Source: a virus. From it: a DNA stretch of 34,571 bases. Location of the stretch: positions 1 through 34,571 of the IMG/VR virus record IMGVR_UViG_3300009703_000061; one strand, 5' to 3'. The position numbers and the translations under genes were made by a program. Below the pieces are notes generated by a model that had not been told where the DNA came from, searched no databases, and saw nothing but the letters and a program-made list of their open reading frames with translations. Of the stretch, positions 1-34,571 are shown in pieces; the first letter of the stretch is position 1; the number at the start of each line of letters is the position of its first letter.

Positions 1-1
1 A

Positions 2-382
2 AATATTGTAAAACTATCAAATGGTGAAAATCTCATTTGTGATGTGATTAGTGAGACAGATAAACACATAGAAATAGAATCACCACTCAAGATGGAAACA
101 ATATCTAGAGTGACAAAAACTGGTGTTGTCGAATCACTTAGTTTAGGTAAATGGATGCAACCATTTAGTGACCAAAAGACTATCAGTTTAAATAAAAATC
201 TCGTCATAATAAACCTACCTGTCACGATAGGTCTAGAAAAGTATTACGAGTATGTATTAAAAAAGATGGACTTAGGTGACGGCCCATCTGAAGAGGAACT
301 CAAAGCAATTGAGGAAGAAGAAAAACAAGATCTGAAAGATCAAGTGTTAGAATATATCAAAGATGGTTACACCATACATTAA
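2..382 (+). CDS. Sm-like small phage protein, 5'-truncated by the window edge
   Basis: The frame is open from base 2, so the gene starts before the window; the GTG at 44 is probably internal. The visible 126 residues begin NIVKLSNGENLICDVISETD, followed by IEIESPLKM. This looks like the first strand-loop-strand of an Sm/LSm fold (hydrophobic-K-L-x-N-G-E, then a polar turn and IE-P). A second hydrophobic stretch (LVIINLPVTIGLEKYYEYVL) and a very acidic tail (EEELKAIEEEEKQDLKD) follow. Small proteins of this look are common in marine T4-like phages, usually next to gp55, but their role is unknown. RNA binding is only suggested by the fold resemblance. Confidence 0.7.
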   Translation, partial: NIVKLSNGENLICDVISETDKHIEIESPLKMETISRVTKTGVVESLSLGKWMQPFSDQKTISLNKNLVIINLPVTIGLEKYYEYVLKKMDLGDGPSEEELKAIEEEEKQDLKDQVLEYIKDGYTIH

Positions 383-426
383 TCTCTATATACATCAAAG
401 ATGATTATACACATAAGTATATAACT

Positions 427-452
427 TGTCAATACCAAAAAAGGTCTTGACA
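427..452 (+). terminator. Imperfect hairpin overlapping the gp55 -35 box
   Basis: Arms TGTCAATACC (427-436) and GGTCTTGACA (443-452) pair over 10 positions with one T-C mismatch around an A6 loop. The right arm contains the TTGACA -35 box of the next promoter. No T-tract follows, so it may be a weak terminator or an operator rather than a classic rho-independent terminator. Confidence 0.4.
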
Positions 453-475
453 TGAATTAATTTATATGATAGATT
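447..475 (+). promoter_or_regulatory. Sigma70-like promoter for gp55
   Basis: TTGACA (447-452), a 17-base spacer and TAGATT (470-475) precede the gp55 start by 33 bases. The -10 is followed by GGTTCTAATAA, closely matching the TACATTGGTTCTTATAA at the promoter near 9696, which supports a shared promoter class. Confidence 0.65.
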
Positions 476-508
476 GGTTCTAATAACTATTTTATGTAAA
501 GGATTATC

Positions 509-1054
509 ATGGCTAGAACTAAAAAGAAAAGTGTGCATTATGTAGATAACGCAAAATTTCTTGAAGCAATGAAAGAATGGAAAGACCAGTGTAAAGACGC
601 AGAAGAAGCTGGTGATGAAAAACCAAGAATATCAAACTATATAGGTGAATGTTTTCTCAAGATTGCAAACGGACTCTCCTATAGACCAAACTTCATAAAC
701 TATTCATATCGACAAGAGATGATATCAGATGGTATAGAAAACTGTCTGCAATATGTACACAACTTTAATCCAGAAAAATCCAAAAATCCTTTTTCATATT
801 TCACACAAATAATATATTTTGCTTTCATTCGTAGAATACAAAAAGAAAAGAAACAAGCACACATAAAAAATAAGATGATAGAAAAAAGATCATATGACAC
901 ATTTACAGTTATGGAGGGTGATGATACGCAATATCAAGTAAGAGGATTTGACCCAGACTTGATGTTACCAGATGAGGATGTATATAAACCTAAAAAGAAA
1001 GAAACTACACAAAAAATAAATGGGTTAGAGAACTTTATGGAGTTAGATGATTGA
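509..1054 (+). CDS. 55: Late-transcription sigma factor gp55
   Basis: This 181-residue protein matches T4 gp55 in length (about 185) and pattern. Gp55 is the phage sigma that directs host RNA polymerase to late promoters (TATAAATA in T4, NATAAATA in marine relatives). The central part (residues 60-120: YRQEMISDGIENCLQYVHNF, NPFSYFTQIIYFAFIRRIQKEKK) corresponds to sigma region 2, which binds the core polymerase and melts the -10. The tail GLENFMELDD is the short acidic/hydrophobic end expected to contact the sliding clamp gp45, also encoded here (11851). Its own promoter lies just upstream. It overlaps gp47 by four bases. Confidence 0.93.
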   Translation: MARTKKKSVHYVDNAKFLEAMKEWKDQCKDAEEAGDEKPRISNYIGECFLKIANGLSYRPNFINYSYRQEMISDGIENCLQYVHNFNPEKSKNPFSYFTQIIYFAFIRRIQKEKKQAHIKNKMIEKRSYDTFTVMEGDDTQYQVRGFDPDLMLPDEDVYKPKKKETTQKINGLENFMELDD

Positions 1055-2112
1055 AGATAGCCCTACTTACCGATACGCACTTTGGTGCAAGAAACGACAA
1101 TCTAAACTTTAATGATTATTTCTATCAGTTCTATGAGGGAGTGTTCTTTCCATATTTACAACAAAATAATATCAAACACTGTATTCATCTTGGTGATTTG
1201 ATGGATAGAAGAAAATATGTATCATATAGAATACTTAAAGATTTTAGAGAAAGGTTTATACAACCATTCTTACATTTAGAGATAGACTTACACATACTCG
1301 TTGGTAATCATGACATATATTTTAGAAATACAAATGATGTAAACTCTCTCAATGAGTTACTAGGTGCGAAGTATAAAAACATTCACATATATCCAGAGGC
1401 TCAAGAAATAGACTTTGGTGGGTTTCCAATACTGATGATGCCTTGGATAAATCCACAGAATGAGATATATTCATTTGGTATGATGGATGAAACTAAAGCA
1501 GACACAATGGTAAGTCACTTAGAGGTGGTTGGATTTGAGATGCATGGTGGTCACTTTTCTGAGTCTGGTTTTGATAAATCCCAGTTCAAAAAGTTTGATA
1601 CGATATTCTCTGGACACTATCATAAGAAGTCAGATGATGGTCAGATATATTATCTGGGAACACCATATCAAATGACATGGAGTGATTACAACTGTCCAAA
1701 AGGTTTTCATGTGTTTGATACAGAAACAAGAGAACTAACACGAATAGTAAATCCACAAAAGATATTTGAAAAGATATACTATGATGACACTCAAGAAAAC
1801 TATGACACTCATGATGTTAACCAATACAGAAACAAATATATAAAACTTATAGTGGTAAACAAAAATGATTTGTATAAGTTTGATAAATTTACAGACAGAT
1901 TATTCAAGGCTGATTGTCATGAGGTAAAAATCATAGAGGATTTTACAGATCTAGATGCAAATACAGTGTCAGATGATATTGTAGAGAACTCACAAGATAC
2001 TATGACATTATTAGGAAAATATATAGATGACTTAGATGTCAACTTAGACAAAACTAAATTAAAAGGTGATATATCAAAACTATATCATGAGGCACAAGAC
2101 TTAGAACTATGA
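1051..2112 (+). CDS. 47: Recombination endonuclease subunit gp47 (Mre11/SbcD-like)
   Basis: This 353-residue metallophosphoesterase is the nuclease half of the gp46/gp47 complex, which resects DNA ends for recombination-dependent replication. Phosphoesterase motifs are in order: DTH (8-10), GDLMDRR (48-54), GNHD (85-88), GGHFSES (mid-protein) and GHYH (about 188-191). The start is a TTG overlapping the gp55 stop (TTGA at 1051-1054), chosen because the conserved MKIALLTDTHFGARND begins there. T4 gp47 has 339 residues, so the gene is full length. Two short genes separate it from gp46. Confidence 0.95.
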   Translation: MKIALLTDTHFGARNDNLNFNDYFYQFYEGVFFPYLQQNNIKHCIHLGDLMDRRKYVSYRILKDFRERFIQPFLHLEIDLHILVGNHDIYFRNTNDVNSLNELLGAKYKNIHIYPEAQEIDFGGFPILMMPWINPQNEIYSFGMMDETKADTMVSHLEVVGFEMHGGHFSESGFDKSQFKKFDTIFSGHYHKKSDDGQIYYLGTPYQMTWSDYNCPKGFHVFDTETRELTRIVNPQKIFEKIYYDDTQENYDTHDVNQYRNKYIKLIVVNKNDLYKFDKFTDRLFKADCHEVKIIEDFTDLDANTVSDDIVENSQDTMTLLGKYIDDLDVNLDKTKLKGDISKLYHEAQDLEL

Positions 2113-2336
2113 AAACATATATTCATGTCAATCAACATAAAATTCGTGCAAACAAAAAACACGGAACTAACGAACCAGTGATAACAGTAAAACAAGGTAA
2201 GAAAAATACTTACTGTCATTCAGTAGAAGTGATGGGGCCATCAGTAGTTCGTTATGGTGGAAATGAAAAACCAATACTATCTTGTGGTGCAAGAGTTGTT
2301 ATTGAAACTGAAAGTGAAGTGAGAATAAATGATTGA
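2109..2336 (+). CDS. Conserved small hypothetical protein between gp47 and gp46
   Basis: A 75-residue basic protein with no recognised domain. It alternates short hydrophobic strands and turns (TYIHVNQHKIRANKKHG, PVITVKQGKKNTY, VEVMGPSVVRYGG, GARVVIETESEVRI), suggesting a small beta-rich fold, possibly nucleic-acid binding because of the Lys/Arg/His-rich N-terminus. Its ATG overlaps the gp47 stop as ATGA, so translation is probably coupled to gp47. Position inside the gp47-gp46 pair suggests a recombination-linked role, but this is inference. Confidence 0.75.
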   Translation: MKTYIHVNQHKIRANKKHGTNEPVITVKQGKKNTYCHSVEVMGPSVVRYGGNEKPILSCGARVVIETESEVRIND

Positions 2337-2958
2337 ACATTTACATGGATTGCCAGTCCAACGTGAACACACATCATTTAGATTAACTGATGATGAATTA
2401 AGTGCGACTACAAATAATGAATATTTCACCATGATTAATCATATAACAAAGACAAGTTTTTTACTAAAAGATTCTAGGTTAAGTCGTGTAAAAACTTTTT
2501 TAGATGAACGTATGAAAAATTACATCGAAAATGTTGTTGAATTAGATGATAAGTTTGTGATGACACAAAGTTGGTCAACTTTGACAAAAAGAGGTGAATC
2601 ACACCATATACACAATCATTCAAATACTATATTTAGTTTGGTGTTTTATGTTAGTTCTGAGGGTGAAAAAAGTGGTAATTTCGTATTTGATTTTCAGCCA
2701 AGTAGGTTGAGGGAGAGGTGGGATTTTTCATTCAAGGTAAAAAGATATAATACTTTCAATTCGTCCACTTGGGAATATGTGGTTAATACTGGTGATTTGA
2801 TAATATTTCCAGCATGGATGCATCACTATACTAAAGAAAATATCACTAATAAAGATAGAATAGTTATAGGCGCTAACTATTTTATTCATGGTGTGACAGG
2901 ATCAACAAAGGGAGTTGATAAAATTGGAATAAAAGTGGGAGATCTTGAAGATGATTAA
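2329..2958 (+). CDS. 2-oxoglutarate/Fe(II)-dependent oxygenase (family 5 type), copy 1
   Basis: A 209-residue double-stranded beta-helix oxygenase. Around residues 85-110 it has WSTLTKRGESHHIHNHSNT followed by FSLVFYVSS, matching the iron-binding HxH/HxN plus (S)GVYYV pattern of the 2OG-FeII_Oxy_5 family. The distal part, GDLIIFPAWMHHYTKEN then DRIVIGANYF, gives the second iron histidine and the arginine that binds 2-oxoglutarate. Such enzymes hydroxylate proteins or small molecules; the substrate is unknown. It overlaps the previous gene by eight bases and sits in the gp47-gp46 gap. It seems more A/T-rich in codon choice than gp46/gp47, consistent with a later insertion. Confidence 0.8.
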   Translation: MIEHLHGLPVQREHTSFRLTDDELSATTNNEYFTMINHITKTSFLLKDSRLSRVKTFLDERMKNYIENVVELDDKFVMTQSWSTLTKRGESHHIHNHSNTIFSLVFYVSSEGEKSGNFVFDFQPSRLRERWDFSFKVKRYNTFNSSTWEYVVNTGDLIIFPAWMHHYTKENITNKDRIVIGANYFIHGVTGSTKGVDKIGIKVGDLEDD

Positions 2959-3142
2959 ACAATGGTTGAGTGTCTTAGGTGTTAGAAAACATCCAGAGGA
3001 CGAAACAGTAGATACTAAAGTAAACATACACACACTATACAAACATAGATGGGTGTGGTATCATTTGATATTGTGTATACAGATGATACTTACTAATATA
3101 CTACTCATTGGAATATTGATAACACTCGCAGTAAAATTATGA
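2951..3142 (+). CDS. Small single-span membrane protein
   Basis: Starting at ATG 2951 (GGGAG at 2938-2942 is 8 bases upstream; a TTG at 2945 is too close to it) gives 63 residues. A charged N-terminal half (LGVRKHPEDETVDTKVN) precedes a long hydrophobic segment, YHLILCIQMILTNILLIGIL, that would span the membrane once. No family is recognised. It overlaps the oxygenase end and the gp46 start (ATGA at 3139), so it is part of the same translational chain. A membrane anchor or host-membrane effector role is possible but unproven. Confidence 0.65.
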   Translation: MIKQWLSVLGVRKHPEDETVDTKVNIHTLYKHRWVWYHLILCIQMILTNILLIGILITLAVKL

Positions 3143-4848
3143 TAATATTTAAATATGCAAGGTGGAAGAACTTTCTGTCCACTGGTAATACATTCACAGA
3201 GATACAACTAGATAGAAGTCCTACGACACTTATCATAGGTGAGAACGGAGCTGGTAAGTCTACAATACTAGATGTTCTCTGTTTTGGTTTGTTTGGTAAA
3301 CCATTTAGAAGTATCAACAAAAATCAACTGGTCAACTCTATCAACAACTCATCAACCATGATAGAGATTGAGTTCTCTATCGGAACAAGAGATTACAAAG
3401 TCATTCGTGGTATCAAACCAAACAAGTTTGAAATATATCAAAATGGTAAGATGATGAACCAAGAAGCAAATGTCAGAGATTACCAGAGAATACTAGAACA
3501 ACAAATACTCAAACTCAACTATAGGTCGTTCACACAGGTCGTGATACTTGGTAGTTCGACATTTGTACCTTTCATGCAACTCAAGGCCACACATAGACGA
3601 GAGGTCGTGGAGGAGATACTTGATATCAAGATATTCTCTGTGATGAACTTACTTGCAAGACAACAACTCAAAAGTCTATCTGATGAAATCCGTGAGGTAG
3701 ATTATGAGTATGACATCACATCTGAGAAAATAGAACTACAAGAAAACTTTATTGAGGATATCAAGAAAAATAAAGATAGTATCATAGAGGAAAAACAAAA
3801 CACAATAACTAAGAATGATGAACAGATATCTGAAAGAAACATATCGAAGATGGGTTTCGAAACAGAGGTTGAGTTATTGTTAGAGGAGATGTCTGATGAG
3901 AAATCTACGATAGACAAACGAGATAAGCTCAAAGATATGCAGTTCTCTATCAAAGATAAACACCATCGTGGGTCAACACTTATAAAGTTCTTTGAGGATA
4001 ATGATGATTGTCCTACTTGTGAACAACACATAGATGAAGAGTTCAAAAGAAAAAGCATAGAAACAAAAAGTGTAGAGGTCGAGGAACTATCTAAAGGTTT
4101 ACAAAAGATGTCAGATGAAATGACAAAGATTGAAACCAAGATAAAAGAGTTTACTACAAAATCTAAACAGATACAAAGACATCGTGTTGAGATTGGAAAA
4201 CTTGCAAGTAGTATTACTGAACTACAAAAGTTCAATGATAAGTTGCAGTGGGATATCGAAGCACTAGAGAAGGGTAGTGTTGGTGACGTAGACACAGAGA
4301 AACTAAAAAATCTCAGAGATACGTTTGCAAAGATAGATGACCAGAGAAAAGGTCTGAAAGAAGAGAAAACTTACATAGATGCGATTAGGTCGATACTACA
4401 GGACACAGGTATCAAGACCAAGATTATCAAACAGTATCTACCGATAATGAACAAACTGATAAATAAGTATTTGACATCTATGGAGTTCTACGTCAACTTC
4501 ACACTCAATGAAAACTTTGAGGAAACTATCAAGTCAAGATTTCGTGATGAGTTTACTTACTCATCATTTAGTGAGGGTGAGAAGATGCGTATTGACCTTG
4601 CATTACTTTTCACATGGAGAGCCATTGCAAAGATGAAAAACTCTGCGAATACAAATCTATTGATACTTGATGAGATATTCGATAGTTCACTAGACGGAAC
4701 AGGAACAGACGAGTTTCTAAAAATACTTAACACACTAGGTGGTGAGAATGTATTTGTTATTAGTCATAAACAAGATGCACTTGCAGATAAGTTTAGACAA
4801 ACCATTCGATTTGTAAAAGAAAAGAATTTTAGTCATATAGCACAATGA
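3139..4848 (+). CDS. 46: Recombination endonuclease subunit gp46 (Rad50/SbcC-like ATPase)
   Basis: A 569-residue SMC-like ATPase that partners gp47 in end resection. Walker A GENGAGKST is at residues 34-42. Two long charged coiled-coil arms flank a zinc hook, CPTC at 291-294, used for dimerisation. The ABC signature FSEGEKMRID is near 476-485, and Walker B LLILDEIFDSS is near 507-518, followed by the switch histidine in VISHKQD. T4 gp46 is 560 residues, so it is complete. The start ATG overlaps the preceding membrane protein stop. Confidence 0.96.
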   Translation: MIIFKYARWKNFLSTGNTFTEIQLDRSPTTLIIGENGAGKSTILDVLCFGLFGKPFRSINKNQLVNSINNSSTMIEIEFSIGTRDYKVIRGIKPNKFEIYQNGKMMNQEANVRDYQRILEQQILKLNYRSFTQVVILGSSTFVPFMQLKATHRREVVEEILDIKIFSVMNLLARQQLKSLSDEIREVDYEYDITSEKIELQENFIEDIKKNKDSIIEEKQNTITKNDEQISERNISKMGFETEVELLLEEMSDEKSTIDKRDKLKDMQFSIKDKHHRGSTLIKFFEDNDDCPTCEQHIDEEFKRKSIETKSVEVEELSKGLQKMSDEMTKIETKIKEFTTKSKQIQRHRVEIGKLASSITELQKFNDKLQWDIEALEKGSVGDVDTEKLKNLRDTFAKIDDQRKGLKEEKTYIDAIRSILQDTGIKTKIIKQYLPIMNKLINKYLTSMEFYVNFTLNENFEETIKSRFRDEFTYSSFSEGEKMRIDLALLFTWRAIAKMKNSANTNLLILDEIFDSSLDGTGTDEFLKILNTLGGENVFVISHKQDALADKFRQTIRFVKEKNFSHIAQ

Positions 4849-4916
4849 TAGAAACATTAGTCATAATTTGGATAGTAGAGATAGTTCTTACAACTGTAGA
4901 GGTCGTGAGTGGGTAA
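4845..4916 (+). CDS. Possible 23-residue hydrophobic peptide
   Basis: An ATG overlapping the gp46 stop (ATGA, 4845-4848) opens a 23-codon frame, MIETLVIIWIVEIVLTTVEV plus VSG, ending at a TAA eight bases inside the following methyltransferase gene. The peptide would be almost one hydrophobic helix. The coupled start and the lack of any other gene in this 60-base gap make translation plausible, but the frame is short enough to be chance. Confidence 0.3.
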   Translation: MIETLVIIWIVEIVLTTVEVVSG

Positions 4917-5460
4917 GAGAAGTGAGTATGTTAGAAAGGAAAGAGATTTTTATCCAACACCTTTTGATGCATATAAACCTTTGATAGAGCATCTACCAAA
5001 AGAACAATTTGGGTTTGCAGAACCTTGTGCTGGTGATGGGACACTCATAAAACATATAGAAAATTCTACAAATGGGTGGTGTTCTTGGGCCAGTGATATA
5101 GAACCACAGACTGAGATTGCACAAAGTAGTGTAATACTAACCAGACATTTCAGAGAGATTACAATAACAGATTTACATGAAGCAGATTACATAATCACAA
5201 ATCCGCCATGGGACAGAAAAATACTGCATGATATGATAGATTATTTCACTGCGTGTAGACCGACTTGGCTACTGTTTGATGCAGATTGGATGCATACTAA
5301 ACAAAGCATTCCCTTTTTACCTATACTAAAAAAGATAGTAAGTGTGGGTAGAATAAAGTGGATACCAGACACCAAATCTACAGGTAAAGATAATTGTTGT
5401 TGGTATCTTTTCGATAGAAAGAAAAATAGTAAAATACATTTTTTTGGAAAAAAGGGTTGA
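4909..5460 (+). CDS. Adenine-N6 DNA methyltransferase-like protein
   Basis: A 183-residue Rossmann-type methyltransferase. It starts with the DFYPTP motif usual in phage adenine methyltransferases, then the SAM-binding loop AEPCAGDGTL (motif I, about 38-47), SDIEPQ (motif II acidic residue) and the catalytic TNPPW (motif IV, about 96-100). No clear target-recognition domain is visible, so specificity cannot be read. The start is GTG at 4909; the next internal Met would remove motif I. Its stop codon lies inside the -35 box of the promoter for the following gene. The methylation target could be phage or host DNA; RNA cannot be excluded. Confidence 0.8.
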   Translation: MGKRSEYVRKERDFYPTPFDAYKPLIEHLPKEQFGFAEPCAGDGTLIKHIENSTNGWCSWASDIEPQTEIAQSSVILTRHFREITITDLHEADYIITNPPWDRKILHDMIDYFTACRPTWLLFDADWMHTKQSIPFLPILKKIVSVGRIKWIPDTKSTGKDNCCWYLFDRKKNSKIHFFGKKG

Positions 5461-5485
5461 CATTCGAATCAATTTCCTGTACTCT
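5457..5485 (+). promoter_or_regulatory. Sigma70-like promoter for the CobT-like gene
   Basis: TTGACA (5457-5462), a 17-base spacer and TACTCT (5480-5485). The -35 box includes the TGA stop of the upstream methyltransferase. The start ATG at 5517 is 31 bases downstream of the -10, with AGAGAG (5500-5505) as a weak ribosome binding site. Confidence 0.65.
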
Positions 5486-5515
5486 ATAAGTAGAGTTAAT
5501 AGAGAGTGATTCGAA
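5463..5515 (+). promoter_or_regulatory. Nested palindromes over the CobT promoter and leader
   Basis: An outer 9-bp inverted repeat, TTCGAATCA (5463-5471) and TGATTCGAA (5507-5515), encloses an inner perfect 6-bp hairpin, ACTCTA-TAAG-TAGAGT (5481-5496). The inner repeat overlaps the -10 and likely start site. It contains TATAAGTA (5485-5492), one mismatch from the T4 late promoter TATAAATA. It could be an operator, an mRNA leader hairpin or a second (late) promoter. Confidence 0.5.
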
Positions 5516-5516
5516 A

Positions 5517-7889
5517 ATGACACAAACATTTACAAAAGACAACACAGTTCTTGCAAAACTGTTCGCAGAAGAAGATATTCATGTTGTTCATCGACAAGCA
5601 CACACTGCTTCATTTGATGTCAAGAAACGTGAGTTGGTTCTTCCAATACTAAAATTCATGTCTAAAGATATTCAAGACCTTATGACACTTCATGAGGTTG
5701 GTCATGCATTTTGGACTACAGTAGATATGATGCGAGAAACAAGTGAGAGAAAGATACATCACTCTATTGTGAATATCCTAGAAGATGTTCGAATAGAAAA
5801 GATGATACAAGAAAAATACAAGGGTTCTAAGATTATCTTCAAAAGAGGTTATCAAGAGTTAATCAAGAATAACTTCTTTGAAACTAAAGGTAAAGATATC
5901 AACTCTTACAATCTTATTGATAGAATAAACCTACATTTCAAACATCACGAAAATGTTGAGTTCTCTGATGATGAAATGGTATGGGTCAAGAAGGCTGATG
6001 CAACAGAAACTTGTGGAGATGTTTTAAATCTTGCAGAAGAGTTACACACTTTCATGAAAGAACAACAAGAGTCACAAGAGTCAATGACCGATATGAACGC
6101 TATGTCTACATCAAGTGGTGAGTCTGGTGAAGGTGAGTCTGGTGAAGGTATGGAAGGTTTTGGTGAGGACTCTGGTGAACAAGAAATGAAAGAGATTTTA
6201 CAAGACCCTTTCACTTCTGAAACAGAAACAGAAGAGTCTGGTGGGTCTGAGTCTGGTGAGTCTGAGTCAGAGGGCTCAGATAGTTCTGAGTCTACCGATG
6301 GTGAGTCTGATGATGGTTCAGAAGAAAAGTCAAGTGGTTCTGATGGTGAGGAAACTGAAGATACCACTGATGAGAAAACTACCACTTCAGATGTTACAAA
6401 CTCTATCGAAAGAGAAGGTGGTTCTGGTGGTAATGCTCCAGAGATTAGAGGTCTTACTGATGATGCGAGTTATAACTCAACTCAGAAAATGAGAGATAAA
6501 GAGGTTTCTGAAATTCAGTATGCAAGTATTCCTAAGATTGATTTAGATACAGTGATTGTTGACTATCAAACTGTTTCAAAAGTTTTCAACAAGGCATACT
6601 CAAAACCAAGTGGTAACTCTGAACAGAGATACATTGACTCAAATCTAGAAGAGTTGAATACTCACTTCAAAGATAACAAGAAAATTATCTCTTACATGGT
6701 AAAAGAATTTGAGATGAAGAAAGCCGCAGATCAATATGCAAGGGCATCAATTTCAAAAACTGGAACTTTGGATATGGGTCGGTTACACACTTACAAGTTC
6801 AATGACGACCTATTCAGAAAAGTAACCACATTGCCTGGTGCAACAAATCATGGGTTCGTACTTTTCCTAGATTGGTCTGGTTCAATGGGATGGAATTTGA
6901 CAAACACACTCAAGCAGTTGTTCAACATTGTGCATTTCTGCAACAGAGTGAAGATACCTTTTGATGTCTATGCATTTTCAACTGAGTGGGAGCAGGAGTA
7001 CTACTCTGATAAATTGCCTGAAGTTCAAAAGTTTAAAGTTGGTGATTTGAAAATCAACCCAGCTATGAGATTGTTAAATATGCTATCAAGTAACATGACT
7101 AAAAACGAACAGAATAAAATGATGCACAATCTTCTAATGTTCTCAAACTCTATGGTTCGATATAGAGATTGGTCAAAGTATGGATATCCAATACATCCAG
7201 CAAGATGCACTCGACTTGGTGGCACTCCACTGAATGATGCGATTGTGTGTGCGATGGACATAGTTCCACAGTTCAGAACAAAAACTGGTGTTCAGAAAGT
7301 TCACTCAATATTTCTTACTGATGGTGATAGTATGAACATTAGTTCTAAGTTTGACATAGTAAGAAAAGGTGGTTCTCTACACACTCCAGAGTATGGTGAA
7401 GGTATCGCTGGGTTCTCAAGTTATGGTAATGCAGTTTACACTGACCCTGTTACAAACAATCGACTTACTTGCATAGATGAAGATCCAAGAAATTGGAGAA
7501 GGAATGACCAAACTGTCGCACTACTCAAGATACTCAAGAAAAGAGTCGAGGGTATGAACGTGGTTGGTTTCTTCATTGCAAACTCAACTAGAGGTGGTCA
7601 ACTACCAAAAGATATTATTGAGAGTAAGTTCAATATCAATAAGTTTTCAAATTGGGTAAAGTTCAAATCAATACTAGATGAGGTTAAAAAGACTAATGTT
7701 GCAGTTTGCAAAACTGAGGGATATGACGAGTTCTACATAGTGCCTGGTCAAGTTCAAGAGACTACTGACGAGATAGAAGTAGATAGAGGTGCAAACAAGT
7801 CTGCACTCAAGAGAGCTTTCATGAAGTCTGCGAATAACAGAATGAAAGCAAAACCGCTACTAAACAAATTTATTTCAATGGTTGCATAA
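5517..7889 (+). CDS. cobT: CobT-like protein: HExxH metallopeptidase-type domain plus VWA domain
   Basis: A 790-residue protein. The N-terminal part has a zincin-like LHEVGHAFW (H59, E60, H63) and a downstream NILEDVRIE (about 86-94) that may give the third metal ligand. Residues about 180-305 are a Ser/Glu/Gly/Asp low-complexity linker. The C-terminal VWA domain carries the metal-ion-dependent adhesion site DWSGS (452-456), a GGTPLND loop (about 569-575) and LTDGD (about 600). In bacteria CobT pairs with CobS in cobalt chelatase, and the next gene here is CobS-like. The intact HExxH motif and absence of CobN argue equally for a MoxR/VWA-type protein-remodelling or peptidase pair. Own promoter upstream. 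Confidence 0.85.
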   Translation: MTQTFTKDNTVLAKLFAEEDIHVVHRQAHTASFDVKKRELVLPILKFMSKDIQDLMTLHEVGHAFWTTVDMMRETSERKIHHSIVNILEDVRIEKMIQEKYKGSKIIFKRGYQELIKNNFFETKGKDINSYNLIDRINLHFKHHENVEFSDDEMVWVKKADATETCGDVLNLAEELHTFMKEQQESQESMTDMNAMSTSSGESGEGESGEGMEGFGEDSGEQEMKEILQDPFTSETETEESGGSESGESESEGSDSSESTDGESDDGSEEKSSGSDGEETEDTTDEKTTTSDVTNSIEREGGSGGNAPEIRGLTDDASYNSTQKMRDKEVSEIQYASIPKIDLDTVIVDYQTVSKVFNKAYSKPSGNSEQRYIDSNLEELNTHFKDNKKIISYMVKEFEMKKAADQYARASISKTGTLDMGRLHTYKFNDDLFRKVTTLPGATNHGFVLFLDWSGSMGWNLTNTLKQLFNIVHFCNRVKIPFDVYAFSTEWEQEYYSDKLPEVQKFKVGDLKINPAMRLLNMLSSNMTKNEQNKMMHNLLMFSNSMVRYRDWSKYGYPIHPARCTRLGGTPLNDAIVCAMDIVPQFRTKTGVQKVHSIFLTDGDSMNISSKFDIVRKGGSLHTPEYGEGIAGFSSYGNAVYTDPVTNNRLTCIDEDPRNWRRNDQTVALLKILKKRVEGMNVVGFFIANSTRGGQLPKDIIESKFNINKFSNWVKFKSILDEVKKTNVAVCKTEGYDEFYIVPGQVQETTDEIEVDRGANKSALKRAFMKSANNRMKAKPLLNKFISMVA
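6120..6149 (+). repeat. Two tandem copies of a 15-base repeat in the CobT linker
   Basis: GAGTCTGGTGAAGGT occurs twice head to tail (6120-6134, 6135-6149), encoding ESGEG twice. Related GAGTCTGGT units recur to about 6265. This marks slippage-type growth of the acidic linker. Confidence 0.85.
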
Positions 7890-7894
7890 TTTAC

Positions 7895-7923
7895 TTGACT
7901 TTTGAAACGAATCAGTGTAGCAT
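7895..7923 (+). promoter_or_regulatory. Sigma70-like promoter for the CobS-like gene
   Basis: TTGACT (7895-7900), a 17-base spacer containing ACGAATC, and TAGCAT (7918-7923), lying in the 71-base gap between cobT and cobS. It suggests cobS can be expressed separately from cobT. Confidence 0.6.
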
Positions 7924-7960
7924 ATATGTATAGTGAGAATTTAATTAGAGAGGTTATATT

Positions 7961-9079
7961 ATGATTTTTTCACCACAGAAACAAAAGTTTATTGACGCAG
8001 CCACCGATATGTTTGGTGGTGGTGCAGTTCTGAGTAAACAAAATGTTCGTGATGCATCTGCGAAAGCAGGTGTTCCAAAAGCTGGTTGGTTTATGAAATC
8101 CTACAAAGTGGGTTACAATCAGTTCAAACTTCCGTCTGAGTCACAAGGTGTGGTTCAGACCAATGTAGTATCTGAACCAGAAGTTCAGACTACAGTAAAC
8201 TTAGTGGCAACAAATATGGAATCACAAAATTTAGTTCCAAGTCCATTTGAGGGTTTTGTGCCTTGGGGTCATCACTCGACAATCAAACAGATTGTAAAGT
8301 CTGGTTTGTTCTATCCTGTATTTGTTACAGGTTTGTCTGGTAATGGTAAAACTCTGATGATCGAACAGATTCATGCAGAGATGAAAAAAGAACTCATTCG
8401 TGTAAACATCACTATCGAAACTGATGAAGATGATTTACTTGGTGGTTTTCGACTCGTTAGTGGAGAAACCAAGTTCGTTCCTGGCCCTGTCATCGAAGCG
8501 ATGGAAAGAGGATGCACTCTACTACTTGACGAGTGTGACTTGGGTTCAAACAAGTTGATGGCGTTACAGCCAGTTCTTGAGGGTAAAGGTGTTTACCTCA
8601 AAAAAGTAAACAAGTGGGTCACTCCTAAGAATGGTTTTAATGTGATGGCAACTGCAAACACAAAAGGTAAAGGTTCAGATGATGGACGATTTATCGGTAC
8701 TAACATTCTAAACGAAGCGTTCCTAGAGAGGTTCGCAATCACAATCGAACAACCATATGCGACAACTGCTGTCGAGAAAAAGATTGTTCTAGGTTCTATG
8801 ACAAAATATGGTAAAGTCGATGAGGACTTTGCAACTAACCTAGTCACTTGGGCAGAGGTCATTAGAAAGACTTTCTATGATGGTGGTATTGACGAGTTGA
8901 TATCAACTAGACGACTAGACCACATAGTCAAAGCATTCGCAATCTTTGGTGACAAACTAAAGGCGATTGACCTATGTATCGCAAGGTTCGATGACGAAAC
9001 AAAAGAGTCTTTCAAAGACTTGTATACAAAAGTTGATGCTGGGGTTGACCTAAACGAAGTTGAGGAAAATCCCTACTAA
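7961..9079 (+). CDS. cobS: CobS-like AAA+ ATPase (MoxR/CobS family)
   Basis: A 372-residue AAA+ ATPase. After a variable N-terminus (residues 1-90) come Walker A, GLSGNGKTLM (about 125-134), Walker B, TLLLDECDL (about 186-194), sensor-1-like MATANTKGKG (about 228-237) and an arginine-finger region, FLERFAI. The family remodels metal chelatases or VWA partners. CobS homologues are frequent in marine T4-like phages and are usually explained as boosting host B12 synthesis, but no chelatase large subunit (CobN) is present. The start has GAGAGG (7949-7954) upstream. It probably works with the preceding CobT-like VWA protein. Confidence 0.88.
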   Translation: MIFSPQKQKFIDAATDMFGGGAVLSKQNVRDASAKAGVPKAGWFMKSYKVGYNQFKLPSESQGVVQTNVVSEPEVQTTVNLVATNMESQNLVPSPFEGFVPWGHHSTIKQIVKSGLFYPVFVTGLSGNGKTLMIEQIHAEMKKELIRVNITIETDEDDLLGGFRLVSGETKFVPGPVIEAMERGCTLLLDECDLGSNKLMALQPVLEGKGVYLKKVNKWVTPKNGFNVMATANTKGKGSDDGRFIGTNILNEAFLERFAITIEQPYATTAVEKKIVLGSMTKYGKVDEDFATNLVTWAEVIRKTFYDGGIDELISTRRLDHIVKAFAIFGDKLKAIDLCIARFDDETKESFKDLYTKVDAGVDLNEVEENPY

Positions 9080-9097
9080 TCAAAAAAAATTATGTGA

Positions 9098-9122
9098 GAC
9101 TTGAATCTTAGGGGTTCAAGTC
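9098..9122 (+). terminator. Perfect hairpin between cobS and hsp20
   Basis: GACTTGAA (9098-9105) and TTCAAGTC (9115-9122) form a perfect 8-bp stem with a 9-base loop, followed by TTATATAT. It could end the cobS transcript, though the T-run is interrupted. Its left arm contains the -35 box of the hsp20 promoter. Confidence 0.5.
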
Positions 9123-9129
9123 TTATATA
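9101..9129 (+). promoter_or_regulatory. Sigma70-like promoter for hsp20
   Basis: TTGAAT (9101-9106), a 17-base spacer and TATATA (9124-9129), with an overlapping TATAAT at 9128-9133. The -35 and most of the spacer lie in the hairpin at 9098-9122. A strong ribosome binding site, AAAGGAG (9185-9191), precedes the ATG at 9198. Confidence 0.6.
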
Positions 9130-9197
9130 TAATAGTGATGATGCCAAAAAGGGTCATCCTAATATAATTAAATCTTGCTTAATAAAGGAGATATAAA

Positions 9198-9647
9198 ATG
9201 ACAAATTTAAGCACACTTAGAAATGCGATTCAGCAATTCGACACAAACTTATTCACACCTTATGCAGTTGGCTTTGATCGGACGTTTGACCGACTATTTG
9301 ATTATGCAACCCATCAAGCAACTTCAACAGGTTTCCCCCCATACAATATCGTAAAGGATGGTGACTATAACTATACTATTGAAATGGCACTTGCTGGGTA
9401 TTCTAAAAAGGATATCGAAGTGGAAGTAGCCGAAGGTGTACTCACTGTAAAATCTATCAAAGACGTTACCGATGGTGACGAGGGTAAAATTTATAGTGGT
9501 ATCGCAAATAGACAGTTCACACGAAAGTTTACCATATCTGATGATGTCGTTGTGAAAGATGGTGAGTTGAAGGATGGTATGCTTCGTATCACACTTGAAA
9601 GAGTAATCCCAGAGGAGAAAAAACCTCGCATGATTGATATCAAGTAA
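9198..9647 (+). CDS. hsp20: Small heat-shock protein, Hsp20/alpha-crystallin family
   Basis: This 149-residue ATP-independent holdase would keep unfolded proteins soluble during infection. The N-terminus is short and aromatic (FDRTFDRLFDYA). The alpha-crystallin domain spans about residues 45-140, with NYTIEMALAGYSKKDIEVEV, the family-typical AEGVLTVKS and FTRKFTISDDVVV. It ends ERVIPEEKKPRMIDIK, whose IDI resembles the C-terminal IxI/V oligomerisation motif. Hsp20 genes are a hallmark of marine T4-like phages. It is a single-gene unit between a promoter and a strong terminator. Confidence 0.95.
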   Translation: MTNLSTLRNAIQQFDTNLFTPYAVGFDRTFDRLFDYATHQATSTGFPPYNIVKDGDYNYTIEMALAGYSKKDIEVEVAEGVLTVKSIKDVTDGDEGKIYSGIANRQFTRKFTISDDVVVKDGELKDGMLRITLERVIPEEKKPRMIDIK

Positions 9648-9661
9648 TTTTACATTTTTAG

Positions 9662-9694
9662 AAAAGGGGTCTTGACAACAGACCCCTTTTTATG
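9662..9694 (+). terminator. Rho-independent terminator after hsp20
   Basis: AAAAGGGGTC (9662-9671) pairs perfectly with GACCCCTTTT (9681-9690) around a 9-base loop and continues into T (9691). This is the clearest terminator in the window. Its loop is TTGACAACA, so the -35 box of the next promoter is in the loop. Confidence 0.88.
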
Positions 9695-9701
9695 TTACAT
9701 T
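9672..9701 (+). promoter_or_regulatory. Sigma70-like promoter inside the hsp20 terminator
   Basis: TTGACA (9672-9677) in the terminator loop, an 18-base spacer and TACATT (9696-9701). The -10 is followed by GGTTCTTATAA, as at the gp55 promoter. It would drive the tandem oxygenases and perhaps the clamp genes. Confidence 0.6.
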
Positions 9702-9702
9702 G

Positions 9703-9722
9703 GTTCTTATAAGTATAAGAAC
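9703..9722 (+). promoter_or_regulatory. Perfect palindrome downstream of the -10: operator-like site
   Basis: GTTCTTATAAGTATAAGAAC is a 9-bp inverted repeat with a 2-base centre, placed 1-21 bases after the -10, where a repressor would block start or elongation. Its core TATAAGTA is shared with the palindrome at 5481-5496 and is close to the late-promoter consensus. Confidence 0.5.
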
Positions 9723-9749
9723 GATTCGTTTTTGAAGGAGAACTATTTT

Positions 9750-10676
9750 ATGGTAGAAGTTACGCACAAAGATAAAACTGAAGAAGAATCAAAGGTTATT
9801 GAAGAAGTTAGAAAAACTGGAAAACAATGGATGGGCGAAACATCAATGGATGAGGTTGAAAAACCAGAACCAGAAGGTGAGAGAGTTAATCTAAAAATCA
9901 ATCAAATACCAGCAATCACATTCTTAGAGGGTAACCTACCCAAAGCCATGTTAGATGAACTCAATGCACACGTTGATGAACACAGAGAAAAAATGGCAGA
10001 TTACTCTGGTAATCTAGTTGGTCAAATCAAACAAACTGAAAAGTCACAACAACTATCTCTGGATAGAGAACACCCAACAGTACAAGGTCTTATGAACTTA
10101 TTGGGAAGTGCTGGTCGTGCATTTCTAAAAACATATGCTGGTCAGATACCGATGGAAGGTGGTGCAGATGCTTTTGATAAAGCACCTGTAGATTGTTTCT
10201 CTATGTGGACAGTTCATAGTTATGAAGGTGACTACAATCCACTGCATGATCACGATGTTTCCTATGACCAGAAATGCATGGCATTCTCAATAATACTTTA
10301 TTGTATGGTGCCTCCACAGATTGCAAAGTTAGGAGATAGTAAACAACTACACTCTAATGGTGGTGCAACTGATGGTTGTACATATTTCTGTTGGGGAACA
10401 AATACTGGTGCAGACCATTTAGTTCTCAAACCAAAAACAGATAGGTATGTAGTTCCAAAAGAAGGTAAGTTTCTAATATTCCCATCTTGGTTAAATCACA
10501 GTGTTGCACCATTCTATGGGCCAGGTGAAAGAAGAACACTATCTGCAAACTTTAGAGTGCCATTCGGTGCATCTGCGAAAGATGAAAGTAGTGGAGATTT
10601 ACATTTCAAAAATATGTTTGAAAGAGATAAAGAACCAGAGGTAACTGCTGACACGCCCATGAGTGACATACTGTAA
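9750..10676 (+). CDS. 2-oxoglutarate/Fe(II)-dependent oxygenase, tandem copy A (copy 2 of 7)
   Basis: Starting at ATG 9750 (GAAGGAG at 9734-9740 upstream) gives 308 residues. An acidic N-terminal tail of about 60 residues precedes the oxygenase core. The signature WTVHSYEGDYNPLHDHD supplies the HxH/HxD iron ligands; GKFLIFPSWLNHSVAPFYG supplies the distal histidine, and ERRTLSANF the 2-oxoglutarate arginine. It is clearly paralogous to the next gene, which shares VGQIrQnEKS, WTVHSxxGDYNPLHDH and NHxVxPFYGxGERRTLxAN. The substrate is unknown. The frame is open upstream to a TTG at 9672, but that lies in the terminator loop and cannot be the start. Confidence 0.82.
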   Translation: MVEVTHKDKTEEESKVIEEVRKTGKQWMGETSMDEVEKPEPEGERVNLKINQIPAITFLEGNLPKAMLDELNAHVDEHREKMADYSGNLVGQIKQTEKSQQLSLDREHPTVQGLMNLLGSAGRAFLKTYAGQIPMEGGADAFDKAPVDCFSMWTVHSYEGDYNPLHDHDVSYDQKCMAFSIILYCMVPPQIAKLGDSKQLHSNGGATDGCTYFCWGTNTGADHLVLKPKTDRYVVPKEGKFLIFPSWLNHSVAPFYGPGERRTLSANFRVPFGASAKDESSGDLHFKNMFERDKEPEVTADTPMSDIL

Positions 10677-10680
10677 TATC

Positions 10681-11529
10681 ATGGAGTCAAATTATCAAGT
10701 AACAACACAAATGCGAAACAAATTCGCAATGCATATGTTTCATGTAAAACTACCTATGGATTTTGTTGATAAGATAAATGCATATATTGATAACACACTT
10801 ATACCACTAGACGATAATTATGGTAAAGTAAAAGGTAATGCAGAACTAGAACATAGTTACTCAAAAGGTCTTGTTGGACAGATACGTCAAAATGAAAAAT
10901 CTGCACAATTAGATTGTAAAGTATTAGAAGATACTGAGGATGCAAAACTTTTGAAGTCTACTCTTGATGCAACCTCTCAAGAATATTTACGTCAGATTGG
11001 TCATGGAGATAGTGTTCCAGATGTATTCGAAGCATGGACAGTTCATAGTTTTGCTGGTGACTATAATCCACTACACGATCATGGTGTAATGTCGCCTGGT
11101 GGTTTATCTATGATTTTATATCTACAAGTTCCAGAGTGCATATCATCACTACCAGACCCAGACGATAAGGGTGGAAGTATTTGGTTCAATGATAGTAGTG
11201 GTGATGTTGATGGTTTTACATATTTTATCTGGGCTCAGAGAAATCAAGATATGTTGAGAAAGTTATATCCAGTAGGTGAAGAATATTTCAAACCTAAAGT
11301 TGGTAGTCTTTTAATATTCCCTAATTGGTTGAAACACGCAGTGATGCCGTTTTATGGTGAGGGTGAAAGAAGAACTTTGGCTGCAAACGCAAATATAATT
11401 TCACCAGAGTTATTTGATTGGAAGAATGCAACTGATGAAGATAGAGCAAAGATACTGAACACTTTCAGAGGAAGTAGAGTTCGTAATGGTGGAGGTGGAG
11501 GAGGTCTTGGTGCAAAGACAAAAGATTGA
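10681..11529 (+). CDS. 2-oxoglutarate/Fe(II)-dependent oxygenase, tandem copy B (copy 3 of 7)
   Basis: A 282-residue paralogue of the preceding gene. It lacks that gene's long acidic N-terminus but has WTVHSFAGDYNPLHDHGV, VGSLLIFPNWLKHAVMPFYG and ERRTLAANANI, giving the two iron histidines, acid and 2-oxoglutarate arginine. The ATG at 10681 is chosen over an in-frame GTG at 10663; neither has a strong ribosome binding site. The C-terminus ends in a run of six glycines and LGAKTKD. The codons of this run double as the GGAGG ribosome binding site of the next gene. Confidence 0.8.
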   Translation: MESNYQVTTQMRNKFAMHMFHVKLPMDFVDKINAYIDNTLIPLDDNYGKVKGNAELEHSYSKGLVGQIRQNEKSAQLDCKVLEDTEDAKLLKSTLDATSQEYLRQIGHGDSVPDVFEAWTVHSFAGDYNPLHDHGVMSPGGLSMILYLQVPECISSLPDPDDKGGSIWFNDSSGDVDGFTYFIWAQRNQDMLRKLYPVGEEYFKPKVGSLLIFPNWLKHAVMPFYGEGERRTLAANANIISPELFDWKNATDEDRAKILNTFRGSRVRNGGGGGGLGAKTKD

Positions 11530-11836
11530 TTACAAATATAATGAAGACAATATCCTAATAGAATTACAAGAATACATAGACAAAACTTACGACCAACATT
11601 ATAGTCATAAGAACTTTCAGGCAACTGAGTTTGTGATTGATAGTGGACATGGTGAGGGTTTTTGTATTGGTAACATAATGAAGTATGCACAACGATATGG
11701 AAAAAAGAATGGTAAGGACAGAAAAGACTTGCTAAAAGTAATTCATTATGGTATTATGGCGTTATACAACCACGATCTTGATAATGGTGATAAAGAGTTA
11801 GAAGATCTTGGTATAGAATATGAAGATGGGTGTTAG
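11510..11836 (+). CDS. DUF3310-type phage protein
   Basis: About 108 residues from GTG 11510, chosen because GGAGG (11500-11504) lies five bases upstream; the frame also has an ATG at 11486 inside the previous gene. The core FVIDSGHGEGFCIGNIMKYA, then RYGKKNGKDRKDLLKVIHYG, fits DUF3310 (GN-x-x-KY-x-x-RY-x-x-KNG-x-x-DLxKxxxY), a small family common in phages and sometimes called nucleotide-kinase-like without firm evidence. Its role is unknown; the location before the clamp gene suggests DNA metabolism. It overlaps the previous gene by 20 bases. Confidence 0.78.
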   Translation: MQRQKIDYKYNEDNILIELQEYIDKTYDQHYSHKNFQATEFVIDSGHGEGFCIGNIMKYAQRYGKKNGKDRKDLLKVIHYGIMALYNHDLDNGDKELEDLGIEYEDGC

Positions 11837-11850
11837 AAAAGGAGTATATT

Positions 11851-12525
11851 ATGAAACTAAGTGAACACACAATATCGGTTCTAAAGAACTATGCAAATAT
11901 AAATCAAAACCTAGTTGTCAAAGAGGGTAATGAGTTACTCACTATGTCATCTATGAAAAACATAGTTGCAAAGGCAACTGTCGCAGAAAGTTTTCCTAGA
12001 GAACTTGCAATCTATGACTTGAATGAGTTCCTTGCAGCTCTATCATTATTCAAAAGTCCTGTCTTAGATTTTGATGATCAGTTCGTCACAATCAAAGAAG
12101 AAAACAATCCTACTAATTCTTTGAAGTATTTTTACTCTGACCCATCTGTGGTGCAGACACCATCAAAGACAATCACTATGCCGTCAGAGGAAGTTACCTT
12201 TGAGTTAAGTAATAGTGACTTATCTAAAATGAAGAAAGCATCAGCAGTTATCGGTGCTCCAGATATGACACTTGAAAGACTCAATGGTAGTTCATCTCTT
12301 GTTGCAAAAGATAAAAAGAATGATACTGCAAATAACTATTCATTAGACGTAAATACTAATGGTGATGGTGAGTTTAAGTTTTTCTTCAAAGTCGAAAATC
12401 TAAAACTTATGGATGGTTCTTATGATGTTGCGATATCATCAAAGAATATTAGTCATTTTAAAAACAAAAGTTCTGATGTAGAATACTGGATTGCACTTGA
12501 ACCAGAGTCAACATACTCTGCATGA
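11851..12525 (+). CDS. 45: Sliding clamp gp45
   Basis: A 224-residue PCNA-type clamp (T4 gp45 has 228) that holds DNA polymerase on DNA and, in T4, activates late transcription with gp55. The N-terminus MKLSEHTISVLKNYANINQN, followed by FPRELAIYDLNEFLAALSLF and VLDFDDQFVTI, follows the gp45 pattern. The start at ATG 11851 has AAAAGGAG (11837-11844) upstream. The order gp45 - gp44 - gp62 - RegA - gp43 is that of T4, with accessory genes inserted. It overlaps the next gene by four bases (ATGA at 12522). Confidence 0.95.
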   Translation: MKLSEHTISVLKNYANINQNLVVKEGNELLTMSSMKNIVAKATVAESFPRELAIYDLNEFLAALSLFKSPVLDFDDQFVTIKEENNPTNSLKYFYSDPSVVQTPSKTITMPSEEVTFELSNSDLSKMKKASAVIGAPDMTLERLNGSSSLVAKDKKNDTANNYSLDVNTNGDGEFKFFFKVENLKLMDGSYDVAISSKNISHFKNKSSDVEYWIALEPESTYSA

Positions 12526-13115
12526 CGGAAACTTTTATATACGAAACTATGTTGAGTGATGTATCACTCTGTGATGCGTTGATTGATTATCATAATAACA
12601 ATCTAGAATATAAAGCTAGAGGACAAACTGGTTCTGGTGTAAGTAATGCAAAGATATCAACTGATGTTTTTGTTCATGCTGGAATACAAAATCCTATAGT
12701 CTTTATGTATGTAAAAGAACTATTTGATGCAGTCAATAAATATTTTGACAAATATAACTTGAGTGATATGCTTACAGTTACGATAAAAGAAACTTGGAAC
12801 ATTCAACACTACAAACCAAATGAGGGGTTTTTTGGTTGGCACTGTGAAAGAAGTGCGTATCAGTCAGATCAGAGAGCGTTAGTGTTTATGACATATCTCA
12901 ACGATGTGAGTGATGGTGGTGAAACAGAATTTTTTCATCAAAAGTTAAAAGTGAAACCAGTAAAAGGTAAAACAGTGATATGGCCAACAGACTTTACACA
13001 TTTGCATAGAGGCGTAACATCACCTACTGAAGACAAGTACATTGCTACGGGATGGTTCAATTTTTTAGATGCGATGGATGTTCACAAAATGAATATGGAT
13101 AAAGTCAAGTCTTGA
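12522..13115 (+). CDS. 2-oxoglutarate/Fe(II)-dependent oxygenase, prolyl-4-hydroxylase-like (copy 4 of 7)
   Basis: A 197-residue oxygenase. IQHYKPNEGFFGWHCERS gives the first histidine with Glu in the place of the usual Asp (HxE rather than HxD). FMTYLNDVSDGGETEFFHQK is the typical prolyl-hydroxylase strand, and VIWPTDFTHLHRGVTSP gives the second histidine; DKYIATGWFNF provides a Lys where Arg or Lys binds 2-oxoglutarate. The HxE variant may still bind iron but should be tested. It sits between clamp and clamp-loader genes. The substrate is unknown. Confidence 0.82.
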   Translation: MTETFIYETMLSDVSLCDALIDYHNNNLEYKARGQTGSGVSNAKISTDVFVHAGIQNPIVFMYVKELFDAVNKYFDKYNLSDMLTVTIKETWNIQHYKPNEGFFGWHCERSAYQSDQRALVFMTYLNDVSDGGETEFFHQKLKVKPVKGKTVIWPTDFTHLHRGVTSPTEDKYIATGWFNFLDAMDVHKMNMDKVKS

Positions 13116-13136
13116 TAATTATTAAGGAATTATATT

Positions 13137-14072
13137 ATGGAAACTTTTTTATGGGTCGAGAAGTATCGACCAAGAAGTATTAGTGAGTGTATTTTACCAG
13201 AAGAACTAAAAAATACATTCTCTGAATTTATAAAAGACAAACACATACCCAATCTCATCTTATGTGGTTCTGCTGGTGTTGGTAAAACAACAGTTGCAAA
13301 AGCCATGTTAGATGAGATAGGTGCAACATCTATGATGATAAATGGTTCTGAGGAGTCTGGTATTGATGTCCTAAGAACTAAGATTAAAAACTTTGCATCT
13401 ACTGTATCTCTTGAGGGTGGTAGAAAGTATATCATACTTGATGAGGCAGACTATCTAAATCCACAATCAACTCAACCAGCCTTGCGTGGTTTCATGGAAG
13501 AGTTTCATAAGAACTGTGGATTTATTCTTACTTGCAACTTCAAGAATAGATTGATAGACCCATTACACTCTCGTTGTAGTGTGGTAGACTTTGTAATACC
13601 GAATAGTCAGAAACCAACACTTGCAAAGAATTTCTTTGGTAGAGTGCAAAGTATTCTTAAGGATGAAAGTATAGAGTTTGACCAAAGAGTGGTTGCAGAA
13701 CTTATCAACAAACACTTTCCAGATTGGAGAAGAACACTTAACGAACTACAGAGATACTCTGCATCTGGTAAGATAGATGCTGGTATTCTGGTAAACTTAT
13801 CAGAGGTAAATATAAATGAACTTATCAAATCACTCAAGAACAAAGAGTTTACAAATGTTAGGAAGTGGATTGTGGAAAATCTTGACAACGATCCTGTTCG
13901 TATTTTTCGCCGTCTATATGATAATCTTTATGATAATATCGACCATAGCACTATACCTCATGCTGTGGTTACTCTTGCAGATTACCAATATAAGTCTGCC
14001 TTTGTAGCAGATCAAGAGATAAACTTACTTGCGTGTTTATCAGAGATAATGGCTCAGTGTAAATTTAAATAA
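13137..14072 (+). CDS. 44: Clamp loader large subunit gp44
   Basis: A 311-residue AAA+ ATPase (T4 gp44 has 319) that forms the 4:1 loader with gp62 and opens the gp45 clamp. It starts WVEKYRPRSISECILPEEL, has Walker A, GSAGVGKTT (about 44-52), Walker B, YIILDEADYL (about 98-107), sensor 1 in ILTCNFKNRL and the arginine-finger motif HSRC. A ribosome binding site, AAGGA, lies at 13124-13128. It is complete and typical. Confidence 0.96.
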   Translation: METFLWVEKYRPRSISECILPEELKNTFSEFIKDKHIPNLILCGSAGVGKTTVAKAMLDEIGATSMMINGSEESGIDVLRTKIKNFASTVSLEGGRKYIILDEADYLNPQSTQPALRGFMEEFHKNCGFILTCNFKNRLIDPLHSRCSVVDFVIPNSQKPTLAKNFFGRVQSILKDESIEFDQRVVAELINKHFPDWRRTLNELQRYSASGKIDAGILVNLSEVNINELIKSLKNKEFTNVRKWIVENLDNDPVRIFRRLYDNLYDNIDHSTIPHAVVTLADYQYKSAFVADQEINLLACLSEIMAQCKFK

Positions 14073-14084
14073 GGGGAGTTGGAT

Positions 14085-14648
14085 ATGCAAGAACAATATG
14101 ATTGGTGGCCATTTGAAACCCCAATAATAGATAAAAAATTAATTCAGATGTTTAATAAAACCATATTAGAGAATTATCATGATACTGAGGATGCAGTGCA
14201 TGGTGCAACAGATAATGATGGTAATTATTTAAAGAATATAAAACCTAAAAATATTATTTTAAAACATATACCAGATCCTTATAGTGAAATACTTAGTATG
14301 GCATTCAATGTTTGTCACTATAAATTTGGTTTCAATACTTTTCCACAAAATGTTTGGGATGAATTATTATATAATGTTTATTCTAGTGACATTAAAGGTA
14401 GATATGGTGAACATCATGATGGATCTAGACTTCTGTCACACGATATAAAAATGACATTTTTACTAAATTTATCAGAAGAACCATATGAAGGTGGTGATTT
14501 TATCATTGATAAAAAACCTCAACATTTTTTTAGAGAGCCTGGGACTGCTATTTTGTTTAAATCGTACATAAAACACGAAGTCACACCTGTTACTAGAGGT
14601 GAGAGAAAATCATTGACGTATTTCATATGTGGGCCTAAGTTTCAATGA
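14085..14648 (+). CDS. 2-oxoglutarate/Fe(II)-dependent oxygenase, PKHD-type (copy 5 of 7)
   Basis: 187 residues from ATG 14085; GGGGAG (14073-14078) is six bases upstream, and a TTG at 14079 is too close to it. GRYGEHHDGS gives the H-x-D iron motif, FLLNLSEEPYEGGDFIID the family strand, GTAILFKSYIKHEVTPV the distal histidine, and RGERKSLTYFICG the 2-oxoglutarate arginine. It belongs to the PiuC/PKHD-like oxygenases; the substrate is unknown. It seems more AT-rich in codon choice than gp44 and gp62 on either side, suggesting a recent insertion at this junction. Confidence 0.84.
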   Translation: MQEQYDWWPFETPIIDKKLIQMFNKTILENYHDTEDAVHGATDNDGNYLKNIKPKNIILKHIPDPYSEILSMAFNVCHYKFGFNTFPQNVWDELLYNVYSSDIKGRYGEHHDGSRLLSHDIKMTFLLNLSEEPYEGGDFIIDKKPQHFFREPGTAILFKSYIKHEVTPVTRGERKSLTYFICGPKFQ

Positions 14649-15040
14649 CATATGAACTGAAAGATTATCTCAAGGCGATAAACAAAACAAAAGAAAAACT
14701 CATGGACACCGATGATACGATGTGGGAGAAAAAGTATCCACCATTCATTGTAAATAAATGTGTTGCACCATTTCCAGATACAATCCATCTGGTAAATGAG
14801 TTGAATATGCATCACCATCTAGAATCTAAACTACAGTTCGATTTTTTACTAAATAGTCTGAGGTCAAGAGATAGATTTACTCCTTGGCTAAAGGCGAAGA
14901 AAATAAAAAACATAGAGTATATTAAAGAGTATTATGGGTATGGTAATGAGAAAGCAAAAGCAGCTCTTGATGTACTTAATGATGAACAGATTAAGACTAT
15001 CAAAGATAGTTTGAGTAAGGGTGGTAACGATGGAAAGTAA
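14645..15040 (+). CDS. 62: Clamp loader small subunit gp62
   Basis: A 131-residue protein in the T4 position between gp44 and RegA. It carries IVNKCVAPFPDTIHLVNELN and HHHLESKLQFDFLLNSLRSR, then FTPWLKAKK, the conserved core of marine-phage gp62 (full T4 gp62 is 187 residues; the marine forms are shorter). It has no ATPase motifs and acts as the bridging subunit of the loader. Its ATG overlaps the oxygenase stop (ATGA at 14645), and it overlaps RegA by 11 bases. Confidence 0.9.
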   Translation: MTYELKDYLKAINKTKEKLMDTDDTMWEKKYPPFIVNKCVAPFPDTIHLVNELNMHHHLESKLQFDFLLNSLRSRDRFTPWLKAKKIKNIEYIKEYYGYGNEKAKAALDVLNDEQIKTIKDSLSKGGNDGK

Positions 15041-15434
15041 AGTTTGGACACAAGAGCAGATGTTAGAAGTTGGTTTGAAAGAACCAGATGATTTTCTAAA
15101 GGTTCGTGAAACACTATCTCGCATAGGTGTTGCATCAAGAAAAGAAAGAAAACTCTATCAGAGTTGTCACATTCTCCACAAACAAGGCAGATATTATATC
15201 GTGCATTTCAAGGAATTGTTCGCACTAGATGGGAAAGAAACAAACTTATCTGAGAACGATATTGCAAGAAGAAACTCTATTGCAAAGTTATTAAAAGACT
15301 GGGACTTAGTTGATATCAAAGGAAACGCAGACGTTGTTGCACCTTTGAGTCAGATCAAGATAATCTCATACAAGGAGAAGGATGAGTGGATACTTGAAAC
15401 TAAGTATAACATTGGAAAGAAGAGGGAAACATGA
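15030..15434 (+). CDS. regA: Translational repressor RegA
   Basis: 134 residues from ATG 15030 (AAGGGTGG at 15018-15025 upstream). RegA binds the start regions of early phage mRNAs and blocks their translation. The conserved middle, GVASRKERKLYQSCHILHKQ then YYIVHFKELFALDGK, and the NDIARRNSIAKLLKDW helix match the family. T4 RegA has 122 residues. Position between gp62 and gp43 is as in T4. Likely targets include the AT-rich start regions of the nearby replication genes; this is inferred from T4. Confidence 0.94.
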   Translation: MESKVWTQEQMLEVGLKEPDDFLKVRETLSRIGVASRKERKLYQSCHILHKQGRYYIVHFKELFALDGKETNLSENDIARRNSIAKLLKDWDLVDIKGNADVVAPLSQIKIISYKEKDEWILETKYNIGKKRET

Positions 15435-15664
15435 TGAGAAAGAAAATGATTGACGCTATCAAAGAGCATGCTAGAGGTCATATCGAAAAACATAAGATGA
15501 ATGTTGAGGTGTACTTAACTAATCCTGTAGGAGTTGGTGAACACCCAGACATAATTGAAGCAGTTGAAAAAGAATTAGATTTGATTGCACAATATGATGA
15601 TCAGTTAGAAATGATGAACAAGTATTTCTCAGATGGAGATGATACAAAGTTACTAAAGGAGTAA
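15431..15664 (+). CDS. Conserved small hypothetical protein after RegA
   Basis: 77 residues with an amphipathic helical pattern (MIDAIKEHARGHIEKHKMNV), a conserved-looking turn, YLTNPVGVGEHPDIIEAVE, and a helical acidic C-terminus. Close relatives occur after regA in marine T4-like phages, with no known function. The start ATG overlaps the RegA stop (ATGA); an ATG three bases later is equally possible. Coupling to RegA and S21 suggests an early-middle role in translation or replication control, by context only. Confidence 0.8.
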   Translation: MMRKKMIDAIKEHARGHIEKHKMNVEVYLTNPVGVGEHPDIIEAVEKELDLIAQYDDQLEMMNKYFSDGDDTKLLKE

Positions 15665-15666
15665 AC

Positions 15667-15873
15667 GTGGTAACAGTAGTAGTGAAAAGTGGAAATGTAG
15701 ATAGAGCCATGAGGACACTCAAAAAGAAACTACAAAAAGAGGGATTACTCAAAGAACTCAAACAAAGACAATTTTTTGAAAAATCATCTGCGAAGAAAGC
15801 TCGTAAGAAAGCAGAGGGTATCAAAAGATATCAAAGAAATCTCAAGAAGAAACAAGAAAGACTTGGGTATTGA
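15667..15873 (+). CDS. rpsU: Phage-encoded ribosomal protein S21 (bS21)
   Basis: A 68-residue highly basic protein of the S21 family. VVVKSGNVDRAMRTLKKKLQ, GLLKELKQRQFFEKSSAKKA and the Lys/Arg-rich tail KRYQRNLKKKQERLG follow the bacterial pattern (E. coli: ...ALRRFKR...GVLAEVRRREFYEKP...KR). S21 sits near the mRNA exit/anti-Shine-Dalgarno region of the 30S subunit. A viral copy may replace host S21 and favour phage mRNAs. The start is GTG 15667 with AAAGGAG (15655-15661) upstream. Its stop codon is inside the -35 box of the polymerase promoter. Confidence 0.93.
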   Translation: MVTVVVKSGNVDRAMRTLKKKLQKEGLLKELKQRQFFEKSSAKKARKKAEGIKRYQRNLKKKQERLGY

Positions 15874-15898
15874 CAAATAGTACGAATCGTGATATATT
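15870..15898 (+). promoter_or_regulatory. Sigma70-like promoter for DNA polymerase
   Basis: TTGACA (15870-15875), a 17-base spacer containing ACGAATC, and TATATT (15893-15898), the best sigma70 match in the window. The S21 TGA stop is embedded in the -35. The -10 ends only six bases before the polymerase ATG at 15905, so a transcript starting there would have almost no leader. Confidence 0.65.
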
Positions 15899-15904
15899 TA
15901 CTTT

Positions 15905-18388
15905 ATGAAATTTTATACAAATGTTACTCGCTGGGGTAATAACCTACTAATCAGAGAATATGTAAACGGACAAAGACTTAATCGTAGGGTTAAGTATTCT
16001 CCTACACTTTACATGAGAGTTGCAAAACCAACAGAGTATAAAACTCTTGATGGTAATTTTGTGACTCCAGTTTCACATGAAACAATGAAAGAGGCAAGTG
16101 ATTGGATTGACAACTATAAGAACCAATCACATCTAGTCTTTGGTAATACACAGTATGCATATTCTTACATTGCAGACCAATATCCAAATCGAGTAGATTG
16201 GGATATAGAGAAACTTCTCATAGTGACTATCGACATTGAAGTTGCGTGTGAGAATGGTTTTCCTAATCCAGAAGCTGCAATAGAACCATTACTATCAATT
16301 ACAATCAAGAATCATCAGACAAAAGAAATAGTTGTCTGGGGTATAGGTGACTTCCAAACAAAACGTGATGATATAAAATATGTCAAGTGTGAAAGTGAAC
16401 GTCATCTGATACAAGACTTTCTTGCGTTCTGGGATTATAATCAACCAGATATTATTACAGGTTGGAATACAGAGTTCTTTGATATTCCCTATCTATGTAA
16501 TCGTATCATCAATCTTTGTGGTGAAGATGAGGTCAAAAGACTATCGCCTTGGAAAAGTGTAAACAGTAGAAGTATTTTTAAGATGGGTCGAACACATCAA
16601 GTATATGATATACAAGGTGTTTCGCATCTTGACTACTTTGATCTATATCGTAAGTTCACCTACACTGCACAAGAGTCATATCGACTTGACCACATTGCAT
16701 ATGTCGAGTTGGGTGAACGTAAAGATGACAATCCTTATGAAACATTTCGTGATTGGTATACAAATGACTATCAATCATTTATTGAATATAATATTATGGA
16801 CGTTGAACTTGTCGATAGATTAGAAGACAAGATGAGATTGATTGAACTTCTTCTGACTATGGCCTATGAAGCAAAGGTAAATTACATGGACGTTCTTGGT
16901 TCTGTTAAGTATTGGGATATATTGATTTACAATTATCTACGAGAAAAGAATATCATGATACCACAGAAAAACGCATCAAGTAAATCAGAGAAGTTTGAGG
17001 GTGCATATGTGAAAGACCCTCAAGTTGGCCAACACAAGTGGGTCATGTCGTTTGACTTGAATAGTTTGTATCCACATCTTATAATGCAGTATAACATATC
17101 GCCTGAGACTCTAGTGTCACAAAATAAAGTAAAAGATATGTCTGTAGATAAACTATTGTCTAAAAAAACTGACACATCATTTATGAAGAGTGCGACACTC
17201 ACACCGAATGGTGCATTGTTCAAAACTAGTAAAAAAGGTTTTCTCCCAGAGATTATGGAGAGTATGTACAATGATCGTGTGAAGTATAAGAAACTCATGT
17301 TGCATTCTAAACAGGAGTATGAGAATACCAAAGACCCTAAACTTCTCAAGGATATATCGAAGTATGATAATATACAGATGGCCAAGAAGATATCACTCAA
17401 CTCTGCTTATGGTGCAATTGGTAATCAATACTTTCGTTACTATGACCTACTTATCGCAGAGGGTATCACTACTGCTGGTCAGTTGTCTATTCGTTGGATT
17501 GAGAATAAGGTCAACCAGTATATGAACAAACTACTAGACACAGACAATAAGGATTATGTGATTGCATCTGATACAGATTCAATCTATGTGACATTTGATA
17601 AGTTAGTAGAAAAGTTCAATCCTAAAAATCCAGTAAACTTTCTGGATACAATTGCAAAAGAGAAACTAGAACCATTTATTGATAAGTCTTATCAAGAACT
17701 AGCTGACTATACAAATGCGTATGACCAGAAGATGCAGATGAAACGAGAAGTGATTGCAGATAAAGGTATCTGGACAGCGAAGAAAAGATATATTCTGAAT
17801 GCACATGATGTCGAAGGTGTTCGATACAAAGAACCACAACTCAAGATGCTCGGAATTGAGGCTGTCAAGTCAAGTACGCCCGCACCTTGTAGACAGAAGA
17901 TTAAAGATGCACTTAAAATAATTATGAGTGGTGATGAAAAGATGCTAAATAGTTTTATACAAGAATTTAGGGAAGAGTTTATGGAGTTACCACCAGAGGA
18001 GATTGCATACCCAAGATCGTTGAATGGTCTGTCAAAGTTTTCGTCATCAGATAGTCTGTTTGCAAAAGGCTCCCCCATCCATGTCAAAGGCGGTATTCTG
18101 TATAATCACTTGGTCAAGAAAAACAAACTAGGACACAAGTATCCTTACATTCAAGAAGGTGATAAGATTAAGTTCCTACATCTCAAGTTGCCAAATATCT
18201 ATCAATCAAGTGCAATGTCTTTTATAACAAAGTTACCAAAAGAACTTGACTTTCACAAAATAATCGACTATAATGTACAATTCGAAAAAAGTTTTGTAGA
18301 ACCACTCAAGTTCATTACAGACAAAATACTTTGGAGAATAGACGATAGTTATGGAACACAAGGAACATTGGAGGATTTTTTTACATGA
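15905..18388 (+). CDS. 43: DNA polymerase gp43 (family B)
   Basis: An 827-residue family B polymerase with proofreading (marine T4-like forms are near this size; T4 has 898). Exonuclease motif I DIEVACENGFPNP has D110 and E112, followed by GWNTEFFDIPYL (Exo II). Polymerase motif A DLNSLYPHLIMQYNIS is near 384-399, motif B KKISLNSAYGAIGNQYF near 491-507 and motif C ASDTDSIYV near 554-562. The C-terminal end, DSYGTQGTLEDFF, is the clamp-binding tail expected for gp43. No intein or split is seen. A promoter lies directly upstream, and the next gene starts at the stop codon (ATGA). Confidence 0.97.
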   Translation: MKFYTNVTRWGNNLLIREYVNGQRLNRRVKYSPTLYMRVAKPTEYKTLDGNFVTPVSHETMKEASDWIDNYKNQSHLVFGNTQYAYSYIADQYPNRVDWDIEKLLIVTIDIEVACENGFPNPEAAIEPLLSITIKNHQTKEIVVWGIGDFQTKRDDIKYVKCESERHLIQDFLAFWDYNQPDIITGWNTEFFDIPYLCNRIINLCGEDEVKRLSPWKSVNSRSIFKMGRTHQVYDIQGVSHLDYFDLYRKFTYTAQESYRLDHIAYVELGERKDDNPYETFRDWYTNDYQSFIEYNIMDVELVDRLEDKMRLIELLLTMAYEAKVNYMDVLGSVKYWDILIYNYLREKNIMIPQKNASSKSEKFEGAYVKDPQVGQHKWVMSFDLNSLYPHLIMQYNISPETLVSQNKVKDMSVDKLLSKKTDTSFMKSATLTPNGALFKTSKKGFLPEIMESMYNDRVKYKKLMLHSKQEYENTKDPKLLKDISKYDNIQMAKKISLNSAYGAIGNQYFRYYDLLIAEGITTAGQLSIRWIENKVNQYMNKLLDTDNKDYVIASDTDSIYVTFDKLVEKFNPKNPVNFLDTIAKEKLEPFIDKSYQELADYTNAYDQKMQMKREVIADKGIWTAKKRYILNAHDVEGVRYKEPQLKMLGIEAVKSSTPAPCRQKIKDALKIIMSGDEKMLNSFIQEFREEFMELPPEEIAYPRSLNGLSKFSSSDSLFAKGSPIHVKGGILYNHLVKKNKLGHKYPYIQEGDKIKFLHLKLPNIYQSSAMSFITKLPKELDFHKIIDYNVQFEKSFVEPLKFITDKILWRIDDSYGTQGTLEDFFT

Positions 18389-20028
18389 AAACTATATACA
18401 AAAAAGAAGATTTACTTTCTATACCAAAGCAAGAACAAGATAAACATAATGATGGATTTCCCATTTTTAAGAGGTGTGAGATATCAATCCAACTGTATTT
18501 TGAACTTTTGATTAAAGATAAACATTTACAAGCTAAGATGTTGGAAACTGCTGTAGAAAAGTTTTTTTCAGATCCAGAACAGATAATTGATCCTAATGAT
18601 AAATGTAATAGAGATGATAAAGGTGATATTAAAAAGAAACAGGGTATCTTAACAACTATATTTAAAAACAGACCTTTACCAGATTTATCACTAATAGTTA
18701 AACAAAAGTGGAGACTTCTAAAAGATGGGAGGAGTGAGTGTACAGTGGCCGCAGTAAATGATGGTGGTCACAGAAGTAGGACTATACTAGAGTTTATGTT
18801 GGGCAAATTTAAAACTGGTTCTAACACAGTTTTTCACTCTAAAAATGGACAGATCGTAAACATTGGTAATATGACATATAAAGAGATAGAAAAGGAATAT
18901 CCTTTAGCGATAGAACAGTTGAAAGAATACAAATTAGCTTTGGTCATACAGTGGAATCTTGATGCGAAACAAAGAAAAGAAGATTTTGATAACAGAAACA
19001 CTGTTACTATTGTGAAAGAACAAGAGGGCAGGAACGCATTTGATGATAACTTGATAGCTGATGCAGTTCGTAATACCACCAGAAAAGTTGATGGTGAAAT
19101 TGAACCAAACCCAGTGCATAACTTGTATAAAAACAATATTTTTACTTTTCCAAATTCTAGGATGGTATACGATGAGATAGTTGCCAAAATCATGAAAATG
19201 ATTTCTGAATCAGATGAGAAAGGTGCAAAAGTGGATCTATCACAGGGTGCCTTAGATGAGTTTTATTTAAAAGGTAGTTATGCTGGAACAGATACTGGCG
19301 AGTATGTGGTTCAACCAAAAGTGTTTGAAAAACTCAAGAAGGAAACATACTTTGTCTTAGACTTTTTATACGGAGTTTTGACAAACTGGCCAACAAAAAT
19401 TTATCCAGTAGAACAACACGTTGTACACGCACTTTTGAGATGGTATTTCCAATACAAAAAAGATATACAGAATAAACATATGACATTGATATATGATAAA
19501 AAGTTAGTAATAGATTATAAGGTCTTTGCCAAAAAATTTGCATTAGAAGTAATGAAAAAAAATGTAGATGATAAATCAGTTGATGTATGGACAACAGGTG
19601 AGAAAAAACAAAGAGAAAAAGGAGATGCTTTCAAGGGTTATCTTGGTCAATTTAATACAGGTGACAAAACACAAAAAAGTATTGATTGGATTATGGAAAG
19701 TTTTTATTCAGTGGTGGCATCAGTAGAGGATGAGAAAAAATTTGGTCTGACCCATTTTGACTCAAGACCTGCTTTTAAACAAGATGATATAATTAACAGG
19801 TGGTTAGATCTTGGAGAAAAAGATGATTTGGGTAACTCTATTGAAGATGATGACATCGAAGGTGATCATGATATTCCAAGAAGCTGGGGTGTTGTAAGAG
19901 GTGGTATCACTTGTCCAGAAACTAACATGAGAATTTTGCACCGAAAGGACAATAACAAAAAATCAAATAAAATGACTTTTAATGAGTTTAAAGAAAGTTT
20001 ACAAAATGAAACTGAAAAAGCTGCTTGA
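18385..20028 (+). CDS. DUF262-like/HNH nuclease-like protein (GmrSD type)
   Basis: A 547-residue two-part protein. The N-terminal half has AAVNDGGHRSRTILEFML (about 122-139), like the (D/N)GxxR core of DUF262/ParB-like nucleotidase domains, and FDNRNTVTIVKEQEGRNAF, like the N-T...E-R-N-A segment of DUF262. The C-terminus has an HNH pattern: EGDHDIPRSWGVVRGG (H495), then NMRILHRKDNNKKSNK (N514, N523). GmrSD-type enzymes of this layout cut modified phage DNA. Here it could cut competitor or host DNA, or act as a free-standing homing endonuclease next to gp43. It has an AT-rich codon style unlike gp43, and overlaps gp43 by four bases and the PP-loop gene by 23. Confidence 0.72.
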   Translation: MKTIYKKEDLLSIPKQEQDKHNDGFPIFKRCEISIQLYFELLIKDKHLQAKMLETAVEKFFSDPEQIIDPNDKCNRDDKGDIKKKQGILTTIFKNRPLPDLSLIVKQKWRLLKDGRSECTVAAVNDGGHRSRTILEFMLGKFKTGSNTVFHSKNGQIVNIGNMTYKEIEKEYPLAIEQLKEYKLALVIQWNLDAKQRKEDFDNRNTVTIVKEQEGRNAFDDNLIADAVRNTTRKVDGEIEPNPVHNLYKNNIFTFPNSRMVYDEIVAKIMKMISESDEKGAKVDLSQGALDEFYLKGSYAGTDTGEYVVQPKVFEKLKKETYFVLDFLYGVLTNWPTKIYPVEQHVVHALLRWYFQYKKDIQNKHMTLIYDKKLVIDYKVFAKKFALEVMKKNVDDKSVDVWTTGEKKQREKGDAFKGYLGQFNTGDKTQKSIDWIMESFYSVVASVEDEKKFGLTHFDSRPAFKQDDIINRWLDLGEKDDLGNSIEDDDIEGDHDIPRSWGVVRGGITCPETNMRILHRKDNNKKSNKMTFNEFKESLQNETEKAA

Positions 20029-20857
20029 AAAATACATAGAAGTAAACGTACCAAATAAAAATGTAGCAGTTTTGATGGGAGGTGGTGTCGATGCGATATC
20101 TGTGGCTCTGTCTGCACATGATGTTGGTAAGGTAGTCCATGTCTACAGTTTTCATTTAGAGGGTGATGAGTCTTATGATTACCTTAAGGCAAAAGAAATA
20201 TCACAATATATGGGTTGGAAGTTTATCGGTGTCAATGTTCCTAAAACAAATATTATAGAAGACTGGCATAGACTTGTAAAATTAAAATGCAGAAAGAAGA
20301 CTCATTTTGAATGTGTGTTTCCATTTTTGTATGTTTATGAGAAGGTAAAACAAAAACACGTTATCACAGGTTGGGGTGCAGATGCTTATTTTGGCCCATC
20401 TAAAAAAGCGATGATGCGATATTCTAGTCCAATAAAGTGGGATAATTATACAAGATACTGTAAAGATCATAATCAAACACAATTAACTTTTGATGAATTT
20501 CGAAATGCATACTTAGATGGTGACTGTGCTGGTCTGAAAGAACATACAAGACTTGCAGAGTTACACAATAAAAAACATATCACACCATATCTTGACGAAA
20601 AAGTTAGAAGTTATCTTATGAAAAAGTCATGGACAGAATTGAATACACCAAGACAGAAAGAAACAATAAGAAAAGCCTTTACAAAACTAAAAAAGTTTGG
20701 TAATATAAAACCACATATAAATTTACATCTAGGTAGTGGAGTAGATAAGTTGTTTGAAACATTGCTAAATAATGATGATATAAATTTTAAAGGTAGAAAA
20801 AGAATGATGGATATATGTCGAGATTGGTATGAAAAAAATGCAGTATTACCCATATAA
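20006..20857 (+). CDS. Asparagine-synthetase-like PP-loop ATPase, possible amidoligase
   Basis: 283 residues from ATG 20006 (an in-frame ATG at 19982 is possible). The PP-loop NVAVLMGGGVDAISVAL corresponds to the SGG(L/V)DS loop that adenylates a carboxylate or carbonyl, with both serines replaced (GGGVDA). A second motif, VITGWGADAYFGPSKK, matches the GEGADELFGGY loop of asparagine synthetase domain 2. The N-terminal glutaminase domain of AsnB is absent, so ammonia or another amine would be the donor. It overlaps both neighbours (23 and 29 bases), a DUF262/HNH gene and a C5 methyltransferase. I infer amidation of a carboxylated DNA base; a role in tRNA or amino-acid metabolism is an alternative. 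Confidence 0.72.
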   Translation: MKLKKLLEKYIEVNVPNKNVAVLMGGGVDAISVALSAHDVGKVVHVYSFHLEGDESYDYLKAKEISQYMGWKFIGVNVPKTNIIEDWHRLVKLKCRKKTHFECVFPFLYVYEKVKQKHVITGWGADAYFGPSKKAMMRYSSPIKWDNYTRYCKDHNQTQLTFDEFRNAYLDGDCAGLKEHTRLAELHNKKHITPYLDEKVRSYLMKKSWTELNTPRQKETIRKAFTKLKKFGNIKPHINLHLGSGVDKLFETLLNNDDINFKGRKRMMDICRDWYEKNAVLPI

Positions 20858-21986
20858 TTTAAAAGACGTTTACAATGCAGCTGAACAGAATAAGTTTACT
20901 GTGATTTCAACTTTTGCTGGGGGTGGTGGTAGTTCAACAGGGTATAAACTTTCTGGTGGAAACATACTCGCAGTAAATGAGTTTATTGATGAGGCCAGAA
21001 CCACTTATAGAGAAAACTACCCATCAACTCCTATAATACCTGACGATATAAAAGATTTGTCTGGACAAGATATTTTAGATGTTGCTGGTATCGGTGTTGG
21101 TGAGTTGGATATATTAGATGGTAGCCCACCTTGTTCTGCATTTAGTGTTGCTGGTAAATTATCACACAGTAGTGATGGAAAACACTCTGATGGTTGGGGT
21201 CAAACAAAAAACTATTCTGATGGTAAGATGGTGGAGAACATTGAGGATTTATTCTTTGAGTTCTTGCGTATTGCAAAAGATATCAAACCTAAGATTATTA
21301 TTGCAGAGAATGTTGCTGGTCTAACAGTAGGTGAGGCCAAAACATATTTTAATAAAATACAAAATACATTTGAAGAAATAGGATATGATGTATCTGCAAA
21401 AGTTTTAGATAGTCGATACTTTGGTGTAAGTCAGACACGCACAAGAGTTTTCTTCATAGGTATTAGAAGTGATATAACAGAAAAAGTAGGGTTGACATTT
21501 CTAAACATATCTAGTATATTTCCAGTAGAGAGTAAACAATTAGTTCCTCTGGGTCAAGCGTTAGAGGGTTTAGTTTATGATGATGAGGAAGTCAAGATGT
21601 TAACAGAGAAGTTTTCTAAAACTGCATATTGGAAAGATACAGGTAGTAAAATGCCAACCAATCCAGATAAAGTTTTGACAGGTGCAGACTATCACTACAA
21701 AGGACATCACTTTAATCTAAAAAGAGTATCACTTAAAACACCAGCTCCAACTCTTACTGCGATGGGTAGTAATGATACAACTGCTGGTGCGTTTCATTGG
21801 AGTGAACCTAGAAAACTTACAATCGGTGAACTTAAAAGAATACAATCATTACCAGACGATTTTAAACTTACTGGTAAATGGAATCAGAAATCAGAACGTA
21901 TAGGTAGAATGGTGCCACCATTGTTACTCAAGACACTCGCAGACTCAGTTTATGAAAAAGTTATAAAGGTATACAAAAATGGCTGA
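20829..21986 (+). CDS. Cytosine-C5 DNA methyltransferase with atypical motif X
   Basis: A 385-residue C5 methyltransferase with all catalytic blocks: motif I STFAGGGGSSTGY (about 28-40), motif IV GSPPCSAFSVAG with the nucleophile C102, motif VI AENVAGL, motif VIII QTRTRVFFIG, and a target-recognition region at about 250-320. Motif IX-like LKRIQSLPDDFKLTG is followed by motif X RIGRMVPPLLL (357-367), where the usual QxGNxVPP has R357 for Gln and R360 for the near-invariant Asn. A basic residue at that Asn is what lets engineered enzymes use carboxy-SAM. With a carboxy-SAM synthase-like gene directly behind it, the product may be 5-carboxymethylcytosine. The start could also be ATG 20838. Plain methylation remains the conservative reading. 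Confidence 0.9.
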   Translation: MKKMQYYPYNLKDVYNAAEQNKFTVISTFAGGGGSSTGYKLSGGNILAVNEFIDEARTTYRENYPSTPIIPDDIKDLSGQDILDVAGIGVGELDILDGSPPCSAFSVAGKLSHSSDGKHSDGWGQTKNYSDGKMVENIEDLFFEFLRIAKDIKPKIIIAENVAGLTVGEAKTYFNKIQNTFEEIGYDVSAKVLDSRYFGVSQTRTRVFFIGIRSDITEKVGLTFLNISSIFPVESKQLVPLGQALEGLVYDDEEVKMLTEKFSKTAYWKDTGSKMPTNPDKVLTGADYHYKGHHFNLKRVSLKTPAPTLTAMGSNDTTAGAFHWSEPRKLTIGELKRIQSLPDDFKLTGKWNQKSERIGRMVPPLLLKTLADSVYEKVIKVYKNG

Positions 21987-22668
21987 CTTCACATTCGCAC
22001 ATAGAGAAGAAGGGTTTGACAAACACATAGAACAATCTATTCGTGGTTATTCAGACTTGATACAAGATGTGATATCTTTATCTCGACACTTCATAGAAGA
22101 CAATACTAACGTAGTTGACATTGGTTGTTCTACTGGAAAGATGACTAAGGCTTTGATTGATTATAATTTAGATCATTGCAATAATACAAAGTATATCGGT
22201 CTTGAGATTGCAGAGGGTTTTCAAGGAGATCTGCAAAAAAGAAAAGAAGAGATTAACAAGTATTATAGAAATGTTAGGTTTGAAGATAGTGATGCAAGGT
22301 GGTATGAATATGAAGATTGTTCTTTGATAACATCTATATTTACGTTACAGTTCATGCCGAAGTCTGACAGAGAGAAGTTGATAAAAGATATCTATGATGG
22401 TCTTATGTGTGGGGGTGCATACATATTTGCAGAGAAAACAATCTGTGAAAATGCGTTGGTTCAAGACATGATAACTTTTAATTACTATGACTACAAAAGA
22501 AAATCTTTTAGTGCAGAAGATATCATGGACAAAGAACGAACACTAAGACACATGATGAAACCAAATACATGGAAAGAAATAGAGAAGATGGTTACAGATG
22601 CTGGGTTCAGTGTTGTTCAACCATTCTGGAGAAACCACGCATTTGTTGGTGCGTTGGCAGTTAAGTGA
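21979..22668 (+). CDS. cmoA: CmoA-like carboxy-SAM synthase
   Basis: A 229-residue Rossmann methyltransferase-fold protein. The start ADFTFAHREEGFDKHIEQSI and RGYSDLIQDVISLS resemble the F-F-D..V...F...I..SVPGY of CmoA. The SAM loop is VVDIGCSTGKMTKAL (about 44-58), and the C-terminal part YKRKSFSAEDIMDKERTL, then AGFSVVQPFWRNHAFVGALA, tracks the CmoA end (KR..GYS..EI..KR..., AGF...F..FNFGSLVA). CmoA converts SAM and prephenate to carboxy-SAM for tRNA wobble uridine modification. No CmoB gene is in the window, and the gene overlaps the C5 methyltransferase by eight bases, so supply of carboxy-SAM to that enzyme is inferred. It could instead be a general methyltransferase. Confidence 0.75.
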   Translation: MADFTFAHREEGFDKHIEQSIRGYSDLIQDVISLSRHFIEDNTNVVDIGCSTGKMTKALIDYNLDHCNNTKYIGLEIAEGFQGDLQKRKEEINKYYRNVRFEDSDARWYEYEDCSLITSIFTLQFMPKSDREKLIKDIYDGLMCGGAYIFAEKTICENALVQDMITFNYYDYKRKSFSAEDIMDKERTLRHMMKPNTWKEIEKMVTDAGFSVVQPFWRNHAFVGALAVK

Positions 22669-22685
22669 TGAGGAGATCGAAATAC

Positions 22686-22874
22686 ATGGCCAAAGTTGAG
22701 AACTTAGAAATGCCTCGTGAAGGTTTAGTAAGACAAGAAATAATAAGTTACGAGGAAGATAGAAAAGGTATGATTACTATAAGAAGAGCAATCAGACATT
22801 ATTATGAGGATGGTGTGGATTTTATAGATTACACACATTCTGAACCACTAACCAGATGGGGTATAAAAAAATGA
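22686..22874 (+). CDS. Small hypothetical protein before MazG
   Basis: 62 residues from ATG 22686 (AGGAG at 22671-22675, ten bases upstream; earlier in-frame GTG 22665 and ATG 22668 lie before or at that site). It has mixed charge: EMPREGLVRQEIISYEEDRK, then MITIRRAIRHYYEDGVDFID and [10 protein letters not shown]. No domain is recognised. The stop overlaps the MazG start (ATGA at 22871). Confidence 0.65.
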   Translation: MAKVENLEMPREGLVRQEIISYEEDRKGMITIRRAIRHYYEDGVDFIDYTHSEPLTRWGIKK

Positions 22875-23197
22875 ACATGGACGAATATGGTAATGAAGTA
22901 GAAAAGTTGATATTGACACATGGTAAAACGTATGTCGATAAACGTCTGATGGAAAATACGTTAGGTCTAGTCGGTGAGGCTGGAGAGTTCGCAGAAAAGA
23001 TAAAGAAACAAATACGAGATGGTAACGAGATAAATCAACTAGAGTTGGTCAAAGAACTAGGTGATGTGTTGTTCTATGTAACTGCACTTGCAAACCATAT
23101 CGGTTCAGACTTACAGACAGTTGCAACAAACAATATTGCAAAGTTACATGATAGACAGAAAAGAAATAAGTTACAGGGGAGTGGAGATAATAGATGA
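22871..23197 (+). CDS. mazG: MazG-type nucleotide pyrophosphohydrolase
   Basis: 108 residues from ATG 22871 (GGGG at 22858-22861 upstream, overlapping the previous stop). Core motifs [16 protein letters not shown] and [15 protein letters not shown] supply the ExxE(x)n-ExxD metal-binding acids of all-alpha NTP pyrophosphatases. Phage MazG is thought to trim non-canonical or alarmone nucleotides, or to adjust the dNTP pool to the AT-rich phage genome. A link to clearing precursors of modified bases is possible here, given the cassette upstream. Its ATGA overlap leads into uvsX. Confidence 0.88.
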
Positions 23198-24210
23198 ATG
23201 ATTTTTTAAAAGATATAATAAAAGAAACTGGTAATGAATATGCATCACTTGTTGCAGATGGAGTAGAGGCTGGTGATACTGATACATTTATCGACACAGG
23301 TAGTTATATATTCAATGCGTTACTGAGTGGTAGTATCTATGGTGGATTACCATCTTCAAAAATTACAGCACTAGCAGGGGAGTCCGCCACAGGGAAGACG
23401 TATTTTTTATGTGGTATCGTCAAAAACTTTTTAGATGCAAACCCAGATAGTGGTGTAGTATACTTTGAAAGTGAAAGTGCGATTACGAAACAGATGATTA
23501 TTGATAGAGGTATCGACCCTAATAGAATTGTTATCGTTCCAGTTACCACAGTGCAAGAGTTTCGTACACAATCACTCAAAGTGTTGGATAGATATATGCA
23601 ACAAGACGTTGATGTTCGTAGACCAATGTTTATGTGTCTTGACTCACTTGGTATGTTGTCTACCACGAAAGAAGTAGAGGATACGGCAGATGGTAAAGAA
23701 ACAAGAGATATGACTAGAGCACAAGTTCTCAAAGCTGCGTTTCGTGTGTTGACATTGAAACTAGGTAAAGCAAAAGTTCCTATGGTTGTTACCAATCACA
23801 CTTATGATGTCGTTGGTTCTATGTTCCCAACAAAAGAGATGGGTGGTGGTTCTGGTCTGAAGTATGCAGCTTCATCTATCGTCTATCTGTCTAAGAAAAA
23901 AGAAAAAGACGGAACAGAGGTGATTGGTAATATTATACATTGTAAAAATCACAAGTCAAGAATTACTGTAGAGAACAAGATGGTTGATGTTCGATTGACA
24001 TATAATAAAGGTCTTGACAAATACTACGGACTACTTGACCTCGCACTCAAGTATGATATCTTCAAGTCGGTGTCTACTCGTATTGAACTACCAGATGGCA
24101 CGAAACAATATGCAAAGACAATCAACAATGACCCAGAAAAGTTCTTTACTGAAGACATTATGAAACAATTAGATGAGTGTGCAGATAAAGAATTTAGATA
24201 TGGCGAGTGA
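23194..24210 (+). CDS. uvsX: Recombinase UvsX (RecA/Rad51-like)
   Basis: A 338-residue strand-exchange protein (T4 UvsX is about 390; marine forms are shorter). It has an N-terminal [20 protein letters not shown], Walker [14 protein letters not shown] (about 60-72), the catalytic Glu in [12 protein letters not shown], Walker [13 protein letters not shown], and the DNA-binding loop region [11 protein letters not shown]. It ends with the acidic [12 protein letters not shown] tail. It works with gp46/gp47, polymerase and gp41 in recombination-dependent replication. It overlaps MazG by four bases and the next oxygenase by 11. Confidence 0.96.
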
Positions 24211-24694
24211 AGTTCAAGTATATGATAATTTTTTAAGTAAGGCTGATTTTGATGAGTTGAAAAAAATACTTTTAGGTTTTAATTTTCCTTACTATTTCCA
24301 TACTTCTAAAGTTTCTGATGGAGATGGATTTCCTCAATTTACACATATCTTTTATGAAAAACATAATATTAACAGTGATTATTGTGATAATCTGAATCCC
24401 ATATTAGATAAATTAAATCTCGTATCATTGATAAGAATAAAAGTAAATTTACAATTAAAAGATACTGAAGTTAGAGTAACAGGTATGCATCATGATGTTC
24501 AAAATCCGATGGAAAACCAGAAGACAGGAATATTTTATATGAATACAAATAATGGTAAAACTGTATTTGAAAATGGAGAAGAGATTGATAGTGTTGAAAA
24601 CAGAATGATAATCTTTCCAGCATTAAAACAACACGCTGGTACAACTCATACAGACACTATGTATAGATGTCTAATTAACTTTAACTGGTTTTGA
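24200..24694 (+). CDS. 2-oxoglutarate/Fe(II)-dependent oxygenase (copy 6 of 7)
   Basis: 164 residues from ATG 24200 (in-frame upstream codons lie inside uvsX). [20 protein letters not shown] is the typical entry to this fold. [10 protein letters not shown] carries the H-x-D pair, [18 protein letters not shown] the middle strands, [15 protein letters not shown] the distal histidine, and [11 protein letters not shown] the 2-oxoglutarate arginine. Short oxygenases of this kind are widespread in marine T4-like phages; substrates are unknown. It seems more AT-rich in codon choice than uvsX. Confidence 0.83.
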
Positions 24695-24700
24695 GGTAAA

Positions 24701-25258
24701 ATGGAAACATTCATAAAAACATATGAAAATGCAATACCACACGTTCTGTGTGATATGCTGATTGAAAAGTTTGATGCAAACACAGATCAGTGGGAAAATA
24801 GAGATAAACGAACTGAGGATAGAGGTAATCTAAAATTCAACGAGGTACATCTTTTCAAATATATGGACACTTGGAAAGAAGAAGTGCAAGCACTCGCAGA
24901 CTTATTCAAGATATACGTTGATGACTACAAAAACCAATATAGTGAGTTCATGTTCCCACCCAAGTATGGTATCGAACCATTCAAAATGAAGAAGTATGAA
25001 GCAAATGGTTTGGACGAGTTTGGTTGGCACGTTGATGTAAACTCAACTGGAAGTATGAATAGATGGTTAGCATTCTTTTGTTATTTGTCTGATAATGATG
25101 AGGGATACACAAGTTTTCCATATCAGAAAGTTTCAACAGATTGTAAGAAGGGAACTATTGTAATGTTCCCACCAATGTGGCCATGGCTACATCAAGGTGT
25201 GAAACCAGTAAAGAAACCGAAGTATTTTTTAGGAAGTTATTTACATTATGTCGATTAG
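24701..25258 (+). CDS. 2-oxoglutarate/Fe(II)-dependent oxygenase (copy 7 of 7)
   Basis: A 185-residue oxygenase, METFIKTYENAIPHVLCDML at the start. DEFGWHVDVNS has the H-x-D iron pair, WLAFFCYLSDNDEGYTSF the core strand, KGTIVMFPPMWPWLHQGV the distal histidine, and KPKYFLGSYLHYVD a Lys likely to hold 2-oxoglutarate. It resembles prolyl-4-hydroxylase-like proteins. It directly follows copy 6 but differs strongly from it, so the pair is not a recent duplication. GAGG at 24693-24696 is a close ribosome binding site. Confidence 0.83.
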   Translation: METFIKTYENAIPHVLCDMLIEKFDANTDQWENRDKRTEDRGNLKFNEVHLFKYMDTWKEEVQALADLFKIYVDDYKNQYSEFMFPPKYGIEPFKMKKYEANGLDEFGWHVDVNSTGSMNRWLAFFCYLSDNDEGYTSFPYQKVSTDCKKGTIVMFPPMWPWLHQGVKPVKKPKYFLGSYLHYVD

Positions 25259-25559
25259 AGATCAATATGTTTTTATAACAAATAAAAATGAAGAAATGCA
25301 ATGTATAGGTATTCGAAAGGGAAAATTCGAAGGAGTAGTTTATAAATATGGTAAAGTATCTTTAGGTGAAGAAACTAAAGATGGAAACTTGCCTTTTCGG
25401 TTTGAGTATGATATACTAGACAATAATATGATTCCTAGAGAAGAATTTGAAGATGAAAACTTCTTCAATCTTCTTGGTGATATATTAGTAGATATAATTG
25501 ACAGACAGGAGAACTTAAATATTGGATACACAAACAATAGAGAGAACAACTCTCAGTAA
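25248..25559 (+). CDS. Conserved hypothetical protein between uvsX block and gp41
   Basis: 103 residues. It begins MSIRDQYVFITNKNEEMQCI and has a beta-rich first half (GIRKGKFEGVVYKYGKVSLG) and an acidic helical second half (EFEDENFFNLLGDILVDIID). Small proteins of similar layout lie between uvsX and gp41 in marine T4-like phages; function unknown. It overlaps the preceding oxygenase by 11 bases and gp41 by 38. Its 3' end holds the gp41 ribosome binding site. Confidence 0.75.
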   Translation: MSIRDQYVFITNKNEEMQCIGIRKGKFEGVVYKYGKVSLGEETKDGNLPFRFEYDILDNNMIPREEFEDENFFNLLGDILVDIIDRQENLNIGYTNNRENNSQ

Positions 25560-26910
25560 TCTAATCTATAACGAAAACTATGCAAGAAAAGTGTTGCCTT
25601 TTATCAAGGGTAAATATTTTGAAGTAAGAGAAGAAAGAATAATATTTGAAGAGATATCTAACTTTGTAGATAAATATAAAAAGATTCCCACACAAACATC
25701 TCTTGAAATTGAAGTGGGTGAAAGAAAAGATTTATCAGAAATAGAATATAAAAAAGTCGTTGATATAATCAAGACACTAGACCCTGTAGAGGTAGACTTT
25801 GATTGGCTCGTGGATCATACGGAGAAGTTTTGTAAGGATAAGGCGATTCACAATGCGATTGTTGATGGTATATCTATTATTGATGGGAGGGATAAGAATA
25901 GAACTCCAGACTCTATACCAAGCATTCTTACAGATGCCCTCGCAGTATCTTTTGATAACGCTGTGGGTCATGATTATATTGACGATGCTGATTCTAGATT
26001 TGAATTTTATCACAGAGTAGAAGAACGTATTCCGTTTGACTTAGACTTTTTCAATAAGATAACTAAAGGTGGACTACCACCAAAGACTTTGAATATCGCA
26101 CTTGCTGGTACTGGTGTTGGTAAATCACTGTTCATGTGTCACATGGCTGCGAACTGTATATCTCAAGGTAAAAATGTTTTGTATATCACTCTTGAGATGG
26201 CAGAGGAACGTATCGCAGAAAGAATAGATGCGAACTTGATGAACATCTCTATGGAAGATTTACATGACCTACCTAAGAAAATGTTTGATAGTAAGATTGC
26301 AAAGATAATTGAAAAGACATCTGGTAAACTGATAGTCAAAGAATATCCAACTGCATCTGCAAATGCAAATCACTTTCGTGGTCTGGTCAAAGAACTCGCA
26401 ATCAAGAAGTCTTTCAAACCAGATATGATATTCATAGATTATCTAAACATCTGTGCATCATCTAGGTTCAAAGCAGGACTAAACATCAATTCGTATACTC
26501 TGGTCAAGTCGATTGCAGAAGAACTGCGTGGTCTTGCAGTAGAAACAAATGTTCCTATCATGTCTGCAACTCAGACTACTAGGTCTGGTTTTGTGTCCAG
26601 TGATATTGGTCTTGAGGATACATCTGAGTCGTTTGGTCTGCCTGCAACTGCTGACTTGATGTTTGCGTTGATATCTACTGAAGAACTAGAAGACTTAGGA
26701 CAGATCGCAGTCAAACAGTTGAAGAACAGATACAATGACCCAACGATACACAAACGATTTGTTCTGAACATTGATCGTGCAAAAATGCGATTAAGTGATG
26801 CGGCCAGTGAAGAACAGACACTAGTTGATGATGGACAAGACGATACACCAGTGTTTGATAAAACATCTTTTGGTAAAAGAAACCTTGACTTTTCTAAGTT
26901 AAAAGTATAA
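25522..26910 (+). CDS. 41: Replicative DNA helicase gp41 (DnaB-like)
   Basis: A 462-residue hexameric helicase (T4 gp41 has 475). A DnaB-type N-terminal domain (residues 1-150) precedes the RecA-like core with Walker A, LAGTGVGKSLF (about 194-204), the catalytic Glu in LYITLEMAEERI, Walker B, DMIFIDYLNIC, and LKNRYNDPTIHKRFVLNID with the arginine-finger region. The start is TTG 25522 with AGGAG (25507-25511) ten bases upstream; the first in-frame ATG would remove part of the N-terminal domain. It is the last core replication gene in the window. Confidence 0.95.
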   Translation: MDTQTIERTTLSNLIYNENYARKVLPFIKGKYFEVREERIIFEEISNFVDKYKKIPTQTSLEIEVGERKDLSEIEYKKVVDIIKTLDPVEVDFDWLVDHTEKFCKDKAIHNAIVDGISIIDGRDKNRTPDSIPSILTDALAVSFDNAVGHDYIDDADSRFEFYHRVEERIPFDLDFFNKITKGGLPPKTLNIALAGTGVGKSLFMCHMAANCISQGKNVLYITLEMAEERIAERIDANLMNISMEDLHDLPKKMFDSKIAKIIEKTSGKLIVKEYPTASANANHFRGLVKELAIKKSFKPDMIFIDYLNICASSRFKAGLNINSYTLVKSIAEELRGLAVETNVPIMSATQTTRSGFVSSDIGLEDTSESFGLPATADLMFALISTEELEDLGQIAVKQLKNRYNDPTIHKRFVLNIDRAKMRLSDAASEEQTLVDDGQDDTPVFDKTSFGKRNLDFSKLKV

Positions 26911-26916
26911 TAAATA
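26885..26916 (+). promoter_or_regulatory. Probable late promoter at the end of gp41
   Basis: AATAAATA (26909-26916) matches NATAAATA, the late promoter of marine T4-like phages recognised by gp55-type polymerase, and lies 31 bases before the next start. A TTGACT (26885-26890) with a TATAAT (26906-26911) is also present, but the 15-base spacing is poor. The gene content changes from replication to long modular proteins here, in keeping with a late promoter. Confidence 0.55.
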
Positions 26917-26947
26917 ATAGGAAACTATATTTAAATGGGAAAGTGTC

Positions 26948-28102
26948 ATGTCAATAAGAGATCACATTCGTATCTTAAAACCATTACCTATAAAAGAATC
27001 TGTTGTAACAAAGATACGAAGTTTAACAGAAGCATATGATATATTCCCAAAGTCTGAGGGTGAGATAGACACCTTAGATATTCCACACAACAAAGACAAT
27101 CTAAAAGCACTACTAAAAGACGTACTATCGAAATCTGATGGTATGGCTGACCCAATCGCAATATCAAAAAATCCTAAAGAAAAGGTTGTTAAGATACACA
27201 GACTTGTCGCAGATAATCTTAACTTACCAGCGTTATCAAAGAGGTATGGTATCAAAGTATCTGCTGGTAATGGTTCAAGAGGTGGGACTGGTACAAAGAG
27301 TCAAGGATTTGGATTTGAGGGTCAAGTAACAAAAGATATAGAAACATATATCGCAGAGGGTGTTGATTCTCCAAACTTTACATATCCAGAGTTTATAAAA
27401 GAACTTCACGATACTGTGCTATCAAAACACTCAGACATACAAGTAAAACTAGAGGGTGGTGCGAATACTCGTAGACCACTTGTGTTCACAGATATAGGTG
27501 CGATAATTAAAGGTAGAGGATTACAGATAGGTAACCTAATAACAGACGTTACTGTCTATGGTGATGGTAAACCTTACTTTCTTTCACTGAAGTTTGGTGG
27601 CACAGTTACCTTCTTCAATGCTGGTGTTGCAACTATCTTTACAGAGGAACAATTCAAATCTGGTAAATTTAAAGACAAAAGAGCCAAACAACTTTTAGGT
27701 ATGTTTGGTATAGACGAGAAAAAATTTATTGACATTTTTGAAAAGTATGATAGAAAGACTGCAAGACAGATAGTTCCAAAGATAGAGGAGGACGTAACGA
27801 GAAAAGTTAACATGAGGTCACTATTGCAACTACTAGTCACAGGTATAGGTTATGGATATTACATGGTTCATAAGAAAGGTAAGAAAGTAGAGTATTATGA
27901 GATGACCAGAAGAAGAATGATGGACTCTGCAAAAGTAAGAAGTGTGAAAGTCTTATATCCAAAACCTGGCTCTGCAAAAAGAATAGACATAGAGGTCATC
28001 ACTAAACTTTACATATTCAAGATAAACATAAGAAACAAACAGGGTGGATTATACCCATCACATATTATGTGTGATTACAAACCAAATCCAGATGCAAAAT
28101 GA
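26948..28102 (+). CDS. Uncharacterised phage protein, possible PD-(D/E)xK nuclease fold
   Basis: A 384-residue protein of a family I know only from marine T4-like phages. After a charged N-terminus comes a glycine-rich segment, GNGSRGGTGTKSQGFGFEGQ. TDVTVYGDGKPYFLSLKFGG (about 198-217) has the layout of a PD-(D/E)xK active site (D, turn, strand ending S-x-K, with Ser where Asp/Glu is usual). FNAGVATIF follows. The C-terminal half is basic. It may be a nuclease or DNA-end-processing protein acting in packaging or recombination, or a structural protein that kept the fold. First gene after the late promoter. Confidence 0.55.
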   Translation: MSIRDHIRILKPLPIKESVVTKIRSLTEAYDIFPKSEGEIDTLDIPHNKDNLKALLKDVLSKSDGMADPIAISKNPKEKVVKIHRLVADNLNLPALSKRYGIKVSAGNGSRGGTGTKSQGFGFEGQVTKDIETYIAEGVDSPNFTYPEFIKELHDTVLSKHSDIQVKLEGGANTRRPLVFTDIGAIIKGRGLQIGNLITDVTVYGDGKPYFLSLKFGGTVTFFNAGVATIFTEEQFKSGKFKDKRAKQLLGMFGIDEKKFIDIFEKYDRKTARQIVPKIEEDVTRKVNMRSLLQLLVTGIGYGYYMVHKKGKKVEYYEMTRRRMMDSAKVRSVKVLYPKPGSAKRIDIEVITKLYIFKINIRNKQGGLYPSHIMCDYKPNPDAK

Positions 28103-29340
28103 AAACATTTTTAGAACTACAGGAAGATCACGCTGGTAAGAACCTACACCTAGAACATCTAGAGGATGAGATAATCAACAATGGTGTTGCTGGTGGTAGG
28201 GCCGCTATCAACTTTTTACAATCACTTAGAGATATGTTATCTGGTTCTGCACGTTCATCAGTAAACATGACAGTCAAGTGGGATGGTGCGCCTGCGATAT
28301 TCGCTGGTATCGACCCAAGTGATGGTAAGTTTTTTGTTGCAAAGAAATCAGTATTCAACGTCAACCCTAAACTATACAAGACTAGTGCAGAGATAGATGA
28401 AGACTTATCTGGAGATCTAAATGCAAAATTCAAAGTCGCACTCACAGAGTTCTCAAAACTTAGAATCAAAGGAGTCATACAAGGTGACCTCATGTACACA
28501 GATGACCTTTCGAAAGAAACTATTGAGGGGGTATCATATTACACTTTCCAGCCTAATACTATTGTTTACGCTGTTCCTGTTGATAGTGATCTTGGTAGGA
28601 TCATGAATAAGTCTAAAGTAGGAGTGGTGTGGCATACTACTTACACAGGTAGTTCACTACCAGAGATGAAAGCGTCATTTGGTGTAGATATATCTAAGTT
28701 ATCTAAACCATCTACTGTGTGGATGGACGATGCGACTTATAAAGATGTATCTGGTCGTGCAACCTTTACTCAAAAAGAAACAGACGCAGTGACGAAGATA
28801 CTATCACAGACAGGTAGAACATTCCAAAAAATAAATGCACCCCTGTTAAGACAGTTTCTAAATTTACAGAATAGTATGACAGGTGTGTTATCTGGTGCAT
28901 CACTCAAGACATATAATAACTCAAAGGTTCGTGCTGGTGAGATAATCAAGAACCCAAAGAAACACGCATCTGGTTATGTAGATTGGGTGCAGATGTCAAT
29001 ACAGAAACAGATAGACAAAGTAAAAAGTGATAAGGGTAAAGAGAAGTATACAAATATGCAGAAAGAATATGTGAGAGATTTCAAGAAACACGTTAATAAT
29101 CTTACACAAGTTATCACATTCCAGAATCTACTGGTAGATGCAAAGATGCAGATAGTAAAAAAACTAAATAGTGTTAAGGGTCTTACTGATACGTTCATTA
29201 GGACACCAAATGGATATAAAGTAACGAACCCAGAGGGGTACGTTGCGATTGATAGAGTTGGTGGTACAGCGGTCAAACTTGTAGACCGAATGGAGTTTTC
29301 GTTTAACAACTTTACTGCAATAAAGGCATGGGATAAATGA
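28099..29340 (+). CDS. DUF6267-like protein with nucleotidyltransferase-type KxDG motif
   Basis: A 413-residue protein similar to large uncharacterised families in marine T4-like phages. MTVKWDGAPAIFAGIDPSDG then FFVAKKSVF (K60-W-D-G63) resembles motif I of covalent nucleotidyltransferases (DNA/RNA ligases, capping enzymes: KxDG...SRxG), and GVIQGDLMYTDD (about 127-138) resembles motif III (GEL). Motifs IV and V are not obvious. The C-terminal third is helical and basic (KKHASGYVDWVQMSIQKQID). It overlaps its neighbours by four bases on both sides. A ligase-like or decayed ligase-fold role is inference. Confidence 0.6.
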   Translation: MKTFLELQEDHAGKNLHLEHLEDEIINNGVAGGRAAINFLQSLRDMLSGSARSSVNMTVKWDGAPAIFAGIDPSDGKFFVAKKSVFNVNPKLYKTSAEIDEDLSGDLNAKFKVALTEFSKLRIKGVIQGDLMYTDDLSKETIEGVSYYTFQPNTIVYAVPVDSDLGRIMNKSKVGVVWHTTYTGSSLPEMKASFGVDISKLSKPSTVWMDDATYKDVSGRATFTQKETDAVTKILSQTGRTFQKINAPLLRQFLNLQNSMTGVLSGASLKTYNNSKVRAGEIIKNPKKHASGYVDWVQMSIQKQIDKVKSDKGKEKYTNMQKEYVRDFKKHVNNLTQVITFQNLLVDAKMQIVKKLNSVKGLTDTFIRTPNGYKVTNPEGYVAIDRVGGTAVKLVDRMEFSFNNFTAIKAWDK

Positions 29341-29849
29341 AAAAGTTAAATGAACTCATGATAGAGAACCAAGAGTTCCAAGATAAAGAGTTAGAAGATC
29401 TTCTAGATCTCCGTAACGAAATACTGGAGATTACTGAGGAGTTCGAAAAACTTTACACCACCTATGATGTCATAGATGAAGGACTTATCAAAAGACTCAA
29501 TCTCCAAAAACTTTTCCAAAGGTCAAAGAAGGCTGCGATAAGAATGAAGAGATTGATGGCAAACCCAGCACATAAACAAAAGATTGCAAGATCAAAGAAA
29601 CGCATGAAGTCTACTGCACAACTCTTGGTCAAGGCAACAAAAGCTGCAAGAAATAAAATAAAAGATAAGTTCTTTCCACAATGGAGAGAAGCAGGTAGGC
29701 AGGCACTCGCAAAAATCAATCAGTTAGTGACAGTCAAACATGGTGCAAAGATTGCTAAGATGGCAAAAAGAGATCTACCAAAAGTAAAAGTCAAAGCAAG
29801 ACAAGATGCGAAAAGGGCGAGGGAACTAGGAGCAAATCCAAATGCGTAG
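29337..29849 (+). CDS. Highly basic helical protein, possible head or DNA-packing component
   Basis: 170 residues. An acidic helical N-terminus (ENQEFQDKELEDLLDLRNEI) precedes a long Lys/Arg/Ala-rich region (KKAAIRMKRLMANPAHKQK, AKMAKRDLPKVKVKARQDAK). Proteins of this composition occur in the structural-gene region of marine T4-like phages and may sit in the head with DNA, but this has no direct support here. ATGA overlap upstream; its end overlaps the next start by eight bases. Confidence 0.6.
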   Translation: MKKLNELMIENQEFQDKELEDLLDLRNEILEITEEFEKLYTTYDVIDEGLIKRLNLQKLFQRSKKAAIRMKRLMANPAHKQKIARSKKRMKSTAQLLVKATKAARNKIKDKFFPQWREAGRQALAKINQLVTVKHGAKIAKMAKRDLPKVKVKARQDAKRARELGANPNA

Positions 29850-32628
29850 ATTTCTTGAACTCATAGAACAAAAAGAGAATGTGGTATTTACATTTGGTAG
29901 GTTCAATCCACCTACAACTGGTCACGAAAAATTGATACAGAAAGTTGCATCTGTTGCTGGTAACAGTCCGTTTCGTATATATCCATCATATTCACAAAAC
30001 CAAAAGAAAGACCCACTACCATTTACACTCAAGATTGCATATATGAGAAAGATGTATCCAAAGTATGCAAGAAACATAATTGCAGACAAAGATGCAAGAA
30101 CAGCAATCAACATCGCAACTAAACTGTATGATGAAGGTTTTAAGAATGTGACTATGGTGGTCGGTTCTGATAGAGTAAGAGAGTTCTCATCTCTACTTAA
30201 TAACTATAATGGTGTCGAAGGTAAACGACATGGTTTCTATAAGTTTGATAACATCAATGTGGTATCTGCTGGAGAACGTGACCCAGATGCAGAGGGTGTC
30301 ACTGGTATGTCTGCATCTAAGATGCGACAAGCGGCTTCTGATAGTGACTTTGAATCATTTAGTCAAGGACTACCATCTGGTTTCAAAGATGGTAAGAAAC
30401 TCTATCTTGATGTAAGAAAACACATGGGTATTCGTGAAGAACGAGATATGGGTGAGATGACTGACTTTGAGTCACTTAGAGATATGTATCTTACAGGAAA
30501 AATTTGGAATATCGGTGATCTAGTAGAAGCAAATGGTATCGAAGGTAGAGTAATCAGAAAAGGTACAAACTATCTTGCATATAATGATAGTCAAGGTAAA
30601 GTACATAAGGTATGGTTGCATGAGATAAACCTAAATGAAATACAAAAAGGATTACGAAGAGTAAAACAAGACCCAGACATTAAAGGTGATAAAGGAACAG
30701 AACCAGCAAAGTATTACAAGGGTGTCAAGAAAAGTGTAAAACCAAAACGTGATGACCACTTTGAAAGAGGTGCAAAGATGGACGATGACAATCCAGCCGC
30801 ATACACACCAGCGCCTGGAGATAAGGACAAGTCTGGTAAACTCAAAAAGACAAAACCATCTAAACATACACTCAAGTTCAAAAAGATGTTTGGTGATGAT
30901 GTGAATGAGATGATGCCTGCGTTAGCAAGACTTGCAACGATTAAACCATCCACATATGCTGGTGCAGCTGCAGCTGTTGGACAAGCAGTTTCTAAAATGA
31001 AACCTAAAACAACTTCATCTAAATCAAGAAAATTGTCCAGAGAAGAAAATGAGATAGACGAGAGAGCACTTACAAAGTCACAACAAGACAGATTAGATGA
31101 CTTGGAAGCATTCTTAGGTCATTTACAAAGACTTAGAACTCCTCGCAAAGCAGAGATAGAAGCGACTAAGAAAAAGATTGCAAAACTCAAATCTGAGTTT
31201 GACCCAGATGACCTAGATGAGTCATGGAGTATTGATGAGATGACAGGTATAAATGTTCCAGAACTCATCAAGACAACAATATTCAGATTGACACATCCAA
31301 AAGGTTATAGGGATATAATACAGAAATATGCTGAGAGGGTGAAACAAACGACTGGACAACCTAGTAATGGTGCAATACTATCAGATATTGCAAGACAATT
31401 TGGTTTTGATAGAGTTAAACCAGTGCAAATGTATATTAATAAACTAGTTAAGAAAGGTAGGTTGCCACAAGAACTTGCAGCCGAGTACGAGGTAAATGAC
31501 ATGGAAGAAGATTTTCAATTAGACGAGAAGATTGCTGGATTAGTTAAAAAGTCTGAAAAGTCTAAAGTACCATATGGTATTCTCAAAAAGGTTTACAATC
31601 GTGGAATGGCCGCATGGAGAACAGGACACAGACCAGGCACTACACCACAACAATGGGCGTTTGCAAGAGTCAACTCATTCTTAACAGGAGGAGGTGCAAG
31701 AAAGGCAGATGCAGATCTATGGTCAAAGGCAAGTGCTGCGAAGAAGGCGAAGAAAGAAGAAATAGAATTTGATGAAAAATATGATAGTGACAAGTTTTTT
31801 GGTGGGAAAGGAACACCAGAACAGAGAACACAACTTCTTAAACTTCAAAACAAAGCATTGAGAGCTCTTGGTGGTTCACCCAAACAAAAAGAAATTAAAA
31901 AAGAAATAGATGCATTACGAAAAAAAATGGGAATGAAAGTTAGTGAAACCATAGAGGACGAACTAGGTGAAAGAACTATCAAGAGTAGAATGGGTAGGAT
32001 TGCACACAAGGTTTCTAAAAAGGGTAAGAAGACAATCATCACAGTCGATAAGAATGATGAATTAGATGCACAGAAAGCGATGAAGAATGACCCAGATTAT
32101 ATCTCTGGTAAGTTAAGAGTTGTTCCAGTAGGAGAAGAACTACAAGCATGGTATGAGTCAGTTGATACCAGAATGCAATACCAGTTAGATCATGGTGACG
32201 ATTGGTGGTGGAAGATGAACGAAGTGCATGATAAGATGTTAGAGAAACTTGGTCTTGATGAAGGTTGTTCAATAGATGGTGATGAAACACCTAAAGTTAG
32301 AATGACAATGAAAGAGTTTGCACTCAGAAATGCATGGGGTGAGATAGATGAAGCCGCTGAGTACGATGGAAGACCAGTTAAACTAAATAATCCTACAAGA
32401 GGCGATGTAAAGAAATACAAAGTTTATGTAAGAAATGACAAAGGTAATGTGGTCAAAGTTGAGTTTGGTGACCCCAACATGGAAATCAAACGAGATGACC
32501 CAGCAAGAAGAAAGTCTTTTCGTGCAAGACACAACTGCGATAATCCAGGCCCTAAGTATAAAGCAAGGTTCTGGTCGTGTAAGTTTTGGGAGAAAGGTAA
32601 GTCTGTAACGGACTTGATGAAAGGTTAG
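29842..32628 (+). CDS. Long modular protein with N-terminal nucleotidyltransferase domain
   Basis: 928 residues. The N-terminal ~185 residues are a cytidylyltransferase/NMN-adenylyltransferase-like domain: VFTFGRFNPPTTGHEKLI (HxGH-type TTGH), MVVGSDRVREF and GMSASKMRQAA (ISSTxxR-like). Then come lysine-rich linkers, an Asp/Glu-rich helical hairpin, a DUF5824-like block (PYGILKKVYNRGMAAWRTG, then WAFARVNSFLTGGG, about 573-625) and a cysteine-containing C-terminus, RARHNCDNPGPKYKARFWSC. Repeated acidic DE spacers join the blocks. Marine T4-like phages shuffle such blocks between large proteins of unknown, perhaps virion, function. Start ATG 29842 has TAGGAG (29827-29832) upstream. Confidence 0.75.
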   Translation: MRRFLELIEQKENVVFTFGRFNPPTTGHEKLIQKVASVAGNSPFRIYPSYSQNQKKDPLPFTLKIAYMRKMYPKYARNIIADKDARTAINIATKLYDEGFKNVTMVVGSDRVREFSSLLNNYNGVEGKRHGFYKFDNINVVSAGERDPDAEGVTGMSASKMRQAASDSDFESFSQGLPSGFKDGKKLYLDVRKHMGIREERDMGEMTDFESLRDMYLTGKIWNIGDLVEANGIEGRVIRKGTNYLAYNDSQGKVHKVWLHEINLNEIQKGLRRVKQDPDIKGDKGTEPAKYYKGVKKSVKPKRDDHFERGAKMDDDNPAAYTPAPGDKDKSGKLKKTKPSKHTLKFKKMFGDDVNEMMPALARLATIKPSTYAGAAAAVGQAVSKMKPKTTSSKSRKLSREENEIDERALTKSQQDRLDDLEAFLGHLQRLRTPRKAEIEATKKKIAKLKSEFDPDDLDESWSIDEMTGINVPELIKTTIFRLTHPKGYRDIIQKYAERVKQTTGQPSNGAILSDIARQFGFDRVKPVQMYINKLVKKGRLPQELAAEYEVNDMEEDFQLDEKIAGLVKKSEKSKVPYGILKKVYNRGMAAWRTGHRPGTTPQQWAFARVNSFLTGGGARKADADLWSKASAAKKAKKEEIEFDEKYDSDKFFGGKGTPEQRTQLLKLQNKALRALGGSPKQKEIKKEIDALRKKMGMKVSETIEDELGERTIKSRMGRIAHKVSKKGKKTIITVDKNDELDAQKAMKNDPDYISGKLRVVPVGEELQAWYESVDTRMQYQLDHGDDWWWKMNEVHDKMLEKLGLDEGCSIDGDETPKVRMTMKEFALRNAWGEIDEAAEYDGRPVKLNNPTRGDVKKYKVYVRNDKGNVVKVEFGDPNMEIKRDDPARRKSFRARHNCDNPGPKYKARFWSCKFWEKGKSVTDLMKG

Positions 32629-32630
32629 AC

Positions 32631-34289
32631 ATGGGACAGAAGTATACAAGTATAAGTGATCTATACAAACAAGTAAAGTTGAATGAGCAAGAAATCATAG
32701 AGAGAAAACTCACTCCACAGGAACTTGAAGATAGAGAGAAGATTGCAAAGAAGTTGCCCATGGCAGACTTTAAGAAAAGATATGGTAAAGATGCGATGGC
32801 AGTTAAGATGGCGACTGCAACAAATATAGTGAAAAAGAAATCAAGAGAAGAAGAAACTGAACTTGATGAGAATATACCTAAGAGCACTGTGTATGCATTA
32901 GTCAAAGATGGTAAGGTTATCGCAAAAGGTTCTAAACGTGACATGACAAGTAAGATGAAAAAAGAGGGTGGTAAGATTTTTAACGCACCAAGTAAAAAAG
33001 TTGGTGATACAATAAAAGAAAGTTTAGAAGAGAAGTTCACCAAGAAGGACTTTGCAAAGAATGAAGATGAAAATCAACACACAAAGAATGCCATCCAACT
33101 TGTAAAAATGTTTGGTACATCTGCTGAAGATATAAAAGTAAATGCCATCGCAGCCAGACATAACATGAAAGGTTCTATTAGTAGAAAAGATCAACAAGAT
33201 AGAGATGCATTAATTAAGAAATATTATCCAAAATTAAAAGAAGAAGTTGAAATAAACGAGGATGGTCATCAAGACGTTGCATCTGCAATACGTCAGTGTA
33301 AAACTATCACAGAAGATGCAATGCAGATACTACAAAAATTACAGACTATGAGTCCAGAGGATGCACTACCAACTTGGTGGACAAATAAACTTGCAGTTGC
33401 ATCAAACAGTATGAATAAGATGAGAGATTATCTTTTAGTTCCATCTGTATCAGAGGCAGCTGGTGACCTCAATGATATGAAGAAGTTAGTTGGTGAGTTA
33501 CAGAACGCATCAAAGATGCACCTTGCACAATCTAAAAGAGTCAAAGCTCATGTTGATATGATGAAAGGTTCAAAAGATTTAGAACCAATAGTGGGTGAGT
33601 TAGAAAAAGCATCACAAGCACACCTAAGACAATCTAAAACTATTGCAAAACATATGGAGGGAATGAGTGAGTCACTTGACGAAGCAATGAAATATAACTT
33701 CATGGTTCTTGACAGAGATGGTAGAGTCATGGGTATGACAAGTGGTGAGAAAGATGCACAGAGACAAGCGAAAGGTGATAATATTAGAGGTCAAACTGGT
33801 AGAGTGGTAAAACTTAGAAAACCTATGGCACAGACAAGAGGTGATAGACTGATTGGTATGTTACCAGCAGACAATCTTGGAGAGGGAACTTTGAACGAAC
33901 AACCAGAACACGAAATCACAGTGGGTAACTACACCACCAAACATTTCTATATGTGTGGTGCTGGACAGAAAACTATGAAGAAACACGCAGACAAAGAGGG
34001 TGCAGAAGAACTCACTCGTATGCAAGATATGTTCTACAAGATGGAAAAGGATGCGATGGATGCTGGTGGTGCAAACGAAGAACAAAAGAAGAAGTCGCAG
34101 ATACTTTACGATAAAATCATGGCGAAAGCAAAAGAGGTTGGTATCGCAGATGAAGTTGACAAGTACATGAAGTTGCACTTAACATCAATGACTAAAAATG
34201 ACCCTAAACTTGGGTTTGGTAGAACAGACGTAAAAGAGAGTTATCAAGACATGATTGCAAGAATTATGAGTCAAAGGAGTATGAGATGA
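32631..34289 (+). CDS. Long modular protein with internal repeats, possible virion protein
   Basis: 552 residues built from short blocks common in marine T4-like phages: LPMADFKKRYGKDAMAVKMA (about 43-62), a VYALVKDGKVIAKGSKRDM block, HQDVASAIRQCKTITEDAM with LPTWWTNKLAVASNSMNKM, two copies of a VGEL-x-x-AS-x-x-HL-x-QSK repeat, a FMVLDRDGRVMGMTSGEKDA block, and EITVGNYTTKHFYMCGAGQK. Acidic spacers (EEVEINEDG, ESLEE) join them. No enzyme motif is seen. It follows the 928-residue protein by two bases and shares its architecture, so they may be co-assembled. A structural or injected internal role is a guess. Confidence 0.65.
   Translation: MGQKYTSISDLYKQVKLNEQEIIERKLTPQELEDREKIAKKLPMADFKKRYGKDAMAVKMATATNIVKKKSREEETELDENIPKSTVYALVKDGKVIAKGSKRDMTSKMKKEGGKIFNAPSKKVGDTIKESLEEKFTKKDFAKNEDENQHTKNAIQLVKMFGTSAEDIKVNAIAARHNMKGSISRKDQQDRDALIKKYYPKLKEEVEINEDGHQDVASAIRQCKTITEDAMQILQKLQTMSPEDALPTWWTNKLAVASNSMNKMRDYLLVPSVSEAAGDLNDMKKLVGELQNASKMHLAQSKRVKAHVDMMKGSKDLEPIVGELEKASQAHLRQSKTIAKHMEGMSESLDEAMKYNFMVLDRDGRVMGMTSGEKDAQRQAKGDNIRGQTGRVVKLRKPMAQTRGDRLIGMLPADNLGEGTLNEQPEHEITVGNYTTKHFYMCGAGQKTMKKHADKEGAEELTRMQDMFYKMEKDAMDAGGANEEQKKKSQILYDKIMAKAKEVGIADEVDKYMKLHLTSMTKNDPKLGFGRTDVKESYQDMIARIMSQRSMR
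33483..33656 (+). repeat. Two diverged copies of a 24-codon segment
   Basis: Codons at 33483-33554 (KLVGELQNASKMHLAQSKRV...) and 33585-33656 (PIVGELEKASQAHLRQSKTI...) encode the same pattern, offset by 34 residues. The DNA has diverged, so this is an old internal duplication. Confidence 0.8.
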
Positions 34290-34571
34290 CCAAATATCTA
34301 GAAACAAAAACAAATAGTATCGAAGAAGCGATATCATCGGTTGTCAAAGGTGAGGGGTTTGCCTCAGACGCACAAAGACGGGCTGCATTCGCACAGGGTT
34401 ACAAAGCAAAAGGTAAAAAAGATAAGAACGAAGAAATTGATGAAGGTGCTGGTAAGTATTCAAAAATGAATTTAGACAAAGCAAAAAAACTTATGGGGCC
34501 ATCTAAGAATAGGGAACAAGGAGTTAAGATGGTGATGAAGGGTTTGGGAACAACTTATAAACACGCAAATC
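34286..34571 (+). CDS. Modular phage protein, 3'-truncated by the window edge
   Basis: The frame opens at ATG 34286, overlapping the previous stop (ATGA) with AAAGGAG (34273-34279) six bases upstream, and stays open for 95 codons to the window end. It begins MTKYLETKTNSIEEAISSVV and continues with GFASDAQRRAAFAQGYKAKG, a block common in marine T4-like phage proteins, then KMNLDKAKKLMGPSKNREQ. It appears to be a third member of the modular series in this region. Function unknown. Confidence 0.75.
   Translation, partial: MTKYLETKTNSIEEAISSVVKGEGFASDAQRRAAFAQGYKAKGKKDKNEEIDEGAGKYSKMNLDKAKKLMGPSKNREQGVKMVMKGLGTTYKHAN

Follow-up and report, generated by a model that had tools for sequence, protein, structure and literature searches.

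A putative CmoA/CmoX/CmoY DNA hypermodification cassette in a T4-like phage, with an altered ligase PP-loop and a GmrSD-like partner gene

What would a phage make with three overlapping genes that encode an AsnB-like ligase, a cytosine C5 methyltransferase and a CmoA-like protein? The window, by which we mean the whole stretch of DNA analyzed, is a single virus record of 34,571 bases, and we put the probability that it carries a CmoA/CmoX/CmoY DNA hypermodification cassette at about 85%. In such a cassette CmoA would convert SAM and prephenate to carboxy-SAM, CmoX would pass its carboxymethyl group on to cytosine C5 in the phage DNA after replication, and CmoY would then join an amine, likely glycine or another amino acid, to the resulting 5-carboxymethylcytosine (5cxmC). 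Homology to enzymes of proven function gives strong support to the first two steps, and the third, amide ligation, is likely. As the first-pass annotation described, cmoY, cmoX and cmoA overlap head to tail on the plus strand; all three ORFs are intact, and the overlaps measure 29 nt (cmoY/cmoX) and 8 nt (cmoX/cmoA). A large partner gene overlaps the start of cmoY by 23 nt, and a small ORF (22665–22874) comes after cmoA. We placed the start of cmoY at the ATG at 20006 (the mechanical ORF begins at 19982) because its relatives start at the equivalent position. The features are as follows.

18385..20028, + strand: partner gene, 547 aa; resembles GmrSD; N-terminal half with DGGHR box (DUF262/ParB-like), C-terminal HNH domain (D-H-N-N)
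20006..20857, + strand: CmoY-like ATP-dependent amide ligase (predicted), 283 aa; AsnB synthetase domain only
20078..20095, + strand: variant CmoY PP-loop, residues 25–30, GGGVDA versus SGGVDS; variant also in L087 and L172
20829..21986, + strand: CmoX-like DNA cytosine C5-carboxymethyltransferase (predicted), 385 aa; SpCmoX identity and 8YF3 match
21132..21134, + strand: codon of the CmoX catalytic Cys102, SPPC motif; aligns with SpCmoX Cys98
21906..21908, + strand: codon of CmoX Arg360, equivalent to SpCmoX Arg350 (carboxymethyl-group binding) in the alignment with SpCmoX and relatives
21979..22668, + strand: CmoA-like carboxy-SAM synthase (predicted), 229 aa; SpCmoA identity, TIGR00740 and 4GEK matches

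The neighbors of the cassette form a T4-like replication module composed of a sliding clamp, a clamp loader, a RegA-type translation repressor and DNA polymerase B, together with a RecA/UvsX-like gene and a DnaB-like helicase. Among isolates, its polymerase places the window closest to the Methylophilales phages Melnitz (65.6% identity), with Synechococcus phages next. Five genes in and around this module match 2OG-Fe(II) oxygenases (9672–10676, 10663–11529, 12522–13115, 14079–14648 and 24701–25258), and a sixth candidate (24173–24694) matches PHROG 274, which is labeled endonuclease V. The dinucleotide odds ratios of the window are 0.69 for GC and 0.50 for CG, both taken without a control against other phages.

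The cassette has a characterized counterpart in Synechococcus phage S-B43 (MN018232), in which CmoA makes carboxy-SAM, CmoX forms 5cxmC at GC and CmoY ligates glycine to this base to give the glycine amide; the pathway has been demonstrated in vitro, the glycine adduct (nucleoside m/z 343.1) is present in virion DNA, and CmoX plus CmoY are sufficient on expression in E. coli (PMC12783734). The accompanying survey of IMG/VR, UniProtKB and MGnify gave totals of 5,615 for CmoX, 4,257 for CmoA, 2,251 for the ligase and 1,660 for ParBc neighbors, which were recorded as being of unknown function, and a cluster of AsnB-type, glutamine-using ligases was also reported (PMC12783734). The window may well be one of the surveyed sequences. 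Judged by sequence, its CmoX (about 59% identity), CmoA (55%) and CmoY (40%) are orthologues of the S-B43 enzymes. The two phages share the same three genes in overlapping arrangement, a CmoX that keeps both the SPPC cysteine and the carboxylate-binding arginine, and a ligase that lacks a glutaminase domain; they differ in gene order (partner-Y-X-A in the window, A-Y-X in S-B43), and the window, unlike S-B43, has a more distant CmoY with the PP-loop GGGVDA, an extra GmrSD-like partner gene and no known cultured host. The window is thus a further copy of the CmoA/CmoX/CmoY system with two odd features and not a new pathway, since the pathway was already published in December 2025 (Yang et al. 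2025). The route that the first-pass annotation had proposed, from cytosine through 5cxmC to an amide, agrees with the S-B43 pathway and its orthologous proteins, but it was not new and its last enzyme has a changed loop here. The reactions in this phage, their target motif, the amine and the working of CmoY with its altered PP-loop are what we infer from this comparison.

CmoX is a complete cytosine C5 methyltransferase, as had been proposed: it matches the Pfam DNA_methylase model at 6.4e-56, and its nearest solved structure is that of SpCmoX (8YF3, phmmer 1e-148). It has the C5-methyltransferase fold with the SPPC catalytic cysteine (Cys102), and the motif-X asparagine is replaced by arginine (Arg360). 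All six published SpCmoX contacts, Phe25, Glu47, Phe48, Asp69, Cys98 and Arg350 (PMC12783734), are identical in the window, where they correspond to Phe29, Glu51, Phe52, Asp73, Cys102 and Arg360. The SPPC motif is found in 61 of 61 non-redundant CmoX relatives, and 58 of the 59 relatives readable at position 360 have arginine, the Melnitz methyltransferase alone having leucine. By homology, CmoX is predicted to use carboxy-SAM and to make 5cxmC, and the earlier suggestion that a basic residue at the motif-X asparagine permits carboxy-SAM use agrees with the presence of Arg360 and with the experimentally shown S-B43 pathway.

The earlier call of a CmoA-like protein is likewise upheld by matches to NCBIfam TIGR00740 (4.8e-34, below the equivalog cut-off of this model) and to the CmoA structure 4GEK, the nearest solved structure (1e-23); homology spans the full length of the protein, including that to the biochemically active SpCmoA. 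In E. coli CmoA, Arg199 forms a salt bridge to the carboxylate (PMC3663124). A pairwise alignment places Glu186 of the window protein opposite this arginine, which speaks against the assignment; SpCmoA, a proven carboxy-SAM synthase, also has glutamate there, and a different residue may take over the role of Arg199.

The annotations that the CmoX and CmoA families bear would allow CmoX to be an ordinary 5-methylcytosine methyltransferase and CmoA to serve tRNA in forming cmo5U. We consider this scarcely credible given the replacement of the motif-X asparagine by Arg360, the finding that wild-type SpCmoX takes Cx-SAM only (PMC12783734), the tight linkage of the two genes and the lack of a CmoB match. 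The last point had been noticed at the outset and extends to the window record and six related contigs, none of which has a CmoB match, although these contigs (83–204 kb) are fragments, so that absence is not proof.

The first-pass annotation had called for a search for CmoA homologues beside C5 methyltransferases in other phages, and the association recurs. Of 81 loci, comprising 80 IMG/VR loci found with CmoX and the window, 78 have CmoA, in almost every case no more than 41 nt from CmoX, and this pairing exceeds chance. The junction between polB and cmoX takes two main forms: at 23 loci polB runs up to cmoX or into a slight overlap with it, with neither partner nor ligase between them, whereas at 17 loci, including the window, a gap of 1.8–2.8 kb accommodates a partner gene together with the ligase. 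L048 alone has a partner-type gene but no ligase. These counts are descriptive, since some of the loci are redundant and the distances derive from the ends of alignments. CmoY thus belongs to an insert of two genes at this junction, and the paired presence or absence of both genes points to a role for the partner in the service of the ligase or of what the ligase makes. In a wider set of ligase loci, which was gathered partly by the PP-loop pattern and is unusable for PP-loop statistics, an ORF of 90 aa or more lies immediately upstream in 116 of 118; six classes, mostly proteins of 350–550 aa, take in 96 of these upstream ORFs.

The window ligase is CmoY-like by homology. The AsnB-like fold proposed earlier stands, with a Pfam Asn_synthase match of 1.1e-8 and an AlphaFold2 model (pLDDT 92.9) whose best matching folds are beta-lactam synthetase and AsnB synthetase domains, but the PP-loop that was part of the same claim is changed. 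The window loop is VLMGGGVDAISV and that of the family VLLSGGVDSISV; the motif SGGxDS is absent, and both near-invariant serines are replaced (S25G and S30A) to give GGGVDA. An alignment of 33 ligases has 62 columns with conservation of 90% or more; the window protein deviates in six of them (M2K, L24M, S25G, S30A, P112E and G127A), three within the PP-loop motif, and it keeps all of the family invariants K98, E102, D126, R166, K218, H237, R264 and R266. A sequencing error was considered as the source of the loop change and ruled out: the change is shared by L087, which is 99.98% identical over 5.8 kb, and by the divergent L172, which comes from another dataset and has polB DNA 83% identical to that of the window. 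After position 13, the L172 and window ligases differ at 2 of 56 aligned amino acids, and their ligase DNA is 92.6% identical; since the ligase DNA is closer than the polymerase DNA, the ligase may have been exchanged recently. The variant loop is genuine and has been maintained.

With both PP-loop serines replaced, we regard the activity of the window ligase as uncertain and the final step as unproven for this copy. CmoA and CmoX might work and CmoY be dead or strongly impaired, leaving bare 5cxmC in the phage. Every other ligase with a readable loop at the CmoX-anchored loci has SGGVDS or SGGADS (a few pattern-matcher calls at truncated genes or other sites were not counted as loop variants), and CmoA and CmoX occur with no adjacent ligase in phages S-CRM01 and RN05-S and at the 23 IMG/VR loci where polB abuts cmoX, so bare 5cxmC may be tolerated. 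We nevertheless find a dead ligase fairly unlikely in view of its intact ORF, its other invariant residues, the conservation of GGGVDA in L172 and the CmoY of an Erwinia Alexandravirus, whose loop, SSGLDG, likewise lacks the final serine. A working ligase might instead use ammonia to form a primary amide, 5-carbamoylmethylcytosine, the product listed first in the first-pass annotation. The AsnB-like fold would suit this chemistry, as would the full-length AsnB-type ligases beginning with MCGI in two relatives and the reported cluster of such enzymes (PMC12783734), yet an N-terminal glutaminase domain is missing from the window ligase, and the protein groups with the glycine-using SpCmoY, which makes ammonia very improbable. 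We therefore favor an amino-acid amide over a primary amide on account of the missing glutaminase domain, so that of the two products foreseen, an amide or another amine adduct, the amino-acid form is the likelier; going by homology, glycine or a different amino acid is the most probable amine.

Related genes in other phages show further arrangements. S-CRM01 (L003 7312–9149) and RN05-S (L004 7289–9128) are cultured cyanophages in which CmoA adjoins a CmoX 59–61% identical to that of the window; unlike the window, their neighborhoods contain neither CmoY nor the partner, and they are natural candidates for bare 5cxmC. In Erwinia phage pEa_SNUABM_1 (L005 4018–6855), DUF1611 and alanine-racemase-N-type PLP proteins are encoded directly upstream of the CmoY-like gene with loop SSGLDG and could provide a phage-made or D-amino-acid amine substrate. 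Methylophilales phage Melnitz-3 (L006 4010–7552) has, next to its polymerase, a related C5 methyltransferase with leucine at the Arg360 position; a Tet_JBP oxygenase comes after it, along with a class-0 partner-type gene. Here the slot may house another cytosine route together with a partner of similar kind. At L053 (6557–7963) and L075 (6242–7666) the ligase slot is occupied by a full-length AsnB-type protein (MCGI start) with a glutaminase domain, matching the glutamine-using cluster of PMC12783734.

The partner protein resembles those of the GmrSD type, its HNH motif appears intact, and it is a candidate nuclease. GmrSD enzymes combine a DGxxR box, located in their N-terminal half, with a C-terminal HNH set of the form D-H-N-N (PMC4619093). 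The partner has both: its N-terminal half carries VNDGGHRSRTI, which resembles the DGQQR/DGQHR box of GmrS and DndB, and its HNH set is D494-H495, N514 and N523, in which the histidine and both asparagines do not vary across 15 relatives. Pfam HNH gives a weak match to the window protein (0.025) and a clear one to a relative, L015 (3.7e-6), and HNH nucleases, Cas9 and 4h9d among them, are hit by the family profile. The best Foldseek match is BrxU (7p9k), a GmrSD enzyme, but this fold match is weak (E=0.049, from a model with mean pLDDT 54.6) and amounts to no more than a hint. In contrast to GmrSD and BrxU, the partner is phage-encoded beside a modification cassette and has no Pfam match to DUF262, despite its DGGHR box, or to DUF1524. 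No PADLOC match to named defense-system families was obtained for the window protein, and no relative of it was found among sequenced phages.

A single family for all partners was not supported: profile–profile comparison of class 1, to which the window partner belongs, yielded no significant match to any of three other classes, and the sole similarity was a short match of the DGGHR box with the GNHR/GVHR boxes of class 3. An obligate role in the pathway was rejected, given that in S-B43 cmoA lies directly upstream of cmoY and CmoX plus CmoY sufficed in E. coli. L172 combines its near-identical ligase N-terminus with a partner of a different type, class-0-like by eye and without scoring, and no DNA match to the window partner was found in it; partner and ligase therefore appear to be exchangeable separately.

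Two further ideas may be joined in a single speculative reading, which we hold to be a long shot. The partner and CmoY would make up a cassette open to exchange, with the partner as a GmrSD-like HNH nuclease that senses the cytosine modification, the 5cxmC amide marking the phage's own DNA and the nuclease attacking unmarked DNA as in a phage-borne restriction–modification pair, and the GGGVDA ligase would be functional, with altered nucleotide handling or a different amine.

Under the reading that we prefer, a CmoA/CmoX/CmoY hypermodification cassette, what is new here is the change of the PP-loop serines and the two-gene insert of partner and CmoY at the polB/cmoX junction. These features raise the questions of whether an AsnB-type ligase can work once its PP-loop serines are gone and of what keeps the ligase in the company of a large and variable partner gene. 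Chiefly, the window adds another marine T4-like lineage to a pathway published in December 2025.

Follow-up and report, generated by a model that had tools for sequence, protein, structure and literature searches.

The stretch of viral DNA analysed here (the window: the whole of an IMG/VR virus record, 34,571 bases) very probably contains a DNA hypermodification cassette of the CmoA/CmoX/CmoY type from a T4-like marine phage, in which a C5 cytosine methyltransferase homologue with arginine at the motif-X asparagine position is predicted to carboxymethylate cytosine in DNA. The same carboxymethyltransferase reading is already published for a close relative, SpCmoX of Synechococcus phage S-B43, and the window is another example of that known system. 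We base this reading on the following: (i) the enzyme is 59% identical to SpCmoX (221/372 aligned residues) and keeps the six residues compared at the carboxy-SAM (Cx-SAM) site and nucleophile; (ii) the SpCmoX structure, PDB 8yf3, is its best PDB match by both sequence and fold; (iii) a CmoA homologue overlaps the 3' end of its gene and a CmoY-like gene overlaps the 5' end; and (iv) across related loci the motif-X arginine goes with CmoA, and the window holds no match to CmoB, an absence of little weight since the record may be a fragment. Against it stand the score of the CmoA homologue (118 bits relative to a cut-off of 193), a glutamate in that protein at the position of E. coli Arg199, the relatedness and non-random choice of the loci surveyed, and six loci of another type that pair CmoA with a motif-X glycine. 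T4-like genes in the window include those for PolB, UvsX, clamp, clamp loader, helicase, RegA, SbcC/SbcD-like subunits and a late sigma factor. The features that bear on the argument are:

19982 to 20857, plus strand: CmoY-like asparagine-synthetase-type ligase, 291 aa (PF00733, E 1.1e-8; 40.6% identity to S-B43 CmoY)
20078 to 20095, plus strand: PP-loop (ATP loop) at residues 33-38 of the ligase, reading GGGVDA in place of SGGVDS
20829 to 21986, plus strand: CmoX, C5 cytosine methyltransferase homologue and predicted DNA cytosine carboxymethyltransferase, 385 aa (PF00145; 8yf3; AlphaFold2 model)
21132 to 21134, plus strand: codon of Cys102, predicted nucleophile in SPPC (aligned with SpCmoX Cys98; position computed from the ORF start)
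21897 to 21920, plus strand: motif X, RIGRMVPP, residues 357-364 of CmoX, with R360 encoded by AGA at 21906-21908
21979 to 22668, plus strand: CmoA homologue, predicted carboxy-SAM synthase, 229 aa (TIGR00740; S-B43 CmoA; 4gek)

The motif-X arginine and the likeness to SpCmoX

Sequence, conservation, gene neighbourhood and fold are what the analysis shows for the window itself. The frame of cmoX matches PF00145 with an E-value of 6.4e-56. A preliminary description of this DNA had proposed that arginine (R360) replaces the motif-X asparagine, that the remaining motifs are intact, so that the gene is not decaying, and that the enzyme is a natural carboxymethyltransferase, by analogy with M.MpeI N374K. 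The replacement is confirmed by the AGA codon and by alignment: in phmmer alignments R360 pairs with the motif-X asparagine of M.HaeIII (1dct) and with the arginine of 8yf3, and in a further alignment (A3) its column holds asparagine in both N-type phage enzymes included. The other motifs, FAGGGG, SPPCSAFS (with Cys102), AENV and QTRTR, are all present, which rules out decay. Among the best 80 of 192 relatives on viral contigs, the corresponding motif reads GRMVPP in 79 and GRMVPA in one; the motif-X arginine is neither a product of chance nor private to the window enzyme.

In sequence searches of the PDB with phmmer, 8yf3 ranked first (E 1e-148), and the AlphaFold2 model of the window enzyme (pLDDT 87.2, pTM 0.88) retrieved the same entry as its best fold match (E 8.3e-45; TM 0.95 by target length). 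The match of the model to M.HhaI, an ordinary 5mC methyltransferase that has the same fold and catalytic motifs and has reportedly been engineered at Q82/N304, was weaker (E 2.5e-20). SpCmoX was shown in 2025 to be a DNA cytosine C5-carboxymethyltransferase, by a crystal structure with Cx-SAM and by assays in vitro and in E. coli (PMC12783734; here and below, its main text). Its residues F25, E47, F48, D69, C98 and R350, named there for Cx-SAM binding and catalysis (PMC12783734), are all kept in the window enzyme, as F29, E51, F52, D73, C102 and R360. According to the same text, Arg350 binds the carboxylate of Cx-SAM and corresponds to Asn304 of M.HhaI, the wild-type enzyme uses Cx-SAM as its sole cofactor and R350N uses neither cofactor, the target is GC, and the S-B43 ligase forms a glycine amide (PMC12783734). 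Since R350N accepts neither cofactor, an R360N mutant of the window enzyme would not be expected to switch to SAM. M.HhaI uses SAM, and at motif X it has Asn304 where the window enzyme has R360 (Asn304 from PMC12783734). In M.MpeI N374K, an engineered carboxymethyltransferase, a basic residue likewise replaces the motif-X asparagine and permits Cx-SAM use (as cited in PMC12783734, which itself draws the parallel with SpCmoX); that residue is an engineered lysine in an enzyme with a CG target, whereas the arginine of the window enzyme is natural. The carboxymethyltransferase function proposed by that analogy thus gains support from a 59%-identical enzyme with the same arginine (PMC12783734).

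The three genes lie side by side in the window, as do their homologues in S-B43, in the order CmoY-CmoX-CmoA in the former versus CmoA-CmoY-CmoX in the latter; the ligases (40.6% identical) differ in the ATP loop, GGGVDA versus SGGVDS. For the window CmoA, TIGR00740 is the best NCBIfam family, at 118.1 bits and below its curated cut-off of 193.3 bits, and E. coli CmoA (4gek) matches with an E-value of 1e-23. Arg199 of the E. coli protein, which presumably has a functional role, aligns with glutamate in the window protein, with an arginine adjoining; S-B43 CmoA has Glu-Lys there. The CmoA-like neighbour had been recognised in the preliminary description, and stands, with 55-56% identity (55.5% over 99% of the query) to the S-B43 CmoA, whose activity is reported as proven (PMC12783734); the third gene, the CmoY-like ligase, is not mentioned there.

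By analogy with the S-B43 enzymes, from which we infer chemistry, cofactor choice, target and a protection of the DNA from restriction, CmoA would convert SAM and prephenate to Cx-SAM. CmoX would flip a cytosine out of the phage DNA, Cys102 would attack C6, and the carboxymethyl group would be moved to C5, yielding 5-carboxymethylcytosine (5cxmC) with an acidic group in place of the methyl; R360 would pair with the cofactor carboxylate and so select Cx-SAM over SAM. The target would be GC as in S-B43; the GC dinucleotide is under-represented in the window (observed/expected 0.71), a value that proves nothing about the target. A ligase might then form an amide (that of glycine in S-B43), a last step that the altered ATP loop places in doubt here.

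The CmoY-like ligase and the final base

Both serines of the SGGxDS loop, which we take to function in the ATP loop, are gone from the window ligase, and we label the protein CmoY-like, claiming no membership among active ligases from its sequence. Among 42 other ligases aligned, 41 of them readable at this site, the loop reads SGGVDS in 35, SGGADS in three, SGGNGS in two and SSGVDS in one. A search with the window ligase retrieved 12 loci, 11 of which have SGGVDS; the twelfth (L272) has GGGVDA, matches the window without a difference through its entire 3751 bases, and may stem from one and the same population, or even from a single sample. Of the 48 columns in which at least 90% of 43 ligases agree, the window protein departs from the consensus at five (residues 32, 33, 38, 91 and 120), two of which are the loop serines.

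With both serines lost, the phage may end with bare 5-carboxymethylcytosine in its DNA, the amide step being lost; alternatively the ligase works differently, and the sequence does not decide between the two. That the pathway ends at free 5cxmC, with a ligase catalytically dead or nearly so, is a genuine possibility, if not quite the probable outcome: serine stands at both ends of the loop in the 41 other readable ligases, and 11 of the 12 loci retrieved by ligase search have an unaltered loop, but the frame remains open through 291 codons, few of the conserved columns have changed, the only other GGGVDA record may not be independent of the window, and the role of the serines is presumed. Rather unlikely, in our estimate, is an active ligase that attaches an amine other than glycine, ligases being swapped between cassettes and so varying the final base. 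Consistent with such a ligase, the two proteins do not track each other in their identity to the window (85% for CmoX and 39% for the ligase in locus L005; 70% and 65% in L084), the segment following GADxYFG differs from locus to locus, and clusters of ligases with distinct active-site residues are reported (PMC12783734); the window ligase nevertheless retains the common segment GADAYFGPSKKA, and a different amine would leave the change in the ATP loop unexplained. The ligases are more variable than CmoX, and independently so, as if swapped between cassettes. On the reading of a CmoA/CmoX/CmoY-type cassette, the altered ligase makes the window a test case for bare 5cxmC in a natural phage. In 41 arginine-type loci with CmoA and no CmoY match, no evident alternative ligase was found among the 28 largest clusters of neighbouring genes, as judged by length, position and the first 70 residues.

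The start of the ligase gene is overlapped by a frame for a 547-aa protein (18385-20028). Its C-terminal part matches HNH weakly (PF01844, E 0.025, under the cut-off); it also has a DGGHR motif that we take to recall DUF262, and its AlphaFold2 model is poor (pLDDT 47.7, pTM 0.33). The protein has no match in named phages; relatives lie beside CmoX loci L013, L015, L016, L020 and L278 and, weakly, in two leucine-type loci (L138, L168).

Motif-X residues and CmoA across viral loci

We surveyed C5-methyltransferase loci from viral contigs and named phage records, using as queries the window enzyme and three or four other phage enzymes and retaining the best 80 matches per query; a Nostoc asparagine-type enzyme used as query yielded no confirmed relative. 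The resulting 271 ORFs, each 250 aa or longer, are a non-random sample of related loci. Among the matches listed, CmoA shares the locus with 88 of 93 arginine enzymes including the window copy, L085 (87/92 without it), and with all six glycine enzymes, and is in none of the loci with leucine (0/81), methionine (0/81), asparagine (0/9) or an unread residue (0/1). Three of the five arginine exceptions (L014, L028, L074) end at most 156 bases after cmoX, and the records of the other two (L088, L089) contain CmoA elsewhere. When the enzymes are clustered at 80% identity, the counts among the matches listed become 21/23 for arginine, 3/3 for glycine, 0/64 for leucine, methionine and asparagine together, and 0/1 unread. 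Because flanks were shorter than 0.6 kb in eight of the nine asparagine loci, 25 whole named records were searched with a CmoA profile: CmoA was found in ten (arginine 8/8, glycine 2/2), and this search found none in the remaining 15, comprising one leucine, two methionine and 11 asparagine records and Javan172, whose C5-methyltransferase gene is in two pieces with motif X unread. A nearby CmoA is typical of CmoX enzymes, not universal.

With the motif-X column left out, trees (FastTree and IQ-TREE ultrafast bootstrap, supports taken from unrooted splits) place the arginine enzymes in one clade (0.95 and 73, respectively), within which the window, S-B43 and S-CRM01 group together (IQ-TREE 93). 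The leucine type is sister to this clade with weak support (0.73, 67), and the group that unites the arginine, leucine and methionine types has good support (1.0, 100).

Leucine-type enzymes (L004 and L112-L191) carry GLMVAP and SPPCPPFS, and lack CmoA. Among the matches listed, a TET/JBP-like oxygenase, detected with a profile built from matches within these same loci, accompanies 65 of 81; the counts for the other types are 0/93 (arginine), 0/9 (asparagine), 0/6 (glycine) and 2/81 (methionine, weak matches of 19.6 bits alone). In Methylophilales phage Melnitz (L004), the oxygenase matches PF12851 (E 3.6e-11). Its C5-methyltransferase resembles the window enzyme (44% identity in alignment A3, SPPC motif), and its genome, also that of a T4-like marine phage, has PolB, MazG, RecA and 2OG-oxygenase genes nearby; it differs in its motif-X leucine, in the absence of CmoA from the whole record and in the TET/JBP oxygenase next door. 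Phage TET enzymes are said to oxidise 5mC. Related marine phages thus seem to choose between a carboxymethyl and a methyl/hydroxymethyl handle at C5 through one residue of the cofactor pocket together with a partner gene. In the methionine type (L090, L091 and L192-L271; 81 with motif X read), the motifs are GMSVPP and SPPCSSFS, the cofactor pocket is remodelled, and the loci lack CmoA.

It is most improbable that R360 is a neutral change in an ordinary SAM-dependent 5mC methyltransferase, the adjacent CmoA serving cmo5U modification of tRNA: the fold is indeed that of ordinary C5-methyltransferases, the leucine and methionine relatives without CmoA indicate that the site tolerates change, and CmoB could lie elsewhere if the record is a fragment, but wild-type SpCmoX, 59% identical and with the same arginine, uses Cx-SAM only (PMC12783734), arginine and CmoA occur together in every whole arginine record searched, and the window has no CmoB match. 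On sequence grounds alone, the window supports the rule by which DNA carboxymethyltransferases are recognised from a motif-X arginine accompanied by a phage CmoA.

A glycine-type lineage in staphylococcal phages

The glycine-type enzymes, with motif X reading GGVINQ, come from Staphylococcus phages SPbeta-like and vB-SscS-F1 and four contigs (L093, L095 and L108-L111). Two of the six loci also encode a CmoY-like ligase. The lineage (IQ-TREE 100) branches among asparagine-type enzymes, beside that of Psychrobacillus phage Perkons (47% identical; FastTree 0.97, IQ-TREE 99 for the pair), in which motif X reads GNSIEV and in whose record CmoA was not found. A scan of genome contigs with the glycine enzyme of L093 gave seven loci at 31-35% identity, with the motif-X asparagine in six and motif X unfound in L286; CmoA was not found in any of the seven.

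Because these six loci combine CmoA with an enzyme that has no motif-X arginine, arginine may not be the sole route to Cx-SAM use. We lean slightly towards the view that DNA carboxymethylation arose at least twice, glycine-type enzymes taking Cx-SAM without the arginine. If they do carboxymethylate, arginine would be one of two natural solutions; the lineage offers a test of whether arginine is needed at all. The filter of the published survey, SPPC plus R350 (PMC12783734), would exclude the glycine type, which has no R350, and the words 'Staphylococcus' and 'TET' are absent from the main text of that paper. We recognised no report of CmoA-linked DNA methyltransferases of staphylococcal phages in the literature covered, which leaves out most subscription journals.

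Matches to 2OG-Fe(II) oxygenase families were also noted in six ORFs of the window (2329-2958, 9672-10676, 10663-11529, 12522-13115, 14079-14648 and 24701-25258). CmoA-like genes occur in two further stretches of other records. In Alcaligenes phage Afa-NA1 (L094; 3917-4669 and 7142-8461), an annotated DNA adenine methylase lies about 2.5 kb from the CmoA-like gene, and the 8.7-kb stretch has no C5-methyltransferase match. In a record named Bacteriophage sp. (L096; 4887-5708), the CmoA-like gene lies among membrane-protein and ABC-transporter-like genes, a stretch that, from its translations, looks like a bacterial gene cluster.
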